NCBI GenBank assembly: GCA_945872065.1
Contig: CAMBYH010000006.1
Coordinates: 1-64,000 of the forward strand
From: Arsukibacterium tuosuense
GTDB lineage: Bacteria; Pseudomonadota; Gammaproteobacteria; Steroidobacterales; GCA-2729495
Direction: 5' to 3'
DNA length: 64,000 nt
Shown: piece after piece, positions 1 through 64,000 of the stretch
Position numbering within the stretch: position 1 is the first letter of the stretch
How the letters are laid out: the number at the start of each line of letters is the position of its first letter
Position numbers and translations under genes: made by a program
The notes under the pieces: generated by a model
Seen by the model: the letters and a program-made list of their open reading frames with translations, nothing else
What the model was told of the DNA's origin: nothing
Database searches by the model: none

Positions 1-270
1 ACGAGCTCACGAACGGCCGCTTGCATTGCATCGTGAATAGGCAGGATGACTGGCTACCTGAAAATAAGTGGTCGCGCGCAGTCCTCAATCGTGTCTATTA
101 TAGAAAGGGCTAATCCCTGCAGGTTTTTTCGTAATGTCGAGTCCGCCGAGTAGCGGGTGGGCACCGAGCAAGCCATTGGCTGGCTAGCCAGTGCGCCCGG
201 TTCTGCTCTCGAGCGCAGTGAGTGTTTGAGTATCTTAAATTTCAAATTAACTTAATGGGAGAGGTTTGCC
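1..270. other. Window edge and leader without a clear gene
   Basis: No convincing coding sequence is visible. The stretch is less G+C-rich than the core part of the window and ends in a purine-rich ribosome-binding site (GGGAGAGG at about 257-264) serving the gene that starts at 271. A TATTAT-like box lies near 97-102, but no matching -35 box is clear, so no promoter is called. Confidence 0.5.
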
Positions 271-876
271 ATGAATCCGCAAGAAACAGCGGTGGTATTC
301 GTAGGCTATCAAAATGATTACTTTGCTAAAGATGGAATTCTACGCGGTGTTGTTGAAGAGCCGCATCGTGTTGATGAGGTGCTTAGCAATACGTTGGCCT
401 TCATCAAAGCGGTTGGCCCAACCACGATCACGTTGATAGCGACACCGATCGTATTAGCGCCTGACTACCGTGCAATGGCCGAACCGGTCGGCGTTTTGTA
501 TTCGATGAAGGAATATGGTGCTTTCAAAGAGGGCTCGGTCGGGGCGCAGATGATCCCGGAAATGAGCGTTTATGGCACAAGAATCCTATGTGTGACGGGT
601 AAAGTCGGCTTCAACGCTTTTTCTCAGACCATGCTCGAGGCACGACTGAAGGAGCGCGGCATCAAAAACGTTTTGGTCTGCGGTATGGTCACCTCGCTGT
701 GTATCGACTCTACCGGTCGGGCAGCCTATGAGAAGGGACTGAGTGTGACGATCATTCGCGATTGCACATCCGGTCGAAGTGCTACTGAGCATGATTTTTA
801 CTGTGAGAATATCTTTCCGCTGTATGGTCGCGCGGTGGATAGCAAAGTTCTTCTTGAAGAACTCGGCGTTCAGTAA
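271..876 (+). CDS. Isochorismatase-fold cysteine hydrolase-like protein, catalytic Asp missing
   Basis: A 201-residue protein of the isochorismatase/nicotinamidase fold. Enzymes of this family use an Asp-Lys-Cys triad. The N-terminal family motif, normally V-D-x-Q-N-D-F, reads FVGYQNDYF here, so the catalytic Asp is a Gly. The Lys (VTGKVGFNAF) and the nucleophile Cys (GMVTSLCIDST) remain. The start at 271 follows a good ribosome-binding site. The gene ends 30 bases before a hybrid histidine kinase that is followed by a REC-EAL protein, so the three probably form one operon. The family call is sound. Whether the protein still hydrolyses an amide or ester, or has become a ligand-binding or partner protein for the kinase, is open. 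Base composition is lower in G+C than the core genes, consistent with acquired DNA. Confidence 0.8.
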   Translation: MNPQETAVVFVGYQNDYFAKDGILRGVVEEPHRVDEVLSNTLAFIKAVGPTTITLIATPIVLAPDYRAMAEPVGVLYSMKEYGAFKEGSVGAQMIPEMSVYGTRILCVTGKVGFNAFSQTMLEARLKERGIKNVLVCGMVTSLCIDSTGRAAYEKGLSVTIIRDCTSGRSATEHDFYCENIFPLYGRAVDSKVLLEELGVQ

Positions 877-906
877 AACCGGGTACTTGCACCCAGACGC
901 ACGCTG

Positions 907-3342
907 ATGCCAACGCACAACACAGATGATCCCGAACTGCAGAGAGATCTGCATGTCGAGGCGACTCATCGCCTCAGTGGAGCGCTCTATGAGGCAGAAA
1001 ACCGCACCCGCCGGCGGCTCGAGATGCTGTCAGAGGCTGTGTTTGAGACGGACGAGCAACATCGCCTGGTCTACCTCAATGCCGCGTGGGATACGATCAT
1101 CGGAATATCTGGTGGGGCGTGCATCGGCCAGCACCTGGCTGACTATGTGGGCGAGCCGGGTATTAAGGCCCTCTACAAAACGCTGGAGGAGGCGCCAACC
1201 GGGCGTACCGTGCTTAGCCGCCGCAGGCCGGATGGTGTGCTCAGTTGGATCGCGCTCTCGGTCGCCCGAATCCCGCAAGGTGGCCTAGTAGGTGTCATCT
1301 TCGATAGCACTGCGCAAAAGCTCGCCCAAGACGAGTTGACCAAATTGTCTCTGGTCGCGAGTTCGACCAGTGATCAGGTACTAATCACCGATCGTCGCGG
1401 CGCGGTCGAATGGGTCAATCAGGCTTTCATCAATCAAACGGGTTACAGCTTAGGTGACATGCAAGGCCGTCTCCCGGTCTCGGTCTTGCAGGGGCCTTTA
1501 ACCAATCCAGAAACCGTTTGCCATATCGAGGCGCAGACTGAAAAAAGGGAGCCTGTCCGTGCGGAGTTGATTCATTACACTAAGACAGGGGCGCCCCATT
1601 GGGTAACGATTGAAGTCACGCCGATATTAGATTCCGCAGGGGAGGTCGAGCGCTTCATAGTTATTCAAAGTGACTGTAGTGCATTTAAGAACAGCGAGGC
1701 CGAGCTTCACCAACAAAAGCAGGAACTTGAGGTACGCGTTCTGGCGCGAACGGCTGAATTGGCTCGCTCGAAACAGGACGCGGAAGCCGCCAATGTTGCA
1801 AAGGGCACCTTCATCGCCAATATGAGCCATGATCTTCGAACGCCACTGAATGCCATCATTGGCCTGTCGCGCCTGTGCCTTAAGACCGGCTTGACCGGCA
1901 AGCAGTTCGACTACGTATCGAAGACCGCGATCGCTGCTGAAAGTCTTCTGCACCTTGTTAGCAACATTCTCGACTTCTCGAAGATAGAAGCGGACGCATT
2001 GACGCTGGAAGTAAAACCATTTTCTCCGCGTGAGGTGCTGGGGCGCATGGAGGCTATTTTTAAGGATACGGCTCTTGAGAAAGGCATTGGGTTCTCAGTC
2101 TATGTATCGACAGAGATCCCTGACGACTTAGAGGGCGATGCCCTACGATTTGAGCAGGTGCTGCTGAATCTAATCAGCAACGCCATCAAGTTCACACGAA
2201 AAGGCAGCGTGTCTGTCACGATGGAACTGGCCACCAAAGACAAGCTCAACTATTTCGTAGAGACCGCCATTTCCGATACGGGAATCGGCTTTTCAGCGGG
2301 AGAAGTCGAGCGTCTATTTCAAGCTTTTAGCCAGGCTGACAACTCCACGACGCGTAGATACGGTGGTTCCGGGCTTGGTCTCTCCATCAGTCGCCGTCTC
2401 GTGCAGAAAATGGGTGGTGAGATAGTAGTCGATAGCAAGCCCGGTGTCGGCAGCCGCTTTGCCTTTACTGTACCTTTCGCCGTGGTGGATATTGAGCGCC
2501 TCGAGCAGCAGATCAGCGGCCGTTACCAGCGATTACACAGTCTTGCTCGCCTGCCTACCCTCATGGCAGGTCGGCACATCTTGGTCGTCGAGGACAATCT
2601 GTTCAATCAGCAGGTCATGGCAGAGTTAATGGAATCAGTGGGTGCTCGGGTGACTGTGGCCAACAGTGGCAGGCCCGCCTTGGAGCGATTAGCAGATTCC
2701 GGTCCCTTCGACGGTGTTCTTATGGATATCCAGATGCCGGATATGGACGGGTACGAATTGGCTCGCCGGATTCGGAGTCAGCTGGCACACAAGAATTTGC
2801 TGTTGATTGCGACCACGGCCAATGCCACTACTGAAGCCCGCGATCGTTCCTTGGCAGTCGGTATTGACGATTTTCAGTCAAAACCAATCAATCCAGAAAA
2901 CTTCTTTTTAACGCTCGCCCGCTGGCTGCCACCCCTGGCGGACGCTGAGATGCCTCATTTTGTTCAGACACAGGCTGACGATCGCCCGACGCACAGAGAT
3001 CCACTGCGCTTAGATCTGTCTCAACTATTTGATGCCGTTGCAAACGATCAGAATCGCGCCAAGGGGCTAATCACAAAGTTCGTAAGTGTTGCAACAGATA
3101 TGCATGGTGATCTTGCTCACGCAATGAAAGCAGGTGATTACCCCGCTATGGGGCGCTTGGCGCATAAACTAAAGTCTTCGGCCGCACTTCTGGGAGCAAA
3201 CGACCTGGCTGCGCACTGTCAAGAGCTTGTGGCGGCTTCGGAGGCAGCCAATGGCGCAGTTAGTCAGGCCTCCTGTCAGAAGCTCATCGCGTCCCTCGCT
3301 GTCGTACGCGAGTATCTGTGCCGACGATTCGCCCTTCTATAA
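907..3342 (+). CDS. Hybrid sensor histidine kinase (PAS-PAS-HisKA-HATPase-REC-Hpt)
   Basis: An 811-residue soluble multi-domain kinase. Two PAS-like domains (about 40-145 and 145-265) are followed by a coiled-coil linker (about 265-300). The HisKA box [10 protein letters not shown] has the phosphorylated His at 308. The ATPase domain shows N box NLISNAIKF (about 420), G1 DTGIGF (about 457) and G2 GSGLGLS (about 486). A receiver domain follows with phospho-acceptor Asp 607 ([10 protein letters not shown]), then a C-terminal Hpt domain with His 753 (AHKLKSSA). No membrane segment is seen, so the input is probably cytoplasmic. The internal REC and Hpt allow a His-Asp-His relay that can pass phosphate to the receiver protein encoded 24 bases downstream. 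The start at 907 lacks a clear ribosome-binding site, and no nearby in-frame alternative is better. Confidence 0.93.
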
Positions 3343-3366
3343 TTAAGTCATCGCTACAAACCCATC

Positions 3367-4647
3367 ATGCGTACCCAGACACCGCATACCATGCTTCCCG
3401 AGACGCTCTCTGACTTAGAGGTGTTGCTGCTTGATGACGATGACTTCCTGCTAGAGGTCACGGCGGAACAACTCAAACAGTTGGGTCTGGCGCATGTAAC
3501 TCGCGTGAATAATGGTCGCGCTGCCTTGCAATGTCTGCGAGACAGGCGAGCGCAGGCACGCCAGATCGACGTCATGATCTGTGATGTCGCTATGCCGGAG
3601 ATGGATGGGGTGGAGTACATCAGGCACCTTGTCAGTGAAAAATATGGTGGCAGCATCATTGTGTTAACTGGCGCCGACGATCGGATGCGAACCGCGATCC
3701 GTACACTATTGGTCGCTCATGGTCTGACACCTCTGGCTATTCTTAAAAAGCCAACGACCACTGAAGCTTTGCGTGCAGCGCTCATAAGTTTAGCAACGGA
3801 CCAGGAACAGCTGCGCCGTAGGCGCTCTGACGGACAGGCGCCTCACACAATATCGGTAGATGATCTCAAGACTGGGTTAGTTAATGGGTGTCTGGCGTTG
3901 CACTATCAGCCAAAGGTGTCGCGCCACCCACAAGCGCGGACGTCGGCTGAAGTGCTGCTTCGCTGGCGAGATCCGACATATGGATTGATGCCACCTGGGG
4001 CAGTCATTTTGGTGGCAGAGGCTTCCGGCATGATGGATCTATTGACCCGCTCTGTGTTCCGAAGCGCCTCCCAGCAACTGGGCGAGTGGACTCGCGCAGG
4101 TCATGATCTGTCCTTGTCGGTCAATCTGTCGATGGACAATCTCACGCAATTGGATCTACCTGAGGTGCTCACCGAGATCGCTGTGGCGGCCGGCACCCAT
4201 CCAACACAATTCACGTTGGAGATCACTGAAAGTCGCTTCATGCAGAATGCGGTGGCGTGCTTGGATGTGGTCACGCGCTTGCGTCTTAAGGGCTTCGGAC
4301 TATCGGTTGATGACTTTGGCACTGGCTATGCAACCCTTGAGCTGCTGCAGCAGCTACCTTTTACCGAGCTGAAAGTGGATCGAATATTCGTACAAAACGC
4401 GCACGATGACCCGATCGCGCGCGCCATTTTACAGTCTAGCGTTCAGTTAGCGCACAGCTTGGGAATGCACGTGGTCGCTGAAGGTGCTGAGACGGCTAAG
4501 GACCTGCAATGTGTGGTGGAGGCAGGCTGTGACACGATTCAAGGCTATGTGATCGCGCGTCCGATGGACGCAGTTGCCTTCATTGAGTGGACAAAAACCT
4601 GGGATCCTGCACAGTACGATTTGCAGCAGATCCTCGAAATCAATTAG
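3367..4647 (+). CDS. Response regulator with EAL c-di-GMP phosphodiesterase domain
   Basis: A 426-residue protein with an N-terminal receiver (LLLDDDDF acid pocket, phospho-acceptor Asp 73 in CDVAMPEMDG, conserved Thr/Lys) and a C-terminal EAL domain from about residue 160. The signature reads AEVLLRW, an A-to-V variant that keeps the metal-binding Glu 195. The other catalytic elements are present: SVNLS, TLEITES, VDDFGTGY, LKVDR and VAEGAE. The protein should therefore degrade cyclic di-GMP to pGpG, controlled by phosphorylation of the receiver. The gene sits 24 bases after the hybrid kinase with Hpt output, its likely phosphodonor. Layout and kinase pairing point to a phosphorelay that lowers c-di-GMP. 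The signal sensed is unknown. Confidence 0.92.
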   Translation: MRTQTPHTMLPETLSDLEVLLLDDDDFLLEVTAEQLKQLGLAHVTRVNNGRAALQCLRDRRAQARQIDVMICDVAMPEMDGVEYIRHLVSEKYGGSIIVLTGADDRMRTAIRTLLVAHGLTPLAILKKPTTTEALRAALISLATDQEQLRRRRSDGQAPHTISVDDLKTGLVNGCLALHYQPKVSRHPQARTSAEVLLRWRDPTYGLMPPGAVILVAEASGMMDLLTRSVFRSASQQLGEWTRAGHDLSLSVNLSMDNLTQLDLPEVLTEIAVAAGTHPTQFTLEITESRFMQNAVACLDVVTRLRLKGFGLSVDDFGTGYATLELLQQLPFTELKVDRIFVQNAHDDPIARAILQSSVQLAHSLGMHVVAEGAETAKDLQCVVEAGCDTIQGYVIARPMDAVAFIEWTKTWDPAQYDLQQILEIN

Positions 4648-5137
4648 TCAGACACGGCACGGTGAAGCGTTCGTGCCGCACCCAAGATGCTATCCCGGGT
4701 TAAAGGTGGGTCATCGCCCCTTTTTTTTCTCTCGGCAGAAGTCGAGCTAGGCGGCCATCGCCAGTCTTTGTATCGGGGTGAGGCCGCCGATAGGCATATT
4801 CGGACGCTCGTTGTTGTAAGTCCAGAGCCAGCGGGTCACGGCTTCAGCCTGCTTCAGAACGCCAATGCTTTAGCTGTTGGTAAATCGCGATCTCTTCACG
4901 GGAACCTCCTCGACTCATAATGGAACCTCCTATCCATCGCCGTGTTAGACTGCGTCATCGATCTAGAACGCCGCGTTTTCAGTGTCCTATTCCCCAGGCT
5001 TACAGAACGCTATGGCGAAATAATCCGCATCGCGACTGCTGGCAGTCCTCCACCGGGCAGTAGCCTGATTTCAGCTGGGTAAACTAGTAATCGCTGCGAA
5101 ACCTGGCTGATCAGCAGCAACCAAACGAAGAACAATT
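4648..5137. other. Intergenic stretch with IS3 remnant
   Basis: A 490-base stretch between the REC-EAL gene and the Rieske gene. A short hairpin (CGGCACG...CGTGCCG, about 4656-4678) lies just after the upstream stop but lacks an adjacent T run. The centre holds a deleted IS3-family transposase listed separately. From about 4925 to 5137 nothing else is recognisable. Confidence 0.5.
4747..4899 (-). pseudogene. IS3-family transposase remnant: OrfA start joined to OrfB end
   Basis: Read on the minus strand from a GTG at 4899 preceded by GAGGAGG, the frame gives KRSRFTNS, a TAA stop, then SIGVLKQAEA followed directly by VTRWLWTYNNERPN and GGLTPIQRLAMAA with a stop at 4747. The first part matches the N-terminus of IS3-family OrfA (typical KRSRFT...VLKQAEAG). 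The second part matches the extreme C-terminus of OrfB, the DDE integrase (typical RWLWTYNxERPN). Everything between, including the catalytic DDE residues, is gone. The element is dead, both by deletion and by the in-frame TAA. Terminal inverted repeats could not be identified with confidence. Confidence 0.8.
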
Positions 5138-6238
5138 ATGTATATCAATTTCTGGTACCCCGTCTGTACGACTGAAGAATTGTCCCGGGATGCCCCGTGG
5201 CAAGTCCGGCTCATGGGCCTGCGCTTCGTTGCATTTCGTGACTCTCGCGGCAGGCCCCATGTATTGAGCGACATCTGTATCCATCGCGGCGGCTCGCTCG
5301 GTAAGGGCGCTATCACCGGGGATAGCGTGGCGTGCCCCTATCACGGCTGGCAATTTGGCGGCGATGGCAAGTGCCACAAGATTCCTTCGGCCGGGGACAG
5401 CAAGCCACCGGCACGCGCCAAGGTGGATGCTTATCCCACACAGGAAAAGTACGGAATCGTATTTGCGTTTCTCGGCGACCTGCCTGAGAACGAACGCCCC
5501 CCGCTTTATGAAATTCCTGAGTACGATGCGGAGGGCTGGCGGCCAAGCAAAACGATCATTCTCAATGTGAATTGCTATTACGAACGTTCCATGGAAAACG
5601 GCCTGGACCCCACCCACAATGAATTCGTGCATCCGGCACAGGGGTTTCCGCCGATGCACAAGGAAACGTTCAAGACCTGGGACGAGGCCTGGGGTACGCG
5701 CTTCGAAGCCTATTTCGGTGATCCGGTGCTCGATCGCACTACGTTTGCGAAGGAGCGAAATGTAACCGGTGAGCTGCGTGCTGGATCATGGTTCCATGGA
5801 CCCAACGTCCTCGTCACCTCCATTTTCGTGAATGCGAAAAGCAACCTTGTGCAATATCTCTTCGAGGCGCCCATTGATGAAGGTCACACGAAGATCTATT
5901 TCATCAACCTGCGCAACTTCGTACTCGACCCGGCAATGGACCAAAAGGTGATGGACGTCAACTTGCGCATCACCTCTGAGGACATCGGCATTCTGGAAAA
6001 CCTGTATCCGGTCAGGACGCCGGACAGCCCCACCCTGGAGCTCATGACCAGCTCCGATGCAATCGTATTGAAGTACCGCACCTGGCTGGAATCCTGGAAG
6101 CAGAGAGGCTGGCGCATCGACTGGCGCAAGCTCAAGCAGGAGCAGGGTGATGTGGCGTATGTCATTCCGAGCCCCGCGAGGCGCGAATCAGGCAACTGGG
6201 TGCTGCCGGTTGTCCCACTGATGCCCGCCGGGTCCTGA
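5138..6238 (+). CDS. Rieske [2Fe-2S] non-heme iron oxygenase, alpha-subunit type
   Basis: A 366-residue ring-hydroxylating-type oxygenase component. The Rieske cluster ligands are Cys47-x-His49 (CIHRGG) and Cys66-x2-His69 (CPYHGW). The mononuclear iron site follows the usual pattern, with Asp157, His160 and His165 in the segment NGLDPTHNEFVH. Length and single-polypeptide layout resemble the PobA/VanA-type group of oxygenases acting on aromatic or sterol-like substrates. The substrate cannot be told. No ferredoxin or reductase gene is beside it, so electrons must come from elsewhere. A small protein with dimeric alpha/beta-barrel character follows 38 bases downstream and is probably co-transcribed. 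The start has only a weak ribosome-binding site. Confidence 0.9.
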   Translation: MYINFWYPVCTTEELSRDAPWQVRLMGLRFVAFRDSRGRPHVLSDICIHRGGSLGKGAITGDSVACPYHGWQFGGDGKCHKIPSAGDSKPPARAKVDAYPTQEKYGIVFAFLGDLPENERPPLYEIPEYDAEGWRPSKTIILNVNCYYERSMENGLDPTHNEFVHPAQGFPPMHKETFKTWDEAWGTRFEAYFGDPVLDRTTFAKERNVTGELRAGSWFHGPNVLVTSIFVNAKSNLVQYLFEAPIDEGHTKIYFINLRNFVLDPAMDQKVMDVNLRITSEDIGILENLYPVRTPDSPTLELMTSSDAIVLKYRTWLESWKQRGWRIDWRKLKQEQGDVAYVIPSPARRESGNWVLPVVPLMPAGS

Positions 6239-6276
6239 CCTCGGCAGCCAGAGAACCAGACAAAAGGACCAAAAGT

Positions 6277-6645
6277 ATGGAAACCGTCGTTGTGAGGATT
6301 GCTGCCAAGGCCGGCATGGAAGACAAGGTCGAGGCCTTTTACCTGAGTCAGCGCGCAGAGTACGAAGTGGCTTCAGGATTCATTGATCGAAAGATCCTGA
6401 AAGCACGGACTGGCGCCATGTTCAACGCCCTCAAGTCACGCATGACGCCGGAGCAGATTGCCCGGCATCCCGCGCCGAAAGGCGATGCGGAACCGGGCAC
6501 TGACTTCATTCTGATTGAGCACTGGGTCAGCATTGATGCACGCATGGATTTCACCATGAGCCGGAACAAGGCGCGCGACAAGGAGCTGTTCCCTTATCTG
6601 CTGCCTCAGCATGCCTCCGAGTTCTTCGAGGAGATCAGCACCTAG
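6277..6645 (+). CDS. Small protein, possible dimeric alpha/beta-barrel (ABM-like)
   Basis: A 122-residue protein with no signal peptide or membrane segment. The opening ETVVVRIAAKAGMEDKVEAFY looks like the first strand and helix of antibiotic-biosynthesis-monooxygenase-like (ferredoxin-fold dimer) proteins, and the central IEHWVSIDARMDF resembles their E-x-W strand. The gene follows the Rieske oxygenase by 38 bases with a purine-rich site (AAAAGGACC) before the ATG. It may act on the product of that oxygenase or simply be co-inherited. The fold call is an inference from pattern only; no catalytic residue can be assigned. Confidence 0.55.
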   Translation: METVVVRIAAKAGMEDKVEAFYLSQRAEYEVASGFIDRKILKARTGAMFNALKSRMTPEQIARHPAPKGDAEPGTDFILIEHWVSIDARMDFTMSRNKARDKELFPYLLPQHASEFFEEIST

Positions 6646-7625
6646 GGCTGCGCTTCCTCAGCCCTTTGCCCAGACGCTGTACCGTCACGAGGTGCTGCCC
6701 AGCGAAAAACGACCGGCAAGTCGCGCCACAGGAATTGCTGAGTGGCCGGAGAGGCCAACTGGTAGTGGCCGGCATTTTCTGCTTGGTGATACCCCATCGA
6801 CCTGATCGCGTGAGGCGGGGCAGTAACCTTGGCGGGTCGCCTCTGTACGGCTTCTTGTTGAGAATATCGGGGATGTGCCGGCGTCCCTTGCCGTGGCCAA
6901 TCGGGGATTGGACTGCGAGGCTGGGGTGTTTTCGTGCAAGCAGTTGAGTCCCGTGCGATAGAGTCGCGTTGCAAAGCATGGTTTGAGGTCGCCTACTTGT
7001 CTGGCGACGGATGGAGGGATATCCAGCGCGTCGTTGTGGAGCTTGCGAACGGAACTGAGTACATATGTTCTCCAATCCCGTAAACTGGCTTGGCATTACG
7101 CAGCACCGGTCCGTTCCATCGGCCCCTGAATCTCCTTCTGTCCACCACTTTCTCGGACTGCACACGTCTGCCCCGTATCGCCTGCCACCTGGAGCGCCGC
7201 GGCCTGCTTGCGCGCGACCTGGAATGAGGCCGTCGCTGCCGATGGTCGCCACGATGAGCATCGCGCTCAGCAGATAAAAGTTGGGGCGAAACACGCCGTA
7301 CGGCGACTGGCGCGCGACGTTGAACCCGAGGGTTGTGAGCACCAGCGCAAACGACGATGTGGTGAGGTCGAGGTGCCCGGGTTGCATCGCGAGATTCGCC
7401 GTCTTGTTCGCGAGCCCCACGAGCTGGTTGACGACGCCATCACCGGTGAAGAACACGCCGTACTTGGCACCCCAATAGGCGGCACAGGCGCGAAGTGCTC
7501 GCACGCGCGGCGATGCTGAGTTAATGGCGGCGATGGTGGTCGTGGCCACCATCGCCGCACCCGTTGCTTTACTCGGTTGGCTGTTGGTCCTGCGCTGAGC
7601 GTCAGCGCCCACGCGTAATCGATTG
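6646..7625. other. Non-coding or degenerate stretch behind the membrane-protein gene
   Basis: About 980 bases without a convincing intact gene. On the minus strand one long open frame covers most of it. Only its first third (about 7552-7190), co-oriented with the membrane protein at 7626-8342, looks protein-like, with hydrophobic stretches such as FALVLTTLGF and FYLLSAMLIVATIG. The rest is rich in Arg, Pro and Ser, as expected for unselected high-G+C sequence. It may be the decayed rest of a second membrane-protein gene. Confidence 0.4.
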
Positions 7626-8342
7626 TTATGTGGTTGTTACCGCTGTTTTGCGCGTGCAAGTAAAGTGCAGCGCCAAGTGCGTCGGCAAGAAGATCAGTAA
7701 CGGCATGCCGACGAGCATGGCGCTAAGCCACGCGAGCGGCGACATCCAAGTCTGGGCCGCGGTGTCGCTCATGCCGTGCACGTAGTTGATGTTCACCGGC
7801 GTTGCGATGCTCGCGGCATCAGCACGCGGGCCAGGCATCAGCGTGTAGCAGACCAGCAACAACACCCAGGCGAGCACAGTCCAGCGCAGGAAGGCGCGAC
7901 GATCATAACCCAGGCGCCACACCAAGAAGACCAACAGGAATGGCAACCAACCGTGGAAGAGCGACAGGCCGCGCAGGAACAACGATTTATCATGATTGAA
8001 CATATAAGCGGTCATGCCCGTCAGGTGTCCGCCGCTGAGTTCGACCACGAAGTCCGCGACCCACAACACCTGCGGTGCCAAGATGCCCACCGCCGCCATC
8101 GAAACCAGCAACGCGGATTCACGCCAGATGCCGATCAGCGTCACGAACAAAGCAATGTCGCAGAAGTAGAGAAAGTTGGTCGGTCCGTAGTTGTACCAGT
8201 ACACCGGCACCAGCACCGCGAGGAAAGCGGTGTAGGTTACTTTCAGCCACAGCGGCACGCGCGGCGTTGGCGTGAGCGACGTCGGCGCGAGGGAAGTGAT
8301 CGCAGGTCCGGAAGGATCCTGACTGGTGGAGAGAGTCGGCAT
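7626..8342 (-). CDS. Multi-pass membrane protein of unknown function
   Basis: A 238-residue protein with a Pro/Ser/Thr-rich N-terminus of about 27 residues followed by roughly six or seven hydrophobic helices. Segments such as YFCDIALFVTLIG, VGILAPQVLW, LTGMTAYMF, LRGLSLFHGWLPFLL and IFLPTHLALHF recur, as I recall, in an uncharacterised family of bacterial membrane proteins, but no reaction is known. The start at 8342 is supported by CGGAGG a few bases upstream. A perfect 10-base palindrome lies about 27 bases before the start codon. The gene stands alone between the degenerate stretch and an IS91-like remnant, in the accessory part of the window. Confidence 0.75.
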   Translation of the reverse strand: MPTLSTSQDPSGPAITSLAPTSLTPTPRVPLWLKVTYTAFLAVLVPVYWYNYGPTNFLYFCDIALFVTLIGIWRESALLVSMAAVGILAPQVLWVADFVVELSGGHLTGMTAYMFNHDKSLFLRGLSLFHGWLPFLLVFLVWRLGYDRRAFLRWTVLAWVLLLVCYTLMPGPRADAASIATPVNINYVHGMSDTAAQTWMSPLAWLSAMLVGMPLLIFLPTHLALHFTCTRKTAVTTT

Positions 8343-8368
8343 GTGGCCTCCGGTGTAGGTTTACTTGG

Positions 8369-8378
8369 GTTAGCTAAC
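8369..8378. promoter_or_regulatory. Palindrome GTTAGCTAAC, possible operator
   Basis: A perfect 10-base inverted repeat upstream of the minus-strand membrane-protein gene. Its position, about 27 bases before the start codon, fits an operator for a small dimeric repressor. No regulator gene is adjacent, so this is only a candidate. Confidence 0.3.
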
Positions 8379-8461
8379 GATAACTGACATTTCTCGCCGT
8401 CAACCCCGACTTGACGAAGCCCGGGGGCGTGCTCCCCAAAGCGCAGACCAGGTCTTCCTCG

Positions 8462-8531
8462 TCGACTTCCTCAGTTAGCCTAAGTTGCTTACTGCCAGCA
8501 TGATATGACCGTAAGCTCGATCACGCCAAGG
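8462..8531 (+). repeat. Left copy of a ~70-base direct repeat flanking the ABC cassette
   Basis: The stretch from TCGACTTCCTCAGTTAGCCT to GATCACGCCA is repeated with a few changes at 11944-12013 in the same orientation. Both copies lead into IS91-like transposase remnants. The two copies are about 3.48 kb apart and bracket the four-gene amino-acid transporter. Confidence 0.85.
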
Positions 8532-8533
8532 CC

Positions 8534-8845
8534 ATGGACACCCGCACGCCAACCGAACGCCACCGGGCGACACGCTGGGGGCAGCGCCTCAAGCGGGTCT
8601 TCAAGCTCGACCTTGAGAGTTGCGAAGGCTGCGGCGGTCAGGTGCGGGTCGCCTTCGAAGTGGATGACCTCGCCCGCGCCCGTGGCCGTCTGTTGGCTGC
8701 CGGCCCTGCCGCAGGCCCGATCGAAACCTGGGACATGGGTGAGTTTGGGGAACGCCGGGTGGTGATTTGTTACGACCCCGACGGCATCGCCTTAGAGCTG
8801 ATAGAACAACCAAGCGTGCTGGGGCCACGGCCGCCGTTCGCGTAA
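8534..8845 (+). pseudogene. Chimeric ORF: IS91-like transposase C-terminus fused to a VOC/glyoxalase fragment
   Basis: A 103-residue open frame made of two unrelated parts. Residues 1 to about 39 (TPTERHRAT, WGQRLKRVFKLDLESC, CEGCGG) match the C-terminal region of IS91/ISCR-type transposases, where WAQRLKRVF and a CxxCGG motif are typical. From about residue 41 (FEVDDLARARGRLLAAG ... DPDGIALELIEQP) it looks like the C-terminal half of a vicinal-oxygen-chelate domain. Neither half is complete, so it is unlikely to be functional. The junction records an insertion or recombination event at the edge of the ABC cassette. Confidence 0.75.
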
Positions 8846-8866
8846 ACCGTGGCTTGAACGCGCCGG

Positions 8867-9541
8867 CTAGCGGGTGCCGCCCGGTAACAGCAACTGCCGT
8901 TCCAGTTGCCGTGCGGCCACGACGATCACCGACACCAGCGCCAAATACACCAGCGCTGCCAATAAATAGGCTTTAAAAAATTGGAAGTTGGTCGAAGCCA
9001 ACTCTTGCATCCGGCCAAAGAACTCCGTGTATTGAATCAGGAAAGCCAGCGTGCTGTCTTTGAGATTCAAAATGACCTGATTGGTCAGCGCCGGCACCGA
9101 CAGGCGCAGCACTTGGGGCAGAATAATAAGACGCACGACTTGGTACTGACTATAGCCCTGTGCTCGCGCGGCCTCGAGCTCCTGTGGGTCCAGCCCGTTG
9201 TAGGCGGTGCGTAAATAGGCCGCGTTATAGGCGGCCACGTTCAACGTAAAACCCAGCACGGCGACGGCAAACGGCGACCAGTGCAGGCCCCATTGCGGCA
9301 AGCCGTAGTACATCAGGAACAGCAACACCACCAGCGGCATGCCAATCAAAAAGGAGATGTAGCCCGCCACGCCACGCCGTACCAACGCATACGGGCTAAG
9401 TCCCAGCGCAAACACCACAATGCCGCCCAGCAGCCCGGTCACGCTGACAAGCGTTGTGAGTTTTAGCGTCTGGCCGAGCCCAGCGAGAATCAACGGCCAC
9501 TGTTGCAGCAGGTCGCGAGAGAACGCCGCCCAGTCGTTCAT
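8867..9541 (-). CDS. Polar amino-acid ABC transporter permease (distal gene)
   Basis: A HisM/GlnP-type inner-membrane permease of 224 residues from the ATG at 9541 (a GTG at 9544 directly before it is an alternative). It has about five hydrophobic helices. The EAA loop that contacts the ATPase reads LEAARAQGYSQYQVVRLIILPQ-like, shortened here to EAARAQGYSQ plus ILPQ. The ATPase stop TGA overlaps the ATG as TGATG, so translation is coupled. It is the last gene of a minus-strand operon: binding protein, permease, ATPase, permease. The second permease at 10281-10934 is its likely heterodimer partner. Confidence 0.92.
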   Translation of the reverse strand: MNDWAAFSRDLLQQWPLILAGLGQTLKLTTLVSVTGLLGGIVVFALGLSPYALVRRGVAGYISFLIGMPLVVLLFLMYYGLPQWGLHWSPFAVAVLGFTLNVAAYNAAYLRTAYNGLDPQELEAARAQGYSQYQVVRLIILPQVLRLSVPALTNQVILNLKDSTLAFLIQYTEFFGRMQELASTNFQFFKAYLLAALVYLALVSVIVVAARQLERQLLLPGGTR

Positions 9542-10284
9542 CACAGATTATCCGCGCGCCCAAAGAACGCGCGCACCTGCGGGCTTTCGTGGTCGCTCGC
9601 CAGCCGTGCCACGCTGTCTTGCGCGCAAATGACGCCCTGGTCGAGAAAAAGAACCTGCTCGGCAATATCCTGAGCGAGCGCCAAATCGTGGGTCACGCAG
9701 AGCATCGTGACCTGTTCCTCGTGGAGCCGGTTGATCAGCGCCGCCACTTCCCGCGACAGCACGGGATCGAGCGCGGAAGTGGGCTCATCGAACAGCACCA
9801 CCGCTGGCTCCATCGCCAACGCGCGCGCGATGGCCACGCGTTGCTTTTGCCCCCCAGAAATCTGCGCCGGATATTTATGGCGATGGTCGGCCATGTCTAA
9901 CCGGTCGAGTTGGTGCAGGGCCAGTTGCTCGGCCTGAGTTCGAGGTATGCCACGCAGCTTGCGCAACGCGAGCGTGACGTTGTCGAGGACGCTTAAATGT
10001 CGATACAGCGCGAACTGCTGGAACACAAAACCAATCCGCTGGCGCAGCGCGCGCACGTCCGCGGTTGGCGCGCAGATATCCTCGCCACGAAAGCGAATCA
10101 CCCCTGAGCTAGGTTCAACCAAGCGGTTTAGACAGCGCAATAACGTGGACTTGCCGCAACCCGAAGGGCCCATCACGACTTTAATTTCACCGACGGCCAA
10201 ATCCAGATCAATCCCGCCGAGCACCGTGTGGGTGTCGTAGCGTTTAACCAAATTGCGGATTTCAATCAGCGGCGCGATGCTCAT
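9541..10284 (-). CDS. Polar amino-acid ABC transporter ATP-binding protein
   Basis: A 247-residue ATPase of the GlnQ/HisP type. Walker A is GPSGCGKST, the signature is [14 protein letters not shown], and Walker B is [13 protein letters not shown]. The start is placed at 10284 (MSIAPLIEI) because that ATG overlaps the upstream permease stop as ATGA. The frame is open for 14 more codons upstream, but that segment lies inside the permease gene and does not look like protein. It powers import together with the two permeases and the lipoprotein binding protein of this operon. Confidence 0.94.
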
Positions 10285-10934
10285 GCCGGCACCATGCCAG
10301 GGATCTGATAGCGCCGTTCCAACCATCGAATAAGCACCAGCAGGGCGCGAAAAATGCCGAAATAAATCAGCCCTAGCGCCAGGTAGATTTCGATCCCGCG
10401 GTGGGTGGTGGCCACCAGCGCCATCGCCTCTTGGGTGACTTCCGGTAGGCCCACCGTGTAGGCAAAGGGTGAATATTTGAGCACGGTGGTGAATTCGTTC
10501 ACCATCCCCGGCACGGCGAAACGCAGCATTTGCGGTAACTCGATAGCGGTAAACACTTGCCGGCGCGTCATGCCCATGGCCAGTCCAGCCAGCGTCTCGG
10601 CAGCATCCACGCTGCCCAATGCACCGCGAAATACCTCGCCCAGATAGGCCCCCGCAATGAGTCCGAGGCTCAGCACCATCGCCAGCAAGGGCGGCGCCTT
10701 GAGCCCCAAGCTGGGCAACCCAAAGTAGACCAAAAACAGCAATACCAAGACCGGAACGCCGCGGAAAAGATAGGTATAGACGTCCAGCAACAGCGCCACT
10801 CGCGGCCCCGACAACTGGCGCAGACCGGCCAGCAGTAAACCGGTACTCACCCCGGTGGCACTACAGGTCAGCGTTACCAACAGCGTGTAGCCGCAGCCGT
10901 GTGCCAGCCGCAGCACTATGTCGAAAAAAGTCAC
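10281..10934 (-). CDS. Polar amino-acid ABC transporter permease (proximal gene)
   Basis: A 217-residue HisQ/GlnP-type permease with about five transmembrane helices and an EAA-like loop (ETLAGLAMGMTRRQVF ... ELPQ). It starts at a GTG (10934) 19 bases after the binding-protein stop and ends in an ATGA overlap with the ATPase gene. With the permease at 8867-9541 it should form the membrane channel. The amino acid transported cannot be read from the sequence. Confidence 0.92.
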   Translation of the reverse strand: MTFFDIVLRLAHGCGYTLLVTLTCSATGVSTGLLLAGLRQLSGPRVALLLDVYTYLFRGVPVLVLLFLVYFGLPSLGLKAPPLLAMVLSLGLIAGAYLGEVFRGALGSVDAAETLAGLAMGMTRRQVFTAIELPQMLRFAVPGMVNEFTTVLKYSPFAYTVGLPEVTQEAMALVATTHRGIEIYLALGLIYFGIFRALLVLIRWLERRYQIPGMVPA

Positions 10935-10953
10935 GCCCGCGGGGACGCCGGGA

Positions 10954-11784
<831 letters not shown>

Positions 11785-11943
11785 TCACGGTGGTGGCGCG
11801 TCGCGCGCTTAGAGCCAGCCGGTGGCGTAGCGGGTTGAGGCTGCCGATGACCGGGAATTCGCGACTGCCCTCGCGGGCGCCGGGTAGCGCAATGCGCTCC
11901 GCAAACGCGCCCTCGGCCGTGGCGATCCCAATAAACACCGTGC

Positions 11944-12295
11944 TCGACTTCCTCAGTTAGCCTAGGTTTCTTGTTACTGGCATGATATGAGCATAAGCCC
12001 GATCACGCCAACGCCGCGGCAAACGCAGCCTCAAGGTACCAGATCGTGCGGTCGCGCGGCAGCAGGCCGGCCAGCCCTGGCCGAGGGCCGGCTGTCGCTC
12101 ACGCCCCAGGGCCGGGTGCGCTACACCCTGAAGACGCCCTACCGGGACGGCGCCACCCGCGTGGTCTGCGCGCCGCTGGATTGCATGGCGCGGGCCCAGC
12201 GCCTGGCGGGCCGAGATCAGGCCGGCCCGGCGGGGGAGGGTGCCAAGGCCGTGGACACCCGCACCCCAACCGAGCGCCACCGGGCGACGCTGCAC
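11944..12295 (+). pseudogene. IS91-like transposase remnant with internal deletion, including the right copy of the direct repeat
   Basis: The first 70 bases (11944-12013) are the right copy of the repeat seen at 8462-8531. The frame that follows contains RPALAEGRLSLTPQGRVR and YTLKTPYRDGATRVVCAPLD, typical of the Y1/HUH transposase C-terminal half of IS91/ISCR elements. It then jumps to AVDTRTPTERHRAT, a segment that in intact relatives lies dozens of residues further on. The downstream CxxCGG region is missing here but is present in the copy at 8534. The open frame runs on into the sulfotransferase, but no fused protein is meaningful. Confidence 0.75.
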
Positions 12296-12670
12296 CTCAG
12301 GGGGTGTGCAGTGCGAGAAACGGGTGTGCCGGCGGAGCTTCAGGGTCGCGTCGTCGACGGCGGGAGCGCGGGGTCGGCAGGCCGGGGTGTCAACGGGCAC
12401 GGCCAGCCCGGAACCCGTTGTCAGGCGTGGGCTTTATTCAGCCTCTCCTCCGACCTGCAGCTCTGCACACGCCGATTACATGCCTGGCGCACAGCGGCCG
12501 GCAGCGAGTCCTGCTGGCACCAGCGCAGCGGCGCAGCATTGGTGGCGGTGCCGGGCCTGGGACTGCCCGACTCGCCCTCGAGCGGCTTTGTGGCGTGTGA
12601 TGTGGCATGCGCTGCTGGGTGGGCGGTTGTTAGTGGGCTATGCTCAGCCACGACGCCACCGGGGATATTC
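12296..12670. other. Spacer between IS91-like remnant and sulfotransferase
   Basis: A 375-base stretch in which all open frames look like unselected high-G+C sequence. No element end, repeat or RNA was recognised. It should contain whatever promoter served the sulfotransferase gene. Confidence 0.45.
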
Positions 12671-13573
12671 ATGACCGACATCGCCGTCTGGCCGAGCAAG
12701 ACCCGGGAGCTGCATAACCATCACTTCGACTCGACGATCTGGAACGATCTTGCGTTCCGCGACGACGACATCGTGATTGCCACCTACGCCAAGTCAGGCA
12801 CGACGTGGATGCAGCAGATCGTCGGACAGCTTCTCTTCGATGGGGATCCGAATCTGGCCGTGGCAGAAATGTCCCCCTGGCTCGACCTCCGTGTGCCGCC
12901 GAAGGAGGTCAAACTCCTCGTCGTGTAGGCACAAACCCACCGCCGCTTCCTCAAGACACATCTGCCGGTGGATGCGCTCCGGTTCTCGCCGCAGGCTCGT
13001 TATCTCTATATCGGCCGGGACGGCCGGGATGTGGTTTGGAGCCTGTACAACCACCATGCCAACGCCAATCAGTCCTGGTACGACGCGCTGAACGAGACAC
13101 CCGGACGGATCGGCCCGCCCATCGAGCCTCCTCCGGCTGATATCAGGCAGTACTGGCACGATTGGATGGAGCGAGAGGGGCATCCCTTCTGGCCCTTCTG
13201 GGAGAACATCCGCAGTTGGTGGCAGATTCGCGATCTTCCCAACGTGAAGCTCGTCCATTTCGCCGACCTCAAACGTGACATGCCCGGTGAGATCCGCAGG
13301 ATCGCTGAGTTTCTGCAAATAACGATTAACGAAGCAACCTGGGAGACGATTCTCGAGCAGTGTTCGTTCGAGTGGATGAAGCGGAACGCCACCAAATCGG
13401 TACCTCTCGGTGGCTCCTTCTGGGATGCGGGGGCAGAGGTCTTTATCAACAAGGGGCAGAACGGACGCTGGAAGGACACGCTCACCGCGGAAGAAGCAGC
13501 AGCCTACGAGCAGCGTGCCGTGGCGGAACTCGGTCCCGAGTGCGCACGCTGGCTTGCCTCAGGGGAGCGATAG
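12671..13573 (+). pseudogene. Sulfotransferase gene interrupted by one in-frame TAG
   Basis: The frame from ATG 12671 encodes a PAPS-dependent sulfotransferase of 300 codons. The 5'-phosphosulfate loop TYAKSGTTWMQQ lies near residue 38-49, and the 3'-phosphate-binding segment YIGRDGRDVVWSLYNH follows. Codon 86 (12926-12928) is TAG, and the frame then continues unchanged (AQTHRRFLKTHLPVDAL) to 13573. Relatives normally have Glu or another residue before AQTHRRF, so a single GAG-to-TAG change would explain it. A fragment starting at the ATG at 12968 would lack the PAPS P-loop and be inactive. It is either a recent pseudogene or a sequencing error. Confidence 0.88.
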
Positions 13574-13746
13574 ATCGTCAGGGTGCTCTGCCCTTCGAGA
13601 CCCTTGCGGACCGCGTCGCGAGCCACGCTGGAGGACGGCCGGGGGCCGGGGATTCCGGATCCTTATGTAAGCCACTGAGGCGGGGCGCGAATTGCCACGG
13701 TGCGGGAGGCCGCGAGCCCTGCCCCGGAACCCGGTAGAATGGCCCT

Positions 13747-14619
13747 ATGACACACGACGACTCCGACGACCGTTCAGGTGGTACCTGGTACGGCCGCCTC
13801 CGGCGGGTACTGAAGGGCGAGGCCGCAACCCGCGACGACCTTCTCGACTGGCTCCGCCAGTCCCATGCGCAGACCGTGCTGGATGCCGACGAGCTGGCCA
13901 TGCTCGAAGGGGTCCTTGCCGTGTCGGAGACGCAGGTAAGGGACGTGATGGTGCCCCGCTCCCAGATGGCGTTCCTCGAACGGGATGCCCCACAGGACGA
14001 GCTGCTAAAGGCGATCGTCGAGAGTGGCCATTCCCGCTTTCCAGTGATCGGTGAGGACCGGGAAGAGGTCGTCGGAATTCTGCTGGCCAAGGACGTCCTC
14101 AGGCACTTCGTGAACACGCCGGGCCATGACTTCGATATCACCCGCTACATTCGCCCCGCCACCTTCATTCCCGAAAGCAAGCGGCTGAACGCCCTGCTCA
14201 AGGAATTTCGGGGCAGCCGCAATCACATTGCCATCGTCGTGGATGAATACGGCGGTATTACCGGGCTGCTCACTATCGAGGACGTTCTCGAAGAGATCGT
14301 GGGTGAGATCGATGATGAGCACGATGCTGCTGAGGTTGCGCCGATTCAGGAGCAGGGGCCGGGTCACTATCATGTGCATGCCCTGGCCAGGATCGAGGAG
14401 TTCAACGAGTTCTTCGACGCCAACCTGGACGACGCGAACTACGACACGGTGGGTGGGCTCGTGATGCATGAGCTTGGCCATCTGCCCCGCAAGGGAGAGG
14501 TGCTGCACCTGGGCGAGTTCCGTTTCCAGGTATTGCAGGCAGACCGCCGGCGAGTGCACAGCATCGAGGTGACGCGTGGTTCGTCTCTGCCTGCGGACGG
14601 CGACGTGGCCGTAGCCTGA
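13747..14619 (+). CDS. corC: CorC-type CBS-domain protein
   Basis: A 290-residue soluble protein of the CorC/HlyC family. The family hallmark [11 protein letters not shown] lies near residues 64-74, followed by two CBS domains (HSRFPVIGE ... [28 protein letters not shown]) and a C-terminal CorC_HlyC domain from about 205. There is no DUF21 membrane domain. In E. coli the equivalent protein has been linked to Mg2+/Co2+ efflux. It lies directly before lnt, as in many proteobacteria. The usual upstream neighbours ybeZ and ybeY are absent; accessory DNA with a broken sulfotransferase lies there instead, so the core block begins here. Confidence 0.93.
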
Positions 14620-14648
14620 TTTAACCCCGGCACACTGCGAAGACCCCG

Positions 14649-16157
14649 TTGCTTCGTCGCCTACTGACAGCCCGCGGGCGTTTTGTTGCTGCCATCGCCG
14701 GTGCGGGCATGACGCCCAGCTTCGCGCCGTTCGCACTTTGGTGGCTGGCCCCGCTGTTTCTCGCCGTAATGCTTCTGCTGCTGGAGGGTGCTTCAGGACG
14801 GGAGCGGGCCCTGCGGGGCTTCTGGTTTGGTTTCGGCATGTTTACGACCGGAACCTACTGGCTCTACATCAGCGTGCACGATTTCGGTGGCGTCATACCG
14901 CCGCTAGCCGTCGCGATCTGCGGGGCCCTGATACTGCTGATGGCTGCCTATCTGGCGGCCTGGGCGTATCTCTCGGGACTGGTCTCGGCCGGGCAGCCCG
15001 TCGGCCAGTTCCTGGCGGTGATGCCGGCTTCCTGGGTCGGCGTGGAGTGGCTCCGGGGCTGGCTCTTCAGCGGCTTTCCCTGGCTCAGCCTTGGCTATGG
15101 CCAGATCGACGGCCCTTTGGCCGCATGGGCACCGGTCCTCGGCGTGCATGGCGTCAGCCTGCTGGTCGTGCTGGGCGCGGGCGCCCTGGCTCTGCTGCTC
15201 GTGGGCTCCCGGCGCAGCCGGATCGCCGGGTTGAGTGTCCTGGCGGGGGGAGCCCTGCTCACTGCGGTGCTCACCGGCCGCGAGTGGACTGTGCCCGCGG
15301 GCGCGCCGCTGGAGGTTGCTCTCGTCCAGGGCGGCATCTCCCAGGATCGCAAGTGGCTGCTCGAAGAACTGGAGACCACCAAAGCGCTGTTTCGCAACCT
15401 CACTCTCGAACTCGACAAGGCCGACCTTATCATCTGGCCTGAGGCCGCCATTCCCGCTCTGGCGCACGAGGAGGAAGAGTATCTGCGCGGCCTTTCGGAA
15501 CTCATGAAGGCCCGCCAGCAGGAGCTGGTCCTCGGGATTCTCACTTTCGACTTTGGCACCGGTGAATTCCGGAACTCGCTGCTGACCCTCGGCGGCAGCA
15601 CCGGTGTTTATCACAAGCGGCATCTGGTGCCCTTCGGCGAGTACTTTCCTGTGCCGGATTTCGCGCGCAACGTGCTGCGGCTGATGAACCTGCCCTACAC
15701 CGATATCACACCAGGTCTGGATGGGCAGCGACCCTTGCTGGTCCGGGGCGTCGCTCTGGCCCCCAGTATCTGCTACGAGGATGCCTTTGGGACCGAGCTC
15801 CGGGATTTCCTGCCCGAAGCCGGCCTCCTGATCAACGTCAGCAACGACGGCTGGTTTGGTGATTCCATCGCACCGCATCAGCATCTGCAGATGGCCCGCT
15901 TTCGGGCCCTGGAGTCCGGCCGCTTCATGCTTCGGAGTACGAATACCGGCATTACCGCTGTGATCGACCCCCTCGGCATCGTTATCCGTCAGGGCGAGCA
16001 GTTCAAGGCTGTCGTGGTCTCGGCCACCGTTCAGCCCCGGCAGGGGGCGACCCCCTGGACAAGGTTCGGGAACGGGCCGGTGCTGGCGTTGTCCAGTCTG
16101 CTCCTGCTCGCCGCCGCGGCGCCAATCAGACATCTTGTGACCCGAAGATCCCGATGA
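14649..16157 (+). CDS. lnt: Apolipoprotein N-acyltransferase
   Basis: A 502-residue inner-membrane enzyme that adds the third acyl chain to lipoproteins. The N-terminal half has about six to seven hydrophobic helices. The periplasmic nitrilase domain carries the catalytic triad Glu265 (WPEAAIPA), Lys323 ([13 protein letters not shown]) and Cys375 (SICYEDAFG). The most upstream start is a TTG at 14649, and an ATG at 14709 (GMTPSFAPF) is a shorter alternative. The TTG choice keeps the basic N-terminus LLTARGR before helix 1. It follows corC by 29 bases and is probably co-transcribed. Lipoproteins encoded in this window (LptE, the ABC binding protein) would be substrates. Confidence 0.94.
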
Positions 16158-16221
16158 CCGGGAAGGCTGCAGGCGTTGTATCCTTGCGGCCCCGATTCAC
16201 CTGCGCATAGCGATTGGCGTC

Positions 16222-18852
16222 GTGACCGATTTGTCCCACAGCCTGCCCGAGTACAACCCGCAGGCGGTTGAAGCCGAAGCCCAGGGCTGGTGGTCCGACC
16301 ACGACAGCTTCAAGGCTGTGGAGGACCCGGCTCGCGAGAAATTCTATTGCCTCTCCATGTTTCCGTACCCGAGCGGGCGGCTACACATGGGCCACGTGCG
16401 CAATTACACCATCGGTGACGTGATTGCCCGGCATCAGCGCATGCTGGGGCGAAACGTGTTGCAGCCGATGGGCTGGGACGCCTTCGGCTTGCCGGCGGAG
16501 AACGCCGCCATGGCCAAGGGTGTGGCCCCCGCCGCCTGGACCCACGACAACATCGCCTATATGCGGCGGCAGCTCCAGTCACTCGGCTTCGGCATCGACT
16601 GGAGTCGTGAGCTGGCTACCTGTGAGCCAGACTACTACCGCTGGAATCAGTGGTTCTTTCTTCGTTTGCTGGAGAAAGGGCTCGTCTACCAGACGACCGG
16701 CACGGTCAACTGGGATCCGGTCGACCAGACCGTCCTTGCCAACGAGCAGGTCGTCGATGGCCGCGGCTGGCGCACCGGTGCTGTCATAGAGAAGCGCGAG
16801 ATCCCCATGTACTACATGCGGATCACCGCCTATGCAGACGAACTGCTCGAGGCGCTGGGCACTCTCCAGGACTGGCCGGAGCGGGTGCGCCTGATGCAGG
16901 CGAACTGGATCGGACGGAGCGAGGGCGTGGAGATCGCCTTTACCTTTGACACGTCGGCCCGCGAAGCGGTTGGCGCTGACGGCGCTCTCAAGGTGTTCAC
17001 TACCCGCGCAGACACGCTGCTCGGCGCGACCTACTGTGCGGTAGCTGCCGAACACCCGCTGGCCACGGCGGCGGCCCGGTTGAACCCCCGGCTCGCTGCG
17101 TTCGTCGACGAGTGCAAGCGTGGCAGCGTCATGGAGGCCGACGTTGCCACTGCCGAGAAACGGGGCATGGCCACGGGGCTCTACGTGCTGCACCCCTTGT
17201 CCGGTCTGCCGCTGGAAGTATGGGTGGCCAACTATGTGCTGATGGCCTACGGCGAGGGAGCCGTCATGGCGGTGCCTGCGCATGACGAGCGGGACTTCGA
17301 GTTTGCCGGGAAGTATGGCCTCCCGGTCCGCTGTGTGATCCGGTCGAAAGCCGGTACGTACGCAGAGACCCTTGCACCCTGGCAGGACGCCTACGCCGAG
17401 CCCGGCATCACTACAAACTCCGGAAGTTTTGATGGCCTTGAGTCTGGCGAGGCAGTTGCCGCAATCGCGGCTGCGCTTGAGAAGAAGGGCCTCGGGCGCA
17501 GGCGCATACAGTTCCGTCTGCGCGACTGGGGAATCTCCCGGCAGAGGTACTGGGGCACCCCCATTCCGATCATCCACTGCTCAGCCTGCGGCGCAGTGCC
17601 GGTCCCGGATGATCAGCTGCCAGTCGTGCTGCCCGTTGACTGTGTCCCGGATGGCAGCGGCAACCCACTCCGCAAGCGCGACGATTTCCTCCAGTGCACG
17701 TGCCCCCGGTGCGGCAGTCCCGCCCGTCGCGAAACCGACACCATGGATACTTTTGTCGATTCGTCCTGGTACTTCCTGCGCTTCGCCTCTGTCGATAACG
17801 CCCAGGCCATGGTGGATGAGCGGGTGAAGTACTGGTTGCCCGTGGACCAGTACATCGGGGGCATCGAGCACGCCATCCTGCACCTGCTCTACTCCCGGTT
17901 CTGGACGCGAGTCATGCGGGATCTCGGCCAGGTGAAGCTGGACGAGCCGTTTTCGAAGCTGCTGACCCAGGGGATGGTGCTGAACGGCATCTACTTCCGG
18001 AAGGCTGAGGCAGGCCGCATCGTCTACTTCAATCCGACAGAGGTGGAGGAGCGGGAAGACAGTCAGGGAGGGCGAACGGCGGTTCTCCTGGCAGATGGCC
18101 TCCCCGTCGAAGCTGGCGGTGTTGGCACCATGTCGAAGTCAAAGAACAATGGCGTCGATCCCCAGGCCCTGGTGGACACCCTGGGTGCCGACACGGCCCG
18201 GTTGTTCACCATGTTCACGGCGCCGCCCGAACAGACGCTTGAGTGGTCGGACGAGGCAATGCAGGGTGCATCCCGTTTCCTGAAGCGGATCTGGAAGGCC
18301 GTCCACGCCCACGTCGCTGGCGGGCCCGCGAGCGCCATCGTGCCAGCCAGCCTCGATGGGGCCCAGAAGGCGCTGCGCCGCCAGGTGCACCAGACGCTGG
18401 CCAAGGTGTCCGACGATATCGGTCGGCGCCGCACCTTCAATACCGCGATCGCTGCCGTGATGGAGTTGCTGAACGCGGTTACCCGGGCCGAGACCCACAC
18501 GCCGGCCGACAGGGCCGTGCTTCAGGAGGGGCTGGGCCTGATGGTGCTCATGCTCTCGCCAATCGTGCCCCACATCTGTCATCGGCTCTGGCATGTGCTC
18601 GGCCACAGTGGGGCCATCATCGATCAGCCCTGGCCCCGGCCGGACCCTGCCGCACTGGTCGCTGACACCCAGGAAATAGTCGTGCAGGTCAATGGCAAAG
18701 TGCGCGGCCGGGTTACCGTGTCGGCTACGGCGACTGAGGAGGAGGTGCGCACCGCTGCCCTGGCTGAGGAAAACGTGCGCCGTTTCGTCGGCGATCAGGC
18801 CGTCCGGAAGGTCGTAGTGGTTCCCGGAAGGCTTGTTAATGTGGTTGTCTAG
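16222..18852 (+). CDS. leuS: Leucyl-tRNA synthetase
   Basis: An 876-residue class I synthetase of normal bacterial length. The ATP-binding HIGH motif is HMGH at residues 55-58 after MFPYPSGRL, and the KMSKS motif is MSKSK at 637-641. The editing (CP1) domain lies between, with a T-rich segment ([22 protein letters not shown] region) that hydrolyses mischarged tRNA. A zinc-like CxxC...CxxC segment (CSACG ... CPRCG) is visible around residue 455-498. The start codon is GTG. The 3' end overlaps lptE by 14 bases. Confidence 0.97.
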
Positions 18853-19336
18853 GGGGCTTTCCGGAGGGCTCCTGGCGGCCCTCGTCCTGGTTCTGGCCGG
18901 CTGCGGTTTCAAGTTTCGCACCACGCCTGAACTTCCCCCCCAGATGGACGTGATTCATATCGCTGCCGCCGATCGCTACAGCCCCTTCTACCGCGATCTG
19001 GTGTCCAAGCTGCGCCGGAGCGGGGTCACACTCACCGCTGATCCGGCAGAGGCCCGCACCGTCGTCAAGGTCCTGACCGACGATACAGGCCGTCGTCTGC
19101 TGGCCGTGTCCGGCCGCAATGTCCCGGTGGAGTACGAGGTGTTCTACCGGGTGCGCTTTGCCGTGGATGTGGACGGGGTCGAAGTGGTGCCCGCGGAGCA
19201 GCTCCTGCTGTCGCGAGACTATGCCTATGACGAGACCGAGGTGCTGGGCAAGGACCGGGAGGAAGAGAGCATCCGCCAGGCGATTGCGAGTGATCTGGTG
19301 GGGCTCGTGACCCTCCGCCTTACGGCCGTGCGCTGA
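18839..19336 (+). CDS. lptE: LPS-assembly lipoprotein LptE
   Basis: A 165-residue outer-membrane lipoprotein with signal peptide and lipobox L-A-G-C (Cys22), followed by [13 protein letters not shown], the typical start of LptE. It forms the plug of the LptD translocon that inserts lipopolysaccharide. The ATG at 18839 is inside the end of leuS (14-base overlap), the usual leuS-lptE arrangement. In E. coli and many relatives holA follows at once. Here a block of seven other genes lies between lptE and holA. Confidence 0.9.
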
Positions 19337-19346
19337 GCCGCCGCTT

Positions 19347-20066
19347 GTGGCTGCAACAAGTCGCTCAGTCCCGCGTCGACTCCTGCGCTTCGGCTGGCGC
19401 GCCCTCGTGGCGTGGGTCCTCCTGACGCTGCTGCTCGTCCTCCCCGTGCGCTGGCTGCACCCCCTGACATCCAGCTTCATGCTGCAGAACTGGGTGGAGC
19501 AGCGGAGCCTTGGCGCCACCGTGCACTACTCCTGGGTGCCCCGCCAGAAGATCAGCCGGCGGGCGGCGCTGGCCGCTCTCGCCGCCGAGGATCAGAAGTT
19601 CTTCTCCCACCCCGGGTTTGATGTCGAGTCGATCCGGAAGGTCTGGAAGCGCAATGGCCAGAGCAGGCAGCTTCGGGGCGCGTCTACGATCAGTCAGCAG
19701 GTAGCCAAGAATCTGTGGCTGTGGCCTGCCAGGAGCTGGTTCCGCAAGGGCCTGGAGGCGTGGTTTACGGTTTGGGTGGAGCTGCTCTGGCCGAAGGAGC
19801 GCATCCTCGAGGTCTATCTCAACATTGCCCAGTTCGGACCGCATGTCTTTGGCGTCGAAGCGGCGAGCCAGCGCTACTTTCGCCAGCCAGCGGCAACGCT
19901 GAGCGCTGGGGAAGCCGCTTTACTGGCGGCTGTGTTGCCCAGTCCCAGCGTCTTCCGCGTCCGCAATCCATCCCGTTACACGACGCGCCGTCAGGCCTGG
20001 ATTCAACGCCAGGCAGGGCGACTGGGGGACGAGTTGCCCACTGCCCGCTGGTCCGGCCGGCCGTGA
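19347..20066 (+). CDS. mtgA: Monofunctional biosynthetic peptidoglycan transglycosylase
   Basis: A 239-residue GT51 family enzyme that polymerises lipid II into glycan strands. A single N-terminal transmembrane helix (about 18-36) anchors it in the inner membrane. Family motifs are present: the catalytic Glu81 in AEDQKFFSHPGFD, GASTISQQVAKNLW, and KERILEVYLN with the second Glu. There is no penicillin-binding transpeptidase domain. The start is GTG at 19347, 10 bases after lptE, so the gene is probably in the same operon. Confidence 0.94.
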   Translation: MAATSRSVPRRLLRFGWRALVAWVLLTLLLVLPVRWLHPLTSSFMLQNWVEQRSLGATVHYSWVPRQKISRRAALAALAAEDQKFFSHPGFDVESIRKVWKRNGQSRQLRGASTISQQVAKNLWLWPARSWFRKGLEAWFTVWVELLWPKERILEVYLNIAQFGPHVFGVEAASQRYFRQPAATLSAGEAALLAAVLPSPSVFRVRNPSRYTTRRQAWIQRQAGRLGDELPTARWSGRP

Positions 20067-20104
20067 CAGGCTAGGCTGCGCCGAGGTTTCGTCGGGAGAA
20101 GTCC

Positions 20105-20485
20105 ATGGCTCTGGTTGCTGCAGTTATTGCGCTGGCTCTTATCGAGTTTCTGGTCTTCGGCCTGCTGGTTGGCCGCGCCCGGGTCCGGTGCAACGTCCAG
20201 CCGCCGGCCACGACGGGTCACCCGGTCTTCGAGCGCTACTTTCGGGTGCAGCAGAACACCCTGGAACAGCTCATCGTGTTTGTCCCGTCCGTGTGGCTCT
20301 TCGGGCTTTACGTCAGCAGCCTGTGGGCTGCCGGTCTGGGCGTGCTGTTTGTGGTGGGCCGGGCCCTGTACCTGACGGGCTACGTCGCGGATCCCAAGAA
20401 GCGTTTTGCGGGGTTTGGCCTCTCGTACCTGCCGAACGTGATCCTGGCGGTGGGCGCTCTGGTGGGAGCGATACTGAGCCTGTAG
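20105..20485 (+). CDS. MAPEG-family membrane protein
   Basis: A 126-residue integral membrane protein with about four hydrophobic helices. The family signature FERYFRVQQNTLEQL (MAPEG proteins have E-R-x-x-x-x-x-N-x-x-E) is clear near residues 41-55. Family members include glutathione S-transferases and peroxidases of membranes, but bacterial members are mostly uncharacterised. A ribosome-binding site GGGAGAAG precedes the ATG. The stop codon TAG (20483-20485) is the first part of a GTAG palindromic repeat. Confidence 0.85.
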   Translation: MALVAAVIALALIEFLVFGLLVGRARVRCNVQPPATTGHPVFERYFRVQQNTLEQLIVFVPSVWLFGLYVSSLWAAGLGVLFVVGRALYLTGYVADPKKRFAGFGLSYLPNVILAVGALVGAILSL

Positions 20486-20540
20486 GAGCGCCTTTAGGCG
20501 CGACTCCGGCAAGCAAGGTCGCGCCTAAAGGCACTCCTAC
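20482..20540. repeat. GTAG palindromic repeat pair overlapping two stop codons
   Basis: Two inverted copies of a GTAGGAGCGCCTTTAGGCGC-like unit face each other around a short loop. The TAG of the left copy is the stop codon of the MAPEG gene. The TAG of the right copy, on the minus strand at 20537-20539, is the stop codon of hisI. Such GTAG-headed REP elements are known from Pseudomonas and Xanthomonadales. The paired form can fold into a long hairpin between convergent genes and may act in termination or mRNA stability. Confidence 0.92.
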
Positions 20541-21025
20541 AGCTTGGTCGGGTTTGGCTGACCCCGGTAGACAATCTCCGGGTCAAAGACCTTTTCAGTT
20601 TCCGTGAAGGTCAGGGGCAGGGGACCGTCGGCCGTCTGCGCCGCTGCCCCCACCGGTACCTGCCGGTAGAAGCAGCTGCGGTAACCCACGTGGCAACTGG
20701 CTCCACCGGTTATGTCGACGCGGAGCCAGACGCAATCCTGATCGTCATCTATCAGCAGCTCCCGAATCTTCTGGACGAGTCCGCTGGTGGCGCCCTTGTG
20801 CCACAGTGCCTGTCGGCTCCTGCTGAAATAATGGGCCTCGCCAGACTCGATGGTGCGGCGAAGCGCCTCGGCGTTCATGTAACCCACCATCAACAGCTCG
20901 CCGCTGGTGAAGTCGGTGGTTACAGCGGCGATCAGGCCCTGGGCATCGAACTTGGGGGCCAGTTCATGCCCTTCCTCCACCTGCTCGATGGTGAGGCGCT
21001 GCGCGAAAATTCGGTTGGGGTCCAT
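20537..21025 (-). CDS. hisI: Phosphoribosyl-AMP cyclohydrolase
   Basis: A 162-residue enzyme of histidine synthesis that opens the adenine ring of PR-AMP. The conserved segments [28 protein letters not shown] and [13 protein letters not shown] with the zinc-binding cysteines are all present. There is no fused HisE domain, and the remaining his genes are elsewhere. The protein is somewhat longer than the usual ~130 residues, with a short N-terminal part ([12 protein letters not shown]) and about 25 extra residues at the C-terminus. It ends within the palindromic repeat, which supplies its TAG stop. Confidence 0.94.
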
Positions 21026-21034
21026 GCGGGCGCT

Positions 21035-21040
21035 ATTATA
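21035..21040 (-). promoter_or_regulatory. Probable -10 box of hisI
   Basis: A perfect TATAAT on the minus strand lies 10 bases before the hisI start codon, in the short region shared with divergent cysS. No good -35 hexamer is seen at the right distance. The transcript would have a very short leader. Confidence 0.45.
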
Positions 21041-21066
21041 GCGGCCCCATCCAGCCTTGCCGCCCT

Positions 21067-22458
21067 ATGTCCCTGACGCTTTACAACACCCGGACCCGCC
21101 AGAAGGAGCCCTTCGTCCCGCTGCAGGACGGACGGGTGACGATGTACGTCTGCGGGCCCACGGTCTACAGCTATCCGCATATCGGCAACGCCCGGCCTGC
21201 GGTGGTCTTCGACGTGCTGGCGCGCCTGCTGCGCACCCGCTTTAAGCTCACTTATGCCCGGAACATCACGGACATAGACGACAAGATCAACAAGGCCGCT
21301 GCCGAACAGCGCATTCCCATCGGCGAGATCGCTGCCCGGTTCACCGCGGTGTATCGGGAAGACATGGCCGGGCTCGGTGTCGCGCCACCGGATCTGGAGC
21401 CCCTGGCCACGGAGCACGTGCCGGACATCATCGCGATGATCGGCACGTTGATCGACGGCGGCCATGCCTACGCCGCGGAAGGGCACGTGCTGTTTCGGGT
21501 GCGGTCATATGCAGACTACGGGGCGCTGTCGGGACGGGACCGGCGGGATCTGCTCGCCGGCGCCCGCGTCGAAGTTGCCCCCTACAAGGAGGATGCCGGG
21601 GACTTTGTCCTGTGGAAGCCATCCACTCCGGAGCTGCCGGGCTGGGACAGCCCCTGGGGCCGGGGTCGGCCGGGCTGGCATATTGAATGTTCCGCCATGG
21701 TGGCCCGGCATCTGGGGCGCACGATCGACATTCACGGCGGCGGTAACGATCTGATTTTCCCCCATCATGAGAACGAGATGGCTCAGAGCACCTGCGCCCA
21801 TGGCGGGGAGCTGTTTGCGCGCTACTGGCTCCACAACGGATTTGTGAATGTGGACCACACCAAGATGTCCAAGTCCCTGGGCAATGTGCTGCAGGTCCAC
21901 AACCTGCTGAAGGAAGCCACGGGGGAGGCGATCCGGCTGGCCCTGTTGTCGGCCCACTACCGGCAACCCCTCGACTGGACGGGCGAGGTCCTGCCCGACG
22001 CCAAGCGCAAGCTCGACCGGCTCTATGGCGCTCTCCACGAAGTGGCCTATCAGGCAGATTCCCCGCAGATTGTTGCGGGCGAGGAGGCGGACGCGGACTT
22101 CATTGCTGCCCTCGACGATGATCTCAACACGCCCAAGGCCCTTGCCGTGCTCTTTGACCTGGCCCGGCATATCAACCGTTCCGAGGACCCTGCTGAGCGC
22201 CTCAGCCTCGCCGCCCGGCTGCGGGCCAGCGGCAACCTGCTTGGCCTGCTCGGCGCGGAGCCTGATGAGTGGCTCCAGGGCAGCAAGACCGATGGCCTGT
22301 CTGCCGAGGCCGTCGAGGCACTGCTCGCGGAGCGACTGGCGGCCCGGAAGAACAGGGATTTCGCTGCGGCGGACCGTATTCGCGACGAACTCGTTGCCGC
22401 CGGCATCGTCATCCTGGATGGTCCGGAGGGTACCCGCTGGCGGCGCACAGCGAGCTGA
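21067..22458 (+). CDS. cysS: Cysteinyl-tRNA synthetase
   Basis: A 463-residue class I synthetase of standard size. Zinc ligand Cys29 (YVCGPTVY) and the ATP motif HIGN (38-41) are at the N-terminus. The second zinc region includes WHIECSAM and the [15 protein letters not shown] segment, here seen as [12 protein letters not shown]. The KMSKS motif is K266-MSKS. It is divergent from hisI with about 40 bases between the starts. It precedes sufE by two bases. Confidence 0.97.
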
Positions 22459-22460
22459 CC

Positions 22461-22886
22461 ATGGACAAGCCATCGATTACCGACACTGAGCGCGAGCTGG
22501 TTGAAGAGTTTGCCCTGTTCGATAACTGGCTGGATCGCTACCAGTACATTATCGATCTGGGGCGCCAGCTCCCGGCCTTTCCCGAGGCTGAGAAGACCGA
22601 GGAGCACAAGATCAAGGGTTGCCAGTCCCAGGTGTGGCTGGTGACCACGGCCCGGGGCGGGCACCTCGAGTTCCAGGCCATCAGCGATTCCGCGATTGTG
22701 TCGGGCCTGATTGCCATCCTGATGCGGCTTTACAGCGGCCGGCCTGCCCGGGAGATCGTCGCGGCGCCACCAGGCTTTATTGCGGCCATTGGCCTGGATC
22801 AGCACCTGAGCCCGACCCGGAGTAATGGCCTGCACGCGATGCTCGGTGCCATTCGCAGTGCGGCTGCCCGATGTGCGGGAACCTGA
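22461..22886 (+). CDS. sufE: SufE-family cysteine desulfuration protein
   Basis: A 141-residue SufE domain protein. It accepts persulfide sulfur from a cysteine desulfurase (SufS/CsdA type) and passes it on for Fe-S cluster assembly. The sulfur-accepting Cys54 is in IKGCQSQVW, the family signature. The ATG at 22461 is chosen because it gives the typical N-terminus; the open frame upstream is inside cysS. No suf operon is nearby, so this is a free-standing sufE/csdE homologue co-transcribed with cysS. Confidence 0.92.
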   Translation: MDKPSITDTERELVEEFALFDNWLDRYQYIIDLGRQLPAFPEAEKTEEHKIKGCQSQVWLVTTARGGHLEFQAISDSAIVSGLIAILMRLYSGRPAREIVAAPPGFIAAIGLDQHLSPTRSNGLHAMLGAIRSAAARCAGT

Positions 22887-23188
22887 AGTCTGGGCCGGGT
22901 AGCGCGGGCAGCCCCGCGGCTGAGCCTCCGCCCAGCCTGGCCTCAGCCCTGGCCATTGGCCTGATCCAGGGTTACCAGCGCCTCCTGTCGCCCTGGCTGG
23001 GGATGAACTGCCGCTATTTCCCGACCTGCTCGACCTATGCGGTGGACGCCATCCGCCGCTTCGGCGCGGTGCGGGGCAGCTGGCTGGCCTTGCGGCGGAT
23101 CGGGCGCTGTCAGCCTTTCGTCTGGCTTGGTGGCAGTTCCGGCGTCGATCTGGTGCCTCAGGATTATGTCTGGTGGGGGCGCCATTGA
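22871..23188 (+). CDS. yidD: Membrane protein insertion efficiency factor YidD
   Basis: A 105-residue protein of the YidD (DUF37) family with the invariant core YQRLLSPWLGMNCRYFPTCSTYA. The first ~25 residues are a Ser/Pro/Ala-rich extension. It assists YidC in membrane protein insertion. In most proteobacteria the gene lies between rnpA and yidC near the origin. Here it is displaced to a position behind sufE, overlapping that gene by 16 bases. The ATG at 22871 is the only fitting start. Confidence 0.9.
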   Translation: MCGNLKSGPGSAGSPAAEPPPSLASALAIGLIQGYQRLLSPWLGMNCRYFPTCSTYAVDAIRRFGAVRGSWLALRRIGRCQPFVWLGGSSGVDLVPQDYVWWGRH

Positions 23189-23224
23189 TAATCCAGTTTC
23201 CCTGCTATATTCCGATCCATCGGG

Positions 23225-23482
23225 ATGGATAAACGACTCCTAGACATCATCTGTTGCCCTGTCACGAAACTGCCGCTGCAGCTTCTGGGCAGCCAGCAAC
23301 TTGCGACACTTAATGCAGCGATAAGCGCGGGCCAGGTCCGCAATCACATCGCAGAGCCTCTCCCTGCCGCCCTGTCAGAAGCGCTGGTCACCCGCAACGG
23401 GCGGCTGGTCTATCCCATCCGCGACGGCATTCCGGTACTGCTCGAAGAGGAGTCCATCGACTGGCAGCAGCTTGGCCTTTAG
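23225..23482 (+). CDS. ycaR: Trm112/YcaR-family small zinc-ribbon-like protein (UPF0434)
   Basis: An 85-residue protein starting [18 protein letters not shown], the typical N-terminus of YcaR, and ending with the family segment [16 protein letters not shown]. The usual zinc-ribbon cysteines are only partly kept (CCP), as in many YcaR proteins. The molecular role in proteobacteria is unclear; the related Trm112 activates methyltransferases. It stands 36 bases after yidD and 6 before holA. Confidence 0.9.
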
Positions 23483-23488
23483 GCACCC

Positions 23489-24544
23489 ATGAAGCTGAAG
23501 TCTGAGAAGCTGATCGAGCAGCTTGGCGGGCCATCGGCCGCGGCGGCGGGCAGGCCTTTGGTCCCCGTGTATCTGATCTCCGGCGACGAGCCCCTGCTGG
23601 TCAATGAGGTGGTGGACGCACTGCGTGCCGCCGCTCTCCGGCAAGGCTGCGAAGAACGGGAATCCCACATCGTCGAGCGGGGCTTCAGCTGGGAGCAGGT
23701 GACCGGGTCACTCCGTAACCTGTCCTTGTTTTCCACCGGCAAGCTCGTTGAAATCCGCCTGACCACGGCGACCCCGGGCGACGAGGGCTCACGCCAGATG
23801 CGTGAGATCGCCGGGAGGGCTGCCGATGGCAACACCGTCGTCATCGTCACTCCCGCGTTGAAGGGCAAGAGCGCATCGTCGGCCTGGGTTACCGCCCTGA
23901 CGTCGGCGGGTGTCTGGGCAGAAACCCGTGTGCCGGGACTCGCGGAGTTACCGGACTGGATCGCCCGGCGCTTCCGGGCAGCGGGCTTAAGCTGCGACCC
24001 GGAAGGACTGGAGCTGCTCGCGGGTCGCGTGGAGGGCAACCTGCTGGCTGCCCAGCAGGAAATCCACAAGCTGGCTCTGCTGTACCCCGCAGGCACGTCG
24101 CTGACCGCTGCCCAGATCAGGGCTGCCGTCGGCGACGGCGCCCGCTATGACGTCTTCCAGCTTGGTGATGCCGCGCTCTCCGGAGACGTGGAGCGTGCGG
24201 TGCGGGTGCTGGGTGGTCTGCGGGAGGAGGGCACTGCAGCGGCGCTTGTGCTGTGGTCCCTGGTGCGGGAAGCCCTGCTACTGGTCGATGCCGGAGTCCG
24301 GGCCAGCCGGGACAACACGCCGCAACGGGCTGTTCAGGGAGCAGGCGTCTGGCAAAGCCGGACGGACCTCTACGTGCGCGCGCTGCGGAATCACAAGGCC
24401 GGTAGCCTCCGGCGCCTGCTGCGCATGACGGGTCGCGCTGATCAGATCGTGAAGGGTCAGCGGTCTGGCGAACCCTGGAACGCACTGCTGGAGCTCACCA
24501 TGGCCCTCGCCGGCCGGCCGTTGCGGGGAGGCGAACTGATCTGA
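23489..24544 (+). CDS. holA: DNA polymerase III subunit delta
   Basis: A 351-residue clamp-loader subunit. N-terminal features VPVYLISGDEPLLVNEVVDA-like (positions about 25-44) and the later LAGRVEGNLLAAQQEI match HolA. Delta opens the beta clamp when complexed with gamma/tau and delta prime. The stop overlaps the nadD start by one base (TGATG), so the two are translationally linked. The order holA-nadD-rsfS-rlmH is the conserved gammaproteobacterial one. Confidence 0.94.
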   Translation: MKLKSEKLIEQLGGPSAAAAGRPLVPVYLISGDEPLLVNEVVDALRAAALRQGCEERESHIVERGFSWEQVTGSLRNLSLFSTGKLVEIRLTTATPGDEGSRQMREIAGRAADGNTVVIVTPALKGKSASSAWVTALTSAGVWAETRVPGLAELPDWIARRFRAAGLSCDPEGLELLAGRVEGNLLAAQQEIHKLALLYPAGTSLTAAQIRAAVGDGARYDVFQLGDAALSGDVERAVRVLGGLREEGTAAALVLWSLVREALLLVDAGVRASRDNTPQRAVQGAGVWQSRTDLYVRALRNHKAGSLRRLLRMTGRADQIVKGQRSGEPWNALLELTMALAGRPLRGGELI

Positions 24545-25224
24545 TGCCGCAGCCACCGATGGGTATTTTCGGCGGCACCTTCGATCCCATTCATCTGGGC
24601 CATCTGCGCACAGCGCACGAGTTACTGACCGGCCTCGGGCTGGCCGAGGTCCGCTTCGTGCCGTCACGCCTGCCGCCCCATCGCCCCCCGACTGTGGCGC
24701 CCGAGGCGTTGCGCCTCCGGATGCTGGAAGCGGCGCTGGAAGGCCTGCCGGGTTTCCGGGTCGACGGTCGGGAGCTGCGGCGGCCAGGCCCTTCCTTCAT
24801 GGTGGACACACTCCTCAGCTTCCGGGCCGAGGTGGGCATCCGGCCACTGTGCCTGTTGCTGGGCCTGGACGCGTTCCTCGGCTTGCCCACCTGGGAGCGG
24901 TGGCGTGAACTGCCGGAGCTGGCCCACATCGTGGTGGCGCGCCGCCCTGGCTTTACCGGGCCCGTTGCTGGCCAGTTTCCGGGTGAGGCCGGCGAGTTCG
25001 CGAGCTCCCGCCTCACCACTGACCCGGGCGACCTCGCGAGGTCGCCCGCCGGCCTGGTGCTGGTCCAGGACGTGACCCAACTCGAAATCTCCGCCTCGGC
25101 AATTCGTGATCTCGTGGCAGCCGGCGGCGATCCCCGCTTTCTCGTGCCGGAGTCCGTGCGTGACCTGATGGTCAAAACCCATATCTATGCCCATCCAAAG
25201 GAGGTGCAAATTCGTGCGCAGTAA
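24544..25224 (+). CDS. nadD: Nicotinate-nucleotide adenylyltransferase
   Basis: A 226-residue enzyme of NAD synthesis that adenylates nicotinate mononucleotide. The nucleotidyltransferase motif GIFGGTFDPIHLGH stands near the N-terminus, and the C-terminal ISASAIRDLVAAG contains the family ISxxxIR motif. The central segment contains an Arg/Gly/Glu-rich insertion (about 140-170) that is longer than in E. coli. It overlaps rsfS by 11 bases. Confidence 0.94.
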   Translation: MPQPPMGIFGGTFDPIHLGHLRTAHELLTGLGLAEVRFVPSRLPPHRPPTVAPEALRLRMLEAALEGLPGFRVDGRELRRPGPSFMVDTLLSFRAEVGIRPLCLLLGLDAFLGLPTWERWRELPELAHIVVARRPGFTGPVAGQFPGEAGEFASSRLTTDPGDLARSPAGLVLVQDVTQLEISASAIRDLVAAGGDPRFLVPESVRDLMVKTHIYAHPKEVQIRAQ

Positions 25225-25552
25225 GCAACTGTTGGTTCTTGCCGAGCATGCGCTGGCGGATCTGAAGGCCCGGGACATCCGGGTCCTGGACGTCCGCCAG
25301 CTCACGTCGATCACCGACTACATGGTCGTGGCGAGCGGGACGTCGGACCGCCACGTGAAGTCCATCGCCGAGCAACTGGTCCAGAGTGCCTCCCAGGCCG
25401 GCTGCCCGCCGATTGGCGTCGAGGGCACCGGGACCGGCGAGTGGGTCCTGGTGGACCTTTCGGACGTGGTGGTGCACATCATGCAGCCCAAGGCCCGGGA
25501 GTTTTACAAGCTCGAGGGCCTCTGGGATATGGGTGCAACCGCTACAGCCTGA
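25214..25552 (+). CDS. rsfS: Ribosome silencing factor
   Basis: A 112-residue RsfS/YbeB family protein that binds ribosomal protein L14 and blocks subunit joining in starvation. The core ITDYMVVASGTSDRHVKSIA and the VVVHIMQPKAREFYKLEGLW region are typical. The GTG at 25214 is chosen because AAAGGAGGTG lies 8 bases before it inside the end of nadD, and because it gives the usual N-terminus. An upstream ATG at 25187 would add nine unconserved residues. Confidence 0.93.
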   Translation: MRSKQLLVLAEHALADLKARDIRVLDVRQLTSITDYMVVASGTSDRHVKSIAEQLVQSASQAGCPPIGVEGTGTGEWVLVDLSDVVVHIMQPKAREFYKLEGLWDMGATATA

Positions 25553-25636
25553 AGCAGCCTGCACGAATCGGGCCCGGCGGATTGGCGTGTATCATTCTTG
25601 AGCCCCCAACGGCGGGGTTTTTCAGCAGATACACCC

Positions 25637-26107
25637 ATGAAGGTACGGCTCTTGGTGATTGGTACCCGCCCGGAGGACTGGGTGCGGGAAGCCGTCCAGC
25701 TCTACCTGGACCGTATACCCACTCACCTGAAGCCCGAGCTGGTCGACATCCCCCTCTCCCTGCGTTCCTCTGGTGGTGATCCCGCCATTGCCAAAGCCAA
25801 AGAGGGACAGCGCATCCTGCAGCGCCTCAAGCCAGGGGATTTCCTGGTGACCCTCGATGAGCGGGGCAAGGCCTGGTCGTCCCTGGAGCTGGCCCGGGAA
25901 GTGGACCGCTGGCAGAACCATCAGCCCTCCGTCGTGCTGGCCATCGGTGGACCGGAGGGTCTGGCAGATGAAGTCCGGCAGCGAGCCAACCAGTCCTGGT
26001 CCCTGTCTGCGCTGACGTTTCCCCACGGCCTGGCCCGGGTGATTGTCGTCGAGCAGCTGTACCGTGCCTGGACCATCCTGCAGGGCCACCCGTATCACAA
26101 AGCCTGA
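25637..26107 (+). CDS. rlmH: 23S rRNA (pseudouridine1915-N3)-methyltransferase
   Basis: A 156-residue SPOUT methyltransferase of normal length that methylates pseudouridine 1915 in helix 69 of 23S rRNA. The SAM-binding knot shows VVLAIGGPEGL, then LSALTFPHGLARVIVVEQLYRAWTI-like sequence ending GHPYHKA. The ATG at 25637 matches the family start (MKVRLLVIG). It is separated from rsfS by 84 bases. Confidence 0.96.
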   Translation: MKVRLLVIGTRPEDWVREAVQLYLDRIPTHLKPELVDIPLSLRSSGGDPAIAKAKEGQRILQRLKPGDFLVTLDERGKAWSSLELAREVDRWQNHQPSVVLAIGGPEGLADEVRQRANQSWSLSALTFPHGLARVIVVEQLYRAWTILQGHPYHKA

Positions 26108-26118
26108 ATGCCAGCACA

Positions 26119-26706
26119 GTGAGCCCTTTCGTCTACCTTGCCTCCGGATCTCCCCGGCGCCAGCAGTTGCTGACCCAGCTGGGTGTCCGCCATGAGGTAC
26201 TCCGCGTGGCAGTCGACGAGTCTCCCCGGCCGGGGGAGGGTGCCGAGGACCTGGTGTGTCGACTGGCCAGTGCCAAAGCGCAGGCCGGGCTCGCCGTACG
26301 CCCGGCGCGGGAGGCGCCAGTCCTCGCTGCAGATACGGCGGTTGCCCTCGGCACGGAACTCTTCGGCAAGCCGGCGGACGAGGCCGATGTTGCCCGGATG
26401 CTGGGCCGGCTAGCCGGCCGGACGCACCTCGTCTGGACCGCTGTGGCGGTGGCCGATGGCCAGCGGGAGCGGGTGGAGCTCTGCCGCAGTGCAGTCACCT
26501 TTCGGGCCATTACCACCGAGGAGATCGCGGCTTACTGGCGGACTGGCGAACCCAGCGACAAGGCCGGGGCTTATGCGATCCAGGGTTGCGCTGCCCAGTT
26601 CATTGCGGAACTCCGGGGCAGTTACTCCGGGGTGATGGGCCTTCCCTTGTTCGAGACCGCCCGCCTGCTCACGCTGTTCGGCTGCCCGGTGCTTCCGGCG
26701 CCATGA
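26119..26706 (+). CDS. maf: Maf/YhdE nucleoside-triphosphate pyrophosphatase
   Basis: A 195-residue Maf protein, probably the dTTP/UTP pyrophosphatase YhdE subtype. Motifs are ASGSPRRQQLL (N-terminus), ADTAV and DKAGAYAIQG. The enzyme removes non-canonical or excess pyrimidine nucleotides and is linked to septum control in some bacteria. The start is a GTG 11 bases after rlmH. It is followed by rng, the same order as yhdE-rng in E. coli. Confidence 0.93.
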   Translation: MSPFVYLASGSPRRQQLLTQLGVRHEVLRVAVDESPRPGEGAEDLVCRLASAKAQAGLAVRPAREAPVLAADTAVALGTELFGKPADEADVARMLGRLAGRTHLVWTAVAVADGQRERVELCRSAVTFRAITTEEIAAYWRTGEPSDKAGAYAIQGCAAQFIAELRGSYSGVMGLPLFETARLLTLFGCPVLPAP

Positions 26707-26716
26707 ATTCCTATCC

Positions 26717-28198
26717 ATGAGTCCCAAGGCTCCAACAGAAGAGATTCTCATCAATCTCACGTCCCGGGAGGTCAGGGCAGCCCTGGTGGAGAACGGCGTG
26801 GTCCAGGAGGTGCTGATCGAAAGAACCTCCCGACTTGGCCTCACCGGCAACATCTACAAGGGCCGCGTGGTCCGGGTCTTGCCCGGCATGCAGGCCGCGT
26901 TCGTGGATCTGGGCCTTGCCCGCACCGGCTTTCTGCGCGCCTCCGATGTGTTGCCCGCACCCGGGACCCCGCCTGCAGCGGTCGGGGAGGAGCAGAACAT
27001 TGGCGACGTCCTCCGGGAGGGCGACACCGTCCTTGTCCAGGTGGTGAAGGATCAGCTGGGCACCAAGGGGGCCCGTCTGACCATGTTCATCACGCTCCCG
27101 TCCCGGTACCTGGTCCTGTTGCCCAGAGAAACCACGCTGGGCGTTTCGGGCCGTATTGCAGCGGACCCGGAGCGTGACCGCCTGAAGCAGCTGATGACCG
27201 GGTTTATGGACCCCGACGCACCTGGTGGCTTTATCGCCCGGACCGCTGCCGAGGGCGTGGGCGAAGAGTCGCTGCGGGGCGACGCGGATTTCCTGCGCCG
27301 CCTGTGGGGAGTGGTGGCGGCCCGGGCAGAGCGCGCGCCCGTGCCCTCGCTGGTTCATCAGGATCTGCCCCTCGCCATACGGGTGCTGCGCGATCTCGTG
27401 GCTCCCGCTACGCAGGCGGTGCGGATTGATGATGAAAGGGCCTGTGGCCAGCTGCGGGAGTTCGCTGCCACCGTGATGCCACAACTGGCCAGTCGCATCG
27501 AGTTCTACGCCGGACCCCGGCCAATCTTCGACCTCTATGGCATTGAGGACGAGATCCAGAAGGCCCTGTTGCCCAAGGTGGAACTCAAGTCCGGGGGCTA
27601 CCTGGTGATCGACCAGACCGAGGCGCTGACCAGTATTGATGTCAATACTGGTGGCTACGTTGGCCACCGGAACCTGGAGGACACCATTTTCCGGACCAAT
27701 CTCGAAGCGGCCGTGGCCATCGCCCGGCAGCTCCGCCTGCGCAACCTTGGCGGGATCATCGTCATCGATTTCATCGATATGCTCGAGGAGACGCACCGGC
27801 GGCAGGTCGTCGAGGCCCTGACCACAGCACTGCAGTGCGACCATGCCCGGCCCCAGATCGCCGAGGGTTCCTCGCTGGGGCTCGTCCAGCTGACACGCAA
27901 GAGAACCCGTGAGAGCCTGGAACATCTCCTGTGTGAACCCTGTCCAACCTGTCACGGCCGCGGACACGTCAAAACTCCTGAGACGGTCTGCTACGAAATA
28001 TTCCGTGAGATCCTCCGGCAGCACGGTCAGTTCAGTTTCAAGGGTTTGGTCATTCTGGCGCACCAGGAAGTCATCGAGTTGTTGCTGGACGAAGAGTCGT
28101 CCCGCATTGCGGAACTTGAGGAAGTGACCAGCAAGCCGATCCGGCTGCAGACGGAGAGTCTGTATGCCCAGGATCAGTTCGACGTCGTTCTGGTCTAG
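26717..28198 (+). CDS. rng: Ribonuclease G
   Basis: A 493-residue RNase E/G family enzyme, the short form without the C-terminal scaffold. It has an S1 domain (NIYKGRVVRVLPGMQAAFVD region, about 37-100). The catalytic metal-binding aspartates are in SIDVNTGG and DFIDMLEE. The zinc-link motif is CPTCHGRG. RNase G matures the 5' end of 16S rRNA and trims some mRNAs. It lies 10 bases after maf and 12 before yhdP, keeping the E. coli order. Confidence 0.96.
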   Translation: MSPKAPTEEILINLTSREVRAALVENGVVQEVLIERTSRLGLTGNIYKGRVVRVLPGMQAAFVDLGLARTGFLRASDVLPAPGTPPAAVGEEQNIGDVLREGDTVLVQVVKDQLGTKGARLTMFITLPSRYLVLLPRETTLGVSGRIAADPERDRLKQLMTGFMDPDAPGGFIARTAAEGVGEESLRGDADFLRRLWGVVAARAERAPVPSLVHQDLPLAIRVLRDLVAPATQAVRIDDERACGQLREFAATVMPQLASRIEFYAGPRPIFDLYGIEDEIQKALLPKVELKSGGYLVIDQTEALTSIDVNTGGYVGHRNLEDTIFRTNLEAAVAIARQLRLRNLGGIIVIDFIDMLEETHRRQVVEALTTALQCDHARPQIAEGSSLGLVQLTRKRTRESLEHLLCEPCPTCHGRGHVKTPETVCYEIFREILRQHGQFSFKGLVILAHQEVIELLLDEESSRIAELEEVTSKPIRLQTESLYAQDQFDVVLV

Positions 28199-28210
28199 GC
28201 GGGCGGCGGT

Positions 28211-31200
28211 ATGCGCCACCAGGGCAGAGTGTTAAGACGGAGTCTCGGCTGGCTGGCGGCTTCTGCGGCGGCCCTGGTCATCGTTCTGGCAATTGTTGTG
28301 GGTCTCGCCCGGCTGCTGCTACCCCTGGCCCCTGACTACCAGGACGAAATCCGGCGGTTTGCGTCCGAGGCCACCGGCTTCGATGTGCGCTTTGAGCGGC
28401 TGTCAGCGAGCTGGCCCCTGCAGGGGCCGGAAGTCCGCTTTTCCGCAGTGCGGATCTTCACCCTCAAGGACCAGCGGCCGGTGTTCGATGCCAGCGAGCT
28501 CAGCGTGGGCATCAACCTGTGGCGCCTTCTGGTCGAGCGCCAGCTGCGTCCCGGGCGGGTTGCTATCCGTGGCGCCAGCTTCAAGGCAGAGCGTCAACCC
28601 GCCGGTCAGTGGCTGATCAACGGGGTGCCCCTGGAGGAGTTGTTGCGACGGCGACCAGATGCGCTGCTGCCGCGCCTTGATCTGCAGCTCCAGGACATCG
28701 ACGTGTTACTGCTGGATGCTGCGCGACTGGAGCCTCGCGTTGCCCTGAACATCGATCAGCTGGCGTTGGGTCTGGCACCAGACCTGATCAGCTTCGACGG
28801 TGAGTTCGACGGGCAGGATGGGCTGGGATCAGGCATTGAAGTCAGTGGCGCCATCCCACCACCGCTACTGCTGGCGCGGGCGGGTGCAGCTGGGCAGGAT
28901 GTTTCGGCAGCGAGCGCCTGGGACGTTCGCGCCAGCGGCTCCGATCTCGATGTGGCCCGCCTGCTCCGGGTCCTCGCCGATGAACCGGTGCCCCTGCTGG
29001 CGGGACGTGGGGACGTGGACCTCCAGGCAAACTTTTCCGGACTGACACCCGGCGTCCTTGCGCTGGAGCTCGATATGGGGCCGATGGTCTGGCAGGGGGT
29101 CTCCGCCGACGACAATACCTACCAGCGCCTCGAGCTGCGGGCAGACTGGAAGTCGACTGCCGGCGGCTGGGATGCGACGCTCGGGCGGTTCGTCGTGAAG
29201 CGGGGCAGCAAGACGTCGCCGGTCAGCAGCGGTTCCGTTCGCTATACCAACCGGACAGAGGGCGGCAGCTCCCTGAGCGCCGTGGCCGACAACCTCAGAC
29301 TGCAGGACCTGTGGCCACTGCTCTGGTCCGCCGCCAGCACCGGCCTGCGCCGTGATCTGCTGCCCGAGCGACTGCAGGGCGAGGTGCGGGATTTCAACCT
29401 CACCGCGACCTTTCCAGAAGGCAAGGCTCCAACCTGGACAGCCGCAGCCACAGTCGAGGAATTGGGCCTGGTCATGCCGGCACCCCACTGGGCCGTTACC
29501 GGGGTCACGGGCACGCTCCAGGCCGACCAGACCGGCGGCCGGATCAACCTGAACTCGGGCGCGGGTTTGGTGCGCTTCCCCACGCTGTTTCGGGCCGATA
29601 TCCGCACCAACGCAGCGATGGGTGAGCTGGGCTGGAAGACCTCGGAGCGTGGCCTCGAAGTGCTCGGGGACGACCTGCTGATCACCACCCCGGATGGCGA
29701 GATTCAGTCTCGCCTGCGGGTCCTGTTCCCGCCTGCAGGACCCGTCTTTGTCGATCTGACCTCCCGTTTTGTGGCGTCATCGGCCCCCGCCGCACTGAAC
29801 TACGTGCCGCTGAAGAGAATGAGGCCCAACGTTGTTGCATGGCTGGACCGGGCCTTCGTGGCTGGCTCAGTGCCCCGGGGCGAGCTGTTGTGGCAAGGCC
29901 CACTGAACGGCTTTCCCTACGAAGGTGGGGACGGGCGCTTTCGCCTGGAATTCAGAATTGCCGACGCGGTGATTGACTACGCTCCAGACTGGCCCCGGCT
30001 GGAGAACGCCTCCGGAACCGTGATCATCGATCGTGTCAGCCTCACCTCGGTGGAGAACCGGGGGTCTATCGGCGGTATTCCCTTTGCCGATGCCGAGATT
30101 CGTTTGGCTAATCTCCTGCACGAGACAGAGCTGGATATCGCCGCAACAGATCAGGTTCAGCTGGGACAGATTCTGGGCTTCCTGCGCCAGACGCCGATTG
30201 CCGCATTACTGGGCCCGACCCTGGAGAGCATTACCGGCAGCGGTGCGGTAACCACGAACATCGATCTGCGCCTGCCCATCGCAAGCCCCGGTGACTATCG
30301 CCTCCTCGGCACCTTCGGCCTCGAGGGTGCAAGCCTCGGGCTCATGGGTGTGGAATTTGGTCTTACTGCCATTGAAGGTAGCGTGCGCCTGAACAAGGAT
30401 CGGCTGGCAGCCGAACAGCTGGCGGCGAAGTTCCTCGACGAGCCCGTAAGCATCGCCCTGCGGGCCGCCCGGCCCGACGAAGCAGAGCTGAGTCAGGTTG
30501 CTGAAGTGGCGGGCGAGACGTCCACGAGCAAGCTGGCCGCCGCGTTCTCGTTACCCTACGCGGAACGACTTGGGGGCACCGTGGCCTGGAATGCCGCCGT
30601 ACAAGTGCCCCTCCGGGGCGCCAAGCGTCCCCTGAGTATTCAGATTGCCTCGGACCTGGAGCAGTTGAGCAGCACACTCGCCGAGCCCATGACCAAGCAG
30701 GCCGGCACTTCCGACCCGCTGCGCATGGAGGTGAGCCTGCCGGAACGGGGCAGGCTGCAGGTGAGCGGCAGTATCCAGCGGGGCGTCAGCTGGGCCCTCC
30801 AGTTTCTGTCCGATCCCCGGGCTCCCCCGGGCGTCGGGAAGGCGGCCCGCCGTGCCAAGGGAGGCTGGCGTCTTGAGCGGGGGTCCCTGCGCAACGGTGC
30901 GGTCCCGGCCAGTCTCCCGGCTGATCCGGGTCTGGAGATTGGCGGCACATTTACCAGCCTGCGCTTCGAGGACTGGTTTCCAGGGCGGAGCACTCGTGGA
31001 AACACCGGCGACACAGCGCCCGATCTGCTGCGCCAGATTGTCGTCGACGCCAACTCTTTCGCCATCCTTGGTCGCGTGTTCCGCGACGTGGAGCTTGATG
31101 CCCGCCGCAGCTCCGGTGAGTGGCGTGTAGCCGTACTCGGCCCGTCTGCTGCCGGGACAATCACTGTTCCAGTCCGCCAGTCCGATGACGCGCCTCTCCT

Positions 31201-32173
31201 CCTCGACATGCAGCGCCTGTGGCTTCTCGAGGCGGATCCCGCGGTTGGCGATGGTGTGGTGGCAGACCCCCGCAACTTGCCCCCGGTGCGTGCCTCTATC
31301 GCGGACTTCGCCCTGAAGGAGATGCGCTTCGGCAAACTGACCGCAGAGCTGGCTCAGCGGGGCGATGGTGTGGTCGTAGAGCCACTGGTGATGGAGAGTC
31401 CGACGTTCAGCATCAAGGGCGATGCGACGTGGGTCGTCGAGGGCGATGACGTCACGCAGCAGCGCAGTGAACTGCGCCTGCAGCTGCAGTCCACCGGTAT
31501 CGGACCAACCCTGCAGGCACTGGGCTACAAGCCGGTCGTGGAGGGTGAGAAGGCTGGAGTGACGCTCGACCTGTTCTGGCCTGGCGGGCCAAGCGAGGAT
31601 TTTCTCAACGCTGCGGGTGGCCGGGTCGTGCTGAGTCTGGACAAGGGCCAGTTTCTGTCCGTGGAGCCAGGCGGCGGCCGGATTGTCGGGCTCCTGAGTA
31701 TCGCGGCGCTCCCGCGACGCCTGGGCCTGGATTTCTCCGATATCACGAGCAAAGGCCTGGCCTTTGACGAGGTGAAGGGCGAGTTTCGCCTGGACAAGGG
31801 CAGTGCCTACACCTGCAATTTTGGTCTCGAAGGGCCCGTGACGGACATCGGGGTCCTGGGGCGCGTTTCGCTCCGGGACCGGACCTATGACCAGGTGGCT
31901 GTGGTGCGGCCGCATGTCTCGGATGTGCTGGCTGTGGGCGGCTTCGTGGGCGGGCCCCTGGTGGGCGGCACTGTGCTGCTGATTTCGCAGATCTTCCGCA
32001 AGTCCCTGAGTACCTTTGGCGAAAGCTACTACCGGGTCTCGGGCGCCTGGGACCAGCCGGTCATCGACAAGGTCGACAAGAGTGAAGTTGATCTGACTCC
32101 TTTCCGCAACTGCGAACGGTATCTGGCTGAGGCTCTGAGAGAACTGCCCCCGGAGGCCGAGCTGACCCGCTGA
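28211..32173 (+). CDS. yhdP: YhdP family AsmA-like protein
   Basis: A 1320-residue protein with one N-terminal transmembrane helix (about 14-38) and a very long periplasmic beta-rich part of the DUF3971/AsmA type. In E. coli YhdP, TamB and YdbH form bridge-like proteins for phospholipid transport to the outer membrane. The C-terminal region (about 1085-1300, GGRVVLSLDKGQFLSVEPGG, LDFSDITSKGLAFDEVKGEF region) is the most conserved part. Length is close to that of the E. coli protein. It follows rng as in E. coli. Confidence 0.93.
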   Translation: MRHQGRVLRRSLGWLAASAAALVIVLAIVVGLARLLLPLAPDYQDEIRRFASEATGFDVRFERLSASWPLQGPEVRFSAVRIFTLKDQRPVFDASELSVGINLWRLLVERQLRPGRVAIRGASFKAERQPAGQWLINGVPLEELLRRRPDALLPRLDLQLQDIDVLLLDAARLEPRVALNIDQLALGLAPDLISFDGEFDGQDGLGSGIEVSGAIPPPLLLARAGAAGQDVSAASAWDVRASGSDLDVARLLRVLADEPVPLLAGRGDVDLQANFSGLTPGVLALELDMGPMVWQGVSADDNTYQRLELRADWKSTAGGWDATLGRFVVKRGSKTSPVSSGSVRYTNRTEGGSSLSAVADNLRLQDLWPLLWSAASTGLRRDLLPERLQGEVRDFNLTATFPEGKAPTWTAAATVEELGLVMPAPHWAVTGVTGTLQADQTGGRINLNSGAGLVRFPTLFRADIRTNAAMGELGWKTSERGLEVLGDDLLITTPDGEIQSRLRVLFPPAGPVFVDLTSRFVASSAPAALNYVPLKRMRPNVVAWLDRAFVAGSVPRGELLWQGPLNGFPYEGGDGRFRLEFRIADAVIDYAPDWPRLENASGTVIIDRVSLTSVENRGSIGGIPFADAEIRLANLLHETELDIAATDQVQLGQILGFLRQTPIAALLGPTLESITGSGAVTTNIDLRLPIASPGDYRLLGTFGLEGASLGLMGVEFGLTAIEGSVRLNKDRLAAEQLAAKFLDEPVSIALRAARPDEAELSQVAEVAGETSTSKLAAAFSLPYAERLGGTVAWNAAVQVPLRGAKRPLSIQIASDLEQLSSTLAEPMTKQAGTSDPLRMEVSLPERGRLQVSGSIQRGVSWALQFLSDPRAPPGVGKAARRAKGGWRLERGSLRNGAVPASLPADPGLEIGGTFTSLRFEDWFPGRSTRGNTGDTAPDLLRQIVVDANSFAILGRVFRDVELDARRSSGEWRVAVLGPSAAGTITVPVRQSDDAPLLLDMQRLWLLEADPAVGDGVVADPRNLPPVRASIADFALKEMRFGKLTAELAQRGDGVVVEPLVMESPTFSIKGDATWVVEGDDVTQQRSELRLQLQSTGIGPTLQALGYKPVVEGEKAGVTLDLFWPGGPSEDFLNAAGGRVVLSLDKGQFLSVEPGGGRIVGLLSIAALPRRLGLDFSDITSKGLAFDEVKGEFRLDKGSAYTCNFGLEGPVTDIGVLGRVSLRDRTYDQVAVVRPHVSDVLAVGGFVGGPLVGGTVLLISQIFRKSLSTFGESYYRVSGAWDQPVIDKVDKSEVDLTPFRNCERYLAEALRELPPEAELTR

Positions 32174-32261
32174 GCAGTCGGGACCAGTCGCTTGTCAGGC
32201 AGCCTGTCCGCCCCCAGATTACACTTGTGCCAAGCACCAGGACCGATCCCGAAGAGCAACC

Positions 32262-33077
32262 ATGAAGACCCTCCGCATCTCCGCCATCCAGATGAACTCC
32301 GGCGAGGACGTCGCCGCAAACCTCACCCGCGCCCGGCGTGCCCTCCGGTCTGCCGCTGCCGATGGGGCGACGCTTGCTGTGCTGCCCGAGAACTTCGCCC
32401 GGATGGGCAAGAAGGAGTCTGATCGTCTGGCGATTATCGAGGACGACGGCGCGGGCCCCTTGCAGGACTTTCTGGCCGCCGAGGCAGCCCGGTCCGACAT
32501 GTGGATAGTGGGTGGCACGATTCCGCTGAAGAGCGACGACCCCAAGCGCCCGTATGCAGCGGCGCTGGTCTACGACGGCAGCGGCAAGCGGGCCGGGCGC
32601 TACGACAAGGTGCACCTGTTCGACGCCCGCGTACCCGAGAGCGAAGAGGCCTACCGGGAGTCCCGGAGCACGATGTCCGGCGCAAAGCCGCTCTGCATAG
32701 AAACACCCTGGGGCGGGCTCGGTGTGGCCGTCTGTTACGACCTGCGTTTTCCTGAACTGTTCCGGCAGATGTCCAGCGAGGGCATGGATGTGCTGGCACT
32801 GCCCGCTGCCTTCACCTATCGGACCGGAGAGGCACACTGGGAGCCGCTGCTGCGCGCCCGGGCCATTGAGAATCTCACCTACGTTGCTGCCGCGGCCCAG
32901 ACCGGCACCCATCCGGGGGGACGACAGACCTATGGGCACACGATGCTTGTCGATCCCTGGGGGGCCATTCTGGCCGATGCGGGCGGACGTACCCGCGTGA
33001 TCACGGCCACCATCGACACTCAACGCCTGAAGCGGCTGCGCCAGCAGTTTCCGGTGCTCGACCACCGGCGCTTCTAG
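32262..33077 (+). CDS. Nitrilase-superfamily amidase (Nit-like)
   Basis: A 271-residue carbon-nitrogen hydrolase with the full catalytic triad: Glu43 (LPENFARMG), Lys116 (RYDKVHLFD) and Cys158 ([11 protein letters not shown]). The N-terminal pattern and RYDKVHLFD are like the Nit1/Nit2 and deaminated-glutathione amidase group, which repairs side products of transamination. Substrate assignment is an inference. It sits between yhdP and tldD, two genes that are adjacent in E. coli, and is probably part of the same transcript. Confidence 0.9.
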
Positions 33078-33102
33078 GCGCAGGACTGAACAACCAGGAT
33101 CC

Positions 33103-34569
33103 ATGATGAACGCAGTAGTCACTCCCGAGTCGTCCCTGGCGCGCGTGCGCAGTCAGGTACTGGATGCCGCCGGTATTGCTGATCACGACCTGGAGCGGGC
33201 GCTTGCCGCTCTGATGCGCGGCACGGTGGACAATGCGGACCTGTATTTCCAGGTCTCCCGCCAGGAGTCCTGGACGCTGGAAGACGGCATCGTCAAGGAA
33301 GGGGCGCACAGCATCGAGCAGGGTGTCGGTGTCCGGGCGATGTCCGGTGAGAAAACCGGCTTCGCCTATTCTGATGAGCTCGTTGTCCCGGCGTTGCTCC
33401 AGGCGTCTGCTGCTGCCAGTGCGATCGTCCGCCAGGGCCAGCAGGGCCGGGTCCAGGCCTGGCAGCCGCGCTCTGGTCACCGGCTCTACGCGCCCATCGA
33501 CCCGCTGCCCACCCTGACCGATGACGACAAGGTCGCGCTGCTCCAGCGCATTGACAGCGAGGTGCGCGCACTGGATCCGCGGGTCAAGCAGGTGGTGGCC
33601 AGTCTCGCCGCGGCCCACGAGGTGATCCTGGTGTGTGCCAGCGACGGCGCCATGGCGGCGGACGTGCGGCCGCTGGTGCGTTTCAATATCTCGGTCATCG
33701 TCGAGCAGGGTGACAAACGCGAGCAGGGCTACGCCGGTGGGGGCGGGCGTTTCGGCTATGAGTACTTCACGCCGGAGAAGGTCCTGGAGTACGGGCGCGA
33801 AGCGGTCCGTCAGGCGGTGGTCAATCTGGACGCGGTGCCTGCGCCCTCCGGCGAGATGGTGGTGGTCCTGGGCCCCGGCTGGCCCGGCGTCCTGCTCCAC
33901 GAGGCTATCGGCCACGGCCTGGAAGGGGACTTCAATCGCAAGGGCACGTCGGCCTTCACGGGCCGTATTGGCGAACGGGTGGCCTCTGATCTGTGCACGG
34001 TCGTCGATGATGGCACGCTGCCCAACCGCCGGGGCTCGCTGAACGTGGATGACGAAGGCACCCCGACCCGGAACACGGTGCTGATCGAGAACGGCATCCT
34101 GCGTGGCTACCTGCAGGACAAGATGAACGCCCGGCTCATGGGCACTGACTCGACGGGCAATGGGCGCCGTCAGTCCTTTGCGCACACGCCAATGCCGCGC
34201 ATGACCAACACCTACATGCTGGCCGGACCCCATCACCCGGACGAGATCATCGCGTCGGTGAAGAAGGGCGTCTATGCGCGCAACTTCGGCGGCGGTCAGG
34301 TGGATATCACCTCTGGCAAGTTTGTCTTCTCTGCCACGGAGGCTTACCGCATAGAGAACGGGAAGCTGGGGGCCCCGATCCGGGATGCCACGCTGGTGGG
34401 TGATGGCCCGACCGTGCTCAATCGCGTGAGCATGGTGGGTAACGACCTGGCCCTGGATACGGGCATTGGTGTCTGTGGCAAGGAAGGGCAGTCAGTCCCC
34501 GTGGGGGTCGGGCAGCCGACCCTGCGTATCGATGGCCTGACCATCGGTGGCACGGGTGGCGACGAATGA
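33103..34569 (+). CDS. tldD: Metalloprotease TldD
   Basis: A 488-residue subunit of the TldD/TldE (PmbA) heterodimeric metalloprotease. The zinc motif [11 protein letters not shown] starts at His266, with His271 as second ligand. Peptides reach the active site in an extended form between the two subunits. In E. coli the complex degrades unfolded peptides, processes microcin B17 and affects the CcdA antitoxin. It overlaps pmbA by four bases (ATGA), so the two partners are made together. Confidence 0.96.
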
Positions 34570-35915
34570 GCACACGCACGGCACTCAGCCTGCAGAATGG
34601 CGTCGTCACCCTCCAGGAGAAGGTGAATGACGTCCTGCGCCTGGCCAGGCAGCTGGGAGCCTCCCAGGCAGAGGCCAATGCCAGCTTCGGCACTGGCTTT
34701 TCGGTAAACGTGAGGCTGCGGGAGGTGGAAACCCTCCGCCACCAGCGGGATCAGGGTTTAAGCGTCACGGTCTGGCTCGGCCACCGCAAGGGCAGCGCCA
34801 GTACGTCCGATCTGCGGCCCGAGGCCATCGAGGAGTCCGTACGCAAGGCCTGCGCCCTGGCCCGTTACGGCGCCGAGGACCCCGCCTCCGGTCTGGCGGA
34901 TGCGGACCGGCTCGCCAGGAACATCCCGGAACTCAGCCTGTATCACCCCTGGGCCATCGACCCCGCAGCCGCTATCGAACTGGCGACCACCTGCGAGGCC
35001 GCAGCTCTGGACGTGGATCCCCGCGTGACGAACTCGGAGGGTGCGTCGGTCAGCACGAGTGAGAGCCTCCGGGTCTACGGCAACAGTCACGGCTTTCTCG
35101 GCAGCTATCCGGAGTCTGACCACAGCATTTCCTGCTCCGTGGTAGCTGCGCAGGACGGCGCCATGGAAACTGACTACGAATACGCTGTGGCCCGCGATGC
35201 AGCCGACCTGCCATCGCCCGCCGAGATCGGCGCCGAGGCAGGGCGGCGCACGGTCGCCCGGCTAGGCGGCACCAAGCTGGAGACCTGCAACGCGCCCGTG
35301 CTCTTTCCCGCACGGGTCGCCCGTGGTCTGATCGGGCACCTGCTCGGTGCCATCAGCGGCGGGGCACTCTATCGAAAGTCCTCGTTCCTCGTGGACGCCC
35401 TCGGCAAGCCCGTGTTCGCGAGCCGCGTCACCATCGATGAGAAGCCCCACCTGCTGAAGGCACTGGCCAGCGCCCCCTTCGATGACGAAGGTGTGGCGAC
35501 GACGGAGCGGCGACTGGTCGATGCTGGCGTGCTTGGTGGGTACCTGCTCGGCAGCTACTACGCGCGCAAGCTGGGCATGCAGTCCACAGGAAACTCCGGC
35601 GGCGCCCACAATCTGGTCGTCCACAGCACCGGCGAGACCTTTGCTGACCTGCTGAAAACCATGGATCGCGGCCTCGTGATTGCCGACCTCATGGGTAGCG
35701 GCGTCAACCCGGTGACCGGCGATTACTCCCGGGGTGCCAGCGGCTTCTGGGTCGAGAATGGCAAAATCCAATATCCTGTAACCGAGATCACGATTGCGGG
35801 GAACCTGAAGGACATGTTCGAGGGGATTCTCGGCATTGGCAGTGATGTGGACCGGCGGGGCGCCGTCCTCACCGGATCGATACTGCTGGAGCAGATGTCG
35901 ATCGGGGGGAGTTGA
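34566..35915 (+). CDS. pmbA: Metalloprotease subunit PmbA/TldE
   Basis: A 449-residue partner of TldD without the HExxxH motif, as expected. Typical features are [14 protein letters not shown] near the N-terminus and the C-terminal [18 protein letters not shown] and [10 protein letters not shown]. The ATG overlaps the tldD stop. In E. coli pmbA is separate from tldD, but adjacency as here is common in other proteobacteria. Confidence 0.95.
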
Positions 35916-35939
35916 GTCTGGCGGGGTTTCGGCGAGGAG

Positions 35940-36224
35940 TCAGCCCCGATACCGCCGCACCCGAATAGTTCCCGCCCGGCTTCGCGCTCTGGCGAGGTCG
36001 TGAGCCGCCTGCATCCGCACCCAGGCATCAGCGGTGCTCCCGAACGCTTTTTCCAGGCGTATAGCCATCTCAGCTAACAGTGCTGCCCGGCCGTTGATGA
36101 GGCTCGAAAGGGTCGGCCGCGAGACACCAAGAACCCGGGCGGCCTCGCTGACGGACAGCCCCAAGGGCCCCAGGCACGCGCTCTGGATCAGTCGGCCAGG
36201 ATGGGCAGGGACCTTCATCGGCAT
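35940..36224 (-). CDS. higA: HigA-type XRE antitoxin
   Basis: A 94-residue protein with a helix-turn-helix of the XRE/HigA type: the family core LSVSEAARVLGVSRPTLSSL followed by INGRAALLAEMAIRLEKAFG. It should bind its own promoter and neutralise the toxin encoded directly upstream (11-base gap). The toxin-first order is typical of higBA. The gene pair is on the minus strand, opposite to tldD-pmbA. Confidence 0.9.
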   Translation of the reverse strand: MPMKVPAHPGRLIQSACLGPLGLSVSEAARVLGVSRPTLSSLINGRAALLAEMAIRLEKAFGSTADAWVRMQAAHDLARARSRAGTIRVRRYRG

Positions 36225-36235
36225 GGCTGGCGTCC

Positions 36236-36514
36236 TTAGTGGTAGTCAACGAGGTTAACCTCGAACATGTCGCCCAGTTCGAATACGAACGTGACGCGCC
36301 AGTTGCCCGAGACGGTGATGCTCCATGCCAGGGCGAGGGCACCCTGCAGCTGGTGAAGCCCGAACCCCGGAAGGGCCAGATCCCTGGGACTGGTTGCCAC
36401 GTCGAGCAGCGTGAGGATCTTCTGCAGCCGCTCGGCCCGCGCCGGGGGAATCCCTCGAGAAGATCCTGTCTCGTAGAGGATGCGGAGCCCCTTGTGACGG
36501 AAGCTCCGGATCAT
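36236..36514 (-). CDS. higB: HigB/RelE-type toxin
   Basis: A 92-residue RelE-superfamily protein starting MIRSFRHKGLRILYETG, a signature of HigB mRNA interferases. The C-terminal core has NWRVTFVFELGDMFEVNLVDYH-like sequence with the conserved WR and DYH ends, so the fold is complete. It should cleave mRNA on the ribosome. It forms a two-gene operon with the HigA-like antitoxin. Confidence 0.9.
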   Translation of the reverse strand: MIRSFRHKGLRILYETGSSRGIPPARAERLQKILTLLDVATSPRDLALPGFGLHQLQGALALAWSITVSGNWRVTFVFELGDMFEVNLVDYH

Positions 36515-36646
36515 TCAGGACGAGTGTAGCCCGTGGAGCTACAACGCAACAATGGGGTGGGGCGGATCATCCCACCGGATTTTCGACGTCAGGGCCTTCC
36601 ATGTCTCGTCACGAAAGGGACGAAAACGCCTGGATTCGCATCCGTG

Positions 36647-37546
36647 CTAGCCGGTCAGCAGCTCCAGCGCCTGCCGATACTTTTCTCCGGTACGACGAAT
36701 CACGTCCGGCGGGAGCTTTGGTCCCGGTGCCTTCTTGTTCCAGTCCAGCGTTTCCAGGTAGTCCCGGACGAACTGCTTGTCGTAGCTCGGGGGGCTGATG
36801 CCGGAGCGGTACTCCGTCGCGGGCCAGAAGCGGGATGAGTCGGGCGTCATCACCTCGTCGATCAGGTACAGCTCGCCGGCCTCGTCCAGGCCAAACTCAA
36901 ACTTGGTGTCGGCAATGATGATGCCGCGGCTTCGGGCGTAGGCCGCACCTTCGGCATAGACGCGGATAGCCAGCGTCCTGACCTGCCGGGCGCGATCGGT
37001 ACCGAGGAGCTTCTCGCACTCGCCAAAACTGATGTTCTCGTCGTGGTCGCCGAGAGCGGCCTTGGTGGCGGGCGTGAACAGGGGCTCCGGCAGGGGGGCT
37101 GCCAGCGGGAGGCCTGCCGGGAGTGGTATGCCACACACCGCTCCGGTCGCCTGGTAATCCTTGTAGCCCGAACCAATGAGGTAACCCCGCACCACCGCCT
37201 CGATGGCCAGGGGCTTAAGGCGGCGCACCACCGTGGCCCTGCTGGCCACAGTGGCCCGCTCCTCAGGATCCGTGATGATCGACGCCAGCGGCAGATCGGC
37301 GAGGTGATTGCGGACGATGTGACTGGTCCGGCCGAACCAGAAGTTGGACAGCTGGGTAAGGACTTCACCCTTGCCCGGAATCGGATCGGGCAGGACCACG
37401 TCGAAGGCCGACAGCCGGTCCGTGGTGACGATCAGCAGGTGTGCGTCATCCACAGCATAGATGTCGCGGACCTTGCCTTGACTGAGCCGGGTGAGGGCTG
37501 TCAATCTGGATTCGTAGAGTGCGTCAGGGCCGATGCTCCGGGTCAT
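36647..37546 (-). CDS. purC: Phosphoribosylaminoimidazole-succinocarboxamide synthase
   Basis: A 299-residue SAICAR synthetase. It is of the longer Ade1-like class, larger than the ~237-residue E. coli PurC. Motifs include LSQGKVRDIYAVDD at the N-terminus, TTDRLSAFDVVLPDPIPGKG, and IADTKFEFG and DEVMTPDSSRFWP in the second half. It catalyses the Asp-adding step of purine synthesis. It is divergent from the djlA-like gene. Confidence 0.95.
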   Translation of the reverse strand: MTRSIGPDALYESRLTALTRLSQGKVRDIYAVDDAHLLIVTTDRLSAFDVVLPDPIPGKGEVLTQLSNFWFGRTSHIVRNHLADLPLASIITDPEERATVASRATVVRRLKPLAIEAVVRGYLIGSGYKDYQATGAVCGIPLPAGLPLAAPLPEPLFTPATKAALGDHDENISFGECEKLLGTDRARQVRTLAIRVYAEGAAYARSRGIIIADTKFEFGLDEAGELYLIDEVMTPDSSRFWPATEYRSGISPPSYDKQFVRDYLETLDWNKKAPGPKLPPDVIRRTGEKYRQALELLTG

Positions 37547-37615
37547 GCCCGGATTCTAGCAGCGCCGTCCGCGCTTGCCCTCTCCCAAATCAACGTAGCT
37601 ACCCAGAGATCACGG

Positions 37616-38437
37616 ATGGCATGGATTGGCAAAGTCGGCGGCGGCATCCTGGGTCTTCTCGTCGGCGGGCCCGTGGGCGCCCTCATCGGCAGTGCCCTGG
37701 GCCACCAGTTTGATCGCGGGGCTGGCAGTACGGGCTACCTGGGCCATGATGGCCCGGGTGCTGCGGGTGACAGCGATACCTACTCCGACGAGGACCGTCA
37801 GCGGCTGTTCTTCCAGACAGCGTTTTACGGGCTCGGCGCGCTGGCCAAGGCAGATGGGCGGGTCTCCGAGGCTGAGATCGAGGCGGCACGCACCCTCATG
37901 ACGGAAATGCGCCTGCGGCCCGAAGCCATCCGGCGCGCCATCGAATGCTTCAACGAAGGCAAGCAGGCGGACTTTCCCCTGCGCGACCGTGTGCGGCTGC
38001 TGCGCCGGGCCTGCCGGGGTCAACCCGAGTTGCTGCGCACCTTTGTTGAGATCCAGATGGATTTCCTGCTGGGTAAGCCAGCGATCAGTGGGGCAGAGCG
38101 GGCCCTGCTGCTGACCATGACCGACACGCTCGGCGTAGGGCGCATGGACCTCGCTCGCCTGGAGTCGATACTACGGGCCCGAAGGTCCTTCCGGCACCAG
38201 CGGCCGGTAGCGTCACCCGGACAGACGCTGGGCGGCGCCTACCGCGCCCTCGGTATCGAGGCGACAGCGACGGACGCGGAGGTGAAGACCGCCTATCGGC
38301 GCCTCATGAATCAGCATCATCCGGACAAGCAGGCGGCGCGCGGACTGCCAGAATCCATGCTTGAAGCGGCTGAGGAGCGCACCCACGAGATCCGTGCCGC
38401 CTACGAACTGATCCGCGAGCAGCGCGGGATGAAGTAG
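37616..38437 (+). CDS. djlA: DjlA-type co-chaperone (TerB and J domains)
   Basis: A 273-residue protein. A glycine-rich N-terminal membrane segment ([20 protein letters not shown], about 7-26) is followed by a TerB-like domain (about 60-175) and a C-terminal J domain with His235-Pro-Asp. This layout is that of DjlA, a membrane-anchored DnaK partner. The start ATG at 37616 gives MAWIGK, the family N-terminus. A longer open frame upstream overlaps purC on the other strand and is ignored. It is followed by rpe after 59 bases. Confidence 0.93.
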
Positions 38438-38496
38438 GCCGTGCAGATCTCATCACCGCGGCTGCGGGGCTGGGAGGCCCGTGCTATATTTTTCGG

Positions 38497-39171
38497 ATGA
38501 AAACCCCACTGATAGCTCCCTCGATACTGTCTGCCGACTTTGCCCGACTGGGCGAGGAGGTCGAGGCCGTGCTCGCGGCCGGTGCCGATGTCATCCACTT
38601 CGACGTCATGGATAATCACTACGTACCGGCACTCACCATCGGGCCGCTGGTGTGTGAGGCGTTGCGCAAGCGGGGTATCAAGGCTCCCATCGATGTGCAC
38701 CTCATGGTGAAACCCGTCGATGAACTCGCACGCGCCTTTGCAGGAGCTGGCGCCAGCTGGATCAGCTTCCACCCGGAAGCGAGCCAGCACGTGGACCGCA
38801 CGATCCGGCTCATCCGCGAACTGGGTTGCAGTCCGGGTCTGGTGCTAAACCCGGCCACGCCGCTGGATTGCCTGGATTTCACCCTGCCGGACCTGGATCT
38901 GGTGCTGGTGATGTCCGTGAACCCCGGCTTTGGCGGCCAGGCATTTATTCCGGGCAGCCTGCCTAAGCTCAAGGCTATCCGTGAGCGCATTAGCAGGCTG
39001 GGCAGAGCGGTGCGACTGGAAGTCGATGGCGGAATCAAGCCCGACAATATCCGCAAGGCCGCGGAGGCGGGGGCTGATGTGTTTGTGGCGGGCTCGGCGA
39101 TTTTCGGCAGCAAGGACTACGCGGCGACGATCCGTCAGATGCGGACCGAATTGCAGGGATTGTCCCGGTAG
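38497..39171 (+). CDS. rpe: Ribulose-phosphate 3-epimerase
   Basis: A 224-residue TIM-barrel enzyme interconverting ribulose 5-phosphate and xylulose 5-phosphate. Motifs are [47 protein letters not shown] and LEVDGGI with the metal and catalytic residues. The stop TAG (39169-39171) is the TAG of a truncated GTAG repeat unit directly followed by a complete palindromic pair. Confidence 0.96.
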
Positions 39172-39235
39172 GAGCGCCCGGTAGGAGCGCCTTTAGGCGC
39201 GATTCGCTGTTGATCGCGCCTAAAGGCGCTCCTAC
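39168..39235. repeat. GTAG palindromic repeat: truncated unit plus full inverted pair
   Basis: A 13-base GTAGGAGCGCC-type fragment (39168-39180) carries the rpe stop codon. Directly next to it a complete pair (39181-39235) reads GTAGGAGCGCCTTTAGGCGC, a loop, then its reverse complement. It can form a long hairpin between convergent rpe and the crp-like gene. Here the second gene stops outside the repeat (39248). Confidence 0.92.
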
Positions 39236-39247
39236 CGGGAGGTTGAC

Positions 39248-39916
39248 CTAGAGGCCGACGGCCTTCAGTTTCGGCTTCGGCCGGGCGTTGTACACGACGA
39301 TGGTCTTTCCGGTGGCCGTGATCAGGCCCTGTTCCTCGAGGACCTTCAGCACGCGGCCTGCCATCTCCCGGGAGCAGCCGACAAGACGTGACAGTTCCTG
39401 GCGGCTGACCTTGATCTGCATCCCGTCCGGATGGGTCATCGCGTCGGGTTCGTTGCAGAGGTCCATGATGGCGTGAGCCACGCGGCCGGTGACGTCCACG
39501 AAGGCCAGGTCGCCGAGCTTGCGGTTGGTGCGGTCGAGGCGGGTGGCGAGCTGGGTGGCCAGCTCGAAAACCAGTCCCGGACTCTCGCTGGCGATCTGGC
39601 GGAAGCGGGGATAGGTCATTTCGGCAACTTCGGAGCTGACGCGGGTTCTTACCCAGGCGCTCCGGGCGGGCTGCTCATGGAACAGGCCCATCTCCCCGAA
39701 GAACTGGCCCTTGTTGAGGTAAGCCAGGACCATCTCGTTGCCGTCTTCGTCCTCGATCATCACTTCGACGGAACCGTCGATGATGTAGTACAGGCTGTCG
39801 GGCAGATCGCCCGCGTGGATCATCACGGTCTTACTCGGTACCGTGCGCACGCGACAGTAGGTCAGAAAGCGGTTGATCGCCGGAACATCACTCAAAGCCT
39901 TGCCAGTAACAGCCAT
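39248..39916 (-). CDS. Crp/Clp-family transcription regulator
   Basis: A 222-residue regulator. A cyclic-nucleotide-binding beta barrel (GEMGLFHEQPARSAWV, equal to the phosphate-binding cassette of Crp) is followed by the dimer helix and a winged helix with recognition segment VSRQELSRLVGCSREMAGRVL. Sequence details (LAFVDVTGR, DAMTHPDGMQIKVSRQE) are like Vfr/Crp and the Xanthomonas Clp. Cyclic AMP versus c-di-GMP as ligand cannot be decided. The start at 39916 has GGGGAGA 7-8 bases before it; the frame is open for 17 more codons without such support. Confidence 0.92.
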   Translation of the reverse strand: MAVTGKALSDVPAINRFLTYCRVRTVPSKTVMIHAGDLPDSLYYIIDGSVEVMIEDEDGNEMVLAYLNKGQFFGEMGLFHEQPARSAWVRTRVSSEVAEMTYPRFRQIASESPGLVFELATQLATRLDRTNRKLGDLAFVDVTGRVAHAIMDLCNEPDAMTHPDGMQIKVSRQELSRLVGCSREMAGRVLKVLEEQGLITATGKTIVVYNARPKPKLKAVGL

Positions 39917-40129
39917 TGCAGTCTCTCCCCAATAAATCCGTTTAAGCCAAAATCCGTTTGAGCCCAAATCCTTTACCCTGGAAAAACCCGAACCAGAGCG
40001 AGGAATATGTTGAATCGGGAGCTACCGTAACCGATCCCTGCGGCAGCGGGAACTGGCACCTTCCGGAACTGTGAACCCCCTCACAAAGATCAGTCCTTCC
40101 CAGTCAGGGTAAGGCTCCAGGCCCGTGGT

Positions 40130-40765
40130 CTAGAGGCGGTGTGCCACCGTGGTCATGATCCGGGCCACAAGGCGCATGGCCGTTCGGGCCGGTGCTGGCA
40201 AGTCGGTGCCGCCGAGCTCCCTGGCCCTGGACCCGTGCGCCGCCTCGTCCGTCTGTATCTGGAGGAGTATCTCCCTGCTCGCCAGGTCCGGTTCGGGCAG
40301 ACGATCCAGATGGTTCGAGAGGTGTTCTTCAACCTGGCGTTCGGTCTCCACCACAAAGCCGAGACCACGGGAGGTTCCCAGAAGTCCGGCCGCGGCACCG
40401 AGCGCAAAGCTGCCGACGTACCACAGCGGTCCGAACAGGCTGGTGCGGCCACCGAGCTCCCTGACCCGCTGCTCACACCAGCCGAGGTGGTCCTGCTCTT
40501 CCCGGGCTGCGTCCAGAAGGCTCTGGCGGATCCGGGGATCACGGGTGGTGAACGCTTGCCCGCGATAGAGGGCCTGAGCAGCGACTTCGCCGGCGTGGTT
40601 AACGCGCATGAGGGCGACGCCTGCTGCCCGGTCCGGCGCCGAGAGTGGCGCAGACCCCAGGGCGGAGCCGGGGCTCGGCCGGGTCGCCGGGGCCACGGCC
40701 GAGAGCACCCGGAGGCCGGTGTCGATCTCCGTCAGGAGGGCGTCGAGCAAGTGGACGATAGCCAT
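40130..40765 (-). CDS. coq7: 5-demethoxyubiquinol hydroxylase, Coq7 type
   Basis: A 211-residue di-iron hydroxylase of ubiquinone synthesis that performs the same step as UbiF in E. coli. Metal ligands are in NHAGEVAAQALYRGQ, the EEQDHLGWCEQR segment, VETERQVEEH and TDEAAHG, the four-helix ferritin-like pattern. The start at 40765 (MAIVHLLDALL) fits the family; an open frame further upstream overlaps the DUF481 gene on the other strand. UbiH and UbiI, the other two hydroxylases, are encoded later in this window. Confidence 0.94.
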   Translation of the reverse strand: MAIVHLLDALLTEIDTGLRVLSAVAPATRPSPGSALGSAPLSAPDRAAGVALMRVNHAGEVAAQALYRGQAFTTRDPRIRQSLLDAAREEQDHLGWCEQRVRELGGRTSLFGPLWYVGSFALGAAAGLLGTSRGLGFVVETERQVEEHLSNHLDRLPEPDLASREILLQIQTDEAAHGSRARELGGTDLPAPARTAMRLVARIMTTVAHRL

Positions 40766-40843
40766 TGGGGAGATTATGGTGGCGGGCCGCGATTCCGGGC
40801 AACCGGTGTCGGGGCCACGAATGCACTCAGGGAGTACTGCGGC

Positions 40844-41665
40844 ATGACGAGATTCAGGGGACAAACCACGGTTGCCGTTCTGGCGGGGCTGGTCGCGCTG
40901 GCTATCCCGGTGGCAGGCAACGCCCAGGTCGATACCGGCATGGCGTCGGCCAAGATGGCGCCGGCCGACAAGAAAGAGGACGCAGGCCCCTGGTCGGCTA
41001 CCCTGGCCGCAGGCTACGCCAAGACCAGCGGCAATTCTGAAAGCTCCGCGGCCAACTTCAAGGGCCAGGGGCGCTACGACAAGGACCGCTGGCATCACAT
41101 TCTGGGGGCAACGGCCGTTGGCACCAGCAGCGCCGCGAACCGGGATGAGGACTCTGTCACCACGGCGGAAGCCTATTGGGGTGGTTTCCAGTCCCAGTAC
41201 GACCTGACAGAGGCGTGGTATGTCTTTGGCTCGCTCGACTGGTACAAAGACCGGTTCAGCGCCTATGAGCAGCAGGTCTACGAGACGGCGGGTGTGGGCT
41301 GGCGAATCCTGCGGGGTGAGGCCCACTTTCTCGATGTCGAGGCAGGCGCCGGCGCCAAGCAGGCCAAACTGACGGGCGGTGGGAGCCAGAACGAGGGCAT
41401 CGGCGTGCTGCGCGGTGTCTACACCTGGCAGATCAGTGAGAACGCTGCGTTCGTCCAGAAGGTCACCATCCTTAGCGGTTCCGACAACACCTACTCAGAG
41501 ACCAATAGCGAACTCAAGGCGGGGATCATCGGGAACCTGAGCATGGTTCTGGGCTACACCTATAAACACAACTCGGACGTGGAAATCGACACCTCCCTGA
41601 CCCCGGCCCGGCCTTTCGACAAGACCGACACCTTCACCACGATCTCCCTCGAATACGGCTTCTAG
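40844..41665 (+). CDS. DUF481 outer-membrane beta-barrel protein (YdiY-like)
   Basis: A 273-residue protein with an N-terminal signal peptide (cleavage probably after GNA in VAGNAQV). The rest is rich in alternating aromatic strands, e.g. WSATLAAGYAKTSGNSES at the start and FTTISLEYGF with terminal Phe, the mark of an outer-membrane barrel. It belongs to the DUF481/YdiY salt-induced family of unknown function. The start at 40844 is the first ATG giving a signal peptide. It is divergent from coq7. Confidence 0.9.
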   Translation: MTRFRGQTTVAVLAGLVALAIPVAGNAQVDTGMASAKMAPADKKEDAGPWSATLAAGYAKTSGNSESSAANFKGQGRYDKDRWHHILGATAVGTSSAANRDEDSVTTAEAYWGGFQSQYDLTEAWYVFGSLDWYKDRFSAYEQQVYETAGVGWRILRGEAHFLDVEAGAGAKQAKLTGGGSQNEGIGVLRGVYTWQISENAAFVQKVTILSGSDNTYSETNSELKAGIIGNLSMVLGYTYKHNSDVEIDTSLTPARPFDKTDTFTTISLEYGF

Positions 41666-41680
41666 ACGGGCCTTTCTGAG

Positions 41681-41764
41681 CCCCAGCCGGCCCCGGGAAC
41701 CCCCCACGGGACGGCTGGGGACAGCCCCAGGGGGGGGCGCACCCCCCGGGGGTTTGAAAAAAAA
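41681..41764 (+). promoter_or_regulatory. Folded leader upstream of rplM with alternative hairpins
   Basis: The arm CGGCTGGGG (41712-41720) can pair with CCCCAGCCG (41681-41689). Part of the same arm, CTGGGG, can instead pair with CCCCAG (41725-41730). A third hairpin, GGGGGG-CGCA-CCCCCC (41732-41747), stands next to the latter and is followed by GGTTTG and eight A. The mutually exclusive pairing resembles an attenuator, perhaps part of L13 operon control or the end of the DUF481 transcript. No proven motif was recognised. Confidence 0.4.
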
Positions 41765-41866
41765 CCTCCAGCCCCCTACACTTTGCGGCCCAACCGAGGA
41801 AAACCGGCTTTCCGGACCTCGGGCACAGCTTCCCAAACAGCTCCAAAAGAACGACAGGTTTTTCAG

Positions 41867-42295
41867 ATGGGCACGTTTTCCGCCAAATCCCATGAGGTCC
41901 GGCGTGGTTGGTATGTGGTAGATGCCACTGACCGTACCCTCGGTCGCCTTGCATCAGCCATCGCTTTCCGCCTGCGCGGCAAGCACAAGGCGGAGTTCAC
42001 TCCGCACGTTGATACGGGCGATTACATCGTTGTGGTCAATGCCGCCCGCATCAAGGCGACCGGTAACAAGCTCAAGGACAAGCTCTACCGGCATCACACG
42101 GGCTACATCGGCAATCTGAAGACCACCACGCTCGGCAAGATGATGGAAGAACACCCGGAACGGGCCCTCATGAAGGCCGTGAAGGGCATGCTGCCCAAGA
42201 ACAGCCTGGGCGCGACCATGCTGAAGAAACTGCGGGTTTACGGTGGCGGCGAGCATGAGCATGCGGCCCAGCAGCCTGAGCCTCTTAAGCTGTAA
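41867..42295 (+). CDS. rplM: Ribosomal protein L13
   Basis: A 142-residue L13 of normal length. The start at 41867 gives [20 protein letters not shown], and an upstream open frame is leader sequence. Features [26 protein letters not shown] and [16 protein letters not shown] are diagnostic. It forms the conserved operon with rpsI 65 bases downstream. Confidence 0.97.
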
Positions 42296-42360
42296 CTTGA
42301 GCCGAATCCCCGAACCCGACCCCCGAACCCGACCCAAGAATTCGATAGGCAATAAAACCC

Positions 42361-42759
42361 ATGGCCACGCAGCCCCAGCAGTACTCCGCCACCGGTCGCC
42401 GCAAGTCCTCCACGGCGCGGGTGTTTATCCGCCGCGGTAAGGGCGATATCACCATCAACAGCAAGCCGATCGACGAGTTTTTCGGCCGCAAGACCTCCCG
42501 CATGATCGTCCGGCAGCCGCTGGAGCTGACCAAGATGGAAGGCCAGTTCGATGTCGTTGTGAACGTCGCTGGTGGCGGCATGACCGGCCAGGCCGGTGCT
42601 ATTCGCCACGGCCTGACCCGCGCACTGATGGCCTACGACGAGACCCTGCGTCCGTCACTGCGCAAGGCCGGCTACGTAACCCGCGACGCTCGCGAGGTCG
42701 AGCGCAAGAAGGTCGGCCTCCGCAAGGCCCGCCGCGCGACGCAGTTCTCCAAGCGCTAG
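42361..42759 (+). CDS. rpsI: Ribosomal protein S9
   Basis: A 132-residue S9 ending in the typical basic tail [14 protein letters not shown], which reaches the P-site tRNA. The N-terminal [16 protein letters not shown] is diagnostic. The spacer after rplM contains an imperfect tandem repeat of CCCGAACCCGACC (about 42308-42335), function unknown. Confidence 0.97.
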
Positions 42760-42793
42760 AGCCCGGGGCTGCCGGCCGCAAACGAGGCGTGCT

Positions 42794-42799
42794 TATAAT
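42794..42799 (+). promoter_or_regulatory. -10 box of tRNA-Gln
   Basis: A perfect TATAAT preceded by GCT stands 13 bases before the mature tRNA 5' end. No good -35 hexamer is seen; the upstream sequence is very G+C-rich. Confidence 0.6.
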
Positions 42800-42812
42800 G
42801 CGTCCTGCTTAC

Positions 42813-42886
42813 TGGGGGATCGTCCAGCGGTAGGACATCGGACTCTGACTCCGAGAACCTAGGTTCGAATCCTAGTCCCCCAGCCA
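42813..42886 (+). tRNA. tRNA-Gln (anticodon CUG)
   Basis: A 74-base tRNA with the CCA end encoded. The acceptor stem is TGGGGGA/TCCCCCA with discriminator G, the D stem GTCC/GGAC, the anticodon stem TCGGA/TCCGA enclosing loop CTCTGAC (anticodon CTG, reading CAG), and the T arm CTAGG-TTCGAAT-CCTAG. It has its own -10 box and a strong terminator 14 bases downstream. Confidence 0.97.
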
Positions 42887-42900
42887 CTCAAGGCAAAAAG

Positions 42901-42932
42901 AAGGGCCCGCGCGAGCGGGCCCTTTTCTTTTC
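42901..42932 (+). terminator. Rho-independent terminator of tRNA-Gln
   Basis: The stem GGGCCCGC-GCGA-GCGGGCCC followed by TTTTCTTTT is a classical strong terminator and closes the tRNA unit. It also faces the 3' end of rpiA. Confidence 0.95.
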
Positions 42933-42974
42933 AGCGGTCCAGGCGGCGGGGACATCCTTGCGCAGGGAGCCCGT

Positions 42975-43637
42975 CTAGCGGCGATCGAGGCGTTTCACGC
43001 CGCTGTCATCTGCCATCAGAATCACGTCGGCCGGCCGGAGCGCAAACAGGCCTACCGTCACGATGCCCGGAATCTGATTCAGGCGGCTCTCCAGGTCCGG
43101 GGGATTGGTGATCTGCAGGTTATGGACGTCAAGGATCTGGTTGCCGTTGTCGGTCACATAGTTCTCGCGCCACACTGGTTGGCCGCGCAGCTTCACAAGC
43201 TGGCGTGCCACCTGCGAACGGGCCATGGGAATGACCTCGATGGGCAGGGGAAATTTGCCGAGCGTCGCTACCCACTTGCTGTCGTCGATGATGCAGACGA
43301 ACTTGCGGGACGCGGCGGCCAGGATCTTTTCCCGGGTCAGCGCGCCCCCACCGCCCTTGATGAGGTGGAAGTACTTATTGGCCTCGTCGGCACCGTCCAC
43401 ATAGAGATCCAGGTCCCCCACCTGGTCCAGCTCCACGACGGTAAAGCCATGCGCCCGCAGCCTCGCCTCCGTGGCCCGGGAGCTGGCGACCACCGCGGCC
43501 AGATCGGCGCGAAAAGGCTCCAGCTGGTCGATCAGGAGATTTACCGTGGATCCCGTGCCCACACCGAGGGACATGCCCGGCTTGATGAACTCGAGGGCGG
43601 CTTGCGCGGCCTGCTTTTTCCGGCTGTTCTGGTCCAT
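42975..43637 (-). CDS. rpiA: Ribose-5-phosphate isomerase A
   Basis: A 220-residue RpiA interconverting ribose 5-phosphate and ribulose 5-phosphate. Motifs are VGTGSTVNLLID, VDGADEAN, KGGGGALTREK and the DNGNQILD segment near the C-terminus. In E. coli rpiA lies near ygfA, as here. Downstream of the ygfA region only the lysine-rich mini-gene intervenes. Confidence 0.96.
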   Translation of the reverse strand: MDQNSRKKQAAQAALEFIKPGMSLGVGTGSTVNLLIDQLEPFRADLAAVVASSRATEARLRAHGFTVVELDQVGDLDLYVDGADEANKYFHLIKGGGGALTREKILAAASRKFVCIIDDSKWVATLGKFPLPIEVIPMARSQVARQLVKLRGQPVWRENYVTDNGNQILDVHNLQITNPPDLESRLNQIPGIVTVGLFALRPADVILMADDSGVKRLDRR

Positions 43638-43656
43638 GGCTCAGATGGTACCTCAC

Positions 43657-43685
43657 AAAAAAAAGTGCCCGCCAGAGGCGGGCAC
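43657..43685 (-). terminator. Strong rho-independent terminator of the lysine-rich mini-gene
   Basis: Read on the minus strand: stem GTGCCCGCC-TCT-GGCGGGCAC followed by eight T. It ends the transcript of the 23-residue peptide gene just before the rpiA start codon, so rpiA must have a promoter beyond it or depend on read-through. Confidence 0.95.
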
Positions 43686-43700
43686 CGATCGTCGCGTGTT

Positions 43701-43748
43701 TCCTCTTTTCAGAGGATCGGCGTAAGACCCTTTCGGGCCTCACGCCGA
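43701..43748 (-). other. Two GAAA-tetraloop hairpins in the 3' UTR of the mini-gene
   Basis: On the minus strand a 14-bp stem (43748-43717) with loop GAAA is directly followed by a 6-bp stem TCCTCT-GAAA-AGAGGA (43716-43701). Two positions of the long stem are G-U wobbles when read as minus-strand RNA, but would be A-C mismatches on the plus strand. This indicates that the minus-strand RNA is the folded product. Confidence 0.75.
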
Positions 43749-43757
43749 CGCGCATCT

Positions 43758-43829
43758 CTAACGCTTTTTCTTTGCAGCCTTCTTCTTGGTCTTCTTCGTT
43801 ACTTTCTTCGCAACTTTCTTCGTAGCCAT
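43758..43829 (-). CDS. 23-residue lysine-rich basic peptide
   Basis: A tiny gene encoding MATKKVAKKVTKKTKKKAAK followed by KKR and TAG. Thirteen of 23 residues are Lys, in a pattern (K-K-V/A/T) like the tails of histone H1-like and AlgP-type proteins. It probably binds nucleic acid. Upstream of the ATG, GGAGACTAAAACT gives a ribosome-binding site (GGAG) 9 bases away. The start, the regular pattern, the following hairpins and the strong terminator together support a real transcription unit of about 200 bases. The peptide might also be a minor part of a structured RNA with its own function. No homologue can be cited with certainty. Confidence 0.75.
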   Translation of the reverse strand: MATKKVAKKVTKKTKKKAAKKKR

Positions 43830-43939
43830 AGTTTTAGTCTCCGTGTCGAGGTGGACGGGACTGAGTATATACAACAGTTGGAAAAATTCCAGCAAGGGGG
43901 AGTTTTCTTCCTTGACTTCGGTTGCGAGCAAGCGACAAC

Positions 43940-44587
43940 TCAGCCGAAGCGATAGGTGGCCGTTTCCGTGATCACGGCATCAAGTCCGATGTCCCACGCG
44001 CCGGCAGGCAGAGGAGAGACCTTCTGCATCTCGAACGCGAGACCTATAAAACCGGGTCGTCGTGAGTGTGCACGCGCTCCGCGAAACGCCAGCGTCCGGT
44101 CGTAGTAACCGCCGCCCATGCCGAGTCGATGACCTTGAATATCGAACGCTACAAGCGGTGCCACGATGACGTCGAGTTGTCGTGCAGTGCGCAGGTGGCG
44201 TGCCGGGATTACCGGCTCAGGGATGCCGAAGCGATTGAGCTGGAGTTCTGACCCCGGGTGGAAGGGCGCGAAGCGCAGCGCGGTGCCCGAAATCACCGGC
44301 AGGAATACCGATCGGCCTCGGTTCCACGCTTCCAGGGCCGCGGGAGTGCAATCAAGTTCACCGCCGATTGGCAGGTAGATGGCTATGGTTCGGGCGCTCG
44401 CGAGTGCTGGAAGGGCCCAGAGGCGACGCATAGCGAACCGGGCAGAAGCGCGGGCTGCTGGGGCCGGCAGCGCCAGACGCCGGGCGCGAATTTCTCTGCG
44501 GATCCGGGTTTTCTCAGCCGCATCGGCCCCATGCTCGCCTGAGGGTTCGCTGCCGCTGGGGGCGTGGCTTAAGGGGTTCCGCGTCAT
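43940..44587 (-). CDS. ygfA: 5-formyltetrahydrofolate cyclo-ligase
   Basis: A 215-residue enzyme converting 5-formyl-THF to 5,10-methenyl-THF with ATP. Motifs: KTRIRREIRARR at the start of the fold, YLPIGGELDC, PLVAFDIQGHRLGMGGGYYDR at the end. The first ~22 residues are a variable extension. It stands directly downstream of 6S RNA, the classic ssrS-ygfA arrangement, and may be made from the long read-through transcript. Confidence 0.93.
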   Translation of the reverse strand: MTRNPLSHAPSGSEPSGEHGADAAEKTRIRREIRARRLALPAPAARASARFAMRRLWALPALASARTIAIYLPIGGELDCTPAALEAWNRGRSVFLPVISGTALRFAPFHPGSELQLNRFGIPEPVIPARHLRTARQLDVIVAPLVAFDIQGHRLGMGGGYYDRTLAFRGARAHSRRPGFIGLAFEMQKVSPLPAGAWDIGLDAVITETATYRFG

Positions 44588-44609
44588 GCCGCTGGCCGGG
44601 CTGGAAGGG

Positions 44610-44810
44610 CGGTCTCTCCCGCCTGTGCCGGTGCGGCCTGCTGCTCACAGACCAAGAGCATCAGGTGGGACCAGAAGAGGCAGAGAAGGCTTCCCGTCCA
44701 GAATTAATCTGAACGGTAATGCACAAACTGCCCACAATACGCGATCCCGAAAGCGCGATTAAGGGTCGAGAGACCTATCAAGCCGCTGTCGAACACTGCA
44801 GGAGAGACCT
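44610..44810 (-). ncRNA. ssrS: 6S RNA
   Basis: About 200 bases between zapA and ygfA, the conserved position of ssrS. The ends pair: 5' GGTCTCTCC (44809-44801) with 3' GGGAGAGACC (44620-44611), the closing stem of 6S RNA. The start fits a TATACT box seven bases upstream. The internal arms and central bubble were not folded in detail. 6S RNA binds sigma70 RNA polymerase in stationary phase and mimics an open promoter. Confidence 0.88.
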
Positions 44811-44816
44811 GGCACA

Positions 44817-44822
44817 AGTATA
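44817..44822 (-). promoter_or_regulatory. -10 box of 6S RNA
   Basis: TATACT on the minus strand, seven bases before the inferred 6S 5' end at 44810. A CACATTTTTC stretch about 16-17 bases further upstream would take the -35 position but matches poorly. Confidence 0.65.
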
Positions 44823-44876
44823 AGCCCGGTCGGTGAGAAAAATGTGACGCAGGTGGCCCCTGGGAGGGGGCGGAAG

Positions 44877-45191
44877 TCAGAGATCCAGCTGACGGCCAGC
44901 CTGGAGCGCACCCTCGACACGCTCCCGCATTGCCTGCAGGCGCAGCCGGGCGTCGCCTTCAAGGAGCTCGCCCCGGCTCCGCGAGCGCAGCAACTCATCA
45001 GCCATGTTCAGTGCAGCCATCACGGCAATCCGGTCCAGGCCGATGACCTTGCCGGTATCCCGGATTTCCCGCATCTTGCGGTTCAGCATCTCGGCGGAAT
45101 CCAGCAGTGCTGCCCGCTCGCTGGCAGGGCAGGAGATCTGGTATTCCTTCTCGAGAATCTTGATATTGACCTGCGCGTAGGGATCGGTCAC
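44877..45191 (-). CDS. zapA: Cell division protein ZapA
   Basis: A 104-residue ZapA that bundles FtsZ filaments. Features: VNIKILEKEYQISCPASERAAL at the N-terminus, the ALLDSAEMLNRKMREIRD core, then a coiled-coil C-terminus. It overlaps the ZapB-like gene by four bases (ATGA) and is followed by 6S RNA, as in E. coli. Confidence 0.93.
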   Translation of the reverse strand: MTDPYAQVNIKILEKEYQISCPASERAALLDSAEMLNRKMREIRDTGKVIGLDRIAVMAALNMADELLRSRSRGELLEGDARLRLQAMRERVEGALQAGRQLDL

Positions 45192-45418
45192 GAACCGTGC
45201 TCCATGGCCTTCAGGCGCCCAATCATGGCCTCCACCCGGGCCCGAACCTGTTCATTCTTCTGCAAGAGCGTCGCCCGCTCGGCAATCAGGTTGTCCTGCC
45301 GCTGGTGCAGCGACCGGTTCTCTTCCTTCAGCTGGCTCGTGATCACGACAAGTTCGTCCAGCCGACGTTCGAGGCGCTCGAGTTCCCGTGTAAAAGTCTT
45401 TTCCAATGAGTCCGGCAT
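45188..45418 (-). CDS. Small coiled-coil protein (TIGR02449/ZapB-like)
   Basis: A 76-residue, almost wholly coiled-coil protein (LEKTFTRELERLERRLDEL, QLKEENRSLHQRQDNLIAER) of the TIGR02449 type found upstream of zapA in many gammaproteobacteria. By location and shape it is a probable division accessory factor in the manner of ZapB. This role is inferred. It overlaps zapA by four bases. Confidence 0.85.
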   Translation of the reverse strand: MPDSLEKTFTRELERLERRLDELVVITSQLKEENRSLHQRQDNLIAERATLLQKNEQVRARVEAMIGRLKAMEHGS

Positions 45419-45514
45419 GAAGTCAATATAGTGTTAGCCCACGGCCAGGGTCAAATGCGGCGCGGCACCGGGCGGTGCCAGGTACAGAGTCAGGATTAAC
45501 AGCGGTCCCAGAAG

Positions 45515-46108
45515 ATGTCAAAAGGCCCGACTACCAGCGAATTCCCTGGCTTTGACCAGATCGACCAGGCACTCCGGCGCGCCGAGGCTGGGCACGACGC
45601 TGCCGAAGCCCACGGCAGCCTCTGCGGACTGCTCTGCACCCTGGGCGCAGGCGCTGAGTCCGCGTGGCTGGCGGACACCCTCCCGGAGAGCCCCGGTAAC
45701 CCCACGGTTACCGAACAGGCGACCAACCTTCTCAAGGCCCTGGCCAACCGCACCCGCGGGGCTCTGGAAGATGTCCAGATGAGCTTTCAGCCCCTGCTGC
45801 CGGACGATGCCGAGGCCCTTATGCAGCGCGTCGACGCTCTCGCCCAGTGGTGCCAGGGCTTTAACCACGGGCTGTTTGTCGCTGCACGGACCAGCGCCGC
45901 GGAGGATGAGATCCGCAGCGGCAATACCGCCGAGATCGTCAGTGATTTCGCCGAGATGGCTCAGGTGGCTGTTGGTCCTGACGAAGCCGATGCGGAGGGC
46001 GAGGCCGCCTACACGGAGCTGGTTGAATACGTCCGCGTGAGCGTGCAGCTGGTCTACGAGGAGCTGGCCGCCGTCCGCCAGCGCGAGCAGGCTGCGAGCA
46101 GACATTGA
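45515..46108 (+). CDS. ygfB: UPF0149 family protein YgfB
   Basis: A 197-residue YecA/YgfB family protein without the C-terminal zinc-binding SEC-C motif. The features AEAHGSLCGLLC and WCQGFNHGL, with the SDFAEMAQV segment, are typical. In Pseudomonas aeruginosa YgfB has been linked to control of an alternative resistance pathway. It is divergent from zapB-like/zapA and precedes pepP, as in E. coli. Confidence 0.92.
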   Translation: MSKGPTTSEFPGFDQIDQALRRAEAGHDAAEAHGSLCGLLCTLGAGAESAWLADTLPESPGNPTVTEQATNLLKALANRTRGALEDVQMSFQPLLPDDAEALMQRVDALAQWCQGFNHGLFVAARTSAAEDEIRSGNTAEIVSDFAEMAQVAVGPDEADAEGEAAYTELVEYVRVSVQLVYEELAAVRQREQAASRH

Positions 46109-46116
46109 AGCCCTCC

Positions 46117-47430
46117 ATGAACACCGACGAGTTCCTCCGCCGCCGCCGGCAGCTGATGCGCATGATGGGCAAGGGTGCCATCGCGATCCTGCCCGCCGCC
46201 CAGCCCCGGTTGCGCAGCCGGGACGTCCTGTACCCGTATCGCCAGGACAGCGACTTTTACTATCTGACGGGCTTTGCCGAGCCCGATGCTGTGGTGGTGC
46301 TGGTGCCGGGACGGCCGGAAGGGGAGTACCTGCTGTTCTGCCGGGAGCGGGACCGGGAGAAGGAAACCTGGGATGGAACCCGGGTGGGTCCGGAGAATGC
46401 AGTCACGCACTACGGGGCGGATGCCGCTTACCCCATCGGTGCCGTTGAGGAATGGCTGCCGAAGCTGGTGGGCAAGTGCGACCGGGTGTTTTACACCATG
46501 GGGACGCACCCGGATTTTGACCAGAGGGTGATCAGCTGGGTGTCCCGCCTCCGCACGCACAGCCGTGCCGGGGTCCACACGCCGGACGAGTTCATCTCCC
46601 TCGATCACTTCCTGCACGACCTGCGCCTCTACAAGAGCCGGGAAGAGATCGGCACGATGCGCCGGTCAGCGCGGATCGCGGTTCAGGCCCACCGGCGGGC
46701 GATGAGCATGTGCCGTCCGGGGCTTTTCGAGTACCAGATCGAAGCTGAGTTCATTCACGAGTTTCGCACCCATGGTGCGCAACCTTCCTACCTGCCGATC
46801 GTCGGGTCCGGGCCGAACAGCTGCATCCTGCACTACCACGAGAACAACCGGCGGATGGAGGACGGGGACCTGCTGCTGGTGGATGCCGGCTGCGAGTTTG
46901 ACTACTACGCCTCCGATGTAACCCGCACCTACCCGGTAAACGGCCGCTTTACGCCCGAGCAGCGGGCGATCTATGAAGTGGTTCTCGATGCCCACGAAGC
47001 GGCCCTCGCCGCCGTGGTGCCTGGCAATTCCTGGAGTGAGCCTCACGAAGCAGCGGTGCGTGCTGTTACCAAGGGGCTGAAGAGGATCGGGCTGCTTGAG
47101 GGCGCCGTGGCCTCGCTGATCCGCACCCGGGCCTACCAGAAGTTCTTCATGCACCGCACCGGCCACTGGCTGGGCATGGACGTGCACGACGTGGGCGACT
47201 ACAAGATCGCCGACCAGTGGCGCGTCCTGGAGCCGGGCATGGCCCTGACGGTCGAACCTGGGGTCTACATCCCACCGGGCAGCCGGGGAGTGCCGAAACG
47301 GTGGTGGAACATTGGTGTGCGGATCGAGGACGACGTGCTGGTAACCCGGGACGGTTCCGATGTGCTCACCAGGGATTTGCCGCGGGACCCTGACGTGCTG
47401 GAAGCCATGATCGGCGCGTCTGCCCAATGA
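46117..47430 (+). CDS. pepP: Xaa-Pro aminopeptidase
   Basis: A 437-residue M24B aminopeptidase that removes N-terminal residues before proline. Dinuclear metal ligands are in LLVDAGCEFDYYASDVTRTY (two Asp), RTGHWLGMDVHD (His), TVEPGVY (Glu) and VRIEDDVLV (Glu). The ATG at 46117 is preferred over an in-frame TTG at 46105. The end overlaps ubiH by four bases. Confidence 0.95.
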   Translation: MNTDEFLRRRRQLMRMMGKGAIAILPAAQPRLRSRDVLYPYRQDSDFYYLTGFAEPDAVVVLVPGRPEGEYLLFCRERDREKETWDGTRVGPENAVTHYGADAAYPIGAVEEWLPKLVGKCDRVFYTMGTHPDFDQRVISWVSRLRTHSRAGVHTPDEFISLDHFLHDLRLYKSREEIGTMRRSARIAVQAHRRAMSMCRPGLFEYQIEAEFIHEFRTHGAQPSYLPIVGSGPNSCILHYHENNRRMEDGDLLLVDAGCEFDYYASDVTRTYPVNGRFTPEQRAIYEVVLDAHEAALAAVVPGNSWSEPHEAAVRAVTKGLKRIGLLEGAVASLIRTRAYQKFFMHRTGHWLGMDVHDVGDYKIADQWRVLEPGMALTVEPGVYIPPGSRGVPKRWWNIGVRIEDDVLVTRDGSDVLTRDLPRDPDVLEAMIGASAQ

Positions 47431-48671
47431 AGGGCCCGGGCGACGCTGTGCCTGCCAGTTGCGACGTGCTGATTGCCGGTGGCGGCATGGTCGGCGCCAG
47501 TCTCGCGGTCGCGCTCGCCCGCCTGTCGCTGCGGGTGACCCTCGTCGAGGCCATCCCGGCAGGCAGCCCGGGGCAGCAGAGCTTCGACTCCCGCACCACC
47601 GCCCTGTCGCGCAGCAGCCGGCACATCCTCGGCACACTCGGGATCTGGCCCGCAGTCGCTGAGTACGCCGCTCCTATTCGCCGGATTCATGTTTCGGAGC
47701 GCGGGCGGCTGGGCACGACCGTGATCGATGCCGACGAAGAAGGGGGCGAGGCCCTTGGCTACGTCGTCGAGAACAGGTTGCTCGGAGCCGCGCTGTGGCG
47801 GGAGCTCGGCGCCCACAGCAATGTCACGGTGCTCACTCCGGCCAGGGCCACCAGTGCCGTAACAGCCCCGGACGCTCTCGACGTCCATATCGACGAGGTC
47901 GGTGCCGCCAGGACCGAGCGCACGCGACTGCTCGTGGTAGCCGACGGTGCCCGCTCGACACTGCGGGAGGCGCTGGGCATCGCGGCCCGGACCAGACCCT
48001 ACGAACAGACGGCCATCGTCGGCAATGTCGCTGTCGATGGGCCACAGACCGCCACGGCCTACGAACGCTTCACGCCCGACGGCCCACTCGCCCTGCTGCC
48101 CGCAGGAGAGGGCCGCTACGTCTTCGTGCTGACGCGCCGGGCTGCGCTTGCCGAGGCGGTGTCTGCGCTGCCGGACCCCGCATTCCTCGAGCTGCTGCAG
48201 AGGGAGTTTGGCTTTCGTCTGGGCCGGTTTCGCAGGGTCGGTGCCCGCAGCTGCTATCCGCTGGAGCTCGTCGAGGCGGAGGCGGTGACGGGCCACCGCG
48301 TGGCTGTGGTCGGGAATGCGGCCCACGGCCTGCACCCGGTGGCTGGCCAGGGTTACAACCTGGGCTTGCGGGACGCTGCTGCCCTGGCCGAACTGCTGGC
48401 CGAGGACTCACGGCAGGCTGGCGCTCAGCCGGATCCTGGAGCGGCGGCGCTGCTCGAGCGCTATGCGACCTGGCGCCGGCCGGATCAGCGCAAGGTAGTG
48501 GCCTTCACGGATGGCCTTGTTCGCCTGTTTGACCGGACCGGCCTCGGACCGTTGCGTGGCCTTGGGCTGCTCCTGTTCGATACCGTTCCCGGTGCCAAGC
48601 GGCTGTTGGCCCGGGAGACCATGGGCCTTGCCGGCCGGCGTACCCGACTGGCCCGGGGTTTGCCGCTGTGA
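47427..48671 (+). CDS. ubiH: 2-octaprenyl-6-methoxyphenol hydroxylase UbiH
   Basis: A 414-residue flavin monooxygenase of ubiquinone synthesis. FAD-binding GGGMVGASLAVALARL lies near residue 17, the ribose motif VVADGARSTLRE in the middle, and GNAAHGLHPVAGQGYNLG at the end. It overlaps pepP and ubiI by four bases each, the conserved pepP-ubiH-ubiI operon. Confidence 0.93.
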   Translation: MKGPGDAVPASCDVLIAGGGMVGASLAVALARLSLRVTLVEAIPAGSPGQQSFDSRTTALSRSSRHILGTLGIWPAVAEYAAPIRRIHVSERGRLGTTVIDADEEGGEALGYVVENRLLGAALWRELGAHSNVTVLTPARATSAVTAPDALDVHIDEVGAARTERTRLLVVADGARSTLREALGIAARTRPYEQTAIVGNVAVDGPQTATAYERFTPDGPLALLPAGEGRYVFVLTRRAALAEAVSALPDPAFLELLQREFGFRLGRFRRVGARSCYPLELVEAEAVTGHRVAVVGNAAHGLHPVAGQGYNLGLRDAAALAELLAEDSRQAGAQPDPGAAALLERYATWRRPDQRKVVAFTDGLVRLFDRTGLGPLRGLGLLLFDTVPGAKRLLARETMGLAGRRTRLARGLPL

Positions 48672-49921
48672 TTGAGGATGACTTCGATGTGCTGATCGTC
48701 GGTGGCGGGGTTACGGGCCTGGTCTGCGCGAGCCTGCTCAGCGGCTTGCTGGCCAGCCACCGGCCCAGGCTGCGCATTGGTGTACTCGAGGCCCGGTTGC
48801 CCCGGCCACTCGCTGCCGATGCAGACACTGACCTGCGGGTCGTGGCGATTGCTCCGGCGGGCCGGGAGATTCTTGCGGCGGCCGGCGCCTGGCAGGCGTT
48901 ACCCCCGGGCCGCAGGGGCACCTACGAGCGCATGCGCGTCTGGCAGGCAGGCAGCACGCCCTTTGGCAGCGGCAGCATCGGCTTTGATGCCGCGGATAGC
49001 GGCGCACCGGAGCTTGGTCATATCGTTGAGCACGACTGGCTGCGGCTGGGTCTATGGAACAGCCTCGCGGCGTCGGCCACCCCATCAGTCACGCTGCTGA
49101 CGGACTCCGCACCGGCTGGATTGCGCCGGGACGCTTCGGCCATGGTAGTGGAGCTGACTGGCGGGGCCCTTCTCCGGACCAGGCTGCTGGTGGGTGCCGA
49201 CGGGTCCAACTCCTGGGTTCGGGAGCAGCTGCAGCTGCCGTCCACGGGACATGACTACGCGCAGTCGGCGCTGGTTACCCATGTCAGCAGCGAACGGCCC
49301 CACGGGCGCACGGCCTGGCAGTGTTTCACGCCCAGTGGTCCTGTCGCCCTGCTGCCGCTGGCAGACGGGCGCTCTTCGGTCGTGTGGTCGTGCCCTGCCG
49401 CCGAGGCCCGCGAGCTCGCAGCCCTGGCGGACGACGAGTTCGCGGCGCGCCTCACCGTTGCCACGGGCAACGTGCTGGGAAACCTGCGCGTCACGGCGCA
49501 GAGGCTGGCCGTGCCGCTGGCTGCGCGCCATACCCATCGTTACACTGGCAGCCGCTTTGCACTGATAGGCGATGCTGCCCACCAGATTCATCCTCTGGCG
49601 GGGCAGGGTATCAATCTGGGCCTGCTCGATGCAGCAGCCCTGGCGGAGACCCTGGCAGCGCACCTGCTGGCCACTCGCCTGGCAGACCCGGGAGACGCCC
49701 TTGTTCTGCGCCGCTACGAGCGGCGGCGCAAGGGAGAAAATCTTCTGACCCTGGCGGCGATGGAAGGACTGCACCGCGTGTTCACCAGCGACTCCGACCT
49801 GCTGACTCGCCTTGCTGCCGCGGGCCTGGGGCTTGTGGACCGCCTGCCACTCATCAAAGGTCTCCTGGCAGACCAGGCGACCGGCCTGCGCAGAAATCGG
49901 GAGCTCCATGCAAGGCTATAA
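48668..49921 (+). CDS. ubiI: Ubiquinone-synthesis FAD hydroxylase UbiI/VisC type
   Basis: A 417-residue paralogue of UbiH: GGGVTGLVCASLLSG near the N-terminus, VGADGSNSWVRE, and GDAAHQIHPLAGQGINLG. By position after ubiH it corresponds to UbiI (VisC), the C5 hydroxylase. The start is GTG within the ubiH stop region. With Coq7, the window encodes all three ring hydroxylases needed for ubiquinone. Confidence 0.9.
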   Translation: MIEDDFDVLIVGGGVTGLVCASLLSGLLASHRPRLRIGVLEARLPRPLAADADTDLRVVAIAPAGREILAAAGAWQALPPGRRGTYERMRVWQAGSTPFGSGSIGFDAADSGAPELGHIVEHDWLRLGLWNSLAASATPSVTLLTDSAPAGLRRDASAMVVELTGGALLRTRLLVGADGSNSWVREQLQLPSTGHDYAQSALVTHVSSERPHGRTAWQCFTPSGPVALLPLADGRSSVVWSCPAAEARELAALADDEFAARLTVATGNVLGNLRVTAQRLAVPLAARHTHRYTGSRFALIGDAAHQIHPLAGQGINLGLLDAAALAETLAAHLLATRLADPGDALVLRRYERRRKGENLLTLAAMEGLHRVFTSDSDLLTRLAAAGLGLVDRLPLIKGLLADQATGLRRNRELHARL

Positions 49922-51440
49922 GATCTGGGTCTTCGCACTGGCGCTCTTCCTGATCGGTGGTGCCCTGTTCCTATACAAGTGGCTGGAACTTGGCTATCCG
50001 CTGTTGCCGGAAGAAGAGACGAGTATCTGGACCGTCGAGGCCACTATCCAGTTTGACGCCGGCGAAAAGTCCATGCCGGTCAAGGCCACGCTGCATATCC
50101 CGGGGCTCACCCCGGGCTTTGCCATCCTCGATGAGAACTTCGTGTCCCGGGGTTTCGGCTTCACGACGCGCTACGTCGCGGGTGGACGGCAGGTCCAATG
50201 GGCCATCCGCCGGGCCAAGGGACCCCAGACCCTTTACTACCGCGCGGTGGTCTACAAGGACCCGACCCAGTTCGAGAACGACACCACGCCGCTATTCCCA
50301 CCCTTCCCGGTGCTTGGCGAGCCGCTGGATACGGCCCTGCAGCAGCTGGTGGCCCAGGTGCGGGACCAGTCGGCGGACCCCGCGTCCTTTACGGTCGAGT
50401 TGCTTAAACGCCTCGAGGATTCGGGCGGGGACCAGAACATCGGACTGCTCCTCGCCGGCGAGTCCGATCCGACCGCCCGCGCCCGGGCGGCGGTAACGGT
50501 TCTGGCGGCGGCGCAGATACCCGCGCGGCTCATGCGCGGCATCAGTCTCGTGGACCGGGAACGGCAGTCGCGGGTGGTGCCCTGGCTGGAAGTTCATGAC
50601 GGCGATCGCTGGCTGTACTTCGACCCTGCCACCGGGGCCCAGGGCCTGCCGGAGAAATTTCTCACCTGGTGGCGTGGTGAGGAATCCCTCTACACCCTGG
50701 ACGGTGGCGGCGAGACGGAAATCCGGTTCTCTGTGCAACGGAACGAGGCTGATCCGGTACTGGTGGCTGAGCGCCGGGCTCAGACCGTCCAGTCGCGGAT
50801 TGCCGACTTCTCGCTCTTTTCCTTGCCGATCCAGGCCCAGGCTGTCTACGCGGTGCTGCTGATGATTCCGCTGGGTGCGCTGGTGGTAGTGATTCTGCGC
50901 AACATCGTGGGCATCACGACCTTTGGTACCTTCATGCCGGTCCTGGTCGCGCTGGCCTTCCGCGAAACGCAGGTCCTGGCCGGCGTCATCCTGTTCTCAC
51001 TGGTGGTCAGTATCGGCCTGCTGTTCCGCTTCTTCATGGAGAACCTGCGCCTGCTGCTCGTGCCCAGGCTGGCTTCCGTGCTGATCATCGTCGTGATGCT
51101 GATGGCGCTGATCAGTATCGTCGCCAATCAACTTGGCCTGGATATGGGCCTTTCCGTCGGCCTTTTTCCCATGGTCATTCTCACGATGACAATCGAGCGC
51201 ATGTCGATAGTCTGGGAAGAGCGCGGCCCGGCCGAGGCGATCCAGCAGGGTGTTGGCAGCCTTATCGTGGCGGCCATCTGCTTCAGCGTCATGGACATTA
51301 ACCTGCTAAAGCATCTGTTCTTCGTCTTCCCGGAGTTGCTGCTCTGGGTGCTTGCGATCTGCCTCCTGCTGGGACGCTACAGCGGCTATCGGCTGCTGGA
51401 GCTGGTGCGCTTCAAGTCCCTTGCCGCACTCATGCGTTGA
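49908..51440 (+). CDS. Inactive transglutaminase-like protein fused to 7 TM helices
   Basis: A 510-residue membrane protein. An N-terminal helix (about 6-24) is followed by a periplasmic transglutaminase-like part to about residue 300 and then about seven hydrophobic helices (LPIQAQAVYAVLLMIPLGAL onward). The class is known from genome annotation as UUP1 or inactive transglutaminase fused to 7TM, normally paired with an ATP-grasp ligase, as here. The function is unknown. It overlaps the end of ubiI, and the ligase ATG overlaps its TGA. Confidence 0.85.
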   Translation: MQGYKIWVFALALFLIGGALFLYKWLELGYPLLPEEETSIWTVEATIQFDAGEKSMPVKATLHIPGLTPGFAILDENFVSRGFGFTTRYVAGGRQVQWAIRRAKGPQTLYYRAVVYKDPTQFENDTTPLFPPFPVLGEPLDTALQQLVAQVRDQSADPASFTVELLKRLEDSGGDQNIGLLLAGESDPTARARAAVTVLAAAQIPARLMRGISLVDRERQSRVVPWLEVHDGDRWLYFDPATGAQGLPEKFLTWWRGEESLYTLDGGGETEIRFSVQRNEADPVLVAERRAQTVQSRIADFSLFSLPIQAQAVYAVLLMIPLGALVVVILRNIVGITTFGTFMPVLVALAFRETQVLAGVILFSLVVSIGLLFRFFMENLRLLLVPRLASVLIIVVMLMALISIVANQLGLDMGLSVGLFPMVILTMTIERMSIVWEERGPAEAIQQGVGSLIVAAICFSVMDINLLKHLFFVFPELLLWVLAICLLLGRYSGYRLLELVRFKSLAALMR

Positions 51441-52402
51441 TGCTGGCACTGATCCGCAAGCTCCAGGCCAACGGGGTGCTCGGCTTAAACGAGCGCAACT
51501 GCGAGTACATCATGCGCTACAACCCCCGGCGGCTGTATCCGCTGGTGGATGACAAGCTCTCCACCAAGCGCCTGGCCATGGCAGCGGGCCTGCCAGTGCC
51601 TGAGCTCTATGGCGTGATCAGCAGTCATCGCGAGGTGCGGGAGCTGCCGAAGATGGTCGCCGCTCACCGGGATTTCGTGGTGAAGCCCGCCCAGGGCTCT
51701 GGCGGCGACGGGATTCTCGTCGTTTCTGCACGGGTCAAGGAGCGGAATGTCTACCGCCTGGTCGATGGGTCGATCCTGGATGAGGACGACATCGAACATC
51801 ATCTGTCGAACATTATCAGCGGGCAGTACAGTCTCGGCGGGCACCGGGACGTGGCGCTGGTTGAGTACTGTGTGAAGTTCGATTCGACCTTTAGCGAGCA
51901 CGCTTTTCGGGGTGTCCCCGATATCCGGGTCATCGTGTTTCGTGGCTACCCGGTGCTCTCCATGGTTCGCCTGCCCACCCGGCGCTCCCATGGCAAGGCG
52001 AATCTGCACCAAGGAGCCGTGGGGGCGGGGCTTGATCTGGCCACAGGCCGCACCACCCACGGGGTCATAGGCAACTCCCCCGTGACGGAACACCCGGATA
52101 CTGGTGCCGCGATTGCGGGCCTGCAGCTTCCCCAGTGGTCTTACCTGCTGGAATTCTCGGCCCGCTGTTACGACCTCGCCGGACTCGGCTATCTTGGCGT
52201 CGACATCGTGCTTGACCGCGACAAGGGGCCGATGCTGCTCGAGCTCAATGCCCGGCCGGGCCTCAATATCCAGATTGCCAATCGCTGCGGACTGCGTTCC
52301 CGTCTGGCGCTGGTGGAGCGCCAGACGGCAGGTGCTCCTGTGGAAGAGCGCGTGGCCTACGCCATGCACACGCTGGCCGCCGCCGCACCAGCACTGAACT
52401 GA
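51440..52402 (+). CDS. RimK-like ATP-grasp alpha-L-glutamate ligase-like protein
   Basis: A 320-residue ATP-grasp enzyme. FVVKPAQGSGGDGILVV is the ATP-binding loop; MLLELNARPGLNIQIANR near the C-terminus holds the Mg2+ ligands (E-x-N). It should form an amide or peptide bond with an amino-acid donor, with the acceptor unknown. The start ATG at 51440 is coupled by TGATG to the 7TM partner. In other genomes this pair is often joined by a retropepsin-like protease gene, which is not present here. Confidence 0.87.
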   Translation: MLALIRKLQANGVLGLNERNCEYIMRYNPRRLYPLVDDKLSTKRLAMAAGLPVPELYGVISSHREVRELPKMVAAHRDFVVKPAQGSGGDGILVVSARVKERNVYRLVDGSILDEDDIEHHLSNIISGQYSLGGHRDVALVEYCVKFDSTFSEHAFRGVPDIRVIVFRGYPVLSMVRLPTRRSHGKANLHQGAVGAGLDLATGRTTHGVIGNSPVTEHPDTGAAIAGLQLPQWSYLLEFSARCYDLAGLGYLGVDIVLDRDKGPMLLELNARPGLNIQIANRCGLRSRLALVERQTAGAPVEERVAYAMHTLAAAAPALN

Positions 52403-52416
52403 CGGGATACAGAATC

Positions 52417-53502
52417 ATGGGACACCAGACTCCGCTTTACGCTGAACACGTGGCTGCGGGTGCCCGCATCGTCGAGTTCGGGGGCTGGGACATGCCGCTG
52501 CACTACGGCTCAGCGCTGGCAGAACATCATGCTGTCCGCCAGGCCTGCGGCTACTTTGACGTCTCGCACATGACGGTCGTCGACGTCATGGGCCCGGATG
52601 CCACAGCATTTCTCCGGCGCCTGCTGGCCAACGACATTGCGAAACTGCGGCAGCCCGGCCAGGGGCTCTACAGCTGCATGCTCAATGATGCTGGCGGTGT
52701 GGTCGATGATCTCATCGCCTACTGGACCGGGGATGATCGCTACCGGCTTATCGTCAATGCCGCAACCCGGGCGCAGGATCTCGCCTGGCTGGCGCGGATT
52801 GCAGACCGGGACGATGTCGTCCTCCGGCATCGGGATGATCTCCTGATGCTGGCCGTCCAGGGGCCGGCCGCGCGCCAGCTGGTGGCGCCCCTGCTGCCCG
52901 ATGGGCTCGGAGTTGCGGCGCTGGCGCTGCAGCCCTTTGGCTCCGTCCTGCAGGACGATGTGTTCGTGGCCCGGACGGGGTACACCGGCGAAGACGGCTT
53001 TGAGGTGGTTCTGCCCCAGCCGGCGGGCGTTGCGCTGTGGCAGGCGCTGGCCGCTGCCGGGGCGCAGCGCTGCGGACTCGGCGCGCGGGACACGCTGCGT
53101 CTGGAGGCGGCCCTGAACCTCTACGGGCAGGATATGGACGCCGGCACGTCCCCGCTCATCTCGGCCCTCGGCTGGACCGTGGCCTTCGAGCCTGGCGACC
53201 GGCAGTTTCGCGGGCGCGCCGCCCTGGAACTGCAGAAGACAGCAGGCGTATCTGAGAAGTTGATCGGCCTGCTGCTGGAGGATCGCGGTATCATGCGCCA
53301 CGGCCAGCGGGTGCTCACCCCGGCCGGTGAAGGTGTGATTACCAGCGGCGGATTTTCCCCCACCATGGAACGGTCCATCGCTCTGGCCCGGGTGCCGGTA
53401 GCTGCGACTGGGTTATGTCAGGTGGAGATTAGGTCGGCGCTGCGCGCTGCCCACATCGTGCGCCTGCCCTTTGTCCGCAACGGCCGGGTACTAGTCGAAT
53501 AA
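52417..53502 (+). CDS. gcvT: Glycine cleavage system T protein
   Basis: A 361-residue aminomethyltransferase that moves the methylene carbon of glycine to tetrahydrofolate. VEFGGWDMPLHYGSALAEHHAVR at the N-terminus, GYTGEDGFEVVLP and LGARDTLRLEAALNLYGQDM (split here) are typical. It is only 14 bases after the ligase gene, so no glycine riboswitch precedes it; the gcv genes seem to be read from upstream promoters. Confidence 0.95.
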   Translation: MGHQTPLYAEHVAAGARIVEFGGWDMPLHYGSALAEHHAVRQACGYFDVSHMTVVDVMGPDATAFLRRLLANDIAKLRQPGQGLYSCMLNDAGGVVDDLIAYWTGDDRYRLIVNAATRAQDLAWLARIADRDDVVLRHRDDLLMLAVQGPAARQLVAPLLPDGLGVAALALQPFGSVLQDDVFVARTGYTGEDGFEVVLPQPAGVALWQALAAAGAQRCGLGARDTLRLEAALNLYGQDMDAGTSPLISALGWTVAFEPGDRQFRGRAALELQKTAGVSEKLIGLLLEDRGIMRHGQRVLTPAGEGVITSGGFSPTMERSIALARVPVAATGLCQVEIRSALRAAHIVRLPFVRNGRVLVE

Positions 53503-53546
53503 CGATACCAGTTGAATAACAGAGACCACTGCATGAGACCAGCCGC

Positions 53547-53936
53547 ATGAGTAATGTGCCAAAACAGCTCCAGTACACCGAGGAACACGAGTGGGTGCGC
53601 CGGGAAGACGACGGCACCCTCGTCATCGGCATCACCGATCACGCCCAGCAGCAGCTGGGTGAGCTGGTCTACGTTGAACTGCCGGAAGTCGGCCGCATCC
53701 TCAAGACCGGCGATGCGATGGCGGTTGTCGAGTCCACCAAGGCAGCATCGGACGTTTACGCCCCGCTTGCCGGTGCCGTGCGTGCGGTGAACCCGGCGCT
53801 CACGGCCGAGCCGGAGCTGGTGAACACCGATCCCTACGGCGCGGGCTGGCTAGTCCGACTGCAGGCAGCTGACTCCCAGTTGAGCGGGCTGCTCGACGCT
53901 TCGGCCTATACCGCGTTGCTCAACGCTGCCGACTAG
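53547..53936 (+). CDS. gcvH: Glycine cleavage system H protein
   Basis: A 129-residue lipoyl carrier. The lipoylated lysine is Lys65 in VVESTKAASDVYAP, and the N-terminal YTEEHEWVR is diagnostic. It shuttles the aminomethyl group between P, T and L proteins. Confidence 0.97.
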   Translation: MSNVPKQLQYTEEHEWVRREDDGTLVIGITDHAQQQLGELVYVELPEVGRILKTGDAMAVVESTKAASDVYAPLAGAVRAVNPALTAEPELVNTDPYGAGWLVRLQAADSQLSGLLDASAYTALLNAAD

Positions 53937-53954
53937 TTTCAGGACAGGACGTCC

Positions 53955-55319
53955 GTGCCGTTCATTCCCCACACCACTGAAGACACTGCCGCCATGCTGG
54001 GCTCCATTGGTGCCCGCACCATCGAAGATCTGTTCGATGAGATCCCGCCAGCCCTGCGGGTGGACGGCCTGCCCGGAGTCCCCGTGGCCCTGTCCGAGGC
54101 TGCTGTTACCCGGCTCATGCGCGAGCGTGCGGCCCGCAACCGGGCGACACTCTGTTTTCTGGGTGCTGGCGCCTACGAGCACCACATTCCGGCCGCCGTC
54201 TGGGAGATAGCCACCCGGGGCGAGTTCTATAGCGCCTACACGCCGTATCAGGCGGAGGCGAGTCAGGGCACGCTGCAACTCATCTACGAGTATCAGTCCA
54301 TGCTGGCCGGGCTGACGGGCCTCGAGGTTTCCAACGCGTCCCTCTACGACGGAGCCACCGCCTTTGCCGAGGCGTGCCTGATGGCGGTGCGCGGTGCCCG
54401 GCAGGCGCGGGCGCGACGGATCGCGGTCCCCCGCTACATAAACCCGGTCTGGCTGAAAGTTGCCCGCACCCTGGTGGAGGGCCAGAACATCGAGCTGGTG
54501 GAACTGGCGGCAACGGCTGGACGCACCGATCTGGATGCCCTCGCCAGCCTGGATGGCCAGGACTTTGCCGCGGTCTGCATTCCCTACCCGAATTTCCTTG
54601 GCGGCTTTGAGCCCGTCGACGAACTCACCAACTGGGCCCACGCCCGGGGCATGCTCGTCATCGCGGCGTGCAACCCCACGGCGCTGGCGCTGCTGAAACC
54701 CCCGGGGGAGTGGGGGGAGAAGGGTGCCGATATCGCCTGCGGTGAAGGCCAGCCCCTCGGTATTCCACTCAGTTCCGGCGGCGCTTACTTTGGCTTTCTC
54801 ACCTGCCGCAAGGCGCTGGTCCGCCAGATGCCGGGCCGGCTGGTCGGCGGCACTCTGGATGTGGACGGTCGCCCGGGATTTACGCTCACGCTTCAGGCCC
54901 GGGAGCAGCACATCCGCCGGTCCAAGGCCACCTCGAACATCTGCACCAATCAGGGCCTGATGGTGACCGCGGCAACCATCTACCTGTCCCTGCTGGGCAG
55001 CGAGGGACTGCGACGGGTCGCTGCCCAGTGCCACGCCAACACCGTAGATCTGGTCAGGGCGCTGGCCAGCGTTGGCGGCATCACGGCGCCGGTTTCGCCC
55101 TTCTTCCACGAGGCGGTGCTGACCCTGCCCCGGCCGGTTGCGCCGGTGCTGCAGCAACTCGCTGCCGCCGGTATTCTCGGTGGCTACGATCTCTCGGCCG
55201 ATTTCCCCGAGCTGGGCTCCGCCCTGCTGGTCTGTGCGACAGAGTTGCGCACTGCCGAAGACATTGCGGCCTATCGCTCAGCCCTGGCTGGCGTCCTGGG
55301 CGTGGCGGTTGCAGCCTGA
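53955..55319 (+). CDS. gcvPA: Glycine dehydrogenase (decarboxylating) subunit 1
   Basis: A 454-residue alpha subunit of a two-chain P protein. [17 protein letters not shown] at the start and the [19 protein letters not shown] region are typical of GcvPA. E. coli has one chain of ~957 residues; the split form is common in Gram-positives and in some proteobacteria. The start is GTG. The stop overlaps gcvPB as TGATG. Confidence 0.94.
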
Positions 55320-56815
55320 TGCGTGAACCCCTCATTTTCGACCAGGGACGTCCGGGGCGCCGGGCGCCGTCTCAGGCGCCTGCCGTGGCCGCGGGCACAG
55401 ACGACCTGCCGGCAGCACTGCTCCGGCGCACACCACCGCCCCTCCCGGAAGTGTCGGAGCTGCAGGTGGTGCGCCACTTCACGCGGCTTTCCCAGCTGAA
55501 CTTCTCCATCGATACGCACTTCTACCCGCTGGGTTCCTGCACGATGAAGTACAACCCGCGGGCCGCCAACAAGCTGGCCATGCTGTCGGGCTTCCTCGAT
55601 CGCCATCCGCTTGAACCTGAGGCTCATGCCCAGGGCTTTCTCGAGTGCCTCTTCGATCTCCAGGACATGCTGAAGGCGGCCACCGGCATGAGCGGTGTGT
55701 CACTCACGCCCATGGCGGGAGCCCAGGGTGAGTTTGCCGGCGTCGCGATGATCCGAGCCTATCATCAGGCGCGGGGCGACACGGCCCGGGACCAGATCAT
55801 CGTGCCCGACGCTGCCCATGGCACGAACCCGGCGACTGCCACGATGTGTGGCTGTGACGTGGTGGAGATTCCCACCGGACCCGATGGCGACGTGGACCTG
55901 GCTGCCCTGCGCCAGGTGGTCGGCCCGCGGACGGCGGGCATCATGCTCACGAATCCTTCCACGCTCGGCGTTTTCGAGCGGCGGATCGCCGAGATTGCCG
56001 AGGTCGTGCACGGCGCCGGCGGCCTGCTGTACTACGACGGCGCCAACCTCAACGCGATTCTCGGCCGGACGCTGCCTGCCGCTATGGGCTTCGACGTCGT
56101 GCACATCAACCTGCACAAGACCTTTTCCACGCCCCACGGCGGCGGCGGACCGGGGGCGGGCATCGTTGCGGTAAACGACCGGCTCGAACCCTTCTTGCCC
56201 ATCCCGATCGTCGGTCGCCGGGACGGCGCCGCTGGCCACGAGTACCGCTGGCTGGCCGAAGCCGAGCGGCCCCGGAGTATCGGCCGGCTCTCCGGTTTCA
56301 TGGGTAACGCCGGCATTCTGCTCCGGGCTTATGTGTACATGCGGCTGCTGGGGGCGGAGGGCATGCGCCGCGTCTCCGGCTATGCGACGCTGAACGCCAA
56401 CTACCTCATGAAGCGCCTGGCTGCTGCCGGCTTTACCCCCGCGTTTCCCCAGCGTCGGGCGAGCCACGAGTTCATCATCTCGCTGAAGGACGTCACGCGG
56501 GATACCGGCGTCTCTGCCATGGATTTTGCGAAGGCCCTGCTCGACAAGGGCTTTCACGCCCCCACCACCTACTTTCCGATGCTGGTCCCCGAGTGCCTGC
56601 TGATTGAGCCAACGGAGAGCGAAGCCCGCCAGGAGCTGGACGCCTTTGCCCAGGCGCTCATCGAGATCCGCGACCTCGCTTTTAAAGACGCCGCAGAGGT
56701 GAAGAGCGCCCCGCGGACCATGCCTGTGCGGCGCCTCGATGATGTGCGGGCTGCCAAACAGCTGGACCTCACCTGGCAGAGTCGTGCCGACTCGCCGGCT
56801 GTCAGCCCCCGTTAG
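55319..56815 (+). CDS. gcvPB: Glycine dehydrogenase (decarboxylating) subunit 2
   Basis: A 498-residue beta subunit carrying the cofactor. The PLP lysine is Lys267 in [16 protein letters not shown]. Features [14 protein letters not shown] and [13 protein letters not shown] are diagnostic. With GcvPA it decarboxylates glycine and loads the aminomethyl group on GcvH. The ATG at 55319 overlaps the gcvPA stop. Confidence 0.95.
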
Positions 56816-56847
56816 GCCCTAGTCCGGCCCCCATTAGGAGTGTCCAT

Positions 56848-57801
56848 TTGTCTGCCCTGATCTGCGGCTCGATAGCCTACGACAACATCATGGTGTTCCC
56901 CGGCCGCTTCAAGGAGCATATCCTTCCGGACCAGATCCACATCCTGAATGTCTCGTTCCTGGTGCCGGAACTGCGCCGGGAGTTTGGCGGCTGTGCCGGC
57001 AACGTCGCGTACAACCTCCGGCTGCTGGGTGGCGACCCGCGCATCATGGCAACGGTAGGTAGCGATTTCGGTCCCTACCGGGCCTGGCTCACCCGCCAGG
57101 GCGTGAACCTGTCCCACGTCCTCGAGGTGCCCGAGATGTTGACGGCACAGGCGTACATCACCACGGATCTGGACGATAACCAGATCACCGCGTTTCATCC
57201 CGGTGCCATGAATGAAGCCCATCGCATTACGGTCCCCGTCGGGCCAGCCCGGTCGGACGCTGGCATTACGGTCGCCATCGTGTCGCCGGACGGGCGCCAG
57301 GGCATGGTGGAGCACGCGGCGCAGCTGCATGACGCCGGCATTCCTTTCATCTTCGACCCCGGCCAGGGATTGCCGATGTTCGATGGCCTGGACCTCCGGC
57401 ACTTCGTTGACCGGGCCACCTGGGTCGCGGTGAATGACTATGAAGCCCGCCTGCTCACGGATCGGACGGGCTGGACTGAGGACGAGGTGGCGAGCAAGGT
57501 GAAGGCACTGATCGTGACCCACGGCGCACTGGGTTCGACCATCTGGGCCGGCGGCGAGCGGATCGAGATTCCGCCCGTGAAGCCCCGGGCTGTTCTCGAC
57601 CCAACGGGCTGCGGTGACGCCTATCGGGCCGGACTTCTGTACGGCATCACCCGCAACCTGCCCTGGGCAGACACGGGTCGCCTGGCGTCCCTGCTCGGCG
57701 CCCTGAAGATCGCCCACAAGGGCACCCAGAATCACCGATTCACCCCCGCTTCCCTCGCCACGGAGTTCCAGTCGGCATTCGGGCATGAGCTGCGGCTCTA
57801 G
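56848..57801 (+). CDS. PfkB-family sugar/nucleoside kinase
   Basis: A 317-residue ribokinase-like kinase. FGGCAGNVAYNLRLLG is the first PfkB signature. DPTGCGDAYRAGLLYG is the second; it has Cys where most have Ala (GAGD), but keeps the catalytic Asp. The N-terminal SIAYDNIM and FPGRF are like adenosine-kinase-type members. The start is TTG at 56848, supported by AGGAG eight bases upstream. The gene follows gcvPB by 32 bases and overlaps the tandem HtrA-like gene by 17 bases. Substrate unknown. Confidence 0.88.
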   Translation: MSALICGSIAYDNIMVFPGRFKEHILPDQIHILNVSFLVPELRREFGGCAGNVAYNLRLLGGDPRIMATVGSDFGPYRAWLTRQGVNLSHVLEVPEMLTAQAYITTDLDDNQITAFHPGAMNEAHRITVPVGPARSDAGITVAIVSPDGRQGMVEHAAQLHDAGIPFIFDPGQGLPMFDGLDLRHFVDRATWVAVNDYEARLLTDRTGWTEDEVASKVKALIVTHGALGSTIWAGGERIEIPPVKPRAVLDPTGCGDAYRAGLLYGITRNLPWADTGRLASLLGALKIAHKGTQNHRFTPASLATEFQSAFGHELRL

Positions 57802-60655
57802 CCGATCTCCCACCCGCCAGTTACTGCTGGCGCTCGCGCTCGCGCTCGCGCTCCTCTCCTTGCCGGGGCACGCTGTCCTGGCGGCCGATGGCGTGGAGCC
57901 GGCGGCCTGGCGTAAGACCCTCGAGCGCATCGCCCCGTCGGTGGTGTCCATCCAGGTGGACGGCACCCGGGCCTTCGACACGGAGTGGAACGAGTCGAGC
58001 CAGGCCACGGGCTTCGTCGTGGACGCCGAGCGCGGGCTGATCCTCACCAATCGTCACGTGGTTACTGCGGGTCCCGTGCGGGCGGAGGGCCTGTTCAATA
58101 ATCAGGAAGAGGTGGAACTGATCCCTGTCTATCGGGATCCCGTCCATGACTTTGGTTTCTATCGCTACGACCCGGCAGCACTCAAGTACATCAAGCCGAA
58201 AGCCTTGCCCCTGTACCCGGCCGGCGCGGAGATCGGCCGGGAAATCCGGGTTATCGGCAACGACGATGGCGAGCAGTTGTCCATTCTCTCCGGCACCCTG
58301 GCCCGCCTGCGGCGGGAAGCGCCGGACTATGGGCGGGGGAAGTACAACGACTTCAACACCTTCTACCTGCAGGCGGCGTCTTCCACGTCCGGCGGTTCGT
58401 CCGGTTCGCCGGTCATCGATATCGAAGGGCGGGTGATAGCCCTCAATGCCGGGGCCAGCAACCAGGCAGCGTCCAGTTTTTTCCTGCCCCTGGATCGGGT
58501 GCAGCGGGCGCTTAAGCTGCTGCAAGCAGGGGAGCCCGTCACTCGCGGGACGATCGGCACCATCTTCAGCTACACCGCTTTTGATGAATTGCGCCGTCTG
58601 GGCCTGCGGGAGCCTACCGAGCGGGCCGTCCGGGCCAGATTTCCCGACGGGATTGGCATGCTGGTGGTGGGCGAGGTCCTGCCCGGTAGTGCTGCCGACG
58701 GGAAACTCCAGGTGGGCGACATCCTCGTGCGGGTCAACGGGCAGTACCTCACGGAGTTCGCGCCCCTGGAGGGCAGTGTGGATGACCATGTGGGTCAGGC
58801 GGTCAACCTGGGCGTGGAGCGGGGCGGGCGCGAACTGGCCTTCACCGTGATGGTTGGGGACCTGTATCAGGTCAGCCCGGACGAGTACCTGCAGTTCGGC
58901 GATGCGGTGGTCAACAACCTGTCCTATCAGCAGGCGCGCCATTTCAATCGGGCTCCCGAAGGCCTGTTCATCGCCAACCCGGGTTTCGTGTTTGCAGCCG
59001 CCGGTATCCCCCGGGGCAGCGTGATTGTTGGCATCGACGGGGAGCCGGTGGGACAGCTGGACGACCTGGAGCGCCTCCTGGCGGGCAAGGCCGATCAGCA
59101 GCGGTTCACCGTGCGCTTCATTAACCTCGACGAGCCTGGATCCAGCAAGGTCCGGGTGGTGCGCATGGACCGGCGCTGGTTTCCGGCCGTGCGCTGCCGC
59201 CGGGACGACCGGCTTGGCGAGTGGCCGTGCCGGACCCTGGCACCGGGACCTGAGTCGCCAGCGTCGGAAGGTGGCGTGGCCCGCTTCGTCGAGCAGCCCG
59301 ACGCGCGACTGCGCAAGATCGCGCCCTCCCTCGTGCTGGTCAATTTCGACATGCCCTACATAGTCTCCGGCGTGTCCGAGCAGCATTACTACGGTACGGG
59401 CCTGGTGGTCGACGCCGAGCGGGGGTACGTGGTGGTGGATCGCAATACGATCCCCGAGGCCATCGGCGATGTGCGCCTGACCTTTGGTGGCTCGCTGGAG
59501 ATCCCGGGCCGCGTCGCGTACCTCCATCCGCTCCACAATCTCGCCCTCGTGACTTACGATCCGGCGCTGATTGCCGGCTCGACGGTCACCGCGGCGCGCT
59601 TTGCCACCAAGGTTCCCAAACCGGGAGACGAGCTGTGGGTGGCGGGCCTGCGTAAAGGCGAAACCCTGGCGTCCCAGGCGGCAGTCTTCTCGTCCTTTGA
59701 ACCGGTGTCCTACCCGTTGTCCCGGACAATGCGTTTCCGGGAGTCCAACCTGGAGACCCTCAACCTCGTCAGTGGCCCCCGGGATCTGGACGGTGTGGTC
59801 GTGAACGCAAAAGGCGAGGTGGCGGCCCTCTGGGCCAGCTTCGCCTGGCAGGGCACTGGCGAGCTCGCCCAGGAGAGCCGCGGCCTGCCGGTCGAGTATG
59901 TGCGCGAACTTCAGGACTTCGTCACGACCGGCCGGGAATTGCGCTCCCTCGAGGTCGAGTGGACGCCGATGCCCCTGGCGGCCGCGCGGCGGCTCGGCCT
60001 GCCCCCCGACTGGGTGCAGCGGATCGGTGACCACGACCCGGAGCGCCGGCGCCTGCTGAGCGTGGCGCGAACCGTGGCTGGCACGCCCGCTGCCGGCGCC
60101 TTTCAGCCGGGTGACCTGCTGCTGACCATCGACGGCGAACCGGCCACGCGCTTTCGCGAGGTGGAAGACCGCGCCCAGAAGCCAACCGTGGTCGTCGAGG
60201 TCTTCCGGGACGGGCAGGTGCGCCTGCTCGATGTGGCGACGGTCGTCCTGGATGGCTCTGGTGTGCGCCGCGCGGTGATGTGGGCGGGCGCACTGCTGCA
60301 GGCGCCCTATCGGGACATGGCCGCCCAGCGGGGTGTGGAGCCCACGGGCGTGTACGTGTCCTATTTCGCCTTCGGCTCGCCAGCTGCCCGCTATGGACTG
60401 TATGCCGGGCGGCGTATAACCCAGGTGGATGGCACGCCCGTCGCAGATCTGGATGAATTTATCGACGTGGTGCGCTCCAAGCGCAACCGGGACGCAGTGC
60501 GTCTGACCACCATGACCTGGAACAAGCAGCTGGAAGTGCTGACCCTCAAGCTGGACGACACCTACTGGCCGGCCTGGGAGATCAACTGGCAGGACGGCGT
60601 CTGGCGTCGCACGGATTTTCCCGCCGCGCCCGCACCCACGCCCCCACCTCCGTAG
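57785..60655 (+). CDS. Tandem HtrA-like serine protease/PDZ protein
   Basis: A 956-residue exported protein. After a signal peptide (LALALALALLSLPGHAVLA), the first trypsin-like domain holds an intact triad His91 (TNRHVV), Asp122 (VHDFGFYRYDP) and Ser206 (GGSSGSPV). It is followed by two PDZ-like regions (about 285-370 and 390-470). A second protease-like domain (about 500-720) has no His-Asp-Ser triad (DRNTIPEAI and GPRDLDGVVV occupy the expected places), and one or two more PDZ-like regions end the protein. The plan resembles fungal Nma111/Ynm3. The stop TAG is that of a GTAG repeat. Confidence 0.87.
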   Translation: MSCGSSRSPTRQLLLALALALALLSLPGHAVLAADGVEPAAWRKTLERIAPSVVSIQVDGTRAFDTEWNESSQATGFVVDAERGLILTNRHVVTAGPVRAEGLFNNQEEVELIPVYRDPVHDFGFYRYDPAALKYIKPKALPLYPAGAEIGREIRVIGNDDGEQLSILSGTLARLRREAPDYGRGKYNDFNTFYLQAASSTSGGSSGSPVIDIEGRVIALNAGASNQAASSFFLPLDRVQRALKLLQAGEPVTRGTIGTIFSYTAFDELRRLGLREPTERAVRARFPDGIGMLVVGEVLPGSAADGKLQVGDILVRVNGQYLTEFAPLEGSVDDHVGQAVNLGVERGGRELAFTVMVGDLYQVSPDEYLQFGDAVVNNLSYQQARHFNRAPEGLFIANPGFVFAAAGIPRGSVIVGIDGEPVGQLDDLERLLAGKADQQRFTVRFINLDEPGSSKVRVVRMDRRWFPAVRCRRDDRLGEWPCRTLAPGPESPASEGGVARFVEQPDARLRKIAPSLVLVNFDMPYIVSGVSEQHYYGTGLVVDAERGYVVVDRNTIPEAIGDVRLTFGGSLEIPGRVAYLHPLHNLALVTYDPALIAGSTVTAARFATKVPKPGDELWVAGLRKGETLASQAAVFSSFEPVSYPLSRTMRFRESNLETLNLVSGPRDLDGVVVNAKGEVAALWASFAWQGTGELAQESRGLPVEYVRELQDFVTTGRELRSLEVEWTPMPLAAARRLGLPPDWVQRIGDHDPERRRLLSVARTVAGTPAAGAFQPGDLLLTIDGEPATRFREVEDRAQKPTVVVEVFRDGQVRLLDVATVVLDGSGVRRAVMWAGALLQAPYRDMAAQRGVEPTGVYVSYFAFGSPAARYGLYAGRRITQVDGTPVADLDEFIDVVRSKRNRDAVRLTTMTWNKQLEVLTLKLDDTYWPAWEINWQDGVWRRTDFPAAPAPTPPPP

Positions 60656-60687
60656 GAGCGCCGTGTAGGAGCGCCTTCAGGCGCGAT
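60652..60687. repeat. GTAG repeat, truncated unit plus full unit
   Basis: The truncated GTAGGAGCGCC (60652-60662) contributes the stop codon of the HtrA-like gene. Two bases later a full unit GTAGGAGCGCCTTCAGGCGC follows. No inverted partner is present, so this is a single rather than paired copy. It lies between two co-directional genes. Confidence 0.88.
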
Positions 60688-60714
60688 CTCAGCGCGCGAT
60701 CCCGGTTACTTCAG

Positions 60715-62004
60715 ATGCAGGCAAAACCCAGCCCTCTAGTCACCAGCGACTGGCTGATTGCCGGCTTGCTCGCACTGAGCATTGGCCTGTGGGCGCTTGG
60801 GGACTACCAGCAGGCCGGGGTGAATCCCCAGCTGTATCTCTATGGCACCAGTGGTCTTGCCTGGTATCTGGTGGGCGTCCTGCTGACTGCCTGGGTCGCC
60901 TCGCGCGGTTCTGTCCCCCGCGTGACCTACCGGGAAAGCCTTTTCCTCGTTTCTGCGTATGCGCCACTGGCAGTCGTCCTGCTCTGGGGTGTATCCGTGG
61001 CGCCACCCGGAAATCTCCACAAGTGGGTTTTGGCGTTGCTGCTGCTGATCGGCGGAGGTGTCTTGTTCTGGGGTTTGAGGCGCAGTACGGGCAAACAGCA
61101 GTTGCCGGCGGTGTGGCTGAGTCTCTCGGTTGCCGTTGGCTTCGGCTGGGCAAGTGACGCCCTGTATGTCAGGCCGGCCATCTGGTATGCCGGGGACACG
61201 GAACAAAGTTCTGACTACACAGTAATTGGGCAGGAGGGCGAACAGCTCCTGTTCGAGCAGCCCGAACGGATCCAGCGCGCGGTCGGGCGGATTGCCGCCC
61301 GGGAAACTGGCCAGCCGAATGCGTACTTCGTGGGCTTCGCCGGCTACGGGGAGCAGAAAGTATTTGCTGAGGAAATCGCGCTGGCAGCGACCGTGATCGG
61401 CACGAAGTACGGCTCCGTGAACCGTAGCGTGCGCCTGGTGAATGACCGGCGGGACCTGAACGCATTTCCGCTCGCAACGGCATCCGGTCTGCGCCGCACG
61501 TTGCTGGAAGTGGGGAAGCGGATGGACCGGAGTGAGGACATCCTGTTTCTGGTCGTGTCATCCCATGGGGAGGAGGGCGCAGAGCTTGTCGTCGAGAACG
61601 GTGAGCTGCCCCTCCGACAACTCGACGGTGCAGAACTGGCTGACGCAATTCACGACTCGGGGATTCGCTGGAAGGTTGTCGTGATCTCCGCGTGCTTTGC
61701 TGGCGGCTTTATTGACGCTTTGAAGGATGACTACTCAATCATCCTGACGGCGGCGGCCGCCGACCGGACCTCGTTTGGCTGCAGTGACGACAGGGACCTT
61801 ACGTACTTTGGCGAAGCGTTCTTTCGGGATGCACTTCCGGGCGCGAAGTCGTTGCGGGAGGCCTTTACCCAGGCCAAAACCTACATCGGCAACCGGGAAG
61901 GCATAGAGGGGGTGGAACCATCGGATCCCCAGGCCTTTTTCGGCGCGGCGCTTGAGAAGCACATGGGCGAAACCGGCCAGGTGCCAGGCACCGACGTACC
62001 GTAG
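60715..62004 (+). CDS. Membrane-anchored C13 (legumain-like) peptidase
   Basis: A 429-residue protein with about five hydrophobic helices in the first 150 residues and a C-terminal caspase-fold domain of peptidase family C13. The dyad is His284 in LVVSSHGEEG and Cys327 in VVISACFAGGF. Both have the usual hydrophobic beta strands before them. Topology suggests a domain outside or at the face of the inner membrane. The gene follows the tandem HtrA-like gene on the same strand, so the two may work together in envelope proteolysis (inference). The stop TAG is part of a GTAG repeat. Confidence 0.88.
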   Translation: MQAKPSPLVTSDWLIAGLLALSIGLWALGDYQQAGVNPQLYLYGTSGLAWYLVGVLLTAWVASRGSVPRVTYRESLFLVSAYAPLAVVLLWGVSVAPPGNLHKWVLALLLLIGGGVLFWGLRRSTGKQQLPAVWLSLSVAVGFGWASDALYVRPAIWYAGDTEQSSDYTVIGQEGEQLLFEQPERIQRAVGRIAARETGQPNAYFVGFAGYGEQKVFAEEIALAATVIGTKYGSVNRSVRLVNDRRDLNAFPLATASGLRRTLLEVGKRMDRSEDILFLVVSSHGEEGAELVVENGELPLRQLDGAELADAIHDSGIRWKVVVISACFAGGFIDALKDDYSIILTAAAADRTSFGCSDDRDLTYFGEAFFRDALPGAKSLREAFTQAKTYIGNREGIEGVEPSDPQAFFGAALEKHMGETGQVPGTDVP

Positions 62005-62026
62005 GAGGGCCGACCGGCGCTCCTAC
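62001..62026. repeat. Short GTAG palindrome overlapping two stop codons
   Basis: GTAGGAG and its reverse complement CTCCTAC enclose GGCCGACCGGCG. The left TAG (62002-62004) is the stop of the C13 peptidase gene. The right one, read on the minus strand (62023-62025), is the stop of the Rossmann-fold gene. This is a shortened member of the same repeat family. Confidence 0.88.
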
Positions 62027-62826
62027 GGACGCGCGTCCGGCTTCAGCGCCGCGAACTTCGCCCGCCAGTCCATCACCGGCGGACCGGCCTTCGCACTGAT
62101 CTCAAACGTCCGGTTGCGGGCCTCCAGGTACTTCAATGCCGCCACGCAGACCCGGGCTACGTCGGCCCGGGTGATGGTGGTCTGGGCGCTGACCGTGTCG
62201 CCCTGCTCGAAGACGATGTCCTTGTCACCACCCGCCGCGTTCAGCAGTCCGCCCGGCCGCACGACCGTGTAGAGGACGCCGCTGGCGCGCAGGGCGTCTT
62301 CACCCTTGAGCTTCCAGATCAGTACGTTACCAAATAGCTTGTTCAGCGAATTGCTCCGCTGGGTGACCCCGCGGGACGACACCAGGATGAACTGCCGGGT
62401 CTTGCTGGCGACGGCGGCGTCCACCAGGTTCTTCACGCCCTGGTAGTCGATGGCTTCAGGCCGGTCCGGGCCCTTGGCTCCCCGCGCGCCCACTGCCGAG
62501 ATCACCGCGTCGGTGCCGGCGAAGGCCGGGGCCAGCGTCGCGGGATCCTTGATGTCGCCCTGGACCAGCTCAACCTTGTCGCCGAGCAGTTTGCGGGCCT
62601 TGGCGGTGTCCCGTACCAGCGCCCGCACCTCGTAGCCGCTCGCGAGCAGTTCGCTGACGATCAGGCTGCCGGTCTGGCCAGTGGCCCCGGCCACCAGCAC
62701 CTTCTTGGGTGCCGCCGTTGAGCTGGCAGTGCAGCCGGCGAGCGCCATGCTCGCTGCCAGGCCGGCGGTCAGCAGAAGCAGGCCGCGGCGGTTCAGGGAG
62801 GTGACGGGAGAAGGGGTAGCGCGCAT
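62023..62826 (-). CDS. Predicted lipoprotein with NAD(P)-binding Rossmann (atypical SDR) domain
   Basis: A 267-residue protein. The first 31 residues look like a lipoprotein signal with twin arginines (NRRGLLLLTAGLAASMALAGC; lipobox L-A-G-C). The remainder is an atypical short-chain dehydrogenase/NmrA-like domain with VLVAGATGQTGSLIVSELL and the downstream VVRPGGLL. Such domains normally work in the cytoplasm; a Tat-exported, lipid-anchored form would be folded with its cofactor before export. The ATG at 62826 gives this signal. It is convergent to the C13 peptidase gene, and its stop lies in the GTAG palindrome. Confidence 0.83.
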   Translation of the reverse strand: MRATPSPVTSLNRRGLLLLTAGLAASMALAGCTASSTAAPKKVLVAGATGQTGSLIVSELLASGYEVRALVRDTAKARKLLGDKVELVQGDIKDPATLAPAFAGTDAVISAVGARGAKGPDRPEAIDYQGVKNLVDAAVASKTRQFILVSSRGVTQRSNSLNKLFGNVLIWKLKGEDALRASGVLYTVVRPGGLLNAAGGDKDIVFEQGDTVSAQTTITRADVARVCVAALKYLEARNRTFEISAKAGPPVMDWRAKFAALKPDARP

Positions 62827-62852
62827 GGGTTTTGACTCCGGTGGCTTGAATG

Positions 62853-63272
62853 TCAGGGGGCTTCTGCCCGGGTGCGGAATGCGGCGATGGCCACGAGGAA
62901 CCAGGCCAGCATGAAGGAACCTCCTCCCAGGGGCGCGAACTGGCCCACCGGGGCAAGGCCCAGGGAATTCACATAGATCGTGCCGGAGAACAGCACCAGC
63001 CCCAGGGCCATGAAGCCACCAGCCCAGGCCACCAGCGGGGAGTTGCCCAGGCGCGGGGCCAGGAGGGCGAGCAGGATCAGGCCCAGGGAGTGGTAGAACT
63101 GGAGCTCGGTGGCCCAGTGCCAGGAGGCCTTCTGGGCCTCCGTGAGGACATCGTTGAGAGCGTGAAAACCCAGGGCGCTGAGTTGCGTGGCGGTGAGCAG
63201 GGACAGACTCCCGATGATCAGGAGCACGCGGGACAACCTGGACAGCGATACTGATGAGGCGGCGGTGGGCAT
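62853..63272 (-). CDS. DUF423 membrane protein
   Basis: A 139-residue protein with four hydrophobic helices and the family segments ALGFHAL, ATELQFYHSLGLILLAL and GQFAPLGGGSFMLAW. It belongs to the DUF423/YgdD group of unknown function. It lies 26 bases upstream of the Rossmann-fold lipoprotein gene on the same strand and is probably co-transcribed with it. Confidence 0.9.
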   Translation of the reverse strand: MPTAASSVSLSRLSRVLLIIGSLSLLTATQLSALGFHALNDVLTEAQKASWHWATELQFYHSLGLILLALLAPRLGNSPLVAWAGGFMALGLVLFSGTIYVNSLGLAPVGQFAPLGGGSFMLAWFLVAIAAFRTRAEAP

Positions 63273-63309
63273 GACACCTTCCTTGAGTTCGCTTCTGAGG
63301 CATTAGAGC

Positions 63310-64000
63310 ATGGCGGCGCGTCTCTCGAAATCCAGGGTCATGGCGGCACTCCAGTGCGAGCGGCGGTTGTGGCTGGAAGTCCATCAACCGGCGCTCGCCC
63401 GGGTCTCGGCCAGTACCCAGGCCGCGTTCAGCCAGGGCTATGCCGTGGGCGAGCTGGCGCAGCAACTCTATAGTGCGGTGCATGGGGCAGGGCATCTGCT
63501 CGAGTACGACGGCGGGCTGGCCGCCGCAGTGGAGCGCACAGCACAGCTGCTGGCCGATCCCGCCGATACCCGGCCGATCTATGAGGCCACCTTCCAGCAT
63601 CAGGGGATCCTGGTCCGCCTCGACGTGCTGCTCCGGGATCCGGCGGGCGTTCAGATGATCGAGGTGAAGTCCTCCACCCGCCTGAAGCCGGAGCATCTCA
63701 CTGATTGTGCAATCCAGGCCTGGGTGGCCCGGGGTACCGGTCTGGAAATCCGGCGCATGGCGCTGGCGTATATCGACAACCTGTTTGTCTACCAGGGTAA
63801 CGGGGACTACCGGGGGCTGCTGGTGGAGCAGGACATCACCAGCGAAGTCATGGCGCTGCAGGCCCGGGTTCCCGAGTGGCTGGCAGCTGCTCAGGTTGCG
63901 GCCGCCGGTGCGCAGGAGCCTGTCGTCGCCCCCGGGAAACGCTGTGTGACGCCCTACGAGTGCGCGTTCATGCAGCACTGCTGGCCCGGCGGCGTTGCTT
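63310..64000 (+). CDS. DUF2779/Cas4-like nuclease, cut by the window end
   Basis: The first ~230 residues of a longer gene. LSKSRVMAALQCERRLWLE has the N-terminal cysteine (Cys16) of the Cas4/RecB type. The nuclease motif is Asp105 (RLDVLL) and Glu118-x-Lys120 (MIEVKSST). The cysteines of CVTPYECAFMQHC (about 213-225) may complete an iron-sulfur cluster. DUF2779 proteins carry this PD-(D/E)XK domain followed by a second conserved region that is beyond the window. The start at 63310 keeps the LSKS segment typical of the family. It is divergent from the DUF423 gene. Confidence 0.85.
   Translation, partial: MAARLSKSRVMAALQCERRLWLEVHQPALARVSASTQAAFSQGYAVGELAQQLYSAVHGAGHLLEYDGGLAAAVERTAQLLADPADTRPIYEATFQHQGILVRLDVLLRDPAGVQMIEVKSSTRLKPEHLTDCAIQAWVARGTGLEIRRMALAYIDNLFVYQGNGDYRGLLVEQDITSEVMALQARVPEWLAAAQVAAAGAQEPVVAPGKRCVTPYECAFMQHCWPGGVA

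Follow-up and report, generated by a model that had tools for sequence, protein, structure and literature searches.

Gene context and coding capacity

Between ygfA and rpiA, the window (the whole 64,000-nucleotide stretch of DNA analysed) carries a minute lysine-rich reading frame followed by a strongly folded 3' untranslated region (UTR). This raises the question of whether the locus acts through its peptide, through its RNA or on the downstream rpiA gene (features in Table 1). The initial annotation had described a tiny minus-strand lysine-rich gene placed between ygfA/6S RNA and rpiA, and the reading frame and its position were both recovered, the gene order being zapA, 6S RNA, ygfA, peptide gene and rpiA. 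The 13 lysines it had counted are one too many, as the 23 residues of the peptide include 12 lysines and one arginine. As in other Gammaproteobacteria, the 6S RNA lies upstream of ygfA.

Table 1. Features of the peptide gene locus, with coordinates in the window
Feature	Coordinates	Strand	Basis
Putative promoter region: TTGCTG (43895-43890) and TATATACT box (43871-43864)	43864..43895	minus	conserved across the order
Short conserved 5' leader with Shine-Dalgarno GGAG	43830..43863	minus	order-wide leader pattern
Lysine-rich peptide gene, 23 aa, MATKKVAKKVTKKTKKKAAKKKR	43829-43758	minus	ATG-started ORF; signature of coding selection; longer homologues in the same slot
Long GAAA-capped hairpin, 14 pairs, two of them G-U	43748-43717	minus	fold; compensated changes relative to G005
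Short GAAA-capped hairpin, 6 pairs	43716-43701	minus	fold; stem kept and sequence changed in relatives
Intrinsic terminator GTGCCCGCC-TCT-GGCGGGCAC-T8	43685-43657	minus	conserved in relatives
rpiA	43637-42975	minus	
6S RNA	44612-44807	minus	Rfam match, 50.4 bits

The 23-residue gene is real, tiny and highly conserved. Short-form genes of equal length differing at no more than 20% of their bases were compared in pairs, which are not independent of each other; differences at codon positions 1, 2 and 3 amounted to 22, 16 and 162 (162 of 200 at the third position), and codon changes were synonymous in 145 cases versus 33 non-synonymous ones. Because DNA coding for many lysines also stays open in its other frames, the coding argument was based on this position bias, on the fixed ATG and on the ribosome-binding site. 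Together they show that the reading frame is clearly subject to coding selection.

Promoter and leader

TTGCTG lies 18 bases before the TATATACT box, and the arrangement TTGCTG/T-GGAATTTT...TTGTATATACT upstream of the gene is conserved across the order. The gene probably has its own promoter, which would yield a transcript of ~200 bases. The leader was searched for with the pattern TATATACT-N8-20-GACA-N0-2-GGAGA, which the window fits at 43871-43838, with GGAG upstream of the ATG. This pattern occurred in 121 of the 296 order genomes, at a single place per genome with one exception, and the reversed control pattern gave no match among the order genomes. No match was found among 364 genomes of the class outside the order either, and in a class-wide draw the four positive genomes out of 369 were all members of the order. 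Within a genus, leaders were 93-98% identical.

Two candidate controls of translation were rejected. The leader contains ACACGGAG, which resembles a CsrA site, but CsrA (PF02599) was not found in the window genome (G000, rated 100% complete), control genomes being positive. A 5' hairpin hiding the Shine-Dalgarno sequence was not supported, the window leader folding no better than shuffles (z = -0.25) and the sequestering fold varying from one leader to another.

Distribution across the order

A lysine-rich gene occupies the slot between ygfA and rpiA through most of the order (Steroidobacteraceae and Woeseiaceae relatives), and its products ranged from 15 to ~200 residues in 103 order genomes. 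A DNA search of 99 relatives gave matches to all or part of the unit in 40, and the loci then read encoded lysine-rich products of 20 to more than 150 residues. The exact leader pattern was not a prerequisite: among 26 order genomes devoid of it and matched through rpiA, 21 still had a lysine-rich gene immediately before rpiA, most of them with a recognisable leader. No such gene was found upstream of rpiA in 29 relatives of the class outside the order. In a contig-wide pattern scan, at least 18 loci were true members and the other matches listed were chance occurrences in A+T-rich genomes. Named members among the matches listed were Woeseiaceae, one Steroidobacteraceae and 'Chromatiales bacterium MAG-239', from which families f7 and f11 would be Woeseiaceae and Steroidobacteraceae. 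Many genomes of relatives are probably MAGs.

Lysine-rich proteins are of low complexity and may look alike without common descent; the homology claim is therefore carried by synteny and by the leader. The window gene lies between ygfA and rpiA and bears the leader TATATACT...GACA-GGAGA. Judged on synteny and leader, the peptide is a shortened form of a histone-H1-tail-like protein kept by relatives in the same chromosomal slot, a long lysine-rich protein family with a locus fixed across an order that the initial annotation had overlooked. In relatives from families f4 and f6 (L012, 1-1250, and L016, 700-1385), an extra ORF separates ygfA from the lysine-rich gene; it presumably encodes a protein resembling EVE-domain proteins.

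Length variation of the product

The length survey covered 103 genomes. In family f11, the product had 15-26 residues in all 26 members, whereas all families other than f11 and f1, the family of the window, had products of at least 47 residues. Lengths were mixed in f1, with 20-37, 57 and 91-174 residues. Products of relatives are built on K-K-x-A-K-K type repeats, up to ~200 residues; since these relatives keep the gene with more repeats, it is the number of repeats rather than the gene that varies in evolution. The short and long states required at least seven changes on an rpiA tree, a single-gene tree with weak deep nodes on which the exact number of changes is uncertain; long forms nevertheless set the two short groups of f1 (genera g1 and g4) apart from each other and from the f11 forms. 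Short forms arose more than once.

A codon-pattern search of the window genome detected no second long lysine-rich run, which speaks against the short form as a helper of a long paralogue there; a paralogue search with a long protein as query misses even the known gene and is blind in this respect. The long-form genome G082 (family f7), unlike the window genome, displayed many more lysine-rich repeat stretches on several contigs.

Structure of the 3' UTR

Two GAAA-capped hairpins and a terminator had been proposed for the 3' UTR, and the fold and a terminator scan confirmed them. The hairpin part without the terminator (43757-43686) had a minimum free energy (MFE) of -42.1 kcal/mol versus -20.4 kcal/mol for shuffles (z = -7.0; 0 of 200 shuffles). 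The view that the minus-strand RNA is the structured form also held: both G-U pairs in the long stem become mismatches on the plus strand, which explains why the full 3' stretch folds better on the minus strand (-62.3 kcal/mol) than on the plus strand (-50.7 kcal/mol).

Conservation of the hairpins was compared with that of the flanking genes. Relative to the sister species G007, the hairpin region (70/70) and the terminator (31/31) were identical, versus 84-85% identity at third codon positions of ygfA and zapA. The hairpin region was 82% identical to that of the congener G002 and 63% to that of G005, versus 46-63% and 37-54%, respectively, at third positions of the flanks. Over the 13 pairs of the long stem common to the window and G005, placed in a manual register that equals a structure-blind MAFFT alignment, five pairs had changed on both sides, two on one side and six were unchanged, none being broken. 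With 12 family members, RNAalifold found compensated pairs in nine of 23 predicted pairs, and their alignment contained no conserved unpaired stretch. Reading frame and hairpins, whose conservation the initial annotation had proposed as a check, were retained in relatives, the former by its coding bias and the latter by compensated pairs. From one genus of the family to another, the stems retain their shape although their sequence is almost entirely replaced; these compensated pairs amid sequence turnover indicate that, beyond close relatives, selection bears on shape and not on sequence.

In 78 relatives, the stretch from stop codon to terminator had a mean z of -2.6 (-3.7 with short products versus -2.1 with long ones). 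Some short-form relatives (L205 and L207-L209) had almost no structure before the terminator (z near 0), so that the hairpins are not essential to this kind of gene. Most likely, they fit a role in cis, in 3' end protection and termination, better than that of a base-pairing regulator. Only tRNA-Gln and 6S RNA were detected in the window by Rfam 15 at gathering score, none for the RNA of this gene; weak matches in the gene region were far under their cutoffs.

Relation to known histone H1-like proteins

The peptide resembles an H1 tail by its composition, and it cannot be filed in PF07382. It had no Pfam or NCBIfam match; a 150-residue relative reached 32.9 bits (E = 8.7e-8) against Pfam HC2 (PF07382), under the cutoff of 40, and the best relative scored 21.7 bits against NCBIfam NF038053 (histone H1-like, Burkholderia type), for a cutoff of 80. 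Nevertheless, the locus displays tandem lysine-rich, pentamer-type repeats with length variation at one place, as is typical of Hc2. Hc2/HctB of Chlamydia, BpH1 of Bordetella and the Burkholderia H1-like proteins have in common with the proteins described here tail-like lysine-rich repeats that make up nearly the whole protein, as well as strong length variation through repeat number. They measure 165-237, 182-206 and 149-231 residues, respectively, and bpH1 knock-outs resemble the wild type in growth and appearance (PMC2848022). Unlike these Hc2-like proteins, those found here span 15 to ~200 residues (23 in the window), match no model above cutoff, are fixed between ygfA and rpiA behind a conserved leader of their own and belong to another bacterial group.

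AlgP of Pseudomonas aeruginosa, like PhaF, likewise has an H1-like, lysine- and alanine-rich disordered DNA-binding tail; in addition to binding DNA, AlgP is associated with polyphosphate granules (PMC9239181). However, AlgP combines a 124-residue N-terminal domain with KPAA repeats, whereas the proteins of this locus consist of the tail only and the peptide is devoid of proline. The sX6 transcript of Xanthomonas, first taken as an sRNA and later shown to be protein-coding (PMC5559785), is a precedent only for a small RNA that turned out to be coding; no sequence link to the present gene was found, and kinship with it was rejected. Within the literature library covered, the search yielded no paper on these short lysine-rich forms.

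Possible consequence for rpiA

In the window, only 19 bases (43638-43657) lie between the T-run of the terminator and the start of rpiA. A scan of this region revealed no promoter-like site, but it also missed the promoter of the peptide gene itself. Such a gap leaves no space for a promoter, and rpiA may rely on terminator read-through in the window. Such a dependence would contrast with most relatives; many of them have a longer spacer between terminator and rpiA with a TATAAT-like box.

Proposed function and alternative explanations

We consider it probable that the locus encodes a tail-only H1/Hc2-like polycationic protein shrunk to a peptide, and that it has a promoter of its own and a 3' end protecting the message in cis. 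The promoter would drive a monocistronic mRNA of ~200 bases, probably well expressed, whose single coding region would give a disordered, strongly basic peptide of 23 residues. This peptide would bind nucleic acids electrostatically (DNA, possibly RNA or polyphosphate) and thereby help to compact or organise them, while the hairpins and terminator would act in cis to terminate transcription and to keep exonucleases off the 3' end of the message. Composition upholds the nucleic-acid-binding type assigned to the peptide initially, and it is from composition only that DNA or RNA would be predicted as a ligand. Given the comparisons with H1-like proteins, AlgP and RNA condensates, DNA binding is a first guess, with RNA or polyphosphate as its rival.

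That rival supposes the same gene, with its H1-like promoter kept, and short polyamine-like peptides aimed mainly at RNA, the ribosome or polyphosphate instead of DNA. A length of 15-24 residues is modest for a DNA-bridging peptide, condensates form between RNA and lysine-rich peptides (PMC6606616), AlgP with its H1-like tail associates with polyphosphate granules and the 26 f11 genomes carry only 15-26 residues, but composition alone cannot choose a ligand; we regard this reading as possible, although rather unlikely. It would be equally tentative to propose that shrinking to 15-27 residues changed the function, turning a DNA-compacting H1-like protein into a polyamine-like ligand of RNA, the ribosome or polyphosphate, the structured 3' end taking part in expression control, and that this state was fixed in Steroidobacteraceae and arose again in the family of the window.

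Explanations that place the function elsewhere than in a lysine-rich protein are much less probable. The idea, raised initially, of a dual-function RNA or a stabilised mRNA was borne out as regards the peptide-coding part, with a stabilised mRNA as one option, but not as regards a regulatory RNA acting in trans through the structured 3' part. The structure is strong and conserved, and the window genome and G007 have the same 3' UTR, yet stems and loops differ in sequence from genus to genus, the 12-member family alignment lacks a conserved unpaired stretch, several short-peptide relatives have no hairpins and Rfam gives no match at gathering score; without conserved sequence in the stems across genera, such a regulator is very improbable. 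An attenuator leader peptide controlling rpiA could also be evoked by a set of lysine codons, hairpins and terminator placed before an enzyme gene, and the short distance from terminator to rpiA, seen in the window as well as in some relatives from f4 and f6, would suit it. However, RpiA is unconnected with lysine, no competing antiterminator arrangement appears in the fold and, in many relatives, the TATAAT-like box intervenes; as the same gene encodes proteins of up to ~200 residues elsewhere, absurd for a leader peptide, attenuation appears even more improbable. Finally, the very short, low-complexity frame and the nesting of short forms among long ones in f1 might evoke a chance ORF or the decaying remnant of a longer gene, but promoter, leader, start, frame and terminator are all conserved, and the excess of third-position differences and the near identity of leaders within a genus make this scarcely credible.

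Significance

Annotation is likely to miss the short forms because no Pfam or NCBIfam model matches them. With the tail-only H1-like protein as the preferred reading, nature provides, at this single locus, H1-tail-like proteins of graded length (15 to ~200 residues) under nearly constant promoter, leader and neighbours. Such a series makes it possible to test how much lysine-rich tail the organisation of nucleoid or RNA needs, and what the shortest form does.
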